Shown here: piece by piece, positions 1 to 64,000 of the stretch
How positions within the stretch are numbered: position 1 is the first letter of the stretch
Layout of the letters: each line of letters opens with the position of its first letter
Assembly (NCBI GenBank): GCA_945865605.1
Contig: CAMBEL010000005.1
Coordinates: 1-64,000 of the forward strand
Length of the DNA: 64,000 nucleotides
Direction of reading: 5' to 3'
Origin: Bifidobacterium breve
GTDB lineage: Bacteria; Actinomycetota; Acidimicrobiia; IMCC26256; JAENVU01
The notes under the pieces: generated by a model
What the model was told of the DNA's origin: nothing
The model's input: only the letters and a program-made list of their open reading frames with translations
The model's database searches: none
Made by a program: the position numbers and the translations under genes

Positions 1-633
1 CTCGCCACCGATACCGCGGCCGCCAGAGACAACAACGGCGGCCTCTTCCAGCTTCGGTCCCTCTCGCTCTTCAACGTGACGCTCAAGAACCTTCGCTTCG
101 CCAGCACGACCAGTCTCTACATTTCCAACGGCGACCACCTCTGCCGCACCTGCACCGCCGGGCTCGGCGACAAAAGACTTAGGCCGTATTCCTGCAAGAA
201 ACGGCTTCGGTCCATCGAACACGGTCGCCACGAGCGTATTGCCGCCGAAGATCGCGGCGTTCACGGTCACCGCATCGCCATCGACTGCCAAGCCGACACC
301 GTTTGTCAACACTGTTCGGTTGCATCGCGCGCTCACTATTGCCATCGCATCGCGACCGTCGCCAGACTGCACGAACAAGATCAAGTCTGGCTGTTCGACC
401 TCAACGAGGCCAGCGATTGCGGATCCACCGGTAATGCCAGTCAACCCGCCGCCAGCGTCGACTGAGAACACCTTGGTAACGCCGTGCTCGCCAAGCTGCG
501 GAGCGATTACATCGACATCTGATCCGACGTACACGCACTCGACGGTTCCGAACTCGCGAGCCTTCGTACAGCACTCGAGTGTGGCCGTTGTCGGCTTGTC
601 GCCCTCTGACTCTGCAAATACCCAGATCTTCAT
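1..633 (-). CDS. etfA: Electron transfer flavoprotein alpha subunit (5' part; continues beyond window start)
   Basis: Reverse strand from ATG at 633 reads MKIWVFAESEGDKPTTATLECCTKAREFGTVECVYVGSD... and stays open to the window edge; TGATG junction with etfB. Confidence 0.85.
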   Translation of the reverse strand, partial: MKIWVFAESEGDKPTTATLECCTKAREFGTVECVYVGSDVDVIAPQLGEHGVTKVFSVDAGGGLTGITGGSAIAGLVEVEQPDLILFVQSGDGRDAMAIVSARCNRTVLTNGVGLAVDGDAVTVNAAIFGGNTLVATVFDGPKPFLAGIRPKSFVAEPGGAGAAEVVAVGNVETGRAGEAKVLERHVEEREGPKLEEAAVVVSGGRGIGGE

Positions 634-1403
634 CAGATCACCTTCAGCTCGTCGAGAAACGCAACAATCTTTTCGAAGCCAGTGCCGTCGTCCTCGAACT
701 TTTCACCGGCTTCGCGTGCAGGAGCGGCTTCGACCGACACGATGTTCTGGTGAGCCGTCAGATCATCACCGGACAAACCGAGATCCGCTGCGGTCACCTC
801 ATCAACAGGCTTGCCCTTCGCAGCCATGATCCCCTTGAACGATGGATACCTAGGCTCAACAACACCGGCCGTCACGCTTACCACTGCGGGAAGCGGTGCT
901 TCGACGTCGTCATAGCCAGCTTCGGTCTGGCGTTGGATCTTTACTTTGCCGTCGTTGATCTCGACATGCTTGGCGAACGTCAGCGCTGGCCAGTCGAGCA
1001 ATGCGGCGACCTGCGCTGGCACGGTCCCCGTGTAGCCGTCGGTTGCTTCCGTTGCGGCGAGGACCAAGTCGACTCCACCGACACGCTCCACGCTCTTGGC
1101 AATTACCTTGGCCGTTGTCAACGCATCGGCTCCGTGCAACGCATCATCAGAAACGAGCACGGCCTTCGCTGCGCCCATCGCAAGTGCGGTGCGCAATCCC
1201 GATACTTCCTTGTTGGGGGCCATCGAGATCAGCGTGACCTCTCCCCCGCCCGCCGCCTCAACTAGCTGGAGAGCCATCTCGACGCCATAACTGTCGGACT
1301 CGTCGAGAATGAGTTTTCCCTCGCGCTTGAGCGTGTGATCCGCATTCAACTCGCCCGGAACGGCCGGATCTGGAATCTGCTTGACGCAGACAACGACGTT
1401 CAT
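633..1403 (-). CDS. etfB: Electron transfer flavoprotein beta subunit
   Basis: MNVVVCVKQIPDPAVPGELNADHTLKREG..., canonical EtfB N-terminus; start trimmed from the ORF-track start at 1454. Confidence 0.9.
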   Translation of the reverse strand: MNVVVCVKQIPDPAVPGELNADHTLKREGKLILDESDSYGVEMALQLVEAAGGGEVTLISMAPNKEVSGLRTALAMGAAKAVLVSDDALHGADALTTAKVIAKSVERVGGVDLVLAATEATDGYTGTVPAQVAALLDWPALTFAKHVEINDGKVKIQRQTEAGYDDVEAPLPAVVSVTAGVVEPRYPSFKGIMAAKGKPVDEVTAADLGLSGDDLTAHQNIVSVEAAPAREAGEKFEDDGTGFEKIVAFLDELKVI

Positions 1404-1515
1404 CTTCGTAGGTCTCCCAATTCGTAGGGGCACGCCAGAGAACCGACGCGCCACAGAGATTTCGGGCGAGATTCTGTCCGTTCGGGACCCGAAATGTCGA
1501 AGCGAGGAACCAGAT

Positions 1516-2343
1516 CTAGGTCACATCGCGCCGATGGAATACCGCCAACGAAACGGCGACGAAGACCGCCAGGTAAGCGGTCAACCTCACCATGCTTGCT
1601 CCAGGGGTCACTTCGGCCATCGTCGATTGACTCTCAAATATCATGCGATCCCACGAGAAGGCCGAGGCAACATTGATGAAAAGCGCCCATCTAACCCACT
1701 GCGGCTTGACCTCGTACATGATGGTCTCGGCCAAGATCCAGTAACCAACCCACACACCTAACACTGCTGCGGTATTTCGCCCAAGAGTCGCGATGGCACC
1801 ACTGATGACAGCGAATAAGGCTGCCAAAACCGCTCCTCTAGCGAGCACCAGACCGAGATCGCGCCAGAAGACTCCGCCTGCACCGTCTGGATTGCCGCTG
1901 ATTGCCGATCCAATTGTCCAGGCCGCGCAGAAGACGACGTGCGTAATCAGAAAGAAAGAAGCTGCCACCAACGCAACGGCGATGAGGCGCGCCACCAGCA
2001 ACCGCACCCTTCGCGGTTCCCACCCTAAGACCGTCGTCACAGTCCCCGCCCTGTACTCCGCTCCGATTGCACTCGCACCGATTACGGCAACAATCAAGAA
2101 CGACAACAAGGTCACAGCAATTACTACGTTGTCCTGCGCGTTCCCACTCGTCTCCGCTTGAGCCTCGGTGAGCCATAGCGATGTAGTCCGCATCACGAAC
2201 GAACCGTCTGACTGAATTTTCTGGCTGTTGAGGGCGCACAGCACAACAACAAAAAATATGAGCGCGATGGCCGCGATCGCACAGACGCGAACCAAGCGGC
2301 GCGCAGTGAGGCGACGCCACTCGACGCCAACGAGGCCGATCAT
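1516..2343 (-). CDS. ABC transporter permease (ABC-2 type)
   Basis: Multiple hydrophobic segments; 4-nt overlap with upstream ATPase. Confidence 0.7.
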   Translation of the reverse strand: MIGLVGVEWRRLTARRLVRVCAIAAIALIFFVVVLCALNSQKIQSDGSFVMRTTSLWLTEAQAETSGNAQDNVVIAVTLLSFLIVAVIGASAIGAEYRAGTVTTVLGWEPRRVRLLVARLIAVALVAASFFLITHVVFCAAWTIGSAISGNPDGAGGVFWRDLGLVLARGAVLAALFAVISGAIATLGRNTAAVLGVWVGYWILAETIMYEVKPQWVRWALFINVASAFSWDRMIFESQSTMAEVTPGASMVRLTAYLAVFVAVSLAVFHRRDVT

Positions 2344-3263
2344 GAGCCTTCCACCGTTCCGCCCTCGGTGAGTTCGAGGAACACAGTCTCGAGGTCCACT
2401 TCATCTGCGCGCAATTCGCTAAGAAACAATTTACCGCTGGCGAGCACCTCTGTTACGCGCGCAGCCTCGTCGCTTCCAAGTTGGACGCGCACGATCTCGC
2501 CATCGTGGCTAGCCGCGATGCCTGCCTGCGCCAATATCTCAACGGCGCGATCCGGGTCACTCACTCGAACTATCAATCCGGCGGTATGACCTAGAGCTAG
2601 AACCTCAGCGACGGACCCTTCTGTAATGAGTGCACCGCGGGCCAAGATCGCCACGCGATCGCACATCAGCTGCACTTCGCTCAAGAGGTGGCTCGAAACA
2701 AAAACCGTGCGGCCCTCTGCGCCCAACGACCTGATGAGTTCGCGAGACTCGCGGATACCACCTGGGTCCAGGCCATTCGCAGGTTCATCAAGAATCAAAA
2801 GTTCTGGGTCCTTGAGCAGGGCAGCTGCCAGTCCCAGACGTTGTCGCATGCCGAGCGAATATGTGCGTACGCGATCTTCACCGCGGCTCTCTAGTCCAAC
2901 GCGCTCAAGGGCGGCTGCAACCGCCCGCGGGCCGATCCCGTCTATTGCACCGAGAAGTTCAAGGTTGCGTCTCCCCGAGAACGCGGGGAAAAGCGCAGGG
3001 GTCTCAACAATTGAACCGATACGCGAGATCACCGTTGAGAGGTCACGACTAACCGCAGCACCCAAAACAGAGATCCGCCCAGAAGTTGGCCTGGCCAGCC
3101 CGAGCAAGCACCTGATGGTCGTTGTCTTGCCCGACCCGTTGGGCCCCAAGAAGCCATAGACACCGCCTTCTGGCACCGACAGGTTCAAGTCAGCTACTGC
3201 GCGCGTCACTCCGCGTCGTCGCCTGTATTGCTTCGTCAGTCCCTCGATCTCGATGACAGACAT
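2340..3263 (-). CDS. ABC transporter ATP-binding protein
   Basis: Walker A GPNGSGKTT, signature YSLGMRQRLGLA, Walker B LLILDEPANGLDP. Confidence 0.93.
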   Translation of the reverse strand: MSVIEIEGLTKQYRRRRGVTRAVADLNLSVPEGGVYGFLGPNGSGKTTTIRCLLGLARPTSGRISVLGAAVSRDLSTVISRIGSIVETPALFPAFSGRRNLELLGAIDGIGPRAVAAALERVGLESRGEDRVRTYSLGMRQRLGLAAALLKDPELLILDEPANGLDPGGIRESRELIRSLGAEGRTVFVSSHLLSEVQLMCDRVAILARGALITEGSVAEVLALGHTAGLIVRVSDPDRAVEILAQAGIAASHDGEIVRVQLGSDEAARVTEVLASGKLFLSELRADEVDLETVFLELTEGGTVEGS

Positions 3264-3341
3264 CGCCCAAAAACACTAATGCCGGCAGTTGTCGGTACCT
3301 TGCGTTTGCATGAATGGGCAATCGACCGAGATACTGCGTTC

Positions 3342-4562
3342 ATGGCCATCGACTTTTCCCTTTCACCTGAACTCGAAGCGATCCGCACAAAGACGCGCGA
3401 CTTCATCCAGACCGTCGTCAAACCCATCGAAGATGCGATGGACGAAAGCGACCGCAAGCAACTCATAGACGGCATCATCAAGATGCGCACGGAGGCGCAG
3501 CGCCAAGGTCTATGGCTGCCACACATGCCAGAGGAGTGGGGCGGTATGGGGCTCGGGCATGTCGAGTTAGCGATGGTGCAAGCGGAGGCAGCCAAGGCGC
3601 GCTTCGGACCTTTCGCTATCAACGCGCAAGCCCCTGACGAGGGCAATATGCACACGCTTCTTCATTGGGCAACGGAAGATCAGAAGCAAAAGTATCTAAA
3701 GCCATTATGCGAAGGCACGGCACGTTCTTGCTTCGCCATGACCGAGCCAGAGGTTGCGGGCTCCGACCCGACTCTCATCCGCACCAACGCGTACCAAGAC
3801 GGCGACGAGTGGGTAATCAACGGCCACAAGTGGTTCATCAGCCAGGCGCGCAGTTCCAAGTTTGCAATCTTGCTGTGTCGCACAGAAGAGCAACCAGAGA
3901 TCAAACAGGCGGCCAATAGCGCTTTCATCATCGACCTGCCGACCGATGGATGGAACGACGTGCGTGAAATCGAAACGATGCACGGGGGAACCGGCCACTC
4001 CGAGATTGTGATCACCGATCTACGCGTACACGACAGCCAGATGCTCGGTGGTCGCGGGCAAGGTCACTTGCTCGGACAGTACCGACTAGGACCAGCTCGT
4101 CTCGCTCATTGCATGCGATGGATCTCGCAGGCCGAGTTGGCGCTCGACATGATGGTCGACCGCTCACTCAACCGGTACTCACACGGATCGTTGCTTGCAG
4201 AGAAGCAAGGCATCCAATGGATGATCGCTGACTCCGCGATCGAGTTGTACCAAGCGAAGCTCATGGTCCTACATGCTGCATACAAGATTGACCGCAAGGA
4301 AGACTTCAAGTCGGAGGTCTCGATGACCAAACACTTCGTAGCCAATGCGCTGAACCGCATCATCGACCGCTCGATTCAGGTGCATGGTGCACTCGGATAC
4401 TCGACCGACACTCCCCTGGCGCATATGTTCCAGCATGCGCGTTGGGCTCGCTTCGCCGATGGAGCGGACGAGATCCACATGATGCGCACGGCGGAACGCA
4501 CAATCGCTGCCTACAAGGACAGCGGAAGCACGCAGGCGGCTACGGGTGGTCTTCCGATCTAA
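3342..4562 (+). CDS. Acyl-CoA dehydrogenase family protein
   Basis: CFAMTEPEVAGSDPTLIRTNA, QVHGALGYSTDTPLAHMFQHAR; ATG at 3342 gives MAIDFSLSPELEAIRTK. Confidence 0.9.
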   Translation: MAIDFSLSPELEAIRTKTRDFIQTVVKPIEDAMDESDRKQLIDGIIKMRTEAQRQGLWLPHMPEEWGGMGLGHVELAMVQAEAAKARFGPFAINAQAPDEGNMHTLLHWATEDQKQKYLKPLCEGTARSCFAMTEPEVAGSDPTLIRTNAYQDGDEWVINGHKWFISQARSSKFAILLCRTEEQPEIKQAANSAFIIDLPTDGWNDVREIETMHGGTGHSEIVITDLRVHDSQMLGGRGQGHLLGQYRLGPARLAHCMRWISQAELALDMMVDRSLNRYSHGSLLAEKQGIQWMIADSAIELYQAKLMVLHAAYKIDRKEDFKSEVSMTKHFVANALNRIIDRSIQVHGALGYSTDTPLAHMFQHARWARFADGADEIHMMRTAERTIAAYKDSGSTQAATGGLPI

Positions 4563-4654
4563 CTATCGGGAAACCAAGGACTTTCGTCACAGAAATTAGA
4601 TGAGTTGATCGCGGCTCCGACTCTGCGAGCCGCTGCCTCTCTAGACTTGCTCCC

Positions 4655-5356
4655 ATGGCAACCGCTTTCTGGCCAACTGCAGAACACTGGTCGGTCGAGA
4701 TCCCGCTCGACACGCCGCACCCACGCGTAGACGCTCTGGCAGACCGCGGTTGGTTAGCACTTTCCGATGCGCCATTCGAAGTGCCGGACGCAGAGTTCCT
4801 CTCACTCGAGTATATGGACTGGAAGAGCGGAGGCGACACCAACTTCGCTCCGATCGCAACGGCCGACGGAGAGCTCGACTGTCGCGGCTTTTGGAACGAA
4901 GGCGACGAGCGCCCAGACAAGGACGCTCGATTCACCATCAATGCCGAGAAATGTCCAACGCTTCGTACCTACGTTGAGAGCGTCGGCGCCAACTTCGGAC
5001 GCGTTCGTACGATCAAGTTGGAATCGCAAGACCATGAGACGGCGATGCGATCGTTCCACCGCGACGACAACAATCGCTTCAATCCTCCCGATCAAGGTTG
5101 GGTGGTGCGCTCTTGGCTCGAACTAACTGACAACCCGGACAGTTACATGGTGCTTATGGAGTCGGGACCCGATGGTTTGCCGGACCCAACCACCGAGGCA
5201 CGCGTCCCTCTCTCAAAAGGGACTCGGATCGTCGTAGACACCCAACGCCTGTGGCATGTAGTTGTGCACCCGGGCTCCGAACCCCGGTACGCACTCATCA
5301 CAAGTTTCGAAAGTGGCCCGACGCTCGCGAGATGGATCGAGTCTCAACGCCATTGA
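4655..5356 (+). CDS. Putative 2OG-Fe(II) oxygenase / aspartyl-hydroxylase-like protein
   Basis: HRD (HxD) in FHRDDNNRFNP, distal WHVVVHPGSEPRYALI resembling the second His and Arg; family assignment tentative. Confidence 0.45.
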   Translation: MATAFWPTAEHWSVEIPLDTPHPRVDALADRGWLALSDAPFEVPDAEFLSLEYMDWKSGGDTNFAPIATADGELDCRGFWNEGDERPDKDARFTINAEKCPTLRTYVESVGANFGRVRTIKLESQDHETAMRSFHRDDNNRFNPPDQGWVVRSWLELTDNPDSYMVLMESGPDGLPDPTTEARVPLSKGTRIVVDTQRLWHVVVHPGSEPRYALITSFESGPTLARWIESQRH

Positions 5357-5358
5357 AT

Positions 5359-6510
5359 ATGCGCTTCGGCACCTTCATGGCCCCATTTCACCCCGTAGGA
5401 CAAAACCCGACGCTCGCGTTGGAGCGTGACCTGGACCTGATTATCCATCTCGACAAGCTTGGCTTCGACGAGGCCTGGGTCGGGGAACACCACTCGGGTG
5501 GCTACGAGATAATCGCTTCACCAGAAGTATTCATCGGTGTCGCGGCCGAACGCACCAAACGAATCAAACTTGGTACCGGCGTCAGTTCGCTTCCCTACCA
5601 ACACCCCCTTCTATTGGCGGACCGCATGGTCCTTCTCGACCACCTAACCCGTGGTCGCACAATGCTCGGTGTTGGGCCTGGACAACTCACGTCAGATGCC
5701 CACATGCTGGGAATACCTGCAGACCTACAGCGACCGCGCATGGAAGAAGCGCTCGACGTGATCATGGCGTTGCTCCGCGGTGAGACCGTCACCTACGAGT
5801 GCGAGTGGTTCACGGTCAACGAAGCGCGCTTGCAATTGCTTCCTTACTCGGATCCTTGTTTCGACATCGTGATCGCAGCATCCTTCTCCCCTACCGGCGC
5901 GCGCGGTGCTGGCAAGCACGGCATTGGAATGCTCTCTGTAGCAGCCACAGCGAAGCAAGGCATGGACCTGCTCTCGCATCACTGGGACATGTGGGAAGAA
6001 ATCGCGTTGCAGCATGGGAATGTCGCCAACCGTGACAAGTGGCGACTGGTCGGGCCGATGCACATTGCCGAAACTCGTGAACAAGCCGAAGCAGACATCC
6101 ACTATGGCATCGAAGAGTTCTCCCGATACTTCACCCACGTGCTTCCTGGTGGTCCCGTGCAAGGAAACACAATCGACGAAATCCGTGAAAACAATCGTGC
6201 TCAAAACTTCGCAGTAATCGGAACGCCTGACGATGCCATTGCCAAGATTGAAGAACTCGTCGAGGCGAGCGGCGGAGGATTTGGAGCCTTCCTGCTCTTC
6301 GACCACGACTGGGCGAACCCGGCCGCGAAGTTGCGATCATACGAGTTATTTGCTCAGTACGTGATGCCGCACTTCCAGGGATCGCTTGAACCGTTGAACG
6401 CTTCGTACAACTGGCTCATCAACAGCGACGGCGAGTGGGTAAGCCGTGCAGCGGGAGCAATCGCGAAGGCGATCGAGCACCACGAAGCCGAGAAAGTGCT
6501 CGGCACATAA
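5359..6510 (+). CDS. LLM-class flavin-dependent oxidoreductase (luciferase-like)
   Basis: MRFGTFMAPFHPVGQNPTLALERDLDLIIHLDKLGFDEAWVGEHHSGG, bacterial luciferase-like fold motifs. Confidence 0.88.
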   Translation: MRFGTFMAPFHPVGQNPTLALERDLDLIIHLDKLGFDEAWVGEHHSGGYEIIASPEVFIGVAAERTKRIKLGTGVSSLPYQHPLLLADRMVLLDHLTRGRTMLGVGPGQLTSDAHMLGIPADLQRPRMEEALDVIMALLRGETVTYECEWFTVNEARLQLLPYSDPCFDIVIAASFSPTGARGAGKHGIGMLSVAATAKQGMDLLSHHWDMWEEIALQHGNVANRDKWRLVGPMHIAETREQAEADIHYGIEEFSRYFTHVLPGGPVQGNTIDEIRENNRAQNFAVIGTPDDAIAKIEELVEASGGGFGAFLLFDHDWANPAAKLRSYELFAQYVMPHFQGSLEPLNASYNWLINSDGEWVSRAAGAIAKAIEHHEAEKVLGT

Positions 6511-7368
6511 TTGGCGCCGACGACACATCGCTTCGTCTCGCCGTCGGGAATATCGCTGGCTGTGCACGCCTGGGGAGGAAGTGGACCCCCCGTTCTCCTT
6601 GCTCATCCGACAGGCTTTCACGGCATTGCATGGGCGCCGGTTGCTGAACAATTAGTGAACGCTGGTCGCTCAGTCTGGTCGTTCGACTTCCGTGGCCACG
6701 GCGACAGTGACCCCTCGCCTGCTGCGACATACTCGTGGGCAGAGTACGCAGCCGACGCGCACGCCGTCACAGAGCACCTAGAACTCGTAGGCGACCCTCG
6801 TCTGGTCGCGGTCGGACATTCAAAGGGCGCCGCAGCATTGTTACTTGGAGAGGCCGATGCCCCGGGCACTTACTCGCGCATCTGGGCTTACGAGCCGATC
6901 ATCTTCCCCACGGACGTAACGCAGTCTCCCGACCACGACAATCCTCTCTCAGCCGGAGCACGAAGGCGACGCGCTATCTGGCCATCGCGTGAAGAGGCGC
7001 TCGCGTCCTATTCATCTCGTCCGCCGCTCGATGTGTTCGATAGCGATGCACTGCGCGCGTATGTCGAATACGGCTTTCGTGATCTACCGGACGGCAACGT
7101 CACGCTGAAATGCGACCCGGAACACGAAGCAACGATGTACGCGATGGGTGCCGCCAACGGAATCTACGCGCGCCTTAGAGAAGTCACGTGCCCCGTGCTA
7201 GTGGCGTGCGGTGAAACGACAGACGCAATCGTTCCTTCGTTAGCGCGCAAGATTGCTGACCGCATCGCACAATCAACTCTAGAAATCTGGGACGAGAGAG
7301 GACACTTCGGTCCCCTTCAAGATCCCGATAAAACCGTTGAGTCGATAATGCGATTCGTGGACGCCTAG
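6511..7368 (+). CDS. Alpha/beta hydrolase
   Basis: HAWGGSGPPVLLAHPTGFHG, SFDFRGHGDSD, GHSKGAAALL; probable TTG start right after upstream TAA. Confidence 0.85.
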   Translation: MAPTTHRFVSPSGISLAVHAWGGSGPPVLLAHPTGFHGIAWAPVAEQLVNAGRSVWSFDFRGHGDSDPSPAATYSWAEYAADAHAVTEHLELVGDPRLVAVGHSKGAAALLLGEADAPGTYSRIWAYEPIIFPTDVTQSPDHDNPLSAGARRRRAIWPSREEALASYSSRPPLDVFDSDALRAYVEYGFRDLPDGNVTLKCDPEHEATMYAMGAANGIYARLREVTCPVLVACGETTDAIVPSLARKIADRIAQSTLEIWDERGHFGPLQDPDKTVESIMRFVDA

Positions 7369-7388
7369 CGCTCGCAACTTCACCGCTA

Positions 7389-8405
7389 TCAGTTAGATGC
7401 CTTGAATCCGTCGAGGACCTTTGCCCATCTATCGGGATCGCTTTGATATGGCGCATAGAAAGACACTCGGTCCACGAGGTCGCCATAACGCGCCATGAGA
7501 AGTTTCGGTATGTCTTCCGGCTCACCGATCACTGAGAAGGTCTCAAGCATCTCGTCATCAATCAAGTCGCCCATCTCGACCCACTTGCCGGCCTTCGACA
7601 TTGTGTTCAGTTCTGGCTGCAGGCCTCCCCACCCATGCAATTCGAGCACTCCGCGATATGCAGGCGTAGAACCGTAGAACGCAATCTGTTGTTTTGTACC
7701 AGCGCGGGCGCGTTCCATCTCTTGTTCTGTGGTACCGGTTACGACGAAAAGAGGTCCAGACAATTCGAAGTCGGCGCGCGCTTTGCCGGCCTTCGCCCAA
7801 CCGCGCTCCAGTGCGGGCATCGTGACCTCGCGCACGTAGCGCTCCGTGGTGAACCCGTGCAAGATGATTCCGTCTGCGACTTCTCCCGCCACCTCGGTCA
7901 TCTTTTCTCCAACGGCCGCAAGGAAGACCTTCGGCGGACCGTAGGCATTTGCTCCAGGGTTGAAGAACGGCGTCATGAGAGTGTGCCGATAGAACTCGCC
8001 CTCGAAACGCAATTCCGTACCCTCGCCCCAACAAGACCAGATGGCACGCATCGCCAAAATCATTTCGCGCATTCGTGCCGCAGGGCGCGACCAAGGCATC
8101 GAGAAGCGCTTCTCGATATGAGCTTTGATCTGGCTACCCAATCCGAGGTTGAAACGCCCGTGACTGAACTCGTTTAGATCCCATGCCGTGTTCGCGAGCG
8201 TCATAGGAGATCGCGCGAACGCCACGGCAATTCCGGTGCCAAGTTCAAGCTGCGAAGTATGTTCTGCGGCAATCAGAAGAGGGAGGAAGGGGTCATGACT
8301 CGTCTCAGCTGACCAAACACCTGAGAATCCAACGCTCTCCAATTCCCGAGCTGAGGTTGCGATCGCTTCTGGCGAAACGCCGCCTATGCCACCGTCTACC
8401 TTCAT
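7389..8405 (-). CDS. LLM-class F420-dependent oxidoreductase
   Basis: MKVDGGIGGVSPEAIATSARELESVGFSGVWSAETSHDPFLPL, typical of TIGR03617-like F420 LLM proteins. Confidence 0.85.
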   Translation of the reverse strand: MKVDGGIGGVSPEAIATSARELESVGFSGVWSAETSHDPFLPLLIAAEHTSQLELGTGIAVAFARSPMTLANTAWDLNEFSHGRFNLGLGSQIKAHIEKRFSMPWSRPAARMREMILAMRAIWSCWGEGTELRFEGEFYRHTLMTPFFNPGANAYGPPKVFLAAVGEKMTEVAGEVADGIILHGFTTERYVREVTMPALERGWAKAGKARADFELSGPLFVVTGTTEQEMERARAGTKQQIAFYGSTPAYRGVLELHGWGGLQPELNTMSKAGKWVEMGDLIDDEMLETFSVIGEPEDIPKLLMARYGDLVDRVSFYAPYQSDPDRWAKVLDGFKASN

Positions 8406-8559
8406 CGCTTCCTCCATTTTCTTAGTGACCGGTTTTCAATGACCGGACGCTATCCCAAGGACCGATTATGCGACCACGGAGGCATCGGAACTGACCCGGC
8501 CGCGCCTTTGGCACCGATCACGCCGCACATAGTCGCACCCCTCCCGTAGTCTCTACGCC

Positions 8560-9408
8560 ATGCTCAAAATGCCCAACGGATTGTCCCCGAGTTCGTGCTC
8601 TACGTTCAAGAATTGTCCGCTTTCTTACAAGTTCTCGTACCTGATGAAAATACCGCAGGAGCCATCGGCCGCTGCCAGCAAGGGGACGCTCGTGCATGCA
8701 GCCCTAGAACTACTCATGCAGCGTGAGCCAGACCATCGCACGTTGCAAAACGCGCTCTCCGATCTCGATACGGCGCGCAAGAAACTCGCGAGCGATCCTG
8801 ATTTCACAGGCCTCGATCTAACCGCCACCGAATGGGACAAGTTCCATGCTGATGCGGCAGCCCTCGTGCATAAGTACTTCGAACTAGAAGACCCCAAGAC
8901 CATTCGCCCCGTTGGTCTCGAGATGCGAGTCAGTGCTCAGATCGGCAACGTCCGTCTGCGCGGCATCATCGACCGCCTCGAACTCGACAACAACGACGAC
9001 CTTGTCATTACTGACTACAAAACAGGCAGGGCCCCGCCTGCGCGTTTTGCAGAGAAGCGCATGGATGGAGTCCATATTTACGCCGCATTAGTTGAGGCCG
9101 AGCAAGGCAAGCGACCAGTGCGCGCGCAATTGCTCTTCCTCGCGGACCCAGTCGCGGTTGTTACGAATATCTCCCAACAGACGATCACGCGTGTTGAACG
9201 CTCAACGAATGCCGTGTGGTCGGCTATTCAGACTGCAACGGAGAAGGACGACTTCCGACCCTCCACGAGCAAACTCTGCGACTACTGCAGCTATCAGGCG
9301 TATTGCCCTGAATTCGGAGGCAACCCAGAAGCGGCGCTTGCGTTACTGAATCCGCCAGTGACGGGTGCCACAAGGCCCACACTCGCAACGCCGGGCCAAG
9401 CCTCGTAA
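8560..9408 (+). CDS. RecB-family PD-(D/E)XK nuclease, Cas4/AddB-like with Fe-S type cysteines
   Basis: GTLVHAALELL, DDLVITDYKTG, C-terminal CDYCSYQAYC plus N-terminal CPLSYKF cysteine. Confidence 0.82.
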   Translation: MLKMPNGLSPSSCSTFKNCPLSYKFSYLMKIPQEPSAAASKGTLVHAALELLMQREPDHRTLQNALSDLDTARKKLASDPDFTGLDLTATEWDKFHADAAALVHKYFELEDPKTIRPVGLEMRVSAQIGNVRLRGIIDRLELDNNDDLVITDYKTGRAPPARFAEKRMDGVHIYAALVEAEQGKRPVRAQLLFLADPVAVVTNISQQTITRVERSTNAVWSAIQTATEKDDFRPSTSKLCDYCSYQAYCPEFGGNPEAALALLNPPVTGATRPTLATPGQAS

Positions 9409-9418
9409 CCTGCGGTCG

Positions 9419-9958
9419 ATGCCGGCCGTTCCTAGCCCAGAAGAAATTCCTGCCGTCGCGGCCTTCGACCGTGCCGTGGAGCAGGCACTCGAACGCGTTC
9501 GCGGTCCCGCGCTCGACAAGTTCATGTACACGTTGTCGAGCCTCGCCGACCACAGCCTCCTGTGGTTCGCGATCGGTGGCGCAAGGGCACTGCGAAGAAC
9601 CGATCCGGGTTTCGCGATGAAGTTCGGGGTCGCTATCGGCGCAGAGTCCGTAATAACAAATGGTGGCATCAAGTCGCTGTTCCGACGAGTGCGACCGGAA
9701 CCCGAGATCGCAGAAGGACCCCTTCCGTACGGGATGCGGAGGCCGATCACATCTTCGTTCCCGTCCGGGCACGCCACCGCCGCGTTCGTGGCAGCCGCCA
9801 TCTTGAGCAAGACCGGACGGGGTGGACCCGGTTGGTACCTACTCGCTGCCCTAGTTGCCAGCAGCAGGGTCTATGTACGCATGCATCACGCATCGGATGT
9901 GGTGGCAGGAGCCGCCATTGGCGTTGTCATGGGCAAACTCGCCGCCCGTTGGTTCTAG
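9419..9958 (+). CDS. PAP2-type phosphatase
   Basis: KSLFRRVRP, SSFPSGHATAAF, SRVYVRMHHASDVVAGA acid phosphatase motifs. Confidence 0.88.
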   Translation: MPAVPSPEEIPAVAAFDRAVEQALERVRGPALDKFMYTLSSLADHSLLWFAIGGARALRRTDPGFAMKFGVAIGAESVITNGGIKSLFRRVRPEPEIAEGPLPYGMRRPITSSFPSGHATAAFVAAAILSKTGRGGPGWYLLAALVASSRVYVRMHHASDVVAGAAIGVVMGKLAARWF

Positions 9959-9967
9959 GATCGCGAC

Positions 9968-10552
9968 ATGCGCGAGATCACGGTCACGTTCGACTACCGG
10001 TGTCCATTCGCACGTAACGGAAACGAGGCTGTCGTAGCTGCGTTACGTGAAGGGGCTGACCTCGAAGTGCGATTTCTGCCTTTCTCATTGGACCAGAACC
10101 ACCTCGAGGAGGGCGAGCCTCCCGTCTGGGCGCGCGATCCAACCGAATGGGGTTCCGGAGTCCTTGCCCTCCTTTACGGAATAGCGATTCGCGACGCGTT
10201 CCCTGAAAGTTTTTTGGACGCGCACATCGCACTGTTCGCAGCGCGCCATGACCAAGCGCGGCAGTTGAACGACGAAAACGTGCTCGTCGAAGTAACCAAT
10301 TCCGTCGGGATCGATGCCGCAGCCGTTCAGGAAGAGGTTGCAAGCGGACGACCACTCAAGGTTCTTGCGGAGGAGCACACCGAAGCGGTCGAAAGATGGA
10401 GCGTATTTGGCGTCCCCACCTTCATCGAAGGCGAGGAAGCGGTATTTGTTCGTTTCATGGAGCGAGGTCGAGCCGACGATCTGCTGCGCGCGCTCGACAT
10501 GATCGGCTGGGATCGGCTGAACGAGTTCAAGCGCACCCGAATCGCACGGTAG
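9968..10552 (+). CDS. DsbA-family oxidoreductase (thioredoxin-fold), CPFA motif
   Basis: VTFDYRCPFARNGNEAV, VFGVPTFI. Confidence 0.75.
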   Translation: MREITVTFDYRCPFARNGNEAVVAALREGADLEVRFLPFSLDQNHLEEGEPPVWARDPTEWGSGVLALLYGIAIRDAFPESFLDAHIALFAARHDQARQLNDENVLVEVTNSVGIDAAAVQEEVASGRPLKVLAEEHTEAVERWSVFGVPTFIEGEEAVFVRFMERGRADDLLRALDMIGWDRLNEFKRTRIAR

Positions 10553-10560
10553 ACGGGCCC

Positions 10561-11943
10561 ATGTCGGAGCGTATGTCGCCATCCGAGGCGGTCATGTGGG
10601 CCGTCGAAAAAGATCCGGCGTTGCGTTCCGACGTCTGCAACCTAAGTTTGCTCGACGGCGAACCCGACCTAACGCGCCTCAAGGCGAAGATCGGCGAAGC
10701 GCTGATCGCAATTCCACGCCTTTCACACCGTGTCGTGTCACCTCCGATTCGGATAGCTCCGCCCGAGTGGCGACCGGACCCAACTTTTGAAATCGACTAT
10801 CACCTTCGGGCTGCGGCGCTTCCGAGACCAGGTTCAATGCGCCAACTGCTGGATCTCGCCGCATCGTTGTGCGCAACTCCATTTGATCGTTCACGGCCTC
10901 TATGGGAGTTCACGGTCATTGGAGGCTTGGCGGGGGGACGCTCTGCGTTGCTCCAGAAACTGCACCACACCATCACCGACGGCGTAGGTGGTATGCGCCT
11001 GTCGATGAGTCTCGTCGATTCTGAGCGGGATCCCGACTACGGAATGCACTCGTTGCTGCGCGACGCCGTTGCAGAAAACCCAGTTAAGCATGATCCAGTA
11101 AACCGCGATTCACCGATCGATATCCTTCGTGATGCACTCACATTCGCATCACGTGAAAGCATCGAGATCGCATGGCGCACGGCTACGGGCCTTGTGCAAG
11201 GAGCCGCTCACCCAACAAAGACTGCGCGAGTACTCCAATCTCTGCGCCGCCAAGTACTCGTAACCGACCGCGCTCGGTCGTCGTTCATGGCCCAGCATTG
11301 CCTGGCACGGCGCTTCGATATTTGCGAAGTTCCGTTGGACCAAACGATCGCCGTCGCACACGCGCTCGGTGGAAGTTTGAACGATGCATTCGTAACAGGA
11401 GTCGCCGGCGGGCTCGGGCTCTACCACGAACGCATGGGCGTGCCGGTCGATGAGCTGCGGATGGCAATGCCTATCTCGACGCGCTCCTCAGGAGATGAAG
11501 CCGCTAACCGTTTCGCCCCTAGCCGCCTGCTGGTACCAGCAGGTCCCAAGGATCCTGCTGCGCGTTTTTCACAAATACGACAGCGGCTCGGAGATGTGCG
11601 GATCGAGCCGGCACTCGCAGCGGTAGATGCATTAGCCGGATTAACGGCCGTGCTCCCAACTTCGGTTCTCGTGGCGCTCACGCGTACCCAAACGCGCACG
11701 ATCGACTTCGCTACATCGAACATCCGCGGGAGCCGAGAACCTCTCTTCATCGGCGGGACCCGGATAGACGCGACATTTCCGATGGGACCGAGAGCGGGCT
11801 GCGCGCTCAATGTCACTCTCATCTCCTACGGCGGAACCCTCTGCATGGGGGTTCACTCGGATCCAGCCGCTATCACTGATCCCGATGCACTCGTCGAATG
11901 CATCAAAGAATCATTCGATTCTCTGCTCGCCCTCGGCGCGTAA
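10561..11943 (+). CDS. Wax ester synthase/diacylglycerol acyltransferase (WS/DGAT)
   Basis: HHTITDG (HHxxxDG) active site, N-terminal SPSEAVMWAVEKD, C-terminal WS_DGAT_C-like NIRGSREPLFIGG. Confidence 0.88.
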   Translation: MSERMSPSEAVMWAVEKDPALRSDVCNLSLLDGEPDLTRLKAKIGEALIAIPRLSHRVVSPPIRIAPPEWRPDPTFEIDYHLRAAALPRPGSMRQLLDLAASLCATPFDRSRPLWEFTVIGGLAGGRSALLQKLHHTITDGVGGMRLSMSLVDSERDPDYGMHSLLRDAVAENPVKHDPVNRDSPIDILRDALTFASRESIEIAWRTATGLVQGAAHPTKTARVLQSLRRQVLVTDRARSSFMAQHCLARRFDICEVPLDQTIAVAHALGGSLNDAFVTGVAGGLGLYHERMGVPVDELRMAMPISTRSSGDEAANRFAPSRLLVPAGPKDPAARFSQIRQRLGDVRIEPALAAVDALAGLTAVLPTSVLVALTRTQTRTIDFATSNIRGSREPLFIGGTRIDATFPMGPRAGCALNVTLISYGGTLCMGVHSDPAAITDPDALVECIKESFDSLLALGA

Positions 11944-12917
11944 TGCGAGCAGTCGTTGTCAATTCGGGCCAGATCCAAATCGATGAGCGCCCGAGACCGT
12001 CGCCCAGTCAGGGCGAAGTGCTCGTCCGCGTTCGGGCCGCGGGACTGAACCGCGCAGACCTTCTGCAGCGAAGCGGCCTGTATCCCCCGCCCCCTGGAAT
12101 CGCCCCGGATATTCCTGGTCTCGAGTTCTCAGGCGTCGTAGAAGAGTTGGGTCAAGGAGTCGAGCATCCTGCAATCGGAACCTCGGTCATGGGAATCGTT
12201 GCTGGCGGGGCCCAGGCCGAGTTCGTTGTCGTGCACGCGACCCATTGCGCAGCGATACCAAGCGGTCTCGATGTCGTCACCGCGGGTGGGATCCCAGAAG
12301 CATTCTTCACCGCGCATGATGCGATGCGCACACAAGCCCTACTAGTACCGGGCGAGCGCGTACTTGTGCACGCCGCCGGTTCCGGAGTCGGTACAGCAGT
12401 CATACAGATCGCCGTAGCCCTCGGATGTCCCGTCACCGGCACAGCACGAACGGAATCAAAGTTGGAACGTGCACGCGCGCTCGGACTTCAGCACGGTGTA
12501 GTGGCAACCGACGGTATCGAAATGCAGGCGTTTGCTGACCTCATAACAAGTGGAGGTGCTCCAGATGTGGTGATCGATCTCGTTGGAGGTGCGTATGTGA
12601 CAGCGGATGTGATCGCTGCCGCGCCACTCGGTCGAATCGTTGTGGTCGGCACGCTCGCTGGCGGTAGCGCGAAGATTCCCCTGCTCGCAATGATGGGTAA
12701 GCGTTTGCGCATGCTGGGAACGATGTTGCGCACCCGCTCTATTGAGGAAAAGGCGAGTGTCACGTCGCGTTTCATGAACGAGGTTGGGCCATTTCTGACC
12801 GATCGATCTATTTCGCCTGCGATCGAAAATGTCTTTGACTTCCAAGACGCCGCTGCCGGCTACGACCTACTCGCTTCAAATACAACATTCGGAAAGTTGA
12901 TTTTGAGTGTTTCTTGA
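11943..12917 (+). CDS. Zinc-type alcohol dehydrogenase-like / quinone oxidoreductase
   Basis: VRVRAAGLNRADLLQRSGLYPPPPG, VHAAGSGVGTAVIQIA; TAATG junction with upstream gene. Confidence 0.88.
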   Translation: MRAVVVNSGQIQIDERPRPSPSQGEVLVRVRAAGLNRADLLQRSGLYPPPPGIAPDIPGLEFSGVVEELGQGVEHPAIGTSVMGIVAGGAQAEFVVVHATHCAAIPSGLDVVTAGGIPEAFFTAHDAMRTQALLVPGERVLVHAAGSGVGTAVIQIAVALGCPVTGTARTESKLERARALGLQHGVVATDGIEMQAFADLITSGGAPDVVIDLVGGAYVTADVIAAAPLGRIVVVGTLAGGSAKIPLLAMMGKRLRMLGTMLRTRSIEEKASVTSRFMNEVGPFLTDRSISPAIENVFDFQDAAAGYDLLASNTTFGKLILSVS

Positions 12918-12959
12918 TGCGAGCCGGTACCATCCAGGCTTTCCCTTCCGGAGGAACTC

Positions 12960-14147
12960 ATGAGCAAAATCGCTGATACCGATGTCGTAATCGTCGAGGC
13001 CGTCAGATCCCCATTGGGTAAACGCAACGGTGGGATCTCCACCATGCATCCAGCAGATCTGTTGGGGGCCGTGCAACTAGCCGCTATCGGGCGTTCGGGA
13101 ATCAATCCCACCGACATTGGACAAGTTGTCGGCGGTTGCGTGGGACAAGTTGGACCGCAGACATTCAACATTGCCCGGACCGCATGGTTAGCAGCAGGAC
13201 TTCCGTTCGAAGTTGCAGCAACAACGGTAGATGCGGCGTGTGGATCGGCACAGCAAGCAACAAACCTCGCTGCTGCATTGGTGAAGGCGGGTGTTATCGA
13301 CGCAGCATTGTCCTGCGGCGTCGAGTTGATGAGCAAGGTTCCGCTTGGTGCGACGATGCTGAAGGATATGGACCGACCTTTACCGCGTTCCTACTTCCCC
13401 CAATACGAGCCCACGTCACAATTCGAAGGAGCTGAACGGATCGCTGACTCGTGGGGCATAACGCGTGCCGACTGTGACGCGTTCGGGCTTGAGTCTCAGA
13501 ACCGCGCTCGACGAGCCTGGGCCGAAGGCCGATTCGAACGAGAGGTAGTCGCTGTCGAAGCACCAGATCTAGGTGACGACGGCAAGCCGACTGGTTCCAC
13601 CCATCTAGTCGCAATAGACGAAGGCCTTCGCGAGACTTCCCTCGAAGCCTTGTCTGCACTCAAGGCAATTGCGCGAGAAGATGGCGTTCACACGGCTGGC
13701 ACCTCAAGTCAGATCAGCGACGGCGCAGCCGCTGTACTTCTGATGACGTTTGAGAAGGCCAACCAACTTGGCCACACCCCGCGTGCACGTCTCGTTGATC
13801 AGTGCCTAGTGGGTACAGACCCGGTACTGATGCTCACCGGTCCAATCGACGCCACAAAGCGACTCCTCGATCGCAACAATCTTTCCATGCAGGACATAGA
13901 CACCATCGAGATCAACGAGGCCTTCGCTTCTGTTGTTTTGGCGTGGGAACGCGAACTGAAACCAGACATGGAACGCGTCAATCCCAACGGCGGCGCAATC
14001 GCGATTGGGCACCCAGTAGGAGCGACTGGCGCTCGTCTGATCACCACGGCATTGCATGAGTTAGAACGCATCGACGGAACTTTCGGGCTCGTGACCATGT
14101 GTTGCGGCGGCGGTCTAGGCACCGGCACGCTCATCGAGCGCATCTGA
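12960..14147 (+). CDS. Thiolase family protein (acetyl-CoA acetyltransferase)
   Basis: TVDAACGSAQQA, NPNGGAIAIGHPVGATGARLI, TMCCGGGLGTGTLIE. Confidence 0.92.
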   Translation: MSKIADTDVVIVEAVRSPLGKRNGGISTMHPADLLGAVQLAAIGRSGINPTDIGQVVGGCVGQVGPQTFNIARTAWLAAGLPFEVAATTVDAACGSAQQATNLAAALVKAGVIDAALSCGVELMSKVPLGATMLKDMDRPLPRSYFPQYEPTSQFEGAERIADSWGITRADCDAFGLESQNRARRAWAEGRFEREVVAVEAPDLGDDGKPTGSTHLVAIDEGLRETSLEALSALKAIAREDGVHTAGTSSQISDGAAAVLLMTFEKANQLGHTPRARLVDQCLVGTDPVLMLTGPIDATKRLLDRNNLSMQDIDTIEINEAFASVVLAWERELKPDMERVNPNGGAIAIGHPVGATGARLITTALHELERIDGTFGLVTMCCGGGLGTGTLIERI

Positions 14148-15088
14148 TGACCACCTTCGGGTTCCAGATTCCCAATTTCAGCCAAGATGTTCCAGACGAC
14201 CAACTGTTCGAAAACGTGGCAGCTCTCGCGGTCGCAGCCGAGACGAGTGGCTTTGCATCGGTATGGGTAATGGATCACTTTTTCCAGTTGCCCCCACTGG
14301 GTGGCCCAGACCAGCCAATGCTTGAGGGTTACACATTGCTATCCGCCCTCGCCGCTCGTACCGAACGCGTAGAACTTGGAACACTGGTAACCGGAGTGAC
14401 CTACCGCAATCCAGCGCTCGTCGCGAAGATGGTCACCACTCTCGACGTGATCTCACGTGGCCGTGCCGTCTGCGGACTAGGGGCCGCTTGGTACGACATC
14501 GAACACGACGCTTTGGGATTCGCGTTCCCTCCAGCGGGCGAGCGGCTCGACCGACTTGAAGAAGCTGTCCAGATATGCCGGGCGATGTTCACGACAGACC
14601 ATGCAAACTTCTCTGGCCGCTACTACTCGATCACCGACGCAAGGAACCTGCCACGGCCAATCCGTTCCGACGGGATACCAATCATGATTGGCGGAAGCGG
14701 TGAGCGACGCACACTCAAACTTGTGGCGCAATATGCAGATCGCGCCAACATCTCTGGATCTCCTGGCACCGTGCGGCGGCTATTGGACGTCTTGCACCGG
14801 CACTGCGCTGACGTAGGCCGCGACCCAGCTGAAATCCGTTTGACCTGGCTCGGCACCTTGATGCTCACAAACTCATCGGTGGAAACCGGCGAAACGCGTG
14901 CGATGATCGAGGCTGGAGCGGGTGCTGAAACGGATGAGAAATTCATCATCGGTAACGACAGCGAAGCAACTGAACGCGTTGCCGAGTTGATCGAGGCTGG
15001 TGTGGACGACGTGATAGTGAACATGCCATTTTCTGGCCCAGACATCGTGCACCGTGCGGGCGTCCTTTTTACCAATCACTTCGCATAG
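14147..15088 (+). CDS. LLM-class F420-dependent oxidoreductase
   Basis: MTTFGFQIPNFSQDVPDDQLFENVAALAVAAETSGFASVWVMDHFFQLPPLGG. Confidence 0.88.
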   Translation: MTTFGFQIPNFSQDVPDDQLFENVAALAVAAETSGFASVWVMDHFFQLPPLGGPDQPMLEGYTLLSALAARTERVELGTLVTGVTYRNPALVAKMVTTLDVISRGRAVCGLGAAWYDIEHDALGFAFPPAGERLDRLEEAVQICRAMFTTDHANFSGRYYSITDARNLPRPIRSDGIPIMIGGSGERRTLKLVAQYADRANISGSPGTVRRLLDVLHRHCADVGRDPAEIRLTWLGTLMLTNSSVETGETRAMIEAGAGAETDEKFIIGNDSEATERVAELIEAGVDDVIVNMPFSGPDIVHRAGVLFTNHFA

Positions 15089-15097
15089 CCTGTAAGC

Positions 15098-15925
15098 GTG
15101 TCCACGCTCGCAGAACGGCTCGGCTACGCGCCCGACGCGAAACTCGTCATCATCAACTGCGACGATCTCGGATCTTCGCGCTCGGCGAATGTCGCAATCT
15201 ACGAATCCCTCCGAACCGGATTCGCCACCAGCGCCACTCTGATGGTCCCTTGCCCGTGGTCACGTGATGCTGCGGCTGACTACCGCGGCGAAGACGTAGG
15301 TGTGCATCTCACCCTCACATCTGAATGGGAAAGATACCGATGGGGTCCAATTACACGTTCACCGAGCCTGCTCGATGGCGATGGAGGATTCCCGCGTACC
15401 GTCGAAGATGTCTGGGAACATGCGGACATCGAAGAAGTGACCAAAGAATGTCGCGCGCAGATTGAACGTGCCATTCTCTGGGGCTTCGATGTCAGTCACC
15501 TCGATAGTCACATGGGGACGCTCCAATTGAAACCGGAGTTCTTCAGCGTGTATCTGGAACTCGCTTCCGAATTCGCGTTGCCATTACGCATGGTTGGGGC
15601 GAGCGCAGAACCACTTGTCGGCTTTCCGTTCAGACGCATCGCGGCCGAGGAAGGCATCTGCTTCTCCGATCACTTCATCTACACATCGGTCGGCTCGAAG
15701 AAAGCGATTGAAAAGGCTCTTTCACAACTACGGCCGGGCGTCACCGAGGTCTACTTCCATCCGGCTGTTGACACAGACGAACTACGCTCATCGCATCCGG
15801 ACTGGGCCAATAGGGTCGAAGATCACGCGACGCTTTGCGAAGATGCGGCGTTCGCAGATCTCATCACGCGTTCGGACGCGACATTGATTGGATATCGAGA
15901 ACTGCGAGAGGTTCAGAGGTCGTAA
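15098..15925 (+). CDS. ChbG/YdjC-family carbohydrate deacetylase
   Basis: IINCDDLGSSRSANVAI, VGVHLTLTSEW, HLDSHMGTL, YFHPAVD. Confidence 0.85.
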   Translation: MSTLAERLGYAPDAKLVIINCDDLGSSRSANVAIYESLRTGFATSATLMVPCPWSRDAAADYRGEDVGVHLTLTSEWERYRWGPITRSPSLLDGDGGFPRTVEDVWEHADIEEVTKECRAQIERAILWGFDVSHLDSHMGTLQLKPEFFSVYLELASEFALPLRMVGASAEPLVGFPFRRIAAEEGICFSDHFIYTSVGSKKAIEKALSQLRPGVTEVYFHPAVDTDELRSSHPDWANRVEDHATLCEDAAFADLITRSDATLIGYRELREVQRS

Positions 15926-15949
15926 CTGGCGAATTATGAGTCGTCGAAG

Positions 15950-16336
15950 TTAGTAATCCGTTACTTTGCGGATCTCTTCCTGCAACGCCTTGTACTCAGG
16001 TGAGTTGGTCAGCGGCATTAATTGCATGAGTTTGGCCATGTTGCCCGTCACCTTCATGCGACCTTGCATGAACGCCGAGTTCGCGTCGAGTTCTCCATTC
16101 TGGACCTTCACGGAGTCTGCATAGGAGAGCGTCATCGTGAAGTCGGCACCTTCCATCTCGCCAAGCGCGCTCTCGATGAGCTGGCCGTCTTCAATGCGCC
16201 AGTAGTACTTAATGGTTCCGTCAGGTCCACCATTGACGACATACTGCATGTGGGCAGATGAGCCGGGGCGTTCGGGTTGACTCTCGGCCAATACGCGAGT
16301 TTCGTCAATCCATTCCTGCGACAAATACTTGGCCAT
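15950..16336 (-). CDS. SCP2 sterol-binding domain protein
   Basis: IKYYWRIEDGQLIES..., ADFTMTLSYADSVKVQNGELDANSAFMQGRMKVTGNMAKLMQL. Confidence 0.85.
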   Translation of the reverse strand: MAKYLSQEWIDETRVLAESQPERPGSSAHMQYVVNGGPDGTIKYYWRIEDGQLIESALGEMEGADFTMTLSYADSVKVQNGELDANSAFMQGRMKVTGNMAKLMQLMPLTNSPEYKALQEEIRKVTDY

Positions 16337-16371
16337 AGCTGCAGTACCTCCGTTAGTGGATCGTAGACCGG

Positions 16372-17265
16372 TCAGACCGTAGCGCGTGTTTCAGTCCTTA
16401 GCCCAGCGAAGAGATCGTCTTCCACGTCGCCGTCGCCAACATGGTTGTCGACTAGCGAGTGGGCAAGAATGAACTCTTCAAAAGGAAACACGTCGCGGAT
16501 CACATCATCGGGCAAGCGCATCCAGAAGCCATCGGGGTCGACCTGCGTTCGATGTGCCAGCAGCGCCTCTCTACGTTTGTGCAAGAAGTCGCTTACATCG
16601 ATAAACGTTGTGAATCGATGGTCGGCGCGGCCGTCTATGCCGCGTTCCAACCATCCGACGTAAGGGCTCTCCTCGCCGCGCGCCAGAAAGGCCTCGTGCA
16701 ATGCCTTTATTCGACGCCCAGACCAGCCCGTGTAATACATCTTCTTCGGCTGCCAAGGGCGCCCCGCGTCTGGAAATGCTTCGGCATCTCCTGCAGCTTC
16801 AAAAGCGGGCATTGAGATCTCGTGGACCTTCACGTGGTCGGGATGTGGGTAATACGCGCTCTCGTCGCCATAAGTGATTAGTACCTGGGGGCGTTCAGCA
16901 CGAATGATTCGCACGAGTTTTTCGACGGCTTCGTCGATGGGAGCATTAGCGAAGTTCTCCGCGTGGCTATTCGCATCGGAGTCCTTCATCCCGGAATCGC
17001 GATAGCCGAGCATTTGTAACAACGCGTATCCGATCGCGTCCGCGCTGTTTTTTAACTCTTTCAACCGCACGTTCGTCAGGTCCGCACGAACTTCTGGAGT
17101 ATCGACAGCCGGATTGAGGATGTCGCCTTCTTCGCCGCCAGTACAACAAACCAGGACGCCTCGGATCCCTTCGGCTGCATATTTCGCGACGGTAGCGGCG
17201 CCCTTCGACGCTTCATCGTCGGGATGAGCATGAACGCTCAGAAGGCAAAGTGGTTCGCTGTTCAT
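16372..17265 (-). CDS. mca: PIG-L deacetylase, mycothiol S-conjugate amidase-like
   Basis: LLSVHAHPDDEASKGAATVAKYAAEGIRGVLVCCTGGEEGDILNP, matches recalled Mca N-terminus. Confidence 0.83.
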   Translation of the reverse strand: MNSEPLCLLSVHAHPDDEASKGAATVAKYAAEGIRGVLVCCTGGEEGDILNPAVDTPEVRADLTNVRLKELKNSADAIGYALLQMLGYRDSGMKDSDANSHAENFANAPIDEAVEKLVRIIRAERPQVLITYGDESAYYPHPDHVKVHEISMPAFEAAGDAEAFPDAGRPWQPKKMYYTGWSGRRIKALHEAFLARGEESPYVGWLERGIDGRADHRFTTFIDVSDFLHKRREALLAHRTQVDPDGFWMRLPDDVIRDVFPFEEFILAHSLVDNHVGDGDVEDDLFAGLRTETRATV

Positions 17266-17277
17266 ATCCCGGTGAAT

Positions 17278-18372
17278 CTACTGATGCACTGTTGTGGAAC
17301 GGTCACCGGAGCGTACCGAAAACGTCTCGATGCGTCCGATGTCACGGATGCGTCGCACGCGCATACGCGACCACGCAAACTCTGGGTTGTCAATGACGGC
17401 ATGGTGAACGCTCCCGGACACGAGGACAGTTCCAGGACGAGCAACCTCTACCAACCTGTGTGCGAGGTTGACTGCTGGACCGTAGTAGTCGCCGTCTCGT
17501 GTTACAGCGGCTCCAAGATCCACTCCCGCGCGCGCCTCAGGTAGTTGGTCGTCGCCTGCGGTTCGCTCGGTCAAGCGCAAGGCAATCTCTACGGCGACAT
17601 GTGGGTCGTCGGCTACATACATAACTTCATCGCCGATCGTCTTCACGACCCGACCACCCAGTTCGGCTACAGAGTCTCGGGTCAAAGCATCGAAGCGCAC
17701 GATCAAATTGTCTAGGTCCACTGAGTCAAGCTCTTGGCTGATCGCCGTGTAACCAACGAGATCGAGGAAACCAACACTTAGATCAGATGTCGGCTCATTC
17801 TCAACGGAACACTTGCGCCGTACGGCAGCCCTAACTTGAAGGCGCAGCGCGTAGTCGGTGAGATTCGAAATGCGTTCCCAGTCGAGACCGTCCACCAACA
17901 AGGAGGCGATCTCCTGTTCAGACATTCCAACCTGTCGCGCAGTGGTTATCGAAGCTGCGATTCCATCACTCAGGACTTCGGCAATCCTCGAAAGTCCTGC
18001 ACAAATAGCACGGACTTGTCTTACGAGTGCTTCCTCTGGGTCTTCATCGGTCGGAAGTAAACTGTTAAGCCCGCCCGTGATGTTCCGCAACGCGTCTAAG
18101 CCTTCCTCGGTGAAGACGGGGACATTCTCTGGAAGGTCGGGAAAGCCGATTGCGCGCCACAGACGATTGGAGAACTCGCGATCAACGCCAGCGCGGTCAG
18201 CGAGGGTTTCTGGCGTCAGCGTCGGAGTCCCCGGCGTCAACAAGCGGTCGAGCATTAGCAGAACTATCGAACCGTCTTCAGCCGATCGCGCGATCTCAAC
18301 CGTGGGCGTCCCACGGCGTCCAAGAAAGCGCTCAAGTCTGCTGTTTAACCTGATCGCAAGACATCCTTCCAA
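17278..18372 (-). CDS. Class III adenylate/guanylate cyclase with N-terminal regulatory domain
   Basis: VGFLDLVGYTAISQ, GGRVVKTIGDEVMYVADD, GPAVNLAHRLVEVARPGTVLVS; start uncertain (overlaps upstream gene). Confidence 0.88.
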   Translation of the reverse strand: MEGCLAIRLNSRLERFLGRRGTPTVEIARSAEDGSIVLLMLDRLLTPGTPTLTPETLADRAGVDREFSNRLWRAIGFPDLPENVPVFTEEGLDALRNITGGLNSLLPTDEDPEEALVRQVRAICAGLSRIAEVLSDGIAASITTARQVGMSEQEIASLLVDGLDWERISNLTDYALRLQVRAAVRRKCSVENEPTSDLSVGFLDLVGYTAISQELDSVDLDNLIVRFDALTRDSVAELGGRVVKTIGDEVMYVADDPHVAVEIALRLTERTAGDDQLPEARAGVDLGAAVTRDGDYYGPAVNLAHRLVEVARPGTVLVSGSVHHAVIDNPEFAWSRMRVRRIRDIGRIETFSVRSGDRSTTVHQ

Positions 18373-19622
18373 GCGAGTTCGCGTGACGTGTCCGGCTCCT
18401 TCGGCAAACCGAGTACGCGTTCGCCGAGGATGTTTCGCATGATGTCGGACGTACCACCCTCAATTGTGTTGGCCTGCGCTCTCAAGAATCCGAATGCTAC
18501 AGATGCGCCGGGATCCACTTGCGGGGACCGGCCTACACGCTCCGTCAAAGAAAGGTTGTGGCCCTCCCAGGCAACTCCTGCTGCACCTTCAAGATCGATC
18601 GCGAGTTTCTGGACACGTTGATTAAACTCAGCCTGCTGGAGTTTGGTGATCGAACCTTCTGGTCCGGCTTCGCCACCACTCTTACGCTTGGCAGTTGCAC
18701 GGTCGTTGTTCATGCGAATTAGACGGCTCTCAATGTATGCCTGCGACAGCCGTTGACGGGATACTGGATCGGTGATGCCGCGATGACGTTCGATAAGTCG
18801 TTGCACCGGACTTCCGCCTACCGCATCGCCGCCTATCGAGCCAGCACCCGACAACGAAACTCGCTCGTTCATGAGCGTGGTGATCGCTACCTTCCATCCG
18901 TCACCTTCGCGACCGAGCATCCAGTCATTGCGAACTCGAGCATCGGTAAAGAACACCTCGTTGAACTCAGCATCCCCCGTGATCTGCACCAGGGGTCGCG
19001 TTTCTACTTCCGGTTGGTGCATGTCGACCACGAAGTACGACAAGCCTGAGTGCTTGGGAACATCGGGATTGGTCCGACAAAGGAGCATTCCCCATCGGGA
19101 AATGTGGGCGACCGTCGTCCAGACCTTCTGCCCATTCACTACCCACTCATCTCCGTCGCGCACAGCGCGCGTTGCCAGTCCCGCAACGTCAGAACCAGCG
19201 ACCGGCTCACTAAACAGTTGACACCAGATTTCCTCATTGCATGCCAAGGGTTTCAGCAGGCGGTGTTTCATCTCCTCGGTACCCCATGCAATGAGGGTTG
19301 GGCCGCCCATCCCGATCCCGATGATGTTGTACGGCCGCGGCACCTCGTAGTGATTTAGTACATCGTTGACATGCCTGGCCTCGCCCGGCGTAAGCGACAG
19401 TCCCGCTCCATATTCGGACGGCCATGTCGGCGTGGCGTATCCCGCTGCGCCGAATCGCACGCACCAGTCTGCGTAGTCAAGGGACGTGCGCGCCATCGCC
19501 ACACCGTCGACGTCGCCAGTATCTATCGCCTCAATCCACCTTGGAGGAAGCTGTTCGTTCAGCCACGCGAGAGTCTGGTCTCGCAACTGTTCGGGGCTCT
19601 TGACTCGCGTTTCGACAACCAT
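18345..19622 (-). CDS. Acyl-CoA dehydrogenase
   Basis: QLFSEPVAGSDVAGLATRAVRDGDEWVVNGQKVWTT, IEGGTSDIMRNILGERVLGLP. Confidence 0.92.
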   Translation of the reverse strand: MVVETRVKSPEQLRDQTLAWLNEQLPPRWIEAIDTGDVDGVAMARTSLDYADWCVRFGAAGYATPTWPSEYGAGLSLTPGEARHVNDVLNHYEVPRPYNIIGIGMGGPTLIAWGTEEMKHRLLKPLACNEEIWCQLFSEPVAGSDVAGLATRAVRDGDEWVVNGQKVWTTVAHISRWGMLLCRTNPDVPKHSGLSYFVVDMHQPEVETRPLVQITGDAEFNEVFFTDARVRNDWMLGREGDGWKVAITTLMNERVSLSGAGSIGGDAVGGSPVQRLIERHRGITDPVSRQRLSQAYIESRLIRMNNDRATAKRKSGGEAGPEGSITKLQQAEFNQRVQKLAIDLEGAAGVAWEGHNLSLTERVGRSPQVDPGASVAFGFLRAQANTIEGGTSDIMRNILGERVLGLPKEPDTSRELAWKDVLRSG

Positions 19623-19729
19623 GCTTCTCCTCGACCCTTGTAGGAGCAGCGTAGGTCACCGGCTGATCGCATGATCAACCGCACACCGACCCGGCAAAGC
19701 CAACTTCATGCGCTAATTTTCGTGTCCTA

Positions 19730-21574
19730 GTGACCGTCGACACCTCCCCTGCTCCCGTGCCCAACCAGCCGCCTCAATTGCATCCGTTGCATGCCCCAGG
19801 CCGTGAACGGCTCGCACGGGCTTGGAGCGACCGTCGAGCGCCAATTGTGGGGTTGATCGTTGGACTGGTTGTACTGCTTCTTGTCGGTAGTGCCCTAGCC
19901 GATCGAATTGCATTCAGGAACCAGGTCATGCCGGGGGTGACTGTCGGTCATGTATCTCTTGGCGGCTTGAGCGAACAAGAGGCTTTGGTGGCATTGCAGG
20001 CTGAATCCGACCGGTTGTACGCGACTCCCGTCACGATCAGGGCAGGCGACAAGACCTTGTCTGTCGACCCCTCTGCGCTTGGTCTTGTGGTCGACCTACC
20101 TGCAACGGTGCGAAGTGCGCGCAAGGCTGGCAGATCGGCAAACCCACTCGACCAACTCGTAGGAACAATTTTACGCCGCACCCGCAATGACCGCGTCCCA
20201 CTATCGATCACGCTCGATCAACACCGGGTTGAAGGAGTGATGGACGGTTGGGTTTCTGAAACCGGCAAGGGCCTCGTGGACGGTGGGTTGGCCTTCGAAG
20301 GATCGCATGTGATCGAGATTGCCCCGAAGGCCGGGACTGGTATCAACCGCGCGGAGGCGAGGGGTGCGGTGGTAGCTGCATTGGCGCGAGGTGAGAGCGA
20401 TGCCGGATCAATTCCAATCGGACACACCACGCCCGCAATCGACATCAAAGACTTGCGCGACGCCGCGCGCAGGGCGCGGGCCTTGTTGGCTGCACCCGTG
20501 GTAGTAACGGCCAAAGCCACTGACATCACGCTTTCGCCGGAACAGGTAGCCCGAACGCTCTCAACCCAGATCGTTGAGTCACGCCTGGTGCTGAGGTCTG
20601 ACCCTGTGAAGTTGCGCGCAGAACTCGCACCTGGACTAGGGCCAGTAGAGACGCTCCCCAAGGATGCAGAGTTCTCTGTCTCTGGATCAACAGTGAGCGT
20701 GATTCCGGCCACAACAGGGAGTCTCGCCAACATCGACGTAGTCGCGCGCCAAATCGGTCGCGGCCAGCACGCAGCCATCGCGCCGATACAGAAAGCCGAA
20801 CCTGCGCGCTCGACCGCTTGGGCGGACAAACTCAACATCACTGAACTCGTTTCCAGCTACACAACAAATCACCCTTGCTGCGCGCAGCGCGTTACGAATA
20901 TCCACACTGCTTCCGATGCGCTGAACAACACGATCGTCGAACCAGGCGCGACCTTCTCGCTGAACGGGACCCTCGGCCCGCGCACAACCGAAAAGGGGTA
21001 CGTCGCCGCGCCTGCCATCCGAGCCGACCTTGAGTACGAAGATGCAATTGGTGGAGGCGTCAGTCAAATTTCGACGACGCTCTACAACGCAACTTTCTTT
21101 GGTTGTTACGAAGATGTGACACACACTGTTCATGCTCTCTACATTTCCAGATATCCGATGGGCCGAGAGGCAACGCTCAATTTCCCTTCGATCGACAACA
21201 AGTTCCGCAATGACTCGAGCTCTGGAGTCCTAATACGCACGTCGTATAGCCCTACTTCGATCACGGTGTCTCTGTACGGCAACAAGGAAGGACGCTCATG
21301 TCGCGCCGAAGGTCCGAACATCTTGGAGACACTCCTGGCGCCGGTTGAGTATGTGGATGATCCTGCAATGCCAGTCGGGACCGAGAAAGAACTAGCTCCC
21401 GGACATGACGGATATGTGGTTGAGAACTTCAGAGTGATCAACAGGGTTGGGCAACCTGAAAAGCGCCAACGGTTCGTCGAGAGGTACGCAGTAACACCGC
21501 GCAAGATCGCCCGCGGCACCGCTCCGGCACCGGTTCCTGTTGTTCCCGCGGTTCCACCTGCGCCACCCGCGTAG
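19730..21574 (+). CDS. VanW family protein with peptidoglycan-binding-like repeats and one N-terminal TM
   Basis: NTIVEPGATFSLNGTLGPRTTEKGYVAAPAIR...GGGVSQISTTLYNATFF, VanW core; probable GTG start. Confidence 0.88.
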   Translation: MTVDTSPAPVPNQPPQLHPLHAPGRERLARAWSDRRAPIVGLIVGLVVLLLVGSALADRIAFRNQVMPGVTVGHVSLGGLSEQEALVALQAESDRLYATPVTIRAGDKTLSVDPSALGLVVDLPATVRSARKAGRSANPLDQLVGTILRRTRNDRVPLSITLDQHRVEGVMDGWVSETGKGLVDGGLAFEGSHVIEIAPKAGTGINRAEARGAVVAALARGESDAGSIPIGHTTPAIDIKDLRDAARRARALLAAPVVVTAKATDITLSPEQVARTLSTQIVESRLVLRSDPVKLRAELAPGLGPVETLPKDAEFSVSGSTVSVIPATTGSLANIDVVARQIGRGQHAAIAPIQKAEPARSTAWADKLNITELVSSYTTNHPCCAQRVTNIHTASDALNNTIVEPGATFSLNGTLGPRTTEKGYVAAPAIRADLEYEDAIGGGVSQISTTLYNATFFGCYEDVTHTVHALYISRYPMGREATLNFPSIDNKFRNDSSSGVLIRTSYSPTSITVSLYGNKEGRSCRAEGPNILETLLAPVEYVDDPAMPVGTEKELAPGHDGYVVENFRVINRVGQPEKRQRFVERYAVTPRKIARGTAPAPVPVVPAVPPAPPA

Positions 21575-21632
21575 AGCACAGGGCCGCCCAAGATCACGCG
21601 CAAGGTGCCGCTTAGTCCCTAGGCTCGGCACG

Positions 21633-22646
21633 ATGATCCGAGCCTGGAAATATCGACCATCCGACGCTGCCGCCAAAGGAGCCTCCGCGTTCGCAGGAGA
21701 TCCGGTGGCCCCCGAGTCGCTCGCGACTGCACTCCACGATGCTCGTAGTGAGGGTTCGACTTTGTTACTCGTCGATGTGACCGCCCCGAGTTCCGACGAG
21801 CTGGACCTCATTGCCGAATACTTGCCATTGCACGTTCTCGTTCGCGATGACCTACACGATGAAAAGCAACGCACCAAGCTCGTACAGCGTGGCAACCAGT
21901 TCCATGTTGCGATTCACATGCTCACTCCAACCGAAGACCATCTCACGACTTGCGAAGTAGACCTCGTATTCGGCCAGGACTGGATTCTTATGGTTCGCCA
22001 TGGGGAGCCTGAAAACGATGCCGCCATCGAACCTGCAAGACATCGATTCGAATCGATACGCGCCGACATACACGGCGACGACCTCGGGCTACTGCTATGG
22101 GCACTGCTCGACACCGTGATCGACGGTTACTTCGTCGCCTCGGAATGGTTGGACGATCGCCTCGAATCAATCGAAGATGTCGTCTTGGATCATGTCGTCT
22201 TCGACGCGATACCGAAGGAAATCTTCACTGTCCGGCGCGATCTCCTGCGTTTCCGTCATGCAACAGCGCCTATTCGCGAGGTCGCTCATGCTCTATCTCG
22301 TCCAGAAGTTCCATGGCTAGGAAGTGAATCAACAGTTCGGATGAATGACCTATGGGACCACAGCATGCGCGTCGCAGACACCCTCGACACACAACGGGAC
22401 CTCCTAGCCGCAATGCTCGAAGGCCACCTCGCCATCGTCTCGAACCATATGAACGACGCCATGAAGAAGATGTCGAGTTGGGGAGCGCTCATCCTCGTGC
22501 CTTCATTGATCGCCGGCATCTACGGGATGAACTTCCAAAACATGTTTCTCCAGAACACCTCCTGGGGTTACCCTGCAGCGCTCATCTTCATGGTGACAGT
22601 CACCTCTTCACTAGCCGTATTTTTCCGACGTAAGCAATGGCTATAA
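21633..22646 (+). CDS. corA: CorA-family magnesium/divalent cation transporter
   Basis: C-terminal GIYGMNF motif and two terminal TM segments. Confidence 0.92.
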   Translation: MIRAWKYRPSDAAAKGASAFAGDPVAPESLATALHDARSEGSTLLLVDVTAPSSDELDLIAEYLPLHVLVRDDLHDEKQRTKLVQRGNQFHVAIHMLTPTEDHLTTCEVDLVFGQDWILMVRHGEPENDAAIEPARHRFESIRADIHGDDLGLLLWALLDTVIDGYFVASEWLDDRLESIEDVVLDHVVFDAIPKEIFTVRRDLLRFRHATAPIREVAHALSRPEVPWLGSESTVRMNDLWDHSMRVADTLDTQRDLLAAMLEGHLAIVSNHMNDAMKKMSSWGALILVPSLIAGIYGMNFQNMFLQNTSWGYPAALIFMVTVTSSLAVFFRRKQWL

Positions 22647-22677
22647 CACTCGATGATCGCTGAACTCGTCGGCGCTA

Positions 22678-25074
22678 CTAGTCGCTCAGAACAACTTCTG
22701 CGGTCTCCCGCCGCGACATGAGTCTGTAGGCGCACTCCACCCCGGCGCAGCCGACAACCGCGATCAATATCCCAACCCAAACAACGTTCCCAGGCGGTAT
22801 AGCGAGATTGTAGAAGTCGCGCAGCGGAACGATCGCCAACACCACGAGGAACAGTCCAACCATCGCCGCAAGCAGTGCGCCGCGATAGACGGTGAGTGGT
22901 CTCGAAAGGATTACTAGCACCCACAATCCGATGACCATCAGAACCATCGTCGCGGCAGTACGTGCATCGCGCGTCGAAAGTTCTTGGCTCCGCGCGAATG
23001 CATACGTAGCTAACACACAAATTGCAGCAACTCCCCCGGCTGGGAACGCAAATCGAAACACCCGTTCGACAAAACCTGGAATGTACCGCCGCTCACTCGG
23101 CGCGAGCGCAAGGAAGAATGCAGGTATACCAATCGTCAACGTGCTCACGATCGTGAGGTGGCGTGGAAGGAACGGGAACGGCCACGCGGTAATGACGATG
23201 GCTATCGCAAGAAGCGATGCATATGTGGTCTTGGTGAGGAAGAGGTTTGCAACACGCTCGATATTCGCTGTCACGCGGCGCCCCTCGGCCACGACTCCTG
23301 GGAGAGTCGAGAACCGGCTGTCTAGCAACACGAGTTGCGCTACTGCGCGCGTCGCTGGCGCACCAGAACCCATCGCTACACCAATATCAGCGTCTTTGAG
23401 CGCAAGAGCATCATTGACTCCGTCGCCGGTCATGGCAACGACATGCCCCCGCGATTGCAACGCCTTGACCATCTCTCGTTTCTGATGCGGCGTCACGCGC
23501 CCAAATACTGAGTGCCTTTCAAGAACGTCGGCTAGCGCATCAAGGTCTTCGGGCAGATCACGCCCGTCAATCGGTTCACCCGGATCGGGAAGCGATACCC
23601 GCCGCGCGACTGCGGCTACCGTCCGCGGGTTGTCTCCGGAGATCACCTTCAGCGCTACTCCCTGGCGGGTGAAAAACTCCAACGTCTCTGCCGCGTCAGG
23701 TCTGACCCGTTCCTCAAGTAACACGAGCGCTATTGGAGAAATCCCTTCGGGTAGAACTTCGCCAACGAGCGCGCTGGTTCCCTGTGCGAGTAGCAATACG
23801 CGGCTTCCCGTTGCCGCGGCATCATCTGCTTTTTGGCGCACAGGGTCAGATGCGTCCGGCAACACCATTTCCGGTGCACCGAGAACCCAACTGCCGTGTT
23901 CGGTAAAACTCGCAGCGCTCCATTTGCGCGCCGATGAGAACGGGACGGTACCGGTGCGAGTCCAGCCCTTCGGCGGTTCATAAAAATCACCTATCGCGGC
24001 CATGGTCGCGTTGGCGTTGTCATCATCGGCAATTGCACCGAGTGCCGCGTCGATCTCCGCCTGATCGACTGTCGACAGCGCAACAATGCTGCCCATCTCG
24101 ACGGCACCTTCGGTGAGGGTTCCGGTCTTATCAAGGCACACAACATCAACCCGTGCCAATACCTCTACCGCTGGCAACTCCTGCACAAGAACCTGACGCC
24201 GCGACAGAGTTATAGCGGCAACACCGAACGCAATGCTTGTCAGCAAGACGAGGCCCTCCGGAACCATGCCTACAACACCAGCGACTGCGCCGGTGACAGC
24301 TTCCGCAAAGTCTCCATCGGCACGTTGACGCCAAAACAACAATGGGCCGACAATCACAACTATCCATGTGACGTAACCAAGAATCTTGTTGATGCCCTCG
24401 ACGAGGTCGGAGTGAACAACTTTGAAACGGCGAGCTTCGGTGGCCAGCCGTCGGGCATATGCGTCCTCCCCTACAGCCGTCGCTTGAGCACGGCCGCGAC
24501 CAGCCACGACGATGCTCCCTGAGAGAAGCGACGCACCCTTCTGCTTGCCTACGGTGTCGGACTCGCCGGTCAGTAGAGACTCATCTACCTCCATACCTTC
24601 GGCGGCAGTGACGATCAGGTCGGCTGGTATCTGGTCGCCTGTGCGTAGTTCGAGGAGATCGTCTAGCACCACGTCCTCGACTGCAATCTTGATCAGTTGT
24701 CCATCACGCACTGCGCGGGCGATCGGAGCGTTGAGCACAGCGAGGCGATCGAGCGTTCGTTTCGCTCGCAGTTCCTGAACGATCCCGATCAGTGCATTGA
24801 CGACAAGCACGATCCCGAACAGTCCATCGATGGGAGAGCCGAATACGAGTATCAACACAAGCATCGTGCCGAGGATCGCGTTGAACCTTGTGAGAATGTT
24901 TGCCTTCGCGATTTCACGCAACGTTCGACTCGTGCGCCCACCCGATCCATTCACTTCGCCGCGCGCTATTCGTTCCGCTACTTCGGACGCCGTTAGGCCA
25001 GCGGGTCCCGTCTGTGTGCGCGGTGGTGGGGCCGAGAGAGTTACAACGGCTGCAGGGGCGGGCGTTGGGGACAC
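22678..25074 (-). CDS. P-type cation ATPase (CtpE-like)
   Basis: DKTGTLTEG, LTGES, MTGDGVNDALALKDADIGVAMGSG; multiple TM segments. Confidence 0.9.
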   Translation of the reverse strand: MSPTPAPAAVVTLSAPPPRTQTGPAGLTASEVAERIARGEVNGSGGRTSRTLREIAKANILTRFNAILGTMLVLILVFGSPIDGLFGIVLVVNALIGIVQELRAKRTLDRLAVLNAPIARAVRDGQLIKIAVEDVVLDDLLELRTGDQIPADLIVTAAEGMEVDESLLTGESDTVGKQKGASLLSGSIVVAGRGRAQATAVGEDAYARRLATEARRFKVVHSDLVEGINKILGYVTWIVVIVGPLLFWRQRADGDFAEAVTGAVAGVVGMVPEGLVLLTSIAFGVAAITLSRRQVLVQELPAVEVLARVDVVCLDKTGTLTEGAVEMGSIVALSTVDQAEIDAALGAIADDDNANATMAAIGDFYEPPKGWTRTGTVPFSSARKWSAASFTEHGSWVLGAPEMVLPDASDPVRQKADDAAATGSRVLLLAQGTSALVGEVLPEGISPIALVLLEERVRPDAAETLEFFTRQGVALKVISGDNPRTVAAVARRVSLPDPGEPIDGRDLPEDLDALADVLERHSVFGRVTPHQKREMVKALQSRGHVVAMTGDGVNDALALKDADIGVAMGSGAPATRAVAQLVLLDSRFSTLPGVVAEGRRVTANIERVANLFLTKTTYASLLAIAIVITAWPFPFLPRHLTIVSTLTIGIPAFFLALAPSERRYIPGFVERVFRFAFPAGGVAAICVLATYAFARSQELSTRDARTAATMVLMVIGLWVLVILSRPLTVYRGALLAAMVGLFLVVLAIVPLRDFYNLAIPPGNVVWVGILIAVVGCAGVECAYRLMSRRETAEVVLSD

Positions 25075-25147
25075 GCCGCGACGCTACCCGGACCCCTGGG
25101 GTCTGAGTGCGCTACCCGCACATCTGTTGTCTCGTGTTGCCCTCCCC

Positions 25148-28100
25148 TCACCGGAAGTCGCGCGATCGGAGTATGTCTGCCAATGCCAGCGGGAGTACCT
25201 CAATGCGGTGGGCAATCACGTTGATCACTCCCTGGTGCCGTTCGAGAACTCCACGTATACGCAATGCTTGTGCGTGGCGCGCCACCTTGCGGTAGCGCTT
25301 CCACACCCCTGGCGGACAGATCACATTGATGAGTCCGGTCTCGTCTTCAAGATTTATAAACACTGTTCCCTTCGCTGTCTCTGGCTGTTGACGGTGTGTA
25401 ACCACCCCTGCCACCTCAACCACTTGACGGCCAGCCGTTTCACGCAGCGCCGCCGCAGTAAGCACGCCTCGTGCGTCGAGTTCGGCGCGCACGAACTCGG
25501 TGGGGTGCTTGCCTGGCGCCATTCCTGTTGCCCATAAATCTGCTGCTGTCTCCTCCACGTCGGTCATGCCCGGTAACGGCGGTGCAACCACACCTACAGC
25601 GGTACCGGGCAAGCGCGCCGCGACCGCACCAGCACTCGTATTGGGCCGCGCTTCGTGCAGTGCTCCCGCGGCCCATAGGCCTGAGCGACGGTCTACGCCG
25701 AAACACGCGAACGCTCCCGCGGTTGCAAGTGCTTCGAGCGCATCTACTGGCGCTTCGGCTCGTCTAGTGAAATCTTCCAGACCACTGAACGGTTCAATCG
25801 CTCGCTCTGCATCTATACGATCAAGAAGCGCTTGGGACAATCCGCGCACGTAACGCAGCCCGATGCGTACCGCTCGAATCGACGGGTCCGCGTGCCATCC
25901 AGGCAACGGGCGTCCAATCGGCCCTGCTTCTTCTGGGCGCGGTTGCAGTGTGCAGTTCCGGCTTGAGTGCTCCACACACGGCCCGAGTATCTCTACTCCG
26001 TGACGTCGCGCGTCGCGCACGAGCGTGTGTGTCGAGTAGAAACCCATCGGCTGCGCGTTGAGCAGCGCGCACACAAACTCGGCTGGGTGATGCAACTTCA
26101 CCCAAGCGCTCGAATACACGATGTAAGCGAAACTCACCGAGTGGCTTTCGGGGAACCCAAAGCTTGCGAATGCTTCAAGTTTGTGCGCGATCTCCTCTGC
26201 AGATTCTGGCGGTATCCCACGCGCTGCCATGCCATCCATCAACCTTCCATGCATGCGCTCCATGCGCGCTTGCGACCGCTTCGAACCCATTGCTTGACGC
26301 AACTGATCAGCCTCACCAGGAGTAAAACCAGCGGCATCGATCGCCATCTGCATGAGTTGCTCCTGAAACAACGGAACGCCCAAGGTCTTGCGCAGACACG
26401 GTTCCACTAACGGATGCATGTAGGTGACCTCCTCTTCACCGTTGCGACGCCGCAGGTACGGGTGGACGGATCCACCTTGTATGGGACCAGGTCGTATGAG
26501 CGCCACCTCCACCACGAGGTCGTAAAAACACTCGGGGCGCAGGCGAGGAAGAGTCGCCATCTGTGCGCGGCTCTCTACTTGGAACACACCGATTGTGTCT
26601 GCTGCGCTTAACAACGCATAGACCTCTGGTTCTTGGGGAATAGTGGCGAGATCTACCTCTAGCCCCTCGTGTTCGCGGATCAGATCAACAGCTAGATGCA
26701 ACATCGTGAGCATCCCGAGACCAAGCAGATCAAACTTCACAAGGCCCGCCGCAGCGCAATCGTCTTTATCCCACTGCAACACCGAACGGCCCTCCATGCG
26801 AGCCCACTCGACGGGGCAACACTCCACAAGTGGACGGTCTGCCATCACCATTCCCCCCGAGTGGATGCCTAGATGACGCGGGAAGTCCTGAACTGCATCG
26901 GCCAGTTCCAACACGATCTCGGGTACATGCGGGGCATCTGTTTGTTCGCGGAAGTCATCGAACGCTTTTTCACGCGTGCGCCAACGATCTATCCACCGAG
27001 TGACCGCATCGGCATGGCCGGGCGAAAGGCCGGCGACCTTGGCCATCTCGCGGAGCGCGGAGCGCGGCCGGTAGGTGATCACGTTTGCTACCTGCGCTGC
27101 ACGGTCTCGTCCGTAGCGGGCATATATGTACTGGATCACTTCTTCACGGCGCTGATGTTCAATGTCTAAATCGATGTCGGGTGGGCCATCGCGTTCGGGA
27201 GAAAGGAACCGTTCGAATAACAAACCAAGAGCGACCGCATCGGCTTTGGTAATGCCGAGCGCATAACAGACAGCGCTGTTTGCCGCGCTTCCCCGGCCTT
27301 GGCAGTAGATGTCGTGCGTGCGACAGAACTCGACGATGTCGTGCAACAACAAAAAGTAGCCAGCGAAACCCAGTTCATCAACGACACCAAGTTCGTGATC
27401 GATCTGGCGCATCGCCTGTTCATACTGGGAATGAGTGACCGGGTAGTAAACCGATGCTCCGCGACGGGTGAGTTCTCTAAGCCAACTCATGTCGGTGTGC
27501 CCATCTGGGACTGGGTAGTCGGGCAGGTTTGGCACCGCGACCTTCAGATCAAACGCACACGCCGCCGCTATCTCTGCAGTGCGCTCTACTGCTCCCGGGT
27601 AACGGGCAAAGCGATGGAGTTGTTCGTCGGCACTGCGTAAGTGCGCGAACGGGGTGGGCGGTAGCCAGCCATCCATCTCATCGAGACTGCGACGCGCGCG
27701 CACTGCAGCAAGTGCTGTTGCAAGACGATGACGATCTGGAGTTGCATAGTGCACGTTGTTCGTAACAATCACTTCGACGCCTGCGTTCATCGCTATGCGA
27801 GCGAGAACATCGTTGCGGTGATGGTCAAGAGGGTTACCGTGATCCCAAAGTTCCACCAACACGCGGTCACGACCAAACGCTTGTACAAGACGCGCTAACT
27901 CGTGCATCGCCGCCGAAGGGCCATGCTCCTGTAGTGCGCGAGGAACCGCGGCTTTGCGGCATCCGGTTAGCACAAACCAATTGCCGGTAGAGGAGGCGTG
28001 TACCGCTATGAGATCTTCAAGTGTGAACCGAGGAGCACCTTTCTCCCCGCGCAGTTGTGCTTCACTGATGGCGCGCGCTAGCGAGGCATACCCGCGCGGC

Positions 28101-28390
28101 CCTTCCGCAAGAACTAGAAGGTGGTCGCCAGGTGGATCAGCAATGCCGTTTGTGGAGCGGGCGCCGCTTCCGCGACCAAGCGTCAACTCCGCTCCGAAGA
28201 TGGTTGGCAACCCGAGTGGGCGAGCTGCCTCTGCAAAGCGGACTACGCCATAGAAGCCGTTGTGGTCGGTAACGGCAAGACCCGCTAAGCCGAGCCGGTG
28301 CGCTTCTTCGGCGAGTTCCTCGGGATGGCTAGCACCGTCAAGAAAAGAAAAGTTTGTATGGCAGTGCAACTCCGCATACATGGAACCCAT
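25148..28390 (-). CDS. dnaE2: Error-prone DNA polymerase III alpha
   Basis: AELHCHTNFSFLDGASHPEELAEEAHRLGLAGLAVTDHNGFYG; QGRGSAANSAVCY; FPRHLGIHSGGMV; adjacent imuB/imuA'. Confidence 0.95.
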   Translation of the reverse strand: MGSMYAELHCHTNFSFLDGASHPEELAEEAHRLGLAGLAVTDHNGFYGVVRFAEAARPLGLPTIFGAELTLGRGSGARSTNGIADPPGDHLLVLAEGPRGYASLARAISEAQLRGEKGAPRFTLEDLIAVHASSTGNWFVLTGCRKAAVPRALQEHGPSAAMHELARLVQAFGRDRVLVELWDHGNPLDHHRNDVLARIAMNAGVEVIVTNNVHYATPDRHRLATALAAVRARRSLDEMDGWLPPTPFAHLRSADEQLHRFARYPGAVERTAEIAAACAFDLKVAVPNLPDYPVPDGHTDMSWLRELTRRGASVYYPVTHSQYEQAMRQIDHELGVVDELGFAGYFLLLHDIVEFCRTHDIYCQGRGSAANSAVCYALGITKADAVALGLLFERFLSPERDGPPDIDLDIEHQRREEVIQYIYARYGRDRAAQVANVITYRPRSALREMAKVAGLSPGHADAVTRWIDRWRTREKAFDDFREQTDAPHVPEIVLELADAVQDFPRHLGIHSGGMVMADRPLVECCPVEWARMEGRSVLQWDKDDCAAAGLVKFDLLGLGMLTMLHLAVDLIREHEGLEVDLATIPQEPEVYALLSAADTIGVFQVESRAQMATLPRLRPECFYDLVVEVALIRPGPIQGGSVHPYLRRRNGEEEVTYMHPLVEPCLRKTLGVPLFQEQLMQMAIDAAGFTPGEADQLRQAMGSKRSQARMERMHGRLMDGMAARGIPPESAEEIAHKLEAFASFGFPESHSVSFAYIVYSSAWVKLHHPAEFVCALLNAQPMGFYSTHTLVRDARRHGVEILGPCVEHSSRNCTLQPRPEEAGPIGRPLPGWHADPSIRAVRIGLRYVRGLSQALLDRIDAERAIEPFSGLEDFTRRAEAPVDALEALATAGAFACFGVDRRSGLWAAGALHEARPNTSAGAVAARLPGTAVGVVAPPLPGMTDVEETAADLWATGMAPGKHPTEFVRAELDARGVLTAAALRETAGRQVVEVAGVVTHRQQPETAKGTVFINLEDETGLINVICPPGVWKRYRKVARHAQALRIRGVLERHQGVINVIAHRIEVLPLALADILRSRDFR

Positions 28391-28434
28391 AAGTCGCCGC
28401 GCTCCTCCCCAAAACCTGGAGGCACGACACTATC

Positions 28435-28446
28435 GAACATACGTTC
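28435..28446. promoter_or_regulatory. LexA (SOS) box upstream of dnaE2
   Basis: CGAACATACGTTCG (12-nt core GAACATACGTTC); matches CGAACRNRYGTTYG-type Gram-positive SOS consensus. Confidence 0.85.
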
Positions 28447-28457
28447 GCCACACAACA

Positions 28458-28516
28458 AGGGCGATCTCGGCACGTTCGAGGCCCTTATAGGGCCCGAAAC
28501 GTGCCGAGATCGCCCT
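28458..28516 (-). terminator. Long hairpin between imuB stop and dnaE2
   Basis: 19-nt perfect arms AGGGCGATCTCGGCACGTT / AACGTGCCGAGATCGCCCT plus inner GGCCC/GGGCC with TTATA loop. Confidence 0.7.
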
Positions 28517-28520
28517 CCTG

Positions 28521-30116
28521 TTAGTCATAGATGGCTTCTATTGCTGCTTGGCCTTGCTTGACCTTTACCAGGCATGCCATTTCTCCTACAGCCACCTGCC
28601 AGTACGTGCACCTTGATCGTGTTCGCCGGTCCCACCAGCGCACATCGTGGGCCCACGGCCCTGCCCACCCCGTGATCTCCCCACCCCCTCCCACAAGAAC
28701 TGCGCTACGCAACAGCGCGGGGGGTGCGCTTACCTCCCCGCGCCCCGAGACACTTACTTCCGCGCCCGTCACGTCGAGCAGCGTTGCTGGCACCGGCGGG
28801 TCAAACACGCGCGCTGGAGGTGGTCCGGGTACACCGCCCGGCCACGACGGGACCTCGGAATGTACCGGACCCACTACAGCCTCGATCGGCCTCAACGGTT
28901 CACGCGGTTCCCCCCATGGGACCCAACGCACCCTCTCGCCGGGGGTTCGTCCACCTTGAGGTACTGCCGTCACAACATTCTCCGGTCCGATAATTCCCTG
29001 TACCCGCGCCAGTACCCGCGCGCAACGATCGGCTCCGGCAGCATCACCTCCCCAAAACCCAAGCTGGCGACCGGTCGCAGGGATCACCTGTTCTGGCACG
29101 AGCCGCAACAACGTGAGCCCTCCGGTAAGTCCTCCCCTTGCCGTTGCGCGATCCCTCAAGCCATCGGTCAACCAGCCATCGAGTTGCCAACGCACACGTT
29201 CAGCGAGCATTGCAGCCGTCAATGCCCCCTCATGTCGCCAACCACGCGCAAGATGTTCGCCGTGTTCGGTCTCGGCCTCCACCACAACATGAGTACACGC
29301 GAGACCCATCGCTTCGAGCCTTCCGAGTAATCGGTCTGCAAGTACTTTCGCTGCGAACGCTGCCTCGTCCACACGCTCCGCGGGCGGGTCCAACTCACAG
29401 GTCTCCACCAGATCAGGAGGTGGAACGGTGAGCGATGGCGGATGTTCGTCTTCACCACGGGAGAGCCGATACATGCCGAGACCATGCGAGCCAAAACGCG
29501 CAAGCACCGATGGCACAGGTAGAGCCGCGAACGCCCCAAGAGTGCTTAGCCCCAAGCGGCACAACAAGGAACCCAACTCCTCATCTCCAAGCGTTCCGAC
29601 GGGCCACGGCGCGAGAAACTCTGAGGTCTCCCCCGGTACAACGATCACACCACGCCGAGCAGCGAGACGCGCAGCGAATATGCCATCCGCGATTCCAGCC
29701 CGCGCGTCCGGCACCCCCGCGACACGCGCCACCTCGATGATGCGTTCTACAAGTTTCTCATCGCCTCCGAAGTAGCGCGAAGGCCCCCGCGTCGGAAACG
29801 ACAGCATCCCTGGGCGCTCCAACACGAGCCGCGGTGCAAGATCTTCGACCGCGCGCGCTACCGGTTCAAACATGCGCGTATCTCCGGATAGATCAACCTC
29901 GAGCACTGTGATACCAGGAGCAAGTGTCTCCGCTTCACGGCGGCGCATACCAATAACCACATCTTGTGCACGAGCTTCGGCAGAACATGCGAAGACGCGA
30001 CTCCGTTCCAGAACAGCAATAGGCGCATCATCGGGTGCATCGCCGCGACGGCGCGCCGCTACTACCGGCCAGTCAGGACACCACAAACACAAAGTGCGCG
30101 CAGTCTCCACTATCAA
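28521..30116 (-). CDS. imuB: ImuB-type (Y-family-like) translesion accessory protein
   Basis: TLCLWCPDWPVVAARR, LERPGMLSFPTRGPSRYFGGDEKL, QLGFWGG clamp-binding-like motif. Confidence 0.9.
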   Translation of the reverse strand: MIVETARTLCLWCPDWPVVAARRRGDAPDDAPIAVLERSRVFACSAEARAQDVVIGMRRREAETLAPGITVLEVDLSGDTRMFEPVARAVEDLAPRLVLERPGMLSFPTRGPSRYFGGDEKLVERIIEVARVAGVPDARAGIADGIFAARLAARRGVIVVPGETSEFLAPWPVGTLGDEELGSLLCRLGLSTLGAFAALPVPSVLARFGSHGLGMYRLSRGEDEHPPSLTVPPPDLVETCELDPPAERVDEAAFAAKVLADRLLGRLEAMGLACTHVVVEAETEHGEHLARGWRHEGALTAAMLAERVRWQLDGWLTDGLRDRATARGGLTGGLTLLRLVPEQVIPATGRQLGFWGGDAAGADRCARVLARVQGIIGPENVVTAVPQGGRTPGERVRWVPWGEPREPLRPIEAVVGPVHSEVPSWPGGVPGPPPARVFDPPVPATLLDVTGAEVSVSGRGEVSAPPALLRSAVLVGGGGEITGWAGPWAHDVRWWDRRTRSRCTYWQVAVGEMACLVKVKQGQAAIEAIYD

Positions 30117-30790
30117 CTTGCTAAGGACACGAGCCCATGAAGCGGTGCACCACTTCCCTCAACCCGGACCGAAAGGTTGCGCGACGTGAGTATGCCGTCG
30201 CCCATACGGAATCCATTCCACTCGCCACCTTCTGCATGAATGCGCAAAGCGGCCGCGGCTGGCCACTCGCCCAACGTCACTAGTACCGCACCTCGTTCTC
30301 GTGCGCGAGAAACCAACCGACGAGCATCGGCGGCACGCACCCCGCGTGGTACCTCCACCAACACAACAGTTATTGCATCGAGCAACGCTGCCGCAACAAC
30401 CGCCCATCGATCTAGCGGTACATCGCGCACAACTGCGAAGCGCGTGAGATCAACACCGGCCGCCGACGCAGCAAGCGCACCCAGAGTGTGGTCAGGGCAA
30501 AGAGCACCGGCCCACTCCCCCGCCGCGCTCGCCGCAGCAACCAATCCAAACGCGAGTGTTGTAGCTCCTCCCCCTGGCACGCCGGTAACAGCCACCACCA
30601 TCCCGCGCCGAAGTTCGGGGACTAGCGCGCCTAACGGACCAGGTACCGGAAGAAGACGGTCCTTGGCAAGCAGCAGCGGAGCACCGACACGCGCAACCTC
30701 ATATAGGCGCGCACGTGCCTCGGGATCACGCAGCGGAATAACTGCATCACCCGGAACCGAATCCGTAGGGGAAGAAGAGGCCATATCCAC
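30113..30790 (-). CDS. imuA: ImuA'-like protein of the mutasome
   Basis: RecA-like core VVAVTGVPGGGATTLAFGLVAAASAAGEW; 4-nt overlap with imuB. Confidence 0.75.
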   Translation of the reverse strand: MDMASSSPTDSVPGDAVIPLRDPEARARLYEVARVGAPLLLAKDRLLPVPGPLGALVPELRRGMVVAVTGVPGGGATTLAFGLVAAASAAGEWAGALCPDHTLGALAASAAGVDLTRFAVVRDVPLDRWAVVAAALLDAITVVLVEVPRGVRAADARRLVSRARERGAVLVTLGEWPAAAALRIHAEGGEWNGFRMGDGILTSRNLSVRVEGSGAPLHGLVSLAS

Positions 30791-30804
30791 CTCAACACCT
30801 TATC

Positions 30805-30816
30805 GAACACATGTTC
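30805..30816. promoter_or_regulatory. LexA (SOS) box upstream of imuA
   Basis: ATCGAACACATGTTCGAT, core GAACACATGTTC, located just upstream of imuA start. Confidence 0.88.
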
Positions 30817-30874
30817 GATGTTGCTAGTCCTTACCCACGGGCGCGGATCAGCGGAATCGCCCTACCGCACCGGA

Positions 30875-31234
30875 CTATGCGATGGGTGAAACCTCGGGCG
30901 CTTCTACACCTCGGGCCTCGAACGACCAGCCAGCATCATCTCCGTAGTACTCAAAAAGATGCTCAATTAGGTAAGTGGCCTTCGCCTCGAGTTCACCCCA
31001 CTGCTCGGAAGCGGCCTCAACGGTTACGGAGTTGGAATACACCGTTACGGTCGTAGCCCCCGCCTCGAGCAGGCGAGCAGCAAGCACATCTGGTGGGCGG
31101 CCGCCACGTGCCTGGGCATCTTCTACCGAGCTGTATCGCTCAGTAGCCATACCCGTCAAAGATCGGTTTAGGTCATAAAGGCGAGTCGTAGGCGATGCCC
31201 CTGTACGCGCCGTAACTGTGATCGGCTGTCCCAT
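30875..31234 (-). CDS. Nfu/NifU N-terminal-domain-like protein
   Basis: ITVTARTGASPTTRLYDLNRSL..., DVLAARLLEAGATTVTVYSNSVTVEAASEQWGEL resembles Nfu_N; no CxxC domain. Confidence 0.55.
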   Translation of the reverse strand: MGQPITVTARTGASPTTRLYDLNRSLTGMATERYSSVEDAQARGGRPPDVLAARLLEAGATTVTVYSNSVTVEAASEQWGELEAKATYLIEHLFEYYGDDAGWSFEARGVEAPEVSPIA

Positions 31235-31291
31235 GCGCCTGAGACTAATTGCTCGCGCTGACGGAAATCGTTTCAGCGAAGACGGCGGCCC

Positions 31292-31954
31292 TCAGAACAA
31301 CCGCCCGGGTGCTGGCTCAATTCCGCCCCACGCCAGGTCATCCATGAAAGACCATGACCGGCGGTGGATCGTTGTCGGTCCCCATGCAGACAATGCTGCC
31401 CTATGAACCGGAGCCGGGTATCCCTTGTTCGACTCGAACCCGAACGCAGGGAAGTTCTCGGCCTCATCTCTCATCAACGCATCGCGGGTCACCTTGGCGA
31501 CACAACTCGCCGCCGCTACCGAAAGCGATGTCGCGTCTCCCTTGACCACCGTCGTCACGCGCGAACCCATACGCAAATAATCATGATTACCGTCGAGAAT
31601 TACGCGGTCCGGTTCATACCCGCGATCGGCAAGCGCGGCGAGTGCGCGCATCGCGGCCAAGCGAAGAGCCGCTGTCATCCCAAGCGCATCGCACTCGTCA
31701 TGACTTGCATGTCCTATCGCGAATGCTTCTGCCCAACCGCTAACCGCAGCAGCTGCTTGTTCGCGCTTCACGGGAGTAAGCATCTTCGAGTCGCGCACGC
31801 CAGCCAGGTGTTCCGAGCCCGGAATAACTGCTGCGACCGTTACTGGCCCAGCCCATGCGCCGCGTCCAACCTCGTCGATCCCGCATACAAGGCGGTCTCC
31901 GTCTCTTATGCATTGACGCTCGAGCCGCAGCGTGGGACTCGTTGTCGCCGTCAC
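31292..31954 (-). CDS. rnhB: Ribonuclease HII
   Basis: VCGIDEVGRGAWAGPVTVAAVIP, DGNHDYL, SVAAASCVAKVTRD; GTG start at 31954. Confidence 0.92.
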   Translation of the reverse strand: MTATTSPTLRLERQCIRDGDRLVCGIDEVGRGAWAGPVTVAAVIPGSEHLAGVRDSKMLTPVKREQAAAAVSGWAEAFAIGHASHDECDALGMTAALRLAAMRALAALADRGYEPDRVILDGNHDYLRMGSRVTTVVKGDATSLSVAAASCVAKVTRDALMRDEAENFPAFGFESNKGYPAPVHRAALSAWGPTTIHRRSWSFMDDLAWGGIEPAPGRLF

Positions 31955-31997
31955 GGGACCTGACCGTAGCCCCACTATCAACGATCGCGCAGGATGC

Positions 31998-32648
31998 CTA
32001 CAACGGCACCGACAGCAATGCCGAACGCACATCGGCGAGCGTGTCGAATCTCTGGTGTTCTACGCCGTTCATCGTGCACCATTCAGAAAGTGAACTCTTC
32101 GCGAACACGACGTCAGCGAGCAACGCTGCTTTGCGATCGCTCGTTCCGTCACCGACTACAACAGTTGTACGCCCACGCCGCAACGCGTCCTTCACCGGCG
32201 CCTGCTTGCACGTTCCACAACTTGAACAAGCACAGCAGCGATCTTCGTTCGGAAAACTCAGCGAGCCACTTTCCCAGTCGACTGCATTCGTCAAGACGGG
32301 AACGCTTAAGTGCGCACACGCATCTTGGGCGTAGAACCCAAACCCATCCGAGAGCACGGTCACCTCGGCGTGCGCTGACACCAGGCCCTCTACCAATTCA
32401 TCGAGTCCAGGGTCGATTGCAACCTCGTGTGCGACTGACCGCAACAGGTCGGCATCGTGGGGCAACAAGTCCCACTCATCAAGCAGGCATATCCGACTCC
32501 CAATTCCTCCGGCGTCGTACTCGGCATCAATCGCCTTCCACCCGGGTTTACCAAGCCTTTCAAGCAAGTGAACCCCAACGTCGGCGCGGCTAATCGTCCC
32601 GTCGAAGTCGAGGAATACCGAAGTATTCGCGAGATCGAGAGTGGGCAC
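31998..32648 (-). CDS. HAD-family (MtnX/PSPase-like) phosphatase
   Basis: VFLDFDGTISRADVGVHLLERL, VLSDGFGFY, CCACSSCGTCK, VVGDGTSDRKAALLADVVFAK; GTG start at 32648. Confidence 0.82.
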   Translation of the reverse strand: MPTLDLANTSVFLDFDGTISRADVGVHLLERLGKPGWKAIDAEYDAGGIGSRICLLDEWDLLPHDADLLRSVAHEVAIDPGLDELVEGLVSAHAEVTVLSDGFGFYAQDACAHLSVPVLTNAVDWESGSLSFPNEDRCCACSSCGTCKQAPVKDALRRGRTTVVVGDGTSDRKAALLADVVFAKSSLSEWCTMNGVEHQRFDTLADVRSALLSVPL

Positions 32649-32700
32649 TCGGCCAGGGTATCGGCCGTGGCCCGTGACTAATTGGTTGGAATCGGTCACA

Positions 32701-34164
32701 ATGAGTGCCGGCAAGGCGGCGAATGTAGTGATTGATAGACGCAAGTTCATAAAGAACGCAGCGATCGCCGGTGGAGCCCTGGCTGGTGCGACCGCGCTGT
32801 CGGGATGTCGCGGCCTCTATCCGACTGGGTTCCAGCCCGGCTCATCGCTGATCGACGGACTCGCATCGGATTGCGGCATCGACACCGTTGTTGTCGTCAT
32901 GATGGAGAACCGCTCGTTCGACCACTGGCTCGGTTGGCTTGCCACCCACGAGAACTACCTGGAGCAAGGACGCAGTCGGTACGGCGCGGGGTTTGGCATT
33001 GACGGCAACCAGCACCAGACATACACCGGTCCCACTGGCCTCGTAGACACTGCGTACCTACCCAACTGGGACAAGACGACGGATCCGTGGCGCGGTTGCG
33101 GGTTCGGAGACCCCGGACATTCTTGGACCGCAGGGCGCGCCCAACGCGATGGCGGGTTCCTCGCGACAGGTGCGAACAACTCCGAGTTCGCGCTCGGTTA
33201 CTACGGCGCAAGTGATCTGCCGTTCAGCTCCCGCCTCGCGAAACGTTTCACAACATTCGACGGATATCACTGCTCCATTCTTGGCCCCACATATCCAAAC
33301 CGCGAGTACCTCAACGCAGCACAATCTGGCGGCATCAAGAACAACTATCTTCCATTAGCCGAGGGCGGCTTCCTATGGGAAACCATCTGGGACCGGTTCG
33401 CAGCTGCGGGAGTACCGGCTCGCTCCTATTACTCAGATTTACCCGTACTTGCTTTGTGGGGCAATCGCTTGATGCCATATGTCTCCCAAATCAGTAACTA
33501 CTTCACAGATTGTGCGTCAGGCTCTCTCCCCAACGTTGTTTTCGTAGACCCCGCTTTCGTCGGTGACAATCGCAACGATGACCATCCGTTGGCCGACATT
33601 TGCGCTGGCCAGGGATTCCTGCGAGACGTATTTCAGGCCTTCGCAAAGTCAAACCACTGGGAGCGCGGCCTCTTTGTCGCTACCTACGACGAATGGGGAG
33701 GCTTCTTTGATCACGCCGCACCACCCCACCTACCGGACGACCGCACGAATGCTATCGATGCCGAAGACTTCTCCCAGGCTGGATTTCGCGTCCCAACTGT
33801 CATGGCTTCGCCGTTCGCGCGCCCCGGTTTTGTAGACAGCCGAACATACGACCACACATCGGTGTTGCGCTTCCTCGAATGGCGTTTTCTCGGAGCGCCG
33901 CCAGAAGGACCTGGGGCAGAGGGCGACAATTGGTTCCTCACACAACGTGATCGCTACGCGAACAACCTGGGTGCGAGTCTCATGGCCGAGTCCTTCTCCC
34001 CTGACATTTGGTTCGATCCAGCCTCGCTCGAGGTGGGCACACCATCACCTGTTTGTGCACCCATCGCCCCGACGCCTGGCATCGCAGCCGCGAACTTTGG
34101 GCCGCTAGACAACGCGTTCGACGAGGACAAGTGGGCGCTCTACCTCGACACGCTCAACTTCTAG
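32701..34164 (+). CDS. Phosphoesterase family (phospholipase C/acid phosphatase type), Tat-type lipoprotein signal
   Basis: DRRKFIKNAAIAGGALAGATALSGC signal; VVVVMMENRSFDHWLGWL; ATYDEWGGFFDHAAPP. Confidence 0.88.
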   Translation: MSAGKAANVVIDRRKFIKNAAIAGGALAGATALSGCRGLYPTGFQPGSSLIDGLASDCGIDTVVVVMMENRSFDHWLGWLATHENYLEQGRSRYGAGFGIDGNQHQTYTGPTGLVDTAYLPNWDKTTDPWRGCGFGDPGHSWTAGRAQRDGGFLATGANNSEFALGYYGASDLPFSSRLAKRFTTFDGYHCSILGPTYPNREYLNAAQSGGIKNNYLPLAEGGFLWETIWDRFAAAGVPARSYYSDLPVLALWGNRLMPYVSQISNYFTDCASGSLPNVVFVDPAFVGDNRNDDHPLADICAGQGFLRDVFQAFAKSNHWERGLFVATYDEWGGFFDHAAPPHLPDDRTNAIDAEDFSQAGFRVPTVMASPFARPGFVDSRTYDHTSVLRFLEWRFLGAPPEGPGAEGDNWFLTQRDRYANNLGASLMAESFSPDIWFDPASLEVGTPSPVCAPIAPTPGIAAANFGPLDNAFDEDKWALYLDTLNF

Positions 34165-34232
34165 AACAACGTCGCGCACATGATTGCAACCTGACAGCCG
34201 GTCCACATATCAACCGCTCTAGGCTGCGCCCG

Positions 34233-36980
34233 ATGAGTGACAAGCCAACCGTCGTCGCGATCGTTCCGCACACCCACTGGGACAGGGAGTGGTATTCGCC
34301 GTTCCAAACGTTCCGAATGCGGCTGGTGAAGTTGCTCGACGCACTACTACCGCTACTCGAAGAAGACCTCGACTACAAACACTTTCTTCTCGACGGTCAG
34401 ACCGCGGTCCTCGATGACTACTTGGCCATAAGGCCAGAGGCAGCAGCATCTCTTCGACGACTCGCAGAGAACGGGCGCCTCGCGTTTGGTCCATGGATGA
34501 TCCTCATGGACGAGTACATGGTCTCTGGCGAAACGATGATCCGAAACCTACAAATGGGCATAGCGCGCGCCACCGAGTTCGGAGGCCCGATGATGGTCGG
34601 ATACCTGCCAGACATGTTCGGACACGTCGCGCAGATGCCGCAAATACTTCAACACGCTGGCCTAGACCATGCCGTGGTGTGGCGCGGCGTCCCGTCGGCG
34701 ATCGACAAGACCGCTTTTTTTTGGGAAGCACCAGACGGTTCACGCGTACGTGCTGAATACCTGGTCGGCTCGTACTCCAACGGCCGCGACCTACCGGATA
34801 AAGCCTCGGAACTGTTGGGCCGTGCACGCGGTTACGAAGCCGAGCTCGGAACGGCGCGCCTCGATGGCGGCGGCATTCTCCTGATGAACGGTACAGACCA
34901 CCAGATGCCCCAGCCTTGGCTGGGGCGCGTGATCGAAGAAGCCAACGCTGCGCAAACAGACTACAAATTCGTCGTCACTTCGTTGCCCGACTACCTCGCG
35001 CAGCAGCCGAGCGATGGGATCACCACATGGCGGGGCGAACTGCGCTCTGGGGCACGCGCCAACGTGTTGATGGGAGTCGCTTCAAACCGCGTAGATGTTC
35101 ATCAAGCATGCGCACGCGCTGAGCGAGCTCTTGAGCGTCGCGCTGAACCACTTTGTGCCTTATTGCTGGCGAGCGAGCGCTATCCGAAGGAGTTGCTAAC
35201 GGAGGCATGGCGGCAACTCGTTCTCAATAGCGCGCATGACTCGTCGTGCGCATGTAGCCATGACGAAGTGGTGGATGCGGTGGTAGTCCGATATCAGGAA
35301 GCGCGACAAATCGGTGATGGGCTGGTGCGCGATGCGCTGCACGCTTTGTCATCCGAAGTCGATGCGGAACCAGGTTCGACACTCGTCGTCAACCCGACGC
35401 GTGCAGACCGTTCTGGACTGGTAGAGGCCGTGGTCGCCGGTGAGGGACCGTGCCACTTGATTGCCCTCGACGACGGAAGCTCGCACCCGGCGCAGGTAGC
35501 GGACACGCGCGGAGGTGAGGCGTTCTCCACCGTAGTGAACGGTCTCGCGATAAACAACGTCCTCGAGATGATGCGAGGTCCAGAGTTCGCAGGAACCCGC
35601 ATAGCACGGTACGAATTAGATCGAACGGACGACGGAATAATGCACGTACGTTGTTACATGGCAACAGCTGGAGCGCCCGCGCGGGACTTAGAAGAACTGC
35701 GTGATGAACTTCTAACGATCGCCGACGCACAAACCACGTTCCGGTTCTCCGTAGTCCAACCGCCATCGCGCGAAATCGTCGCCAATGCCGGATCCGTTCC
35801 GGGTTTCGGATGGCGCACCTTTAAGATCGTCGACGGCCTCCCTCCCGAAGAAGGCCCATCCGTCGTCGCAGGCCCCAACTGGTTAGAGAACGAATACATG
35901 CGCGTAGAAGTCGAGCCGCGACACGGCACCTACGCAATAACTACCCCCGATGGACTCCACCTGACTGGCCTCGGACGCATCATCGAAGGTGGTGACGGGG
36001 GAGACACATACAACTACTCGCCCCCAACTAACGACTTGCTCGTAGACACACCCGGAACGGTTGCAATCACTGTCCCCGAACGCGGCCCCGTTCGTGCGCG
36101 GCTTCGCATAGCCGCTCAATACCTGTGGCCATCGAGCGCCATTGGAGATGCTCGATTCTGTTCGGACCGAAGCGAAGACTCCGTCCTCACCGAAGTCGTG
36201 ACAACGCTCGAACTCCGCCAAGGCGAAACGTTTCTCCGCGTTCACACAGAGTGGGACAACCGTTCGCGAGACCATCGGGTTCGCGCGCACTTCCCCCTTC
36301 CCGAGTCGGTTACCCACTCAAGCGCCGAGTGCGCGTTCGCCGTCGTTGAGCGTGGGCTTGAAACTGAAGGGGGGCCTCACGAAACTGCCCTACCAACTTT
36401 CGTTTCCCGCCGTTTTGTCGATGCCAGCGGTGGCACATCCGGGATCGCGTTGTTGCATGATGGCTTGCTCGAATATGAATTGGTTGAGGACGGCTCCGAA
36501 CTTGTGCTCACGTTGCTCCGCGCCACTGGGTATCTGTCCCGCTCCGAACTTGCATTGCGCCCTAACCCGGCTGGGCCGCTTGACCCCCTCGAAGGGCCAC
36601 AGCTACAGCGCAAGATTGCGGTCGATTACGCCGTAGTTCCCCACCGAGGCGACTGGGAAGACGCTGAGCTTTACAACCGCGCGGACGAGTTCCTCGTTCC
36701 GCTAGAGCGAGCCCGAACTTCCAATGCCGTAGGCACCGTAGTGAACACTGGCAACAAGCTAAAGGTAAATGGAGCGGTCGTCTCTGCGGTAACACGCGAT
36801 CCTGGCGGACTGACCATCCGTATTTTCAACCCGTGTGCATCTCTGAGCACTGCATCGATATGGATAGACGGTGCTCCAGCGCAAGGTTGGGAGATCGACC
36901 TACTCGGTCGCGCCAAGGATCGATTCAACGGCGCGATAGAACTCCCACCTGCTCGCATAGCAACGCTCAGATTGTCCTAA
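34233..36980 (+). CDS. GH38 alpha-mannosidase family protein
   Basis: PHTHWDREWYSPFQTFR, LPDMFGHVAQMPQIL, NSAHDSSCACSHDEVVDAV. Confidence 0.92.
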   Translation: MSDKPTVVAIVPHTHWDREWYSPFQTFRMRLVKLLDALLPLLEEDLDYKHFLLDGQTAVLDDYLAIRPEAAASLRRLAENGRLAFGPWMILMDEYMVSGETMIRNLQMGIARATEFGGPMMVGYLPDMFGHVAQMPQILQHAGLDHAVVWRGVPSAIDKTAFFWEAPDGSRVRAEYLVGSYSNGRDLPDKASELLGRARGYEAELGTARLDGGGILLMNGTDHQMPQPWLGRVIEEANAAQTDYKFVVTSLPDYLAQQPSDGITTWRGELRSGARANVLMGVASNRVDVHQACARAERALERRAEPLCALLLASERYPKELLTEAWRQLVLNSAHDSSCACSHDEVVDAVVVRYQEARQIGDGLVRDALHALSSEVDAEPGSTLVVNPTRADRSGLVEAVVAGEGPCHLIALDDGSSHPAQVADTRGGEAFSTVVNGLAINNVLEMMRGPEFAGTRIARYELDRTDDGIMHVRCYMATAGAPARDLEELRDELLTIADAQTTFRFSVVQPPSREIVANAGSVPGFGWRTFKIVDGLPPEEGPSVVAGPNWLENEYMRVEVEPRHGTYAITTPDGLHLTGLGRIIEGGDGGDTYNYSPPTNDLLVDTPGTVAITVPERGPVRARLRIAAQYLWPSSAIGDARFCSDRSEDSVLTEVVTTLELRQGETFLRVHTEWDNRSRDHRVRAHFPLPESVTHSSAECAFAVVERGLETEGGPHETALPTFVSRRFVDASGGTSGIALLHDGLLEYELVEDGSELVLTLLRATGYLSRSELALRPNPAGPLDPLEGPQLQRKIAVDYAVVPHRGDWEDAELYNRADEFLVPLERARTSNAVGTVVNTGNKLKVNGAVVSAVTRDPGGLTIRIFNPCASLSTASIWIDGAPAQGWEIDLLGRAKDRFNGAIELPPARIATLRLS

Positions 36981-37000
36981 AGCAGCAAACACACGGAATG

Positions 37001-38140
37001 TCAGTCTCGGTTAGCGCTAAGAATTGCTTCACCCATTGCTTCGGAAGTGTTCCACGAATCGTCTAGCGCCGAAGCACGCAATACGAAACGCTGTGCGGGA
37101 TCAGTTACCTCCCATAAAACCTTTACCTTTTCTTCCATGCGCCGGATCGCGAACGACACGCTCCCGAATCGTGTAGGTGCCCCGTGTACGTCCACGTTTG
37201 CTCGCCGATCACGACTAGGTAGCAGGTCCACTCCGTCGTGTGTCTCACGAAGCAACTCATTGCGCATGCGTAGCAGTAACGCCGATGCGGAATCACCAGC
37301 ATCCAAGCCCCGTCTCAGAACCGAAGCGCGCCGAGCGCGTAGTGACAGCGCTTCCCATGCAATAGTCGCCTCCGTGTCATAGCCCCAGTCTTCGAGTGCC
37401 GCAGCAACACCAGCGTCTGGATCGGGATCTAGAAGCACCTGCGATCGCGCAAAGTTGATAGCGCCTTCTTCTCGAGCGTCATTGAGCACGACCCGCATTC
37501 CCTTGTCGAGATGTGCATTCCAACCTCGCGCCACCTCGTCGGCGTCAGGCATATTCACGAGATCTAAACGCCCAGGATCGGATCCGGATGTAAGCAAAGC
37601 AATGCGAAGACGGTTCCTATGGCTCAGAGGAAAGCAGATCGTCGCGTTGACGCCACTGCGACCAGAACATGCCGGCATCGCGCCAGTGCTCTCCCCGATC
37701 GTTGGCGCTGCACCGACTACATCGTTAACGGACCATCGCGGCGGTGCATACGGCATCAGGATCGCCAACCGACCGTCGACAGCTATTCCCGATGCTCCAT
37801 CGACACTTACCGGCGAGATCGAACGCGCGCCAACGACCGAAAAACCGACCACGAAGGCTGCAGGTGACTCGTTTGCGACCTCTACGACGACTGCGCCTCC
37901 GGACCCTCCGATGCCATAAACGCGCTGCACCGCGTCTCCCCCCGGAACCCGGAGACGCGTTTGCGCGATCGGAGCGCCACCGTGTTCGACTCGCCTAGTG
38001 CTCGGGTCACTGCTTGGCACTCGCACGCGGTCGTCCGCGCCGATCCACCAGTCCAACGACCAGTCCTCATTGTGCACCGCGACCTGCCCGCGATCGCCTA
38101 CGAACGCCCTCCCTGGTGCACCGAGCGCACCAACGATCAC
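37001..38140 (-). CDS. Uncharacterised protein, third gene of a plsC-gpsA operon
   Basis: Long ORF with coding character; 4-nt overlap with gpsA stop (38137-38140); no family recognised. Confidence 0.7.
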   Translation of the reverse strand: MIVGALGAPGRAFVGDRGQVAVHNEDWSLDWWIGADDRVRVPSSDPSTRRVEHGGAPIAQTRLRVPGGDAVQRVYGIGGSGGAVVVEVANESPAAFVVGFSVVGARSISPVSVDGASGIAVDGRLAILMPYAPPRWSVNDVVGAAPTIGESTGAMPACSGRSGVNATICFPLSHRNRLRIALLTSGSDPGRLDLVNMPDADEVARGWNAHLDKGMRVVLNDAREEGAINFARSQVLLDPDPDAGVAAALEDWGYDTEATIAWEALSLRARRASVLRRGLDAGDSASALLLRMRNELLRETHDGVDLLPSRDRRANVDVHGAPTRFGSVSFAIRRMEEKVKVLWEVTDPAQRFVLRASALDDSWNTSEAMGEAILSANRD

Positions 38141-39150
38141 CGCATGCCGCGCAGTTCAGGTTTGGCCTCACGCAGCATCAACTCGGGGACTAGCTCGCTT
38201 GGGTCTCTACCCTCGTAGAGCACCGCTCCGACCTCTTCGGCTATCGGCATTTCCACTTCGGCGCGGCGAGCTAACTCAAGCACCGCTCCGGTCGTCTTGA
38301 CTCCTTCGGCGACCATCTTCATTTCCGCAACAATCTCATCTAACGCTCTCCCCTGTCCAAGAGCAACTCCAACAGTTCTATTGCGACTCTTTTCGCTCGT
38401 GCACGTAGCTACCAGATCACCGAGACCGGCTAGTCCGGCGAAACTCATTGGGTTCCCACCGAGTTTGTTCCCCAGGCGCGCGAGTTCCGCTAGCCCTCGG
38501 GTCATGAGCGCGGCCTTCGTGTTATCTCCATATCCAAGACCATGCGCTATGCCAGATGCGAGAGCGACAACGTTCTTCAGCGCTCCGGCAATCTCACACC
38601 CGATTACATCAGGATTTGTATATACACGAAATGTTTCAGTCATGAACAAGTGCTGCAAGAATTCCGCAGTTCTGCCGTCGGCAAACGCCACGACCGAAGC
38701 TGCCGGTCCACCCGCTGCTACCTCACGCGCAAGATTCGGCCCGGTCAAAACGCCAATCTTGTCTTGCCGATGTTCGGGAAGCACGTCAGCTACGACCTCA
38801 GTCATACGTAACAGCGTCCCCTGTTCGACACCTTTGGCAAGGCTGACGATCGGAATGTCGGCAGCGATCCATGGCGAAGCAGCGGCGAGCACGTCTCGGA
38901 AACCGTGAGACGGCACGCCCATTACGATTACCTCCGCTCCAGCGCACGCCTCTTCGAGTGAACCGGTAGCACGCACCGCAGCTGGCAGATCAATGCCAGG
39001 CAGGTAGTCGGGACTGCAGTGATCACCATTGATCGAAACCACAACCTCGTCATCGCGAGCCCAAAGCACAACCTCGGCATTTGTGGAAACGATCCGCGCG
39101 ACAGCCGTACCCCACGATCCTGCACCTATCACTGCAACTCGGGTAGTCAT
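38137..39150 (-). CDS. gpsA: Glycerol-3-phosphate dehydrogenase [NAD(P)+]
   Basis: VAVIGAGSWGTAVARIV, GVLTGPNLAREVAAGGPAA, EIAGALKNVVALASGIAHGLGYGDNTKAALMTRGL. Confidence 0.95.
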   Translation of the reverse strand: MTTRVAVIGAGSWGTAVARIVSTNAEVVLWARDDEVVVSINGDHCSPDYLPGIDLPAAVRATGSLEEACAGAEVIVMGVPSHGFRDVLAAASPWIAADIPIVSLAKGVEQGTLLRMTEVVADVLPEHRQDKIGVLTGPNLAREVAAGGPAASVVAFADGRTAEFLQHLFMTETFRVYTNPDVIGCEIAGALKNVVALASGIAHGLGYGDNTKAALMTRGLAELARLGNKLGGNPMSFAGLAGLGDLVATCTSEKSRNRTVGVALGQGRALDEIVAEMKMVAEGVKTTGAVLELARRAEVEMPIAEEVGAVLYEGRDPSELVPELMLREAKPELRGMR

Positions 39151-39863
39151 GGCCGCTCATCGGGTCGACTAGTTCGCAACACGGCAGTTTCCGCTGGCCG
39201 TACCCACCAGCAACCATCATCCTGGACGACTTCCTTCTGAAAAATCTCCCGTGCCCTGCGGACACAACCACAGATTGCTTCCATGATTCTGTCCGTGGCT
39301 TCATGGATGTCTTCATTCGTTTCGATCAAAACCGCCTTCCCGATTACAGCTATCTCCGGCGCGCGCCAACGCCACTCCGGCTTGCGCCCCTTACTCATGA
39401 CGCGGTGTAAGCCCCAGAGTCCAATCGGCGTCACCGGTATGCCGCTCGCCGCCGCAAGGCGCGCTGTTCCGGACTTACCCGGCATCGGTTCAAGATCTGG
39501 CGAAATTGTTCCCTCAGGGAATACTCCAACACATTGACCTTTCAATAGATCTCGAACCGCAACATCGAGCGATCCGCCCGCATCTGGGGTACCTCGGCGC
39601 ACCGGAATCTGCTGCATCCCGCGCAAGATCATCCCAAGGCCACATTTCTCAAACAGTTCCTCCTTCGCCAGGAAGCGCACGCGCCGCCGACGTCGGTTCG
39701 CTACATATGCGAGCGCTAGCGGATCCAGATACGAAATGTGATTGCTAGCCAATATCACTGGCCCCAACGCAGGAACTTCTTCCACGCCATCGATTACCCA
39801 TTTCACTCCGGCATGCAAGGGTGGGAACAACGCGGCCAACGCGAGGGTGTATGCAACATCCAT
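39147..39863 (-). CDS. plsC: 1-acyl-sn-glycerol-3-phosphate acyltransferase
   Basis: VILASNHISYLDPLAL (HX4D), VGVFPEGTISPD; 4-nt overlap with gpsA; start trimmed to ATG at 39863. Confidence 0.88.
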   Translation of the reverse strand: MDVAYTLALAALFPPLHAGVKWVIDGVEEVPALGPVILASNHISYLDPLALAYVANRRRRRVRFLAKEELFEKCGLGMILRGMQQIPVRRGTPDAGGSLDVAVRDLLKGQCVGVFPEGTISPDLEPMPGKSGTARLAAASGIPVTPIGLWGLHRVMSKGRKPEWRWRAPEIAVIGKAVLIETNEDIHEATDRIMEAICGCVRRAREIFQKEVVQDDGCWWVRPAETAVLRTSRPDERP

Positions 39864-39885
39864 CGATCGGTAGCATACGCAGACC

Positions 39886-40542
39886 ATGAAGCCTGACCCC
39901 CTGAGGGAACTGCCGTCAGACGCGGTGACGCCCGAACATGGCGCAGGAGTTGTAATCCCGGTGCGCGCGTTTAGATCGGGAAAGCTTCGACTCAAGGATG
40001 CGCTTAGCGACGAAATTCGTGAGGAGTTCGTGCGACAGATGGCGAATCGTGTTGCCGATGCTGCTGGCGATCTGCCAACCGCAATCGTCTCTGATGCTCC
40101 CGAGGTTCGAGATTGGGCCCGCGAACGTGGTGTCGAGATCCTCGATGACCCAGGGACACTCGATAGCGCGGCTATGGCGGGAGCGCTGTGGTGTGAGCAT
40201 CGCGGATTATCGCGCCTCATATTTGCGCACGGCGACCTGCCCTTGGCCGTTCCGGGATCACTCGCGACCTTCGGGTCGAACATCTCTGATCAGGTCGCGT
40301 TCATCGTTCCCTGCCACCGTGAGGATGGCACGAACGTCTTGGCTCTGCCCATCGCCTCCGTCCTACACGACACATCCACCCAGCCCGCCTTCCGGTTCGC
40401 GTTTGGACCCGGTTCCTTCAAACGCCACGAAGCGTCTGCACTCGAAGCCGGACTCGCCGTGCAGATTATTCGAGACCCAGGTTTATGTTTCGATGTAGAT
40501 CTCCCAAGTGACCTCGCAGCGCTCAGTGCGGCAGAAATCTAG
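39886..40542 (+). CDS. cofC: 2-phospho-L-lactate (or phosphoenolpyruvate) guanylyltransferase CofC/FbiD
   Basis: VVIPVRAFRSGKLRLKDALSDEIREEFVRQMANRVADAA, IFAHGDLPLAVPGSL, GTNVLALPIA, FKRHEASALEAG, DVDLPSDLAAL. Confidence 0.85.
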   Translation: MKPDPLRELPSDAVTPEHGAGVVIPVRAFRSGKLRLKDALSDEIREEFVRQMANRVADAAGDLPTAIVSDAPEVRDWARERGVEILDDPGTLDSAAMAGALWCEHRGLSRLIFAHGDLPLAVPGSLATFGSNISDQVAFIVPCHREDGTNVLALPIASVLHDTSTQPAFRFAFGPGSFKRHEASALEAGLAVQIIRDPGLCFDVDLPSDLAALSAAEI

Positions 40543-40544
40543 AT

Positions 40545-41270
40545 ATGTACGCAGACCTCAGTTTTCCCAGTTCCGCGCTCGCCATCGGCGCACATCCCGA
40601 CGATATTGAATTTGGATGCGGCGGGACGCTGGCCAAGTGGGCCGCTGTAGGTTGCGAGGTTCACATGCTGGTGTTGACCGACGGCTCCAAAGGGACGTGG
40701 AACCCGTCGGACGATCCCTCAATGTTGATAGACCACCGTAAAGTCGAAGCCCTTGCCGCAGCGACGGTTCTCGGCAACTGCGAATTGCATTGGGCCGGGC
40801 TCATAGATGGAGAACTCTCCGCAACCGCAGCCGAACGGGAACACATCGTGCGCGCGATTCGTGATATCCGGCCCGAGGTACTACTTGGACATGATCCATG
40901 GAAGCGCTATCGCTTACATCCAGACCATCGTCACGCAGGCTGGTTGACGGTAGACGGCGCCGTAGCTGCACGCGATCCGCACTTCTTTCCCGAAGTCGGT
41001 AATTCGCCCCACAGACCAAATCACCTCCTCTTGTTCGAAGCCGATGAACCGGATCACACGGAATCGATCGATGCTTCGCTGTCTACGAAGATCGCCGCTC
41101 TGACATGCCACCGCAGCCAATGGCAAACAACTATGGGTATTGACGCCGGGAGTGAAAATGAGGCATTGCAACACGAAGCCTTTGCCGAGCGCGTTACCGC
41201 TGATGCACAAGCCGCAGCAGTTGCCTCCGTCTACAACGTGGGCGAAGCGTTCCGGCGACTTGTCCTCTGA
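40545..41270 (+). CDS. PIG-L family deacetylase (LmbE-like)
   Basis: ALAIGAHPDDIEFGCGGTLAKWAAVGCEVHMLVLTDGSKGTW, RLHPDHRHAGWLTVDGAVAARDP. Confidence 0.92.
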   Translation: MYADLSFPSSALAIGAHPDDIEFGCGGTLAKWAAVGCEVHMLVLTDGSKGTWNPSDDPSMLIDHRKVEALAAATVLGNCELHWAGLIDGELSATAAEREHIVRAIRDIRPEVLLGHDPWKRYRLHPDHRHAGWLTVDGAVAARDPHFFPEVGNSPHRPNHLLLFEADEPDHTESIDASLSTKIAALTCHRSQWQTTMGIDAGSENEALQHEAFAERVTADAQAAAVASVYNVGEAFRRLVL

Positions 41271-41274
41271 ACGC

Positions 41275-41306
41275 GATTTGGGGAGGCCCGAAGGCCTCCC
41301 CAAATC
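41275..41306. terminator. Bidirectional intrinsic-terminator-like hairpin
   Basis: Perfect 14-bp stem GATTTGGGGAGGCC - CGAA - GGCCTCCCCAAATC between convergent genes. Confidence 0.88.
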
Positions 41307-41330
41307 TAACTCCGAAGAGTGTCGACGTAA

Positions 41331-41669
41331 TTAGCGACGCTTTGCAGCCTTACGCTTGGCCGGAGCCTTGCGCTTGGCAGGAGCCTTACGCTTTGCGGGA
41401 GCCTTACGCTTTGCGGGAGCCTTACGCTTTGCGGCCTTCCGCTTAGCTGGGGCCTTCTTTGCGGCCTTACGCTTGGCAGGAGCCTTGCGCTTTGCGGGAG
41501 CCTTCTTAGCGGCCTTCCGCTTAGCTGGGGCCTTCTTTGCAGCCTTACGCTTGGCAGGAGCCTTGCGCTTTGCGGGGGCCTTCTTTGCGGCCTTCCGCTT
41601 AGCTGGGGCCTTGCGCTTTGCTGGAGCTTTTTTTGCGGCCTTGCGGGTCCTTCTTTTTGCTGGAGCCAC
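41331..41669 (-). CDS. Free-standing Lys/Ala/Pro-rich histone-H1-like protein (AKKAPAKRK repeats)
   Basis: Almost the whole protein is KAPAKRKAAKKAPAKRK repeats; GTG at 41669 preceded by AAAGGTGG SD, so start probably 41669 rather than 41678. Confidence 0.82.
   Translation of the reverse strand: MAPAKRRTRKAAKKAPAKRKAPAKRKAAKKAPAKRKAPAKRKAAKKAPAKRKAAKKAPAKRKAPAKRKAAKKAPAKRKAAKRKAPAKRKAPAKRKAPAKRKAPAKRKAAKRR
41340..41660. repeat. Degenerate tandem coding repeat (KAPAKRK/KAAKKAPAKR units)
   Basis: Recurring GCCTTACGCTTGGCAGGAGCCTTGCGCTTTGCGGGAGCC-like units on + strand. Confidence 0.9.
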
Positions 41670-42293
41670 TAGTACCACCTTTCTACGGTGTTTTATCTAA
41701 TCGGTAATTGCTTCTGTCTGAGGACACACCGAACGCCACACAGTGGTGATGTCGATGATCTCCTCGTAACCACGGTGCCACTCACACTCGCCAGCACTCG
41801 GCTGCGCGAGGTTCGTTGCCACCGCGAACTTAGGGATCGACTGACAAACTTCGCCATCGTCAATTTTGTGATCAACGTGGTTTCAGTTGTTCAGTGTCGT
41901 TATCCCTCGGCATGGAGTGCACTCCGCTGCACTTGCCACGCCTAGTTGTGAAGGACGAGACCTGCCTTACGCATCACCTCCGCAGTGTGTCTCACCGGAC
42001 ATCGTACGCAAAATCTCACGAAGGTCAAGCATTACCTTCATTGCGTCTTCCGAATTCGGTTCATCACACCGCTCACTCGTAAACGAATATAAATGTCAAC
42101 CACTAACTAACTACTGTCTGTCCGCGTTAATCGTGCGAACAACATGAGCGTTACACACACCCGTCGTCATTTCGCGGATACCCACAATCGCTCGCGAACA
42201 TTCGCAAAATGTGCGAGCCACTAAAGCGTTGCCGTCACAACACGAGCAACATTCGCAACGCGCGTTATTCAACGACGCGCAACAGGTACATCC

Positions 42294-42323
42294 AATTACG
42301 CCCCTCACAATTACGCCCCTCAC
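42294..42323. repeat. 15-bp perfect tandem duplication
   Basis: AATTACGCCCCTCAC twice in succession. Confidence 0.9.
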
Positions 42324-42340
42324 GTCGACTGCGACGCACT

Positions 42341-42373
42341 ACACGAGTCCGGGATGCGTTCCCGGACTCGTGT
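42341..42373 (-). terminator. Hairpin downstream of tRNA-Glu
   Basis: ACACGAGTCCGGG-(loop)-CCCGGACTCGTGT, 13-bp perfect arms. Confidence 0.8.
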
Positions 42374-42377
42374 TTTG

Positions 42378-42450
42378 TAGCCCCGAGCAGATTCGAACTG
42401 CCGTTACCGCCTTGAGAGGGCAGCGTCCTAGGCCACTAGACGACGGGGCC
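42378..42450 (-). tRNA. tRNA-Glu (CUC anticodon)
   Basis: GGCCCCGTCGTCTAGTGGCCTAGGACGCTGCCCTCTCAAGGCGGTAACGGCAGTTCGAATCTGCTCGGGGCTA; anticodon loop CTCTCAA; CCA not encoded. Confidence 0.93.
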
Positions 42451-42488
42451 TTGCTTGTCCTCCGGGTATTGATGCACCCGGCACCCAG

Positions 42489-42560
42489 CTCGGGGGGGAG
42501 GACTCGAACCCCCAATTACAGGACCAGAACCTGTTGTGTTGCCAATTACACCACCCCCGA
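42489..42560 (-). tRNA. tRNA-Gln (CUG anticodon)
   Basis: TCGGGGGTGGTGTAATTGGCAACACAACAGGTTCTGGTCCTGTAATTGGGGGTTCGAGTCCTCCCCCCCGAG; anticodon loop TTCTGGT. Confidence 0.93.
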
Positions 42561-42600
42561 ATGGGACACGAGATATTAGCCCGCGATCGGCCAACCTCAC

Positions 42601-44055
42601 CTACCCCAAGCCTCCACCTAGGCGGACGCGGACAGCGTCGAGCCGAGCCAACGCACGGTCGCGTCCGAGCAAGTGAATGGCTTCGAAGAGGGGAAGTCCC
42701 GCATGACGACCTTCGATGGCGACGTAGAGCAGTGACATAACTTTGCGCGGCTTGAGGCCAAGAGCCTCGATCACTCCTCGCACATCGGTACCACCAGCTC
42801 CAGCCTCCGCGGTCCACTCACATGTGGTGATGTGCGCATGTACCGCGTCGAGCACCTCCATGCCACGTTCAGAAGCCGCGACCTTTTCCCATGAGTCTGG
42901 AGAGATTGAGAAGTCCGCATCACCGACGAACAAGAAATCCGCCTGATCGACGAGCGCTTTGATAGTGGTCGCTCGTTCTTGTCCGAGCCTCGCCGCCGCT
43001 ACCGCCAACTCGCGATTCGACTCTTCGCCCCATCGTGCTCGAACGGCATCGACTACCAATGCCTCGAGTTGATCCGTGGCCAGAGCTCGAATGTGTTCGC
43101 CATTCATCCAGTCGAGCTTTTGGTAATCGAAGAATGCTGCCGAGTGTGTTACGCGACCGATGTCGAACTCTGTAATCAGTTCCTCGCGAGTCATCACCTC
43201 ACGCCCGTCTTCAGGAGCCCATCCGAGCAGTGCCAGGTAATTCACCAACGCGTCAGGGAGAAACCCCGAGTCACGGAATTCTTCGAGAGCAACGGCTCCA
43301 TGGCGCTTAGACAACTTCGCTCGATCGGCACCAACCAATAGCGGGAGGTGCCCGTACTCGGGGCTTCCATCGATGCCCAGGGCTTCCCGAATCGCTAATA
43401 CCCGATGCGTCGAGTCGAGCAGATCTTCGCCTCGGAGCACATGGGTGATGGCCATTTCGGCGTCATCAACGGCGTTGGCGAGAAAGAAAACCGGGCTGCC
43501 GTCCGAGCGCACAATCACGAAATCAGCAATCGTTGACCACTCAACGGTCACCTCTCCTCTCACTAAATCGGTGAACGAACTCACGCCCTCATCAGGGGTA
43601 CGGAACCGAATTGACCTGGGCCGACCTTCGCCTGCCAATGCGGCGCGTTGGTCGCTGTTCAGATCTCGACATCGCCCGTCGTATCCGGGCGATCGCCCAT
43701 CGGCGCGGGCAACATCATTTCGGGCGCTTACTTCCTCTGGGGTGCAGTAGCACTCATAGGCGCGGCCCGAAGCGAGGAGGGTGTCCGCCGCGGCCGCATA
43801 CCTGTCAAGTCTGTCGCCCTGCAGAAATGGACCTTCGTCCCAGTCCAGGCCGAGCCATGTCAACGTGTCTTGGATGCCAACAATCCATTCTTCCCTGGAA
43901 CGCGCGGCATCGGTATCTTCAATTCGAAGGACAAAGGTCCCACCGTGGTGGCGCGCGAAGAGCCAGTTGAATAGTGCCGCTCTGGCAGACCCGACGTGCA
44001 AATAACCCGTAGGCGCGGGCGCGAACCGGACGCGCACAGCGCGTGAATCGGTCAC
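42601..44055 (-). CDS. gltX: Glutamyl-tRNA synthetase
   Basis: VRFAPAPTGYLHVGSARAALFNWLFARHHGGTFVLRIEDTD, ADRAKLSKRHGAVALEEFRDSG. Confidence 0.95.
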   Translation of the reverse strand: MTDSRAVRVRFAPAPTGYLHVGSARAALFNWLFARHHGGTFVLRIEDTDAARSREEWIVGIQDTLTWLGLDWDEGPFLQGDRLDRYAAAADTLLASGRAYECYCTPEEVSARNDVARADGRSPGYDGRCRDLNSDQRAALAGEGRPRSIRFRTPDEGVSSFTDLVRGEVTVEWSTIADFVIVRSDGSPVFFLANAVDDAEMAITHVLRGEDLLDSTHRVLAIREALGIDGSPEYGHLPLLVGADRAKLSKRHGAVALEEFRDSGFLPDALVNYLALLGWAPEDGREVMTREELITEFDIGRVTHSAAFFDYQKLDWMNGEHIRALATDQLEALVVDAVRARWGEESNRELAVAAARLGQERATTIKALVDQADFLFVGDADFSISPDSWEKVAASERGMEVLDAVHAHITTCEWTAEAGAGGTDVRGVIEALGLKPRKVMSLLYVAIEGRHAGLPLFEAIHLLGRDRALARLDAVRVRLGGGLG

Positions 44056-45194
44056 GGTTTTATCTCGTCTAAGAGCCGTCTCGCGACAACAACTCGCTGG
44101 ATCTGATTAGTGCCCTCATAAATCTGCGTGACCTTCGCATCGCGCATCATGCGCTCCACGGCAAACTCGGTCGTATACCCGGCGCCACCAAGAATTTGGA
44201 CCGCATCTGTGGTCACACGCATCGCAATATCTGAGGCAAACAACTTGGCCATCGACGAGATCTTCGATACCCCAGCGTCGCCGGCATCGACCATTGCACA
44301 TGCCCGGTACACCAGGGTGCGCGCGGCCTCGACTTGCGTAGCCATATCCGCGAGCATGAATTGCAGACCCTGGAAGTCGGCTATCCGCTTCCCGAACTGG
44401 CGGCGTTCGGTGACATACCGGGTCGCTATGTCGAGAGCACCCTGAGCAATGCCTACAGCTTGCGCACCAACAATCGGGCGCGAGGTGTCCAACGCTCCCA
44501 TGGCATAGGCGAATCCCTGTCCTTCAGAACCGATCAAACAGTCCGCAGGCACAATCGCATCGTCAAATAACAGTTCGCCGGTCGGAGAGCCGCGCATGCC
44601 CATCTTGTGTTCAAGCTTTCCAATCGAAAACCCTGGCGTGTCCTTAGCTACCGCGAACGCGCTGATCCCTCTGCTTCCAGCATCCGCATCCGTCTTAGCA
44701 AAGACCGTGTACACGTCAGAAATACCGGCATTGGTAATCCATGACTTCCGTCCGTTGAGTACGAAATTGTCTCCATCGCGAACGGCGCGCGTCGACATGG
44801 CCGCCACATCGCTACCGGCTTCAGGCTCAGAGAGGCAATAACTGGCTTGCCACTCCCCGCTCGCGACACGCGGAACGATCCTGCGAGCAAGTTCTTCGGA
44901 CCCATGCTTGACGATGGGAGTTACACCGAGGCGCGATATCAGCACGAACAGAGAAGCGGATCCGCAGACGCGAGCCACTTCTTCGACGACGATCGCGTAT
45001 GCGAGCGCTCCGCCTCCATCGCCGCCGAGGTGTTCAGGATAAATCGCACGCACAAGACCCGAGTCCCGATATGCCTGAAAAGATGCCCACGGGAACGATG
45101 CGTCGCTATCGGCCGCTGCAGCGTTCGGCTCAATCTGAGTCGTCGCTACCCGCCTTACAACTTCCCGCAATGCCTCAAGCTCATCGGAGAGCAT
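44052..45194 (-). CDS. Acyl-CoA dehydrogenase
   Basis: YCLSEPEAGSDVAAMSTRAVRDGDNFVLNGRKSWITNAG, MRDAKVTQIYEGTNQIQRVVVAR; start could also be GTG at 45206. Confidence 0.92.
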   Translation of the reverse strand: MLSDELEALREVVRRVATTQIEPNAAAADSDASFPWASFQAYRDSGLVRAIYPEHLGGDGGGALAYAIVVEEVARVCGSASLFVLISRLGVTPIVKHGSEELARRIVPRVASGEWQASYCLSEPEAGSDVAAMSTRAVRDGDNFVLNGRKSWITNAGISDVYTVFAKTDADAGSRGISAFAVAKDTPGFSIGKLEHKMGMRGSPTGELLFDDAIVPADCLIGSEGQGFAYAMGALDTSRPIVGAQAVGIAQGALDIATRYVTERRQFGKRIADFQGLQFMLADMATQVEAARTLVYRACAMVDAGDAGVSKISSMAKLFASDIAMRVTTDAVQILGGAGYTTEFAVERMMRDAKVTQIYEGTNQIQRVVVARRLLDEIKP

Positions 45195-45208
45195 AAAGAG
45201 GCCCACGG

Positions 45209-45694
45209 TCAGTCGCCGCCGACTGGTTGAACCAGCGCAGACAAAGGAACGGTGTCCGCAACCGCGCGACAGACCGAGTACTCGTGCGCCGCTCCTCGAA
45301 CGGTTCCCGCCCTCAATTCCCAACGCGCTGACAATGCGTCATCCGAGTAGCCGAGCACGCCCATCGCGACTTCAACGTCTTCATTTATCGGTGCACGACT
45401 TAGGGCGCCCGCTCGCTTCATCGCTACCGCTCCAATTACGGCAATCGCGTCTTCAGCATCTTCGTGCGGCGCAAGGCACAGGTCGTCGCGGCGCCGGTTT
45501 GCCAATGTGAGCGCGTAGCCAGTGCTCGGTCCTGGAGTACCAAGAAGCGCACCCTCTGGCTGAGCGGAAGACAGATCGCCAGGGCGATCTGCGCGCCAAC
45601 CGACACTCGGCGGCATGTGCACACCAGGAGCGAGGTTTGGCGCCTGGCGAGGCTCCTCATCGAGGGTGGTCGGTACGTACGGATCAGTTGGCAT
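45209..45694 (-). CDS. Uncharacterised protein in the cimA-ACAD interval
   Basis: MPTDPYVPTTLDEEPRQAPNLAPGVHMPPSVGWRADRPGDLSS..., tightly packed in the operon; start trimmed so it does not overlap cimA. Confidence 0.65.
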   Translation of the reverse strand: MPTDPYVPTTLDEEPRQAPNLAPGVHMPPSVGWRADRPGDLSSAQPEGALLGTPGPSTGYALTLANRRRDDLCLAPHEDAEDAIAVIGAVAMKRAGALSRAPINEDVEVAMGVLGYSDDALSARWELRAGTVRGAAHEYSVCRAVADTVPLSALVQPVGGD

Positions 45695-45705
45695 CAGAAG
45701 TGTTG

Positions 45706-47325
45706 CTACCCGCGCTTGGATGCTTGTAGCAAGCCGTAGACAAGAGAATCGGACAATGCTTGCCAACTCGCTTCAATTATGTTCTCGCTGACGCCGATTG
45801 TCGTCCAAGTCTCTTCGCCATCGGTGGAGTCGAGCAACACGCGGGTAACGGCTCCTGTCCCCTTGTTTGTATCCAAGACCCTGACCTTGTAGTCAGTAAG
45901 ACGGAGCAGATCGAGCGCCGGATAGAGACCACCTAGCGCCTTACGGAGGGCCCGGTCGAGCGCGTTCACGGGACCGTTGCCTTCGGCGGTCGCGGTCACC
46001 GGTTCTTCGCCGATAAACACTTTGATGGTTGCTTCGGTAGTGACGCCATCTGGAACATGACCCGACGATGGAGCTGGACTCGTGTCATCTGTCACGACCG
46101 TGAACGATTCGACCCTGAACCATTCTTGTTCCCAGCCAGAAACGCGGCGCATGAGAAGTTCGAGAGACGCGTCTGCAACCTCGAAGTGGTACCCCGCATT
46201 CTCGAGTTGCTTAAGCGTGTCAACAACTTCGTTTACCGTCGGGCCATCAAGTTCGAGGCCAAGTTCGGCTGCCTTGAGAAGAATCGTCGAACGGCCTGCG
46301 AGTTCGGAAAGCACGAACCGCGTCCCATTCCCGACGAGATCCGGCTGCACATGTTCGTACGCGTCCGGGCGTTTTACGATGGCGCTCACATGAAGGCCGG
46401 CTTTGTGCGCAAACGCAGAGCTCCCGACATACGGTGCTTGCGGATTGAGTGTCATGTTGACCAACTCCGCGACATGGTGAGCGACGGGCGTGATGCGCTC
46501 CATGCGGTCCGGAGGAAGTGTCTCTACACCCATTTTGACCGAGAGATTAGGAATAATCGTGATGAGATTGCAGTTGCCCGTGCGCTCGCCATATCCGTTG
46601 ATGGTCCCTTGAACCTGAGTGGCACCCCCGCGCACGCCGGCCAGCGCGTTGGCGACTCCGCATCCGGCGTCATCGTGTAGATGAACGCCAACTGCAACAT
46701 CGGACCGGAAGTAATCGATCACTTCCGCGACAATGCGTTCGACCTCGAACGGCAGTGCCCCGCCATTCGTGTCGCAAAGGACAAGCCGGTCTACGCCCGC
46801 CGTGACCGCTCCCTCCAAGACTCGCAGGCTGAACTCTGGGTTGGCTTTGTAGCCATCAAATAGATGTTCGGCATCGAAGAGCACCTTGAGCCCATGTGAC
46901 TTGAGGTACGCGATTGATTCGCTCACCATCGCTACGCCCTCATCGAGCGTTGTTCCGAGTGCTTCTGTTACGTGATAGTCCCAGCACTTTCCGACGATGC
47001 AAACAGTCCCAGTCCCCGCTTCGACGAGATGCCGGAGCGTGTCATCTGAATCAACCTTGCCCTTGATGCGACGGGTCATTCCAAACGCGACAAGCATCGA
47101 CGTGGTTAGGTTGAGTTCCTTAGGAGCGCGCCGGAAGAACTCGTCATCCTTTGGATTAGAGCCTGGCCATCCTGCTTCGATGTAGTCGACGCCTAGCCAG
47201 TCGAGTTGCTCTGCAATCCGCAACTTGTCATCGACTGTTAGAGAGATTCCTTCGAGTTGCGCGCCATCACGCAAAGTCGTGTCATATATCTCAACCCGCG
47301 AAGGCAGGACAATCTCAGCCGACAT
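45706..47325 (-). CDS. cimA: (R)-citramalate synthase
   Basis: VEIYDTTLRDGAQLEGISLTVDDKLRIAEQLDWLGVDYIEAGWPGSNPKDDEFF; LDRALRKAL regulatory domain. Confidence 0.92.
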   Translation of the reverse strand: MSAEIVLPSRVEIYDTTLRDGAQLEGISLTVDDKLRIAEQLDWLGVDYIEAGWPGSNPKDDEFFRRAPKELNLTTSMLVAFGMTRRIKGKVDSDDTLRHLVEAGTGTVCIVGKCWDYHVTEALGTTLDEGVAMVSESIAYLKSHGLKVLFDAEHLFDGYKANPEFSLRVLEGAVTAGVDRLVLCDTNGGALPFEVERIVAEVIDYFRSDVAVGVHLHDDAGCGVANALAGVRGGATQVQGTINGYGERTGNCNLITIIPNLSVKMGVETLPPDRMERITPVAHHVAELVNMTLNPQAPYVGSSAFAHKAGLHVSAIVKRPDAYEHVQPDLVGNGTRFVLSELAGRSTILLKAAELGLELDGPTVNEVVDTLKQLENAGYHFEVADASLELLMRRVSGWEQEWFRVESFTVVTDDTSPAPSSGHVPDGVTTEATIKVFIGEEPVTATAEGNGPVNALDRALRKALGGLYPALDLLRLTDYKVRVLDTNKGTGAVTRVLLDSTDGEETWTTIGVSENIIEASWQALSDSLVYGLLQASKRG

Positions 47326-48232
47326 GCTCGACCCAGTCCTTATATCGATCCGTCTTGCCTCGGACCGCCTTCGAAAACTCGGCGGCGATGGCGGTTGTCT
47401 TGGGACCCGGGCAAGGGATGCTGCGATCGTCCACGGAATTCACGGCGCTAATCTCGGCAGCAGTCCCGCAAACGAACAATTCTTCGGCTACGTAGAGATC
47501 GCTGCGCGTCAAAGTTGCTGCTCGCACCGTATACCCGAGGTCCCTGGCGATCGTCACTACTGAATCCTGAGTAATGCCTTCAAGGGCACCCGCGCCTGGG
47601 GGCGGCATGATCAGTTCATCTTTCCGGCCGCAGAAGAGATTCTCGCCAGTGCATTCGCTCACGTCACCTGTTGGGTTGAGCATGATCGCCTCGTCATAAC
47701 CCGCCTTGAGCGCTTCTACTTTGGCGAGGGACGAGTTGACATAGTTGCCCGTCGTTTTTGAAGTTGGCGGCATCGTGTTTGGGTCATGACGGTTCCATGA
47801 ACTGACCTTCATGCGCACGCCTTTGGTGACGGCATCGTCACCCAGATACGCGCCCCACGGCCAACATGCGATCGCAACATCCACACTGCAAGGAATTGTG
47901 TTTAATCCCATTTCCCCATAGCCGTAATAGGCAATCGGGCGGATGTAGCACGACGGGAGACCAGTGGATCGCACCGTAAGTTTGATCGCGTCAATTATTT
48001 CGTCGACCGTGTATGGGATATCCATCATCATGATTGCGGCGGACTCGAATAGGCGCACCACATGGTCCGTAAGTCGGAATACGGCTGGGCCGTCATCGGT
48101 TTCGTACGCGCGAATTCCCTCGAACACGCCGGTTCCGTAGTGCAGCGTGTGCGTCAGGATGTGTATCTGGGCTTTATCCCAATCGACTAGTTCGCCGTTC
48201 ATCCAAATCTTGTCGGTCTTTTCAATGGACAT
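47315..48232 (-). CDS. ilvE: Branched-chain amino acid aminotransferase
   Basis: KIWMNGELVDWDKAQIHILTHTLHYGTGVFEGIRAYET, YIRPIAYYGYGEMGLN, ECTGENLF. Confidence 0.93.
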   Translation of the reverse strand: MSIEKTDKIWMNGELVDWDKAQIHILTHTLHYGTGVFEGIRAYETDDGPAVFRLTDHVVRLFESAAIMMMDIPYTVDEIIDAIKLTVRSTGLPSCYIRPIAYYGYGEMGLNTIPCSVDVAIACWPWGAYLGDDAVTKGVRMKVSSWNRHDPNTMPPTSKTTGNYVNSSLAKVEALKAGYDEAIMLNPTGDVSECTGENLFCGRKDELIMPPPGAGALEGITQDSVVTIARDLGYTVRAATLTRSDLYVAEELFVCGTAAEISAVNSVDDRSIPCPGPKTTAIAAEFSKAVRGKTDRYKDWVEHVG

Positions 48233-48236
48233 TGCG

Positions 48237-49229
48237 TCACACCCTCTCTGCGATATGGGAGCCAATCTCGGCTGTACTACCTAAAACGTCGTCACTCTCA
48301 TTCACGGCGCTCGCTACTCGCTGAGCCGCCTTGGTCTCGCCTAGGAACTCAAGCAGCATCCCTGCGCACAAGATTGCTGCGCGAGGGTCCGCTGCACCGG
48401 TTCCGGCGATATCTGGCGCCGACCCATGGACCGGCTCAAACAGGGACGGCCCAGTGCGTGAGGGATTGAGGTTACCGGATGCGGCGCGCCCGATCCCTCC
48501 TGCAATCGCCCCTCCGAGGTCGGTGAGAATGTCTCCGAACAGGTTGTCCGTGACAATCACGTCGTAACGCTCGGGCCGTTGGACGAAGTGGATACAAGCT
48601 GCATCTACGTGGTCGTAGCCAGTTGTCACACTCGGAAACTCGGTGGCTACGGCGTCGAACGTGCGCTGCCAGAGGTCGCCCGCGAAGGTAAGGACGTTCG
48701 TCTTGTGTACGAGCGTCAGATGCTTACGCGGCCGAGATTCGGCAAGTTCAAACGCATAGCGGATACACCGCTCGACACCGAATCGCGTATTAAGCGAGCC
48801 TTGCGTTGCTACCTCTTGCGGAGTGCCCTTGCGAAGGAACCCACCTTCTCCGAGGTAAGTCCCTTCGGTGTTTTCGCGAATCACAATCATGTCGACACCA
48901 TCGTTCAACGGGCCAGCGGGTGCAAGGAACGGACGCAGGTTTACGAATAGGTCGAGTTCAAATCGCAAACGAAGCAGGAGTCCGCGCTCAAGCACACCTG
49001 GTGGCACATCGGGTGTGCCAATGGCACCAAGCAAAATAGCGTCCATAGATCGCAACTCTTCGATCGTCTCATCAGATAAAACCTCGCCGGTAGCCAAGTA
49101 CCGAGTGCCACCTAGGTCGTATGTAACCGGCTCGTACGCGACGCCCGTTGAATCGACGACCTTCAACGCTTCGGCAATGACCTCAGGGCCAATCCCGTCT
49201 CCACCGATGACCCCAATGCGATAAGTCAC
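48237..49229 (-). CDS. leuB: 3-isopropylmalate dehydrogenase
   Basis: [79 protein letters not shown] start at 49229. Confidence 0.9.
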
Positions 49230-49275
49230 TAACCCTCTTTCACGCGGTAATGGAAGCATCATTGCTTCATCCATC

Positions 49276-49301
49276 AAAAAACCGCCCACCGAAGTGGACG
49301 G
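49276..49301 (-). terminator. Attenuator terminator in leuB leader
   Basis: Minus strand CCGTCCAC-TTCG-GTGGGCGG-TTTTTT (8-bp stem with one G-U, TTCG loop, T6 tract), about 47 nt before leuB GTG. Confidence 0.85.
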
Positions 49302-49331
49302 TTGGAAGCGAACGCCAGGATCGGCGCCCGC

Positions 49332-49379
49332 CTAAGAAATTACGATTGTTGTCGTTGCGGCTGGTTCAAATGAAAACAT
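49332..49379 (-). promoter_or_regulatory. Candidate leader peptide MFSFEPAATTTIVIS* of the leuB-ilvE-cimA attenuator
   Basis: ATGTTTTCATTTGAACCAGCCGCAACGACAACAATCGTAATTTCTTAG; Thr-Thr-Thr-Ile-Val-Ile run just before stop, stop about 30 nt before terminator. Confidence 0.65.
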
Positions 49380-49506
49380 GGAACCAACAGCATTGCAGCA
49401 GGTCAGGCCTTAGGTCAAACCATTTCCGTCAGTGCTAGGGCAAACAGACGGCGGTGCCAATGAGGGTTTCCACTTCTGGAAGGCTCAACTGCGCGAGGCT
49501 TGGCCC

Positions 49507-50199
49507 ATGGCCGAAGGCGGACGCAGCGGGTTCAGCAAATTCCTAATGTTGATCGTCATCGCGATTCTAGGTTTGGCACTCGCCTTCTGGTTGCTCATTC
49601 TGCGCAATGCCGCCGAAGACCCGGCCGTAATCCAAGAAACTCCGATCTCTGAAGGTGGCTCTCTCGACGGCGCGTGGACGCTTGTGCCGAATGATTCGTT
49701 CGGATCGTTCGCCGGTTTCCGCATAGACGAAGAATTCGTCGGCGCGATCAAGAACACAGCTACAGGCCGCACTGATGAAGTTTTTGGAAAAATGGAGATC
49801 AAGGGGGGCGCCGTGACGAGCGCGACTATCACCGCATCACTGTCGGCCCTAACAAGTGAACCCCAATTCCGAGTCGACGCGTTGAAGGGCGTGGGCCTGG
49901 AGACGGTCAAGTTCCCTGAGGCAACGTTTGTCCTCGTTACGCCAATCGCGTTAAGGCAACCTCAAGAAAAGGGGGTTACCAATTCATTCGACGCCACTGG
50001 AGATCTCACATTGCATGGCGTTACTAGGCGCGTGACGATTCCACTGGAGGGTAGGTGGGACGGAACGACCATCCAAGTAGTTGGGCATCTCCCGATTTCG
50101 CTAACAGAGTACGGCATCGTCAAGCCAACCACCCCCCGCGTCGCTTCGATCGCAGACGCAGGCGAGTTAGAAATCCAGTTGTTCTTCCTGAAGCAATAA
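49507..50199 (+). CDS. YceI-family protein with N-terminal TM anchor
   Basis: SLDGAWTLVPNDSFGSFAGFRIDEEFVGAIKNTATGRTDEVFGKMEIKGGAV..., LTLHGVTRRVTIPLEG. Confidence 0.87.
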   Translation: MAEGGRSGFSKFLMLIVIAILGLALAFWLLILRNAAEDPAVIQETPISEGGSLDGAWTLVPNDSFGSFAGFRIDEEFVGAIKNTATGRTDEVFGKMEIKGGAVTSATITASLSALTSEPQFRVDALKGVGLETVKFPEATFVLVTPIALRQPQEKGVTNSFDATGDLTLHGVTRRVTIPLEGRWDGTTIQVVGHLPISLTEYGIVKPTTPRVASIADAGELEIQLFFLKQ

Positions 50200-50240
50200 A
50201 AACAGCTACTTCGCAGGGCTTCGCCTAGCCTGACTAACCC

Positions 50241-50714
50241 ATGGACCAAACCCATCTGTCTCAGGCTGCGCATGACCGACTCCAAGAAGAGCTCGCGATG
50301 CGTTCAGGCCCCAACCGTCGCGACCTCGCCGACACGATTGAACGCGCACGCGAGTTAGGCGACCTCAAAGAGAATGCCGACTACCACGCGGCTAAAAATG
50401 AACAGGGGTTCAATGAAGCGCGTATACGCCAAATAGACGCGATGCTCAAAGATGTCGTAATCGTCGATACGACAGCTGCAGATGTCGTGGCACCTGGAAC
50501 GATCGTAGGAATCCTCATCGAAGGCGAAGCCGAGGCGACCGAGTATCTCATCGGATCAATAGAGGAACGGCCAGGCGACCGAGACGTTCTTTCTACGTCT
50601 TCTCCCCTAGGCAGAGTGCTTATGGGGAAGGCCGTCGGAGACCGAGCGAGCTACGAGACCCCGAGAAAAACAACGCTCAACGTTGAAGTCGTTACGATCC
50701 GTTCCGCGGAATAA
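50241..50714 (+). CDS. greA: Transcription elongation factor GreA
   Basis: DTIERARELGDLKENADYHAAKNEQGFNEARIRQIDAML; SPLGRVLMGKAVGD. Confidence 0.92.
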   Translation: MDQTHLSQAAHDRLQEELAMRSGPNRRDLADTIERARELGDLKENADYHAAKNEQGFNEARIRQIDAMLKDVVIVDTTAADVVAPGTIVGILIEGEAEATEYLIGSIEERPGDRDVLSTSSPLGRVLMGKAVGDRASYETPRKTTLNVEVVTIRSAE

Positions 50715-52239
50715 TTGCCCCCCAGGCACCACCACCTGGCGTTAGAACGCGGAGCACATCGCCGGCATCCAATTGAATGGTCACTTTGTCTGGCAATCGT
50801 TCAGCGCGCGTTTCATCGCCCCCGCGCAATAACCAGTTCTCTCCGATGGCGCCAGCACCGCCTCCAGTCAGACCCCACGGTTGAGTCACACGTCGTTCAC
50901 TAATGATTGACACTGTCACCGCCTCCAACATCTCTAGTTCCCTGACAATGCCATCACCTCCCGCGAACTCACCGGCACCACCACTGTCTCTACGTAACCC
51001 GTAACGCACGACTCTCATCGGTAGCAAGCGCTCTAGCGCCTCGACCGGCGTATCACGGGTGTTTGTCATGTTGGTATGAACGCCGCTCATTCCCGCGCGT
51101 CCAGGACGGCCACCTTGCCCACCACCGACCGTCTCGTAATACACCCATCCTTCGCCACCGACTAGGAGGTTGTTCATCGTCCCCTGGCTAGCAGCGCCCA
51201 CTTTTTCCGGTGCGACTGCTGCAAGTGCACGCAGGCAGACATCCGCGATGCGTTGGCTTACTTCTACGTTGCCGCCGCCGACGGCCGCGGGGAAAGCGGC
51301 TGCAACAATCGACCCTGCCGGAGCTTCCACGCGTACCGCGCGCAGCGCTCCTCCGTTGGCGGGAATCGTAGGGTCGGTCACGGCACGCAATGCAAACCCA
51401 ACCGCGCTCACCGTCACCGCGTGCACGGCATTGACGTTGCCCGGACGCTGCATGTCTGTTCCGGTGAAATCGAACGTCGCAGTGTCGCCGTCGATGACAA
51501 GAGTCAGTGCTATTCGCGCTGGCGATTGTTGATGCGGGAGTGATCCCGTCGAATCCATAACGTCTTCCGCTGTCCAGACTCCATCGGGGAGCGAAGCGAT
51601 CGCGGCCCGCATGCGCCGTTCTCCGTAATCCACAACCGCTGCAAATGGCGAGCCAGCGAATGTTGCAAGCCGTGCAACCCCCAAGCGGTTTGCGCCAATC
51701 TGTGCATCGAGATCGGCGCGGCGCTCGTCTGGAGTCCTTGACGACGCGACAAATATCTCGACGATGCCATCGTCAAGCACAACGGGAGGGAGACGCAATC
51801 CTTCCTGCGCAATGTGCGTCGCCTCCGGCGGCATTGACCCCGGAGTCATACCGCCTAGATCTGCGTGGTGCGCCCTGTTAGCCGCCCACCCAACCAGCAC
51901 TCCATCAACAACACAGGGGGCAACCAACGTGACGTCATTCAAGTGGGTCCCGCCAGCGAACGGATCATTGACGATGATCTGGCCGCCTGATCCAACTGCG
52001 TATCCACATGCATCAATTGCGGCTTGAACGGCAGCTGGCATTGAGCCGAGGTGAACGGGAATGTGTTCCGCTTGGCCAAGCAACTCACCCTCGGGGGTAA
52101 ACACAGCAGCAGAACAGTCTTGGCGTTCCTTGATATTTGGACTACTTGCGCCGCGCTGCAACACAACGCCCATCTCGTATGCGATGCCAGAGAGCCTCGA
52201 AGTCAAGATCTCGAGATCGGCTGGATCGAGTTCGGTCAT
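50692..52239 (-). CDS. hyuB: Hydantoinase B/oxoprolinase family protein
   Basis: LSGIAYEMGVVLQRGASSPNIKERQDCSAAVFTPEGELLGQAEHIPVHLGSM, GGTHLNDVTLVAP. Confidence 0.9.
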   Translation of the reverse strand: MTELDPADLEILTSRLSGIAYEMGVVLQRGASSPNIKERQDCSAAVFTPEGELLGQAEHIPVHLGSMPAAVQAAIDACGYAVGSGGQIIVNDPFAGGTHLNDVTLVAPCVVDGVLVGWAANRAHHADLGGMTPGSMPPEATHIAQEGLRLPPVVLDDGIVEIFVASSRTPDERRADLDAQIGANRLGVARLATFAGSPFAAVVDYGERRMRAAIASLPDGVWTAEDVMDSTGSLPHQQSPARIALTLVIDGDTATFDFTGTDMQRPGNVNAVHAVTVSAVGFALRAVTDPTIPANGGALRAVRVEAPAGSIVAAAFPAAVGGGNVEVSQRIADVCLRALAAVAPEKVGAASQGTMNNLLVGGEGWVYYETVGGGQGGRPGRAGMSGVHTNMTNTRDTPVEALERLLPMRVVRYGLRRDSGGAGEFAGGDGIVRELEMLEAVTVSIISERRVTQPWGLTGGGAGAIGENWLLRGGDETRAERLPDKVTIQLDAGDVLRVLTPGGGAWGAIIPRNGS

Positions 52240-54017
52240 TGTTCAGACCTTTCAAGCAACAACGCTCCAAGAGGACCGGGCTCGGCGCGCCAACCATTCG
52301 GTATCCAGATGGTGCAGTCTGGCTCACTAATAACTTCCGGCCCGCGCGCGCTTTGCCGAACGAGTGCGGGTAACGCTGAAGGATCGACCTGTGCGGCAAC
52401 CTGCGCTCGCGCTCTCAACGCGATTACTTCGACCTGAACACCGGGTCGCATGTATCCGTTGCGTCGCTCATGTTCGATCGCGAACTCTTCGATTGAACTG
52501 ACTGTGATTTCGTGGCTCTGGCCTTCGTAACGACAATCAACAAAACTCTCGACCATCGGGGAACCCTCGAGCAATCCGGAAACGTCGTTTTCCAACTTCC
52601 GTAGTGCATCGGCGAGCCCGCCTGTACTTCCAGGCGTCGGCCATGACCGAACGAGATCGCGCTGCATTGGGGAGGTCAACAGACCGACAGCCGAAAACAC
52701 GCCAGCTCTCGACGGAATAATCACAGCCCGCATCTCAAGGGCTTCTGCGATCGCGCACCCATGAAGCGGTCCCGCTCCACCGAATGCGACCAACACAAGT
52801 TCACGCGGATCTACGCCCTGAGACACGGTTACGAGTCGGACGGCGCGCTCAATGGAAGCGTCGACGACGCGCACTACGCCCTCTGCCGATACCCCAGCGT
52901 TTTCGAGCGCCGCGCGCGCCAGGTCGATCCGCAATGGTCCAATGCCAGGGAACGATGTCCCCTCCGGAATTCTCCCTAAAACTAGGTCGGCGTCAGTCAC
53001 GGTCGGTTCGGTTCCTGAGCCATAACACGCAGGTCCCGGTACCGCTCCCGCGCTGTTCGGTCCAACAACGAGAGCACCGCCAGCATCAATTCGTGCGATG
53101 GAACCGCCTCCGGCTCCGATCGTGTGGATCGACAACGAAGGAAGTCGAATCGGGAACCCACCGACCGTGTGGCTAGACGTCGGTTCAGGAACTCCGCCTC
53201 GGATCAAACAGACATCGGTGCTCGTACCACCCATGTCGAATGCAACCGCATCGCCGAATCCGCAAGCAGTAACCAAAGCCGATGCAGCGCGCACGCCGCC
53301 CGCTGGACCCGACAGCAATAGTGCGGCAGGTGTTGCTGCCGCTTCGCGAGCAGGTACCAGGCCCCCGGCCGAAGTCATAACGAGCACCGTCTCGCCGAGA
53401 TCATCGATCGCCTCGAGATACCTCCTGCAGATCGGCCGCAGATACGCATTGGCAACCGTCGTCACTGTGCGTTCGTATTCACGGAACTCAGGTGAGACCT
53501 CGTGCGAACAAATGACATCCATGCCGCGGTTCCGCAACTCTTGAGCCACCGCGATCTCGTCGGTCGCGTCGAGGTCGGCATGCAGGAGGCACACAGCTAC
53601 CGCGTCCACATCAGTCGGTATCGCGTCAAGATCCGTGAGGTCGAGTTCATTGACCCTGTGGCCGCTGGCATCGATTCGTCCCGTCACCTCAAATCGCAGT
53701 TCGCGCGACACCAACGGAATCGGCCGATCAACGAATGTGTCATACAAAGACGGTCGCGATTGGCGCGCGATCTCGATGACGTCGGCGAAACCTTTCGTAG
53801 AAACAAGCGCCACCCGCGCCCCTTGGCGCTGCAACAATGCATTGATTGGCACTGTCGTCCCATGAGCGAGAACACCAGGACGACCAAGGCCTAGCGCTTC
53901 GATACCAGCACCAACCGCAGACGCGGGATCTCGCGGTGTAGAAGCAATCTTGACCACACTGCCATCGTCGCCAACAACATCCGTGAACGTCCCGCCCGTA
54001 TCAACGCCAACCCGCAT
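52236..54017 (-). CDS. hyuA: Hydantoinase A/oxoprolinase family protein
   Basis: MRVGVDTGGTFTDVV, LAHGTTVPINALLQRQGARVALVSTKGFADVIEI; 4-nt overlap with hyuB. Confidence 0.93.
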   Translation of the reverse strand: MRVGVDTGGTFTDVVGDDGSVVKIASTPRDPASAVGAGIEALGLGRPGVLAHGTTVPINALLQRQGARVALVSTKGFADVIEIARQSRPSLYDTFVDRPIPLVSRELRFEVTGRIDASGHRVNELDLTDLDAIPTDVDAVAVCLLHADLDATDEIAVAQELRNRGMDVICSHEVSPEFREYERTVTTVANAYLRPICRRYLEAIDDLGETVLVMTSAGGLVPAREAAATPAALLLSGPAGGVRAASALVTACGFGDAVAFDMGGTSTDVCLIRGGVPEPTSSHTVGGFPIRLPSLSIHTIGAGGGSIARIDAGGALVVGPNSAGAVPGPACYGSGTEPTVTDADLVLGRIPEGTSFPGIGPLRIDLARAALENAGVSAEGVVRVVDASIERAVRLVTVSQGVDPRELVLVAFGGAGPLHGCAIAEALEMRAVIIPSRAGVFSAVGLLTSPMQRDLVRSWPTPGSTGGLADALRKLENDVSGLLEGSPMVESFVDCRYEGQSHEITVSSIEEFAIEHERRNGYMRPGVQVEVIALRARAQVAAQVDPSALPALVRQSARGPEVISEPDCTIWIPNGWRAEPGPLGALLLERSEQ

Positions 54018-54057
54018 TAGATCAGCGTGTCACAACGCGAAGAGACGAATGAACCGA

Positions 54058-56001
54058 TCATTCAACCGTTGCAACGACAAGCGAGGTGAGTTCTTCCAAC
54101 CGGTTGCGCTGTGTCGGGTCTAGATCTCCTAATGCGAGACCGAGTAGGTAGAGAGACCAAACGGTCTCAGCTCGTTTGGTATGCGCAGCGAGTTGAAGAA
54201 CAGACTCTTCGGTTAACCCGTCAAGTCGCCCAGCCGCAGCGCGAAGGAGCGCAGCATCTACCACCAATCTCGCCACCGTATCTTCGGCTTCGTGCCCCAA
54301 GCCAAGACGACCCACGAGACTTCGAGCGACGGGTTCCGCGGAGTTATCTTCGCCCGCGGCCTCCAACACGAGCGCCGATAACAACACGAGTTCTGGATGC
54401 GCCAGGTGTTCGTGTGCGGCGAGCGCGAACGGATCCGCCTTTATCTGTCTGCCAACTCGGTCTACGAGTTCAAACCTCAAGACATGGCTTGGTTCAATGA
54501 TGAATGGGTCGGCTCGTCTCCGGGCAACGGCGTTCGCTAGTTCGGGTAACGACCGCGCGAGTACACCGGTTGTCTCCAAGAATCGCCACGTCCGTTCATT
54601 GCCATGCGCGAGCAGGTCGAATAACCGCGCGGCGGCCGCAGGAGTCCAGGCGGTATCGCTCGAGCTAGGCCGACCTAGGCGATCGAGCAGCTTGGTTCCG
54701 GGGCGCGCTCCACCCGTGACAGCACCAGCGGCTTCGAGAGCGATCGTGAGCAACTCGCTTTCCGGAGGTTGAGCAGCTAGATCAACGATTCCATCATCAA
54801 CCCGCAGCCACCCGAGGTCCGGCATCGAGTCGGGCGTTATCTGGGCAGTTTCATCCCATACCTTTTCGAGACGCCGTCGCAACAAAGGCGGAGCCATAAG
54901 GGTCGTAATAAGAACCACGAGTAGGAGAGCCGCGTAAAGCGGACCATCGAGGATCCCGCGCTGGAGACCGATCGTCGCAAAGATCAGTCCAACTTCGCCT
55001 CGGGGAAGCATCCCTAGCCCAATAACCCACCGGTCACCCGGCGCCCCTACCGCGCCCCAGGCTGAGACCAACTTGCCAATCACCCCGACAACAAGCAGGG
55101 CCGTGGCGATTGCCAACACTTGACCATCGAAGAACGAACCGATATCTATTGAGATACCGATCCCAAGGAAGAACACTGGGATAAAGAGATACCCAACCGG
55201 CGCCAGCTCCCGCTCTATGCGCTCCTTTTGATCACTGCGTGACAGCGCAAGTCCAGCCACAAATGCGCCCACGACTGGAGCGAGGCGCGCAAAGCTCGCG
55301 ATTTGGGCGAACGCGAGCGTGAAGGCGAGAGCGATCGCAACCAATGTGCCGGCTGACCGCGCGTATTTCTGTACAAACCGAAAAAATGGTGGACCAAGAC
55401 GCCCACCGATCACGACAGTAACGATGAGAAATCCTGCTGCGACGCCGACGATCCCTGCGACGGCGAGCATCGAGACACTGCCATCGGCGACGATGCGCAC
55501 AACCACCGTCAGAATCACGAGACCGAGCACATCATCGACGACTGCAGCACCGAGCACAGTTCTTGCCTCGATCGATGAGAGCGCGCGCAAATCGCTAAAC
55601 ACGCGCGCCGTAAGGCCAACACTTGTGGCCGCAAGGGCTGCACCTAAGAACAGCGATACGTTCGCCACTTCACCGAAGGCCATGCCGACGGCGAAGCCAC
55701 CAAGCATCGGGAGCACTACGCCGAGCAGCCCGACGCCTATCGACGCTCGCCCCACCGCGGCGAGCCCCTTTACATCCATCTCGAGCCCAACCTGCAACAA
55801 CAAGAGGATCACGCCTAGTTCGCCAAGAACCAGCAGCACTTCGCTCGGACCGACCAAAGCGAGTACCGATGGACCAACAATGACGCCAGCAACGATCTCG
55901 CCAACGACGGTCGGAATCCGAATTCGTTCTGCGACCTCAGCCGCAATCTTCGCGGCAACAAGAACTACGAGAATGTCTAATAGGACTTCGCCAACGTTCA
56001 T
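54058..56001 (-). CDS. CPA2-type cation:proton antiporter with C-terminal GlnD-HD-like extension
   Basis: TM core (VAAKIAAEVAERIRIPTVVGEIVAGVIVGPSVLALV, LGAAVVDDVLGLVIL, MLPRGEVGLIFATIGLQRG); C-terminal 210 aa soluble. Confidence 0.9.
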   Translation of the reverse strand: MNVGEVLLDILVVLVAAKIAAEVAERIRIPTVVGEIVAGVIVGPSVLALVGPSEVLLVLGELGVILLLLQVGLEMDVKGLAAVGRASIGVGLLGVVLPMLGGFAVGMAFGEVANVSLFLGAALAATSVGLTARVFSDLRALSSIEARTVLGAAVVDDVLGLVILTVVVRIVADGSVSMLAVAGIVGVAAGFLIVTVVIGGRLGPPFFRFVQKYARSAGTLVAIALAFTLAFAQIASFARLAPVVGAFVAGLALSRSDQKERIERELAPVGYLFIPVFFLGIGISIDIGSFFDGQVLAIATALLVVGVIGKLVSAWGAVGAPGDRWVIGLGMLPRGEVGLIFATIGLQRGILDGPLYAALLLVVLITTLMAPPLLRRRLEKVWDETAQITPDSMPDLGWLRVDDGIVDLAAQPPESELLTIALEAAGAVTGGARPGTKLLDRLGRPSSSDTAWTPAAAARLFDLLAHGNERTWRFLETTGVLARSLPELANAVARRRADPFIIEPSHVLRFELVDRVGRQIKADPFALAAHEHLAHPELVLLSALVLEAAGEDNSAEPVARSLVGRLGLGHEAEDTVARLVVDAALLRAAAGRLDGLTEESVLQLAAHTKRAETVWSLYLLGLALGDLDPTQRNRLEELTSLVVATVE

Positions 56002-56254
56002 TTCAGGTTCCGTTGACTATCTGCAGAGTAGGCATCTCGGGTGCTCAAGGCGCCACCTGCATCAATGACTGAGGGCATGCTAGGAAAATAGCAAACAAGA
56101 TTTCGGGATTGTGGCGTTGATTTGAAAGATCCTCAAAGGCCGTGGTCGGTGGGTCGCATTTATCCAATCGACCATTCGATCGCTGCTCCCCTATCCTGAG
56201 AGGCCCGAAACCGCAACGTCCCTCGGACGCATCACCGACCCGGAGCAATCAAGA

Positions 56255-57655
56255 ATGCCCAAGACGCTCAGCGACAAGATCTGGGAAAACCATGTCGTGC
56301 ATCGCGCAACCAATGAGCCCGACCTTCTCTATATTGATCTGCACCTAGTCCACGAAGTCACGTCGCCGCAGGCATTCGATGGCCTTCGCATGAACGGCCG
56401 CACGGTACGACGCCCGGAACTCACTGTCGCCACGATGGATCACAACGTGCCCACGGAGGGACTCGAACGCGGAATCGAAGATCCCGTATCGCGGCGCCAA
56501 ATCGAAGTACTCGCAACGAACTGCGATGAGTTTGGGATCAAGTGCTACGGAATGGGAGACCGGCTACAGGGAATTGTGCACGTGATCGGGCCCGAGCAGG
56601 GACTGACACAACCCGGCATGACGATCGTTTGTGGAGATAGTCACACCTCTACCCACGGCGCGTTCGGCGCGCTCGCCTTCGGTATCGGCACCAGCGAAGT
56701 TGAACATGTACTCGCGACCCAGACTCTGCCGCAACAGCGGCCAGGAACAATGGCGGTAACCGTCAATGGTGAACTCCCTGATGGAGTTACGGCAAAGGAT
56801 CTCGTGTTGGCGATCATCGGTCGCCTCGGTACGGGCGGCGGAATCGGTTCAGTCATTGAGTACCGCGGTTCTGCCATTCGCAGTCTCTCGATGGAAGGGC
56901 GAATGACCGTCTGCAACATGTCGATTGAAGCTGGCGCGCGCGCAGGGCTAATCGCGCCCGATGAAACTACATTTGCTTACCTCAAGGGTCGGGCGTTCGC
57001 TCCTGAGGGCGACCAATGGGAACGCGCGCTCGATGCGTGGCGCAAACTGGCAACCGACGAAGGTGCAACCTTCGACAGCGAGGTCATCATCGATGCCGCG
57101 ACTCTCGCTCCCAGCGTCACATGGGGTACGAACCCAGGCCAGGTCACCACGATAGATGCCGTTGTTCCTGATCCCAACTCGTACGACGATCCAGCGCAAC
57201 GCGAAGCCGCTACTCGCGCGCTGCAATACATGGGACTCACGGCCGGCACGCCGATCCGAGAGATTTCGGTCGATACCGTGTTCATCGGATCTTGCACTAA
57301 CTCGCGCATTGAAGATCTTCGTGCGGCTGCAGCTGTTGTGCGAGGACGTTCTGTTCGTGCAGGAGTGCGAACTCTGGTCGTTCCAGGCTCCTTCGCCGTC
57401 AAGGAACAAGCCATCGCCGAAGGACTCGACAAGGTGTTTCGCGATGCCGGATTCGATTGGAGAGAACCGGGATGTTCGATGTGCTTGGCGATGAACCCAG
57501 ACAAACTCACAGTTGGCGAGAGATGCGCGAGCACTAGCAACCGCAACTTTGAGGGGCGGCAAGGAAAGGGCGGTCGCACCCACCTAGTGTCTCCTGCCGT
57601 CGCCGCCGCAACTGCTATCGCGGGTCACTTCGCCACGCCAGAGGACCTGAACTGA
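56255..57655 (+). CDS. leuC: 3-isopropylmalate dehydratase large subunit
   Basis: [90 protein letters not shown]. Confidence 0.96.
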
Positions 57656-58251
57656 TGGAACCGGTAAGCGAGATCATCGGTCGCGCAGTGCCATTGGATC
57701 GGTCCGATGTCGATACCGACCAGATCATTCCGTCCGATTGGTTGAAGCGTGTAGAACGCACGGGATTCGGCGCAGGTCTGTTCTCTGAATGGCGCGAGCA
57801 ATCCGATTTCGTTCTCAACCAGTCACGCTATAGCGATGCAGTGATACTCGTGGCTGGCCCAAACTTCGGTACCGGATCATCCCGCGAGCATGCGGTGTGG
57901 GCCCTACAGGACTATGGATTTCGAGCCGTCATCTCCTCGCGATTCGCGGATATTTTCCGCAACAACTCAACGAAGTCCGGACTCGTCCCCGTGACGCTCC
58001 CGAAAGAAGTTGTGGATCGCATCATGCGGGCGGTCGAAGATGACACATCGATCGAGGTGGTGATCGATGTTGTCGATCGACGCGTTGCAGTACCAGCGAT
58101 CGACCTGGACGAGCCGTTCGACCTAGACGACTACACGCACCACCGTTTGATAAATGGCCTAGATGACATAGGTATCACCGAGGCCCGCGTATCCGAGATT
58201 GATGTCTTCGAAGCCAACCGTCCGTCATGGCTACCGGCTCTGCGCTCCTGA
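57655..58251 (+). CDS. leuD: 3-isopropylmalate dehydratase small subunit
   Basis: GRAVPLDRSDVDTDQIIPSDWLKRVERTGFGAGLF, GPNFGTGSSREHAVWALQDYGFRAVISSRFADIFRNNSTKSGLVPV. Confidence 0.96.
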   Translation: MEPVSEIIGRAVPLDRSDVDTDQIIPSDWLKRVERTGFGAGLFSEWREQSDFVLNQSRYSDAVILVAGPNFGTGSSREHAVWALQDYGFRAVISSRFADIFRNNSTKSGLVPVTLPKEVVDRIMRAVEDDTSIEVVIDVVDRRVAVPAIDLDEPFDLDDYTHHRLINGLDDIGITEARVSEIDVFEANRPSWLPALRS

Positions 58252-58280
58252 CGCTACGGCGTACCTCTCAGTCCGGTTCG

Positions 58281-59138
58281 TCAAATAACAAATAGTGCCA
58301 GAGTCACGATCGCCGCGTTATATACGGCGTGCGCGAACAATGCCGGTCCCAACCGGTGTGCTTTGTGACGTATCGCACCAAGACAGAGGCCAACCGTCAA
58401 GATCATGGCGAAGATTCCCACGTTTCCCCATCCTTCATCGGGCGAAACGTGCATCAGGGCGAACAGCGCGGCTTGGACGAAGAGACCGATAGTGATCCCC
58501 CAACGCGCTACAACACCGCCCTGCACGAGGCCGCGGAAGAACAACTCCTCGAAAAAGGGTGCGCCGACCACTGCAACTACGACTATGACGACAGTTCCGA
58601 GGGCACCCGAGTCGGCGATCGGCCCCAATACGTCATCCGCACCGGTCGGAGTGAGGTCGGGAGCCAGCGATTCAAACACTTTTGCAACAATGCCAACGGC
58701 GAAGACCATCGCGATCCCGAGTCCAAGACCTTGTGCGGCATCGACCCAACGCAAGCGCGTAAGGCCAAGATCTTTGAGGCTGCCCGATCCTTTGCGGTGC
58801 ACTGCGACAATGCACGAGCCCAGGAGCCCAGTCCACAATCCCAGAGCGGAGCCAAACATGACAGCTGGATCCGAAGTCTCAAACCCTGCGGCGAGCAGTG
58901 TCACGACTACACCCGCCGCAAGCCCGAGACCAACGAGCATTCCTATCAAGGCGGTCCATCCAGCCCTAATGCCAACTACAGTTATATCCGGCGATGTCAC
59001 CACCGAAGTAGGAACGGAATCGGTATAGCCAGTCCAAGTTGTCCCGTCCCACCAGCGCCAAGATGCGACGCTCCAAGGATCGGAATACCAGCCTGGCGGC
59101 GCAATCGGCGGTGTCAACTTCCCGCCGCCGATTGCCAC
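58281..59138 (-). CDS. DUF2510-containing CPBP-family intramembrane (CAAX) protease
   Basis: PPGWYSDPWSVASWRWWDGTTWTGYT; FFEELFFRGLVQGG; FALMHVSPDEG. Confidence 0.87.
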   Translation of the reverse strand: MAIGGGKLTPPIAPPGWYSDPWSVASWRWWDGTTWTGYTDSVPTSVVTSPDITVVGIRAGWTALIGMLVGLGLAAGVVVTLLAAGFETSDPAVMFGSALGLWTGLLGSCIVAVHRKGSGSLKDLGLTRLRWVDAAQGLGLGIAMVFAVGIVAKVFESLAPDLTPTGADDVLGPIADSGALGTVVIVVVAVVGAPFFEELFFRGLVQGGVVARWGITIGLFVQAALFALMHVSPDEGWGNVGIFAMILTVGLCLGAIRHKAHRLGPALFAHAVYNAAIVTLALFVI

Positions 59139-59166
59139 AAACGTCGGAATGCCCGACGGTTACGAG

Positions 59167-59298
59167 TTACGCCGGAACTGAAATGATGCGCGAATGGGCT
59201 GCGAAAAGCGCCGAGTCGACCGCTACACCAAGTTCGACAGCAAGTTCCTTGGTCTGATCGCGATCGAACAAGTAAGTGAGAAATTCGTTGTAGTTCAT
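59167..59298 (-). CDS. Candidate small protein (43 aa) upstream of CPBP protease
   Basis: MNYNEFLTYLFDRDQTKELAVELGVAVDSALFAAHSRIISVPA preceded by GGGAGGTAGATATG (strong SD). Confidence 0.5.
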   Translation of the reverse strand: MNYNEFLTYLFDRDQTKELAVELGVAVDSALFAAHSRIISVPA

Positions 59299-59377
59299 AT
59301 CTACCTCCCAGTGGATGATGTTCACTAGGTATTTCGGCCCCCTCGCGCCAAAACTTGAGCACAAATATTTCCTCGCT

Positions 59378-60919
59378 TTAAGGGCCTACTGTTCGCTCAC
59401 GTGGACCAGGTCGATCGCTCAACCGAACGATCTTGTTGACAGCCGAAAGATATGCGCGGGCAGAAGCTTCGACGACATCCGTAGCCACTCCTCGGCCACT
59501 CGCCTTCACCCCATTGACATCTAATTGCAAAACGACGTCTCCCAGAGCGTCACCGCCGCGCGTCACAGAAGAAACATGGAACTCCGTTAGATCGCCGACC
59601 GTTCCTGTGGCTGCAGCTATCGCAGCAATCGCGGCATCGATCATCCCGTTGCCTGTACCTTCTCCTTCACATTTTTCAGAGCCGTCGGTCAAGATCACGC
59701 GGGCATGCGGCGTTCGATTGGTGCCTCCCTGCAGTTCCAGGTCGACCATCGTGTACTTGTGAACAACTCCGGTTCCGAGTTCCTCGGCAACTATCGCTTC
59801 GAGATCCGCCTCCGTGATCTCAACCTTGCGATCAGCAAGTTCCTTGAAGCGAACGAAAGCCTGGTTGAGGCCATCACCCTGCAAGTGCAGCCCCATCTTC
59901 GATAGCGAGTCCGCAAAAGCATGCCGCCCGGAATGCTTGCCGAGCACGATCTGCGCGGCTTCCTGCCCAACCAGGCCGGCATCAATGATCTCGTATGTCT
60001 CTCGATCTTCAAGCACACCGTGTTGATGGATGCCGGCCTCGTGCGCGAATGCGTTACGGCCGACGATCGCCTTGTTGAATTGCACTGGATAACCAGTCAG
60101 TCGTGAAACCATTCGCGACGTACGAGCTAGTTCTTCCGTATGTATCCCAGTGTTCAAACCCTCGTAGTAATCCGATCGCGTATGGATCGCCATCACTACT
60201 TCTTCGAGAGCTGCATTTCCGGCGCGTTCCCCTAGCCCATTCATTGCGCATTCCACTTGGCGAGCTCCGTTGATAACGCCCGCAAGTGAGTTGGCAACGG
60301 CAAGTCCTAAATCGTCGTGGCAATGCGTAGACACGATGAATTCGCCCTTAACTTGGTCGAACACATACGCGATCAGTTTTCCGTAGTCTTCCGGTACGCC
60401 GTACCCAACGGTGTCAGGGATATTCAAGGTCGTCGCACCGTTGTCGACCGCGATTTGGCACACAGCGCACATGAAGTCTGGATCCGACCTGAACCCATCC
60501 TCGGGCGAGAACTCAACATCGTCGGTGTAACTCTTTGCGCGCGCAACACCAGCTGCGGCTTCGTTCTTGACCTGATCGTGCGACATCCGCAACTTCTTGG
60601 TCATATGAATCTCTGAAGTCGCGATAAATACATGGATGCGATTGCGCTCCGCGTGGCGCACCGCTTCCCATGCCCGATCGACGTCCTTGAAGCCCGTTCG
60701 CGAAAGACCAGCAATCACCGGGCCACGGACTGTCTTGGCGATCGCTTCGACCGCTTCAAAGTCCCCGTCACTCGCGATAGGAAAACCGGCCTCGATGATG
60801 TCGACGCCAAGACGTGCGAGTTGTTCGGCAATCTCAAGTTTCTCACCCGCATCAAGTGAGATACCCGGTGATTGCTCTCCATCTCGCAGTGTGGTATCGA
60901 ATATCAGAACCCTGTCCAT
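59378..60919 (-). CDS. leuA: 2-isopropylmalate synthase
   Basis: [60 protein letters not shown]. Confidence 0.95.
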
Positions 60920-60957
60920 AAGGGGTCTTCCTCTCAAGCGTCGGTCGGAAAGGCAAC

Positions 60958-60990
60958 AAAAAACCCTCCCGGCCCGAGGGCACGAGAGGG
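60958..60990 (-). terminator. Attenuator terminator in leuA leader
   Basis: Minus strand CCCTCTCG-TGCCCTCGGGC-CGGGAGGG-TTTTTT. Confidence 0.88.
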
Positions 60991-60993
60991 TGC

Positions 60994-61018
60994 GGCGAGC
61001 ACGATATGTGTGCTCGCC
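60994..61018 (-). promoter_or_regulatory. Upstream hairpin of the leuA attenuator
   Basis: GGCGAGCAC-ACATATC-GTGCTCGCC, perfect 9-bp stem starting a few nt after the leader-peptide stop. Confidence 0.85.
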
Positions 61019-61019
61019 T

Positions 61020-61061
61020 CTACCTAAGAAGTAGTCCGTTGATGCGCAGTCCTAAGGTCAT
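61020..61061 (-). promoter_or_regulatory. leuL: leuA leader peptide MTLGLRINGLLLR*
   Basis: ATGACCTTAGGACTGCGCATCAACGGACTACTTCTTAGGTAG with AGGAAG SD; five Leu codons, three consecutive (CTA CTT CTT) near the stop. Confidence 0.85.
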
Positions 61062-61142
61062 AAGTCTTCCTAGTCTGCCACGCCGCCGTGGCCCGGTCAA
61101 CGCGATTAAACACTCGGCGCCGAATCGCGCGAGGATGGTCAA

Positions 61143-61580
61143 GTGTTTAGATTCATGAAGCGGGGGGTAGTAGCCGGTCTTGTGGCTGGTGCCGCCTATG
61201 CGGCCTGGCGCTTCCTCGAGTCGAGGCGCCCAGACACTGGCGGGGTCGTCTTCGAGCCCGCACCATTTCCTTCTCCTCCGCGCCCCGTTCCGCGCCCCTC
61301 GCAAATCGACAAACCGCACGAGCCCGTCCACGCAGGACTGGAGTTCGAGGACGCGTCGACTACGAATGGAGCAGCACCAAACGAATCCACTCAGAGTGCC
61401 GCGGCATGGGTTGAACCCGTCAATGGTGTGTGCCCAACTTCGCACCCGGTTAAGGCGAAAGTCGCGAGCCGCATTTTCCACGTGCCGGGCGGCGCGAGTT
61501 TTGATCGCACGCAAGCAGATCGCTGTTATCTGAACGCCGACGCTGCCGAAGCCGATGGCTTGCGCGCCGCGAAGCGCTAG
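61143..61580 (+). CDS. Small membrane-anchored protein with C-terminal 'sunset'-like domain
   Basis: N-terminal TM (GVVAGLVAGAAYAAWRFL); C-term CPTSHPVKAKVASRIFHVPGGASFDRTQADRCYLNADAAEADGLRAAKR. Confidence 0.7.
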   Translation: MFRFMKRGVVAGLVAGAAYAAWRFLESRRPDTGGVVFEPAPFPSPPRPVPRPSQIDKPHEPVHAGLEFEDASTTNGAAPNESTQSAAAWVEPVNGVCPTSHPVKAKVASRIFHVPGGASFDRTQADRCYLNADAAEADGLRAAKR

Positions 61581-61633
61581 AGCGAAGTGGAACTGCTCAA
61601 AGAAATTCGTGATCTCTTACGCGGGCGGGACTC

Positions 61634-63220
61634 TTAGCCGAGTTCGATTGCTTTTGCGTCAACGATTCCCGGTTCCGCTCTGATCTGGTCGATTACCTCG
61701 GCAGGGACGGGAATCTGTGTGGAAATAACCATCAAAGCTGCTGCCCCTTCGGCCGTCTTTCCCACATCCATGTCGTTCACGTTGACGCCAGAGGATCCAA
61801 GGATCGTGCCGACCCTTCCAATCATTCCAGGCACATCATCGTTGCGCACAACAAGCATGTGTGCTGACGGCGGCACATCGACAATATGGTCGTCAATCGC
61901 CACAATGCGCGGCGTAGCGCGCTTTCCATACAACGTTCCCGCGACTTGCGTCTCACGCCCATCACAAGTTCCTCGTATTTCAACAAGGTTCACATAGTCA
62001 CGTGCAGTTGCGAGCTTGCTCTCGCGCACCGTGAGGCCTCGCTCTTGAGCAAGTTGAGGCGCGTTCACGAAACTCACAGGTTCATCAACAACAGGTCCCA
62101 GCACACCCTTGAGCACTCCGAGCGTGAGCACTTTGCAGTCGTAGTCAGCGATCTGGCCTTCAAAGGCGACCTCAAGGGTCTCAGGAACTCCACCCGAGAG
62201 AGCGGTAAAGAGGCAACCCAGGCGTTCGACGAGAGGAAGGAACGGCTGCACTGTCGCGTTGGCTTCCGTTGCCGCGACGTTGACTGCGAACGGTACGAAC
62301 TCCCCATTGAGCGCGAGCACGACTTGCTCGGCGATCGTTTGGCCTGCCTTGTCTTGTGCTTCCGCGGTGGACGCGCCTAGGTGTGGGGTGACCACTACGC
62401 CAGCGAGAGCGAACAGCGGCGACCCTGTGGTCGGTTCCTTGGCGAACACATCGAGTGCAGCGCCAGCAACCTGGCCGGATGAAATCGCTGATGCGAGAGC
62501 GTCTTCGTCGATGATCCCGCCGCGGGCGGTGTTGATAATACGGATTCCAGGTTTCGCTTTCGCAAGAACTTCCGCGCTGATCAGGCCCGTCGTTTCTGGA
62601 GTCTTTGGCAGATGGATCGTCAAGAAATCGACCTGCGCGATGAGTTCTTCGATCGTGGAAACGAGTTCAACGCCGAGTTGTCTGGCGCGATCCGCGCTTA
62701 CATACGGGTCATAGGCGCGTAATCGCATCCCAAAAGCGAGGCATCGCTGGGCAACCAATACTCCGACGCGTCCAAGACCGACTACACCGAGCGTCTTCCC
62801 ATGCAGTTCGACACCCGCCCAGCGGGTTCGATTCCACACCCCGGCTTTTAAATCGGCATCGGCCTGGGGAATATTGCGCGCTTGAGCAAGCATCAGCGCG
62901 ATGGTTTGTTCCGCAGCGGACAACACATTCGATTGCGGAGCATTGACAACCATCACGCCTTGTTTTGTCGCGGCGGCTACATCGACATTGTCGAGCCCAA
63001 TCCCAGCGCGCCCGACAACCACAAGATCGCTCCCGGCAGCAAGAACCTCGGCCGTAACCTGCGTCGCGCTACGAATCACCAGAGCATGCACGCCTTTGAC
63101 TGCCACAAGAAGCTCGTCATGTCCTAGGCCAACCTGCACACTCACCTCGAGGCCCGCTGCGCGCATCGATGCGATGCCGCTGTCGGCTAACTCTTCGGTT
63201 ACAAGTACGCGATTGGTCAT
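61634..63220 (-). CDS. serA: D-3-phosphoglycerate dehydrogenase
   Basis: VLVTEELADSGIASMRAAGLEV, LGVVGLGRVGVLVAQRCLAFGMRLRAYDPY, C-terminal ASB and ACT domains. Confidence 0.95.
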   Translation of the reverse strand: MTNRVLVTEELADSGIASMRAAGLEVSVQVGLGHDELLVAVKGVHALVIRSATQVTAEVLAAGSDLVVVGRAGIGLDNVDVAAATKQGVMVVNAPQSNVLSAAEQTIALMLAQARNIPQADADLKAGVWNRTRWAGVELHGKTLGVVGLGRVGVLVAQRCLAFGMRLRAYDPYVSADRARQLGVELVSTIEELIAQVDFLTIHLPKTPETTGLISAEVLAKAKPGIRIINTARGGIIDEDALASAISSGQVAGAALDVFAKEPTTGSPLFALAGVVVTPHLGASTAEAQDKAGQTIAEQVVLALNGEFVPFAVNVAATEANATVQPFLPLVERLGCLFTALSGGVPETLEVAFEGQIADYDCKVLTLGVLKGVLGPVVDEPVSFVNAPQLAQERGLTVRESKLATARDYVNLVEIRGTCDGRETQVAGTLYGKRATPRIVAIDDHIVDVPPSAHMLVVRNDDVPGMIGRVGTILGSSGVNVNDMDVGKTAEGAAALMVISTQIPVPAEVIDQIRAEPGIVDAKAIELG

Positions 63221-63251
63221 TGGCGCAAGGTTACGGCTTGGACATGAACCG

Positions 63252-64000
63252 TCATGCGAGAAAGTCCGCGATGCGCCTAACGCCTTCGTTTAGATCGTCG
63301 TCGCCAAGAGCAAAACTCAATCGGGCATAGCCCGGTGCACCGAATGCTTCTCCCGGAACCACAGCGACCTTTGCTTCGTCAAGGAGCACGTCCGCCAAGT
63401 CCATCGAAGTCTCAATACGGCGCCCTCCAAGTTCGCGGCCGAGCACACCTTCGAAGTTAGGGAAGCAATAAAAAGCACCCTGGGGCTTGTTGCACTCCAC
63501 ACCGGCAATATTGGACATCACCTTGTACATCGCTTCGCCGCGACGGGCGAACGCTGCTCGCATTTCACCAACGGCAACGAGGTCGCCCGAAACCGCAGCG
63601 AGTGCTGCGCGCTGCGCGACGTTCGAAACGTTCGACGTTACGTGTGACTGCATATTTGTTGAGGCAGCAACAACGTCGCCGGGACCGATGAGCCAACCGA
63701 CACGCCACCCTGTCATCGCGTACGTCTTCGCAACACCGTTGAGCACCAAGCAGGTTTCCGCCAACTCGGGAACAAGGGTCGGCATAGAACTGAAGACGTT
63801 GTCGCCAAACGTGAGGTGTTCATAAATCTCGTCGGTGACGACCCAGATCCCATGTTCTACAGCCCAGTTTCCGATTGCGGCGACTTCGTCTGGTGGGTAT
63901 ACCGCGCCAGTCGGGTTAGACGGCGAAACAAAGAGCAACACCTTGGTACGGTCGGTGCGCGCATCCTCCAACTGCTCAACGCTTACACGAAACCCCGATG
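63252..64000 (-). CDS. Pyridoxal-phosphate aminotransferase (AspC-like; continues beyond window end)
   Basis: [41 protein letters not shown]; frame open to the window edge ([20 protein letters not shown]). Confidence 0.9.

Follow-up and report, generated by a model that had tools for sequence, protein, structure and literature searches.

The window analysed here is a 64,000-nucleotide stretch (positions 1 to 64,000 of contig CAMBEL010000005.1) from a fragmented draft genome that is 86% complete in 115 contigs. Its minus strand carries a gene in which a cation/proton antiporter is joined to a tail that resembles part of GlnD, the PII uridylyltransferase/uridylyl-removing enzyme, and the protein is 86% identical to its ortholog at locus L002 in another genome (Table 1). 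A Pfam search places the Na_H_Exchanger domain (PF00999) at residues 17-374, covering profile columns 7-369 of 375; matches to MotA and TolQ in the transmembrane region (E = 8 and 1.6) are noise. Among solved antiporter structures NapA, the CPA2 Na+/H+ antiporter of Thermus thermophilus, is by far the nearest (E = 1.4e-61, against 2.2e-23 for KefC), and it is also the top fold match in a structure search with a full-length relative, the L002 protein matching it at 37-38% identity over ~385 columns. The aspartate pair, the lysine and the unwound-helix motif are common to NapA and the fusion antiporter, whereas the solved NapA chains consist of the transporter core alone (385-394 aa) and have no GlnD-like tail. 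Masrati et al. reported that aspartates at positions 6 and 7 of the CPA2 motif together with a lysine at position 8 mark electrogenic CPA2 members (PMC6181914); in the fusion family these residues are D156, D157 and K310, all invariant. The window gene product is a NapA-type CPA2 antiporter, with electrogenic cation/proton exchange predicted from its sequence. The glutathione-gated K+/H+ exchanger KefC is another CPA2 antiporter whose transport is controlled by a regulatory domain at its C-terminus (PMC11150392), but KefC is K+-selective and has a QD motif and an RCK (Rossmann) tail, whereas the fusion has DD and a GlnD-derived tail. RCK/TrkA and USP had been named as unrelated folds in which the tail might instead be placed; Pfam finds no RCK, TrkA_N or USP domain in the window protein, and its motif is DD and not QD.

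Table 1. Features of the antiporter-pseudoGlnD fusion locus in the window
Feature	Position	Strand	Basis
Truncated antiporter-pseudoGlnD fusion gene, 647 aa	54058..56001	-	ORF from ATG; L002 614-3316 (900 aa) orthologous
CPA2 antiporter core, NapA-type, PF00999	54880..55956	-	E = 3.4e-64; NapA 1.4e-61 versus KefC 2.2e-23
DD ion-binding motif D156-D157 (DDVLGL)	55519..55536	-	Invariant in alignment A1; aligns with NapA DD
Transmembrane lysine K310 (GKLVSA), counterpart of NapA K305	55060..55077	-	Invariant in alignment A1; NapA alignment
Unwound-helix region ATSVGLTARV, NapA-like	55600..55629	-	Nearly the same as NapA ATSVGITARV
GlnD-derived linker (GWLRVDDG...), between the UR_UTase and HD regions of GlnD	54658..54813	-	hhalign from GlnD column 336
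Pseudo-HD domain (GlnD UR region, metal ligands lost)	54136..54657	-	TIGR01693; ligand columns; AlphaFold pLDDT 89 for a relative's tail
VLEAAGED, remnant of LLHDIGKG	54346..54369	-	Alignment; ligand columns
VVDAALLR, remnant of the H-LL helix of the HD site	54241..54264	-	Alignment; ligand columns
Deletion junction, ~735 bp of relative (both ACTs) missing; 3' end of old gene persists downstream of new stop	54021..54063	-	DNA alignment to L002
Shrunken upstream gap, Trans_reg_C winged-helix gene of relatives missing	56002..56254	-	DNA alignment; PF00486 in L002 and L004

The tail, from about residue 397 to residue 647, corresponds to the segment of GlnD that lies past the UTase domain. The NCBIfam GlnD model TIGR01693 matches residues 449-621 (E = 1.7e-7 with the full protein as query, 2.5e-8 with only the tail), and NF003467 matches the tail alone with E = 0.0019. 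A search of the whole genome with TIGR01693 returns nucleotides 54136-54657 (E = 5.3e-8) and a true GlnD on contig C21, where it adjoins the genome's amtB and a PII gene. Because the model matches the tail and an ordinary GlnD lies on another contig, the similarity is real and the fusion is distinct from the genome's own GlnD. Profile-profile alignment of the fusion family with five canonical GlnDs (hhalign; probability 100%, E = 2.7e-55, 474 colinear columns) spans GlnD from column 336 almost to its C-terminus, with linker, HD domain and two ACT domains in the same order. Since the alignment begins at column 336, the fusion boundary falls directly after the UTase-associated domain of GlnD. 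The original prediction of an antiporter fused to a GlnD-like tail is thus borne out by both the family model and the profile alignment, although the GlnD-like region, which had been placed at 54058-54690, starts further upstream, at about residue 397 (nucleotide 54813). The expected likeness to GlnD HD profiles holds for TIGR01693 and fails for Pfam, in which the tail of the window protein matches no domain at all, including HD and PF08335. The nucleotidyltransferase and PF08335 domains of GlnD are missing, by Pfam search, from the window protein and its relatives, whose N-terminal half is antiporter, whereas the true GlnD at L024 matches PF08335. The silence of the Pfam HD model could be taken to mean that the resemblance is a chance similarity of helical segments, but TIGR01693 matches 11 of 11 members of the first family alignment, at best with 1.4e-38, and a run of 474 colinear columns makes such a coincidence so improbable that we discard it.

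The metal-binding site of the HD domain, which in GlnD is the uridylyl-removing domain of an enzyme regulated by glutamine (PMC4285133), is no longer present in the fusions. Both replacements that had been read from the window are there, with VLEAAGED in place of LLHDIGKG at residues 545-552 and, for HHLL to AALL, VVDAALL at residues 580-586. The loss is general: alignment columns show that the ligand set is gone in all 29 fusion tails and intact in 8 of 8 canonical GlnDs. The DRH histidine and the second-helix histidine are replaced in 29/29 tails, and the histidine of the HD pair and the aspartate of ADA/ADS in 28/29; unlike these, the aspartate of the HD pair is often still D. Uridylyl-transfer and uridylyl-removing activity of the fusion on PII is accordingly predicted to be absent. 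Compared between the window copy and the relative closest to it, the pseudo-HD domain shows dN of 0.107 and dS of 0.657, and the antiporter 0.061 and 0.514. Given this signature of purifying selection, the pseudo-HD domain is a pseudo-enzyme that has been maintained, as opposed to debris.

Three relatives of the fusion were found in the genomes of named species, two of them Acidimicrobiia. Searches at the level of order, class and phylum, which answer the original call for further antiporters with such a tail, yielded ~30 fusions, most of ~860-930 aa, that come from numerous families of the class and, outside it, from a single family of the phylum (f70). The complete design, of ~900 aa, consists of the antiporter, the GlnD-like linker and dead HD domain, and two ACT domains, which PF01842 matches in the relatives with E-values down to 4.6e-16. 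The ACT domains are conserved in most members, and a D and a G in the loop of the second are almost invariant. Proteins with PF08335, that is GlnD or GlnE, occur in 28 of 32 fusion genomes, in most with a GlnD-sized frame; judged from these frames, a separate GlnD is retained in most fusion genomes. AlphaFold models the tail of one relative with confidence (mean pLDDT 89, pTM 0.83), a pair of beta-alpha-beta ACT units coming after a helical body. Docking of the tail on the antiporter is not predicted, since pTM for the whole protein is low (0.52). A sequence search of the PDB found no GlnD structure, and Foldseek with the tail gave just two sorts of match, ACT proteins and "tRNA processing enzyme" chains of nucleotidyltransferase type (3wfp and its relatives; E ~2e-4, overlapping in part), a result that backs the modelled ACT domains and helical body and cannot alone name GlnD. 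Tandem ACT domains of GlnD type that have parted from GlnD catalysis are also found in the plant ACR proteins ACR11 and ACR12 (PMC3173338), which, unlike the fusion, have neither an antiporter nor an HD module.

The window protein lacks both ACT domains, as indicated by Pfam and by DNA alignment to L002. Past the gap of ~735 bp the window sequence picks up again within the final codons of the old gene and continues into hyuA, and the new stop codon is a TGA at the junction itself. A second change lies upstream, where the gene for an OmpR-type DNA-binding protein (Trans_reg_C) that directly precedes the fusion in L002 (179-592) and L004 (4428-4988) is deleted from the window. It is conceivable that the organism has a full-length gene and that the loss of the ACT domains is a metagenome assembly error, as the genome is an incomplete draft in many contigs. 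We think this quite unlikely, because both flanks are continuous across one clean junction, a search of the assembly finds no ACT fragments other than GlnD's own, and ACT-less relatives occur in other genomes (G191, G274, G280 and G043). The two separate losses and the ACT-less relatives argue for a derived, truncated family member that has undergone a real loss of regulation. Without the tandem ACT domains the window copy probably no longer responds to glutamine through them, and, given that the adjacent regulator gene is also lost, the antiporter is probably either constitutively active or regulated through the pseudo-HD domain alone.

In a tree with GlnD, the fusion tails group as a single clade (support 0.997). 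In the antiporter tree, in which some nodes are weak, tail-less members (G173, G200 and G002) and short-tailed members (G274, G280, G191 and G043) are nested within fused groups, so that repeated loss of the tail, or of its ACT part, is probable. The G191 protein stops after the pseudo-HD domain, and in G274 and G280 the sole remnant of the tail is a strongly altered pseudo-HD domain (E = 8e-6 in G280). Since several relatives without ACT domains, or without any tail, retain the antiporter, control by the tail is dispensable. The G280 and G274 proteins (loci L113 and L114) are 593-aa antiporters in which this pseudo-HD domain is also shortened; both adjoin amtB.

Examination of the surroundings of the fusions reveals a recurrent association with nitrogen genes. 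An amtB gene, identified by PF00909, adjoins the fusion in 19 of 31 loci (L081-L111), on the same strand in 18, and families f7, f16, f17, f20, f40, f47, f50 and f70 all show this linkage. Fusion genomes have only one to four amtB genes each, and adjacency by chance would be expected at less than 1% per locus, a rough estimate (~2 genes x 10 kb / 3 Mb) for related genomes that are not independent. Five tail-less or short-tailed antiporters near the fusion group (L112-L115 and L128) also adjoin amtB, and none was found beside 13 other tail-less antiporter loci (L116-L127 and L129) within the few kilobases fetched, some of which are cut by contig ends. In eight genomes (G150, G294, G357, G208, G373, G239, G355 and G033) a PII gene lies beside the fusion. 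Tandem amtB pairs with PII genes are seen at the fusion loci of G239 (L085), G357 (L106), G033 (L102) and G355 (L105), the last two genomes also having a GlnD gene nearby. In actinobacteria the operon order is amtB-glnK-glnD (PMC4285133); the fusions too adjoin amtB and often glnK, and in some lineages amtB lies directly upstream of the fusion, as it does of glnD in the operon. They differ in that a full-length glnD lies elsewhere, apart from the fusion, whose GlnD half is joined to an antiporter. By analogy with this operon, the fusion may have originated from a duplicated copy in which an antiporter became joined to the remains of glnD, which is an economical hypothesis.

Because relatives adjoin amtB and PII genes, nitrogen control of ion exchange is suggested, and of the coupling to nitrogen or nucleotide state that had been proposed for the fusion, the nitrogen part fits these neighbours while nucleotide state is unsupported. 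Our favoured reading of the sequences, by a modest balance of probability, is that the C-terminal half of GlnD serves a NapA-type antiporter as a cytoplasmic tail that regulates transport by nitrogen status, the ACT-less window copy being derived. Binding of glutamine by the ACT domains of GlnD has been proposed (PMC3173338; PMC4285133), and KefC transport is gated by its RCK domains (PMC11150392). In the proposed mechanism the ACT pair would bind glutamine when glutamine is high, and the glutamine-bound ACT domains would then shift the pseudo-HD module relative to the transport core, in a manner resembling that of the RCK domains of KefC. The pseudo-HD domain may still bind PII, and the antiporter and the neighbouring AmtB could jointly balance the flux of ammonium, protons and cations.

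PII might have a larger part than this. The dead HD domain could have been kept precisely since it still binds PII (GlnK), which, besides glutamine, would gate the antiporter as it does AmtB. PII is the only known substrate of GlnD (PMC4285133), it is encoded beside the fusion in the eight genomes named above, and the pseudo-HD domain persists where the ACT domains are gone; however, no PII gene was found in the fusion genomes G017, G018, G204, G097 and G088, three of which are 96-98% complete, and we regard PII docking of this kind as rather unlikely. We would assign a similarly low likelihood to a relief valve through which, at high glutamine, NH4+ (or K+) would leave the cell against protons and import by AmtB would be reversed, an idea to which the amtB linkage lends itself, but the DD, K and ATSVG core is that of the Na+-transporting NapA and not of the K+-selective KefC (PMC6181914). 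A third alternative, that the tail is a scaffold for folding, dimerisation or stability and senses no metabolite, would accommodate both the repeated loss of ACT domains or tail and a catalytic site that is dead in every fusion. It seems to us no more probable than the other two, given the conservation of the ACT domains in most members, with the near-invariant residues in the second, and the linkage to nitrogen genes.

Regulatory tails, RCK domains and others, are already known from CPA antiporters. No description of an antiporter with a GlnD tail was found in the non-subscription literature searched; judged by those papers, the GlnD-derived tail is a new variant among antiporters of this kind. 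At slightly under even probability, the fusions represent an undescribed branch of nitrogen signalling, in which the sensing half of GlnD gates an antiporter by glutamine, PII or both and is encoded with AmtB and GlnK, and from which lineages such as that of the window later cut the sensor. If so, ammonium assimilation would be coupled directly to membrane ion exchange. The family would also provide a natural pseudo-enzyme series, in which half of an enzyme is reused as a regulator, the active site is dead throughout and the sensor has been trimmed several times independently.

The window's own family departs from the pattern of nitrogen neighbours, in that its fusion locus has no amtB and is flanked by leuC/leuD and hyuA/hyuB. 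Many amino acids serve as ligands of ACT domains. Considering this together with these neighbours, it is possible that in this family the ACT domains bind a ligand other than glutamine, for example leucine. A tail-less antiporter relative of ~410 aa likewise adjoins leuC at L120 (G061), at L129 (G080) and in other ~1 Mb genomes of family f22. In the window, hyuA and hyuB (hydantoinase/5-oxoprolinase-like; 50692-54017) come after the fusion in the same orientation and may link the locus to oxoproline/glutamate metabolism.
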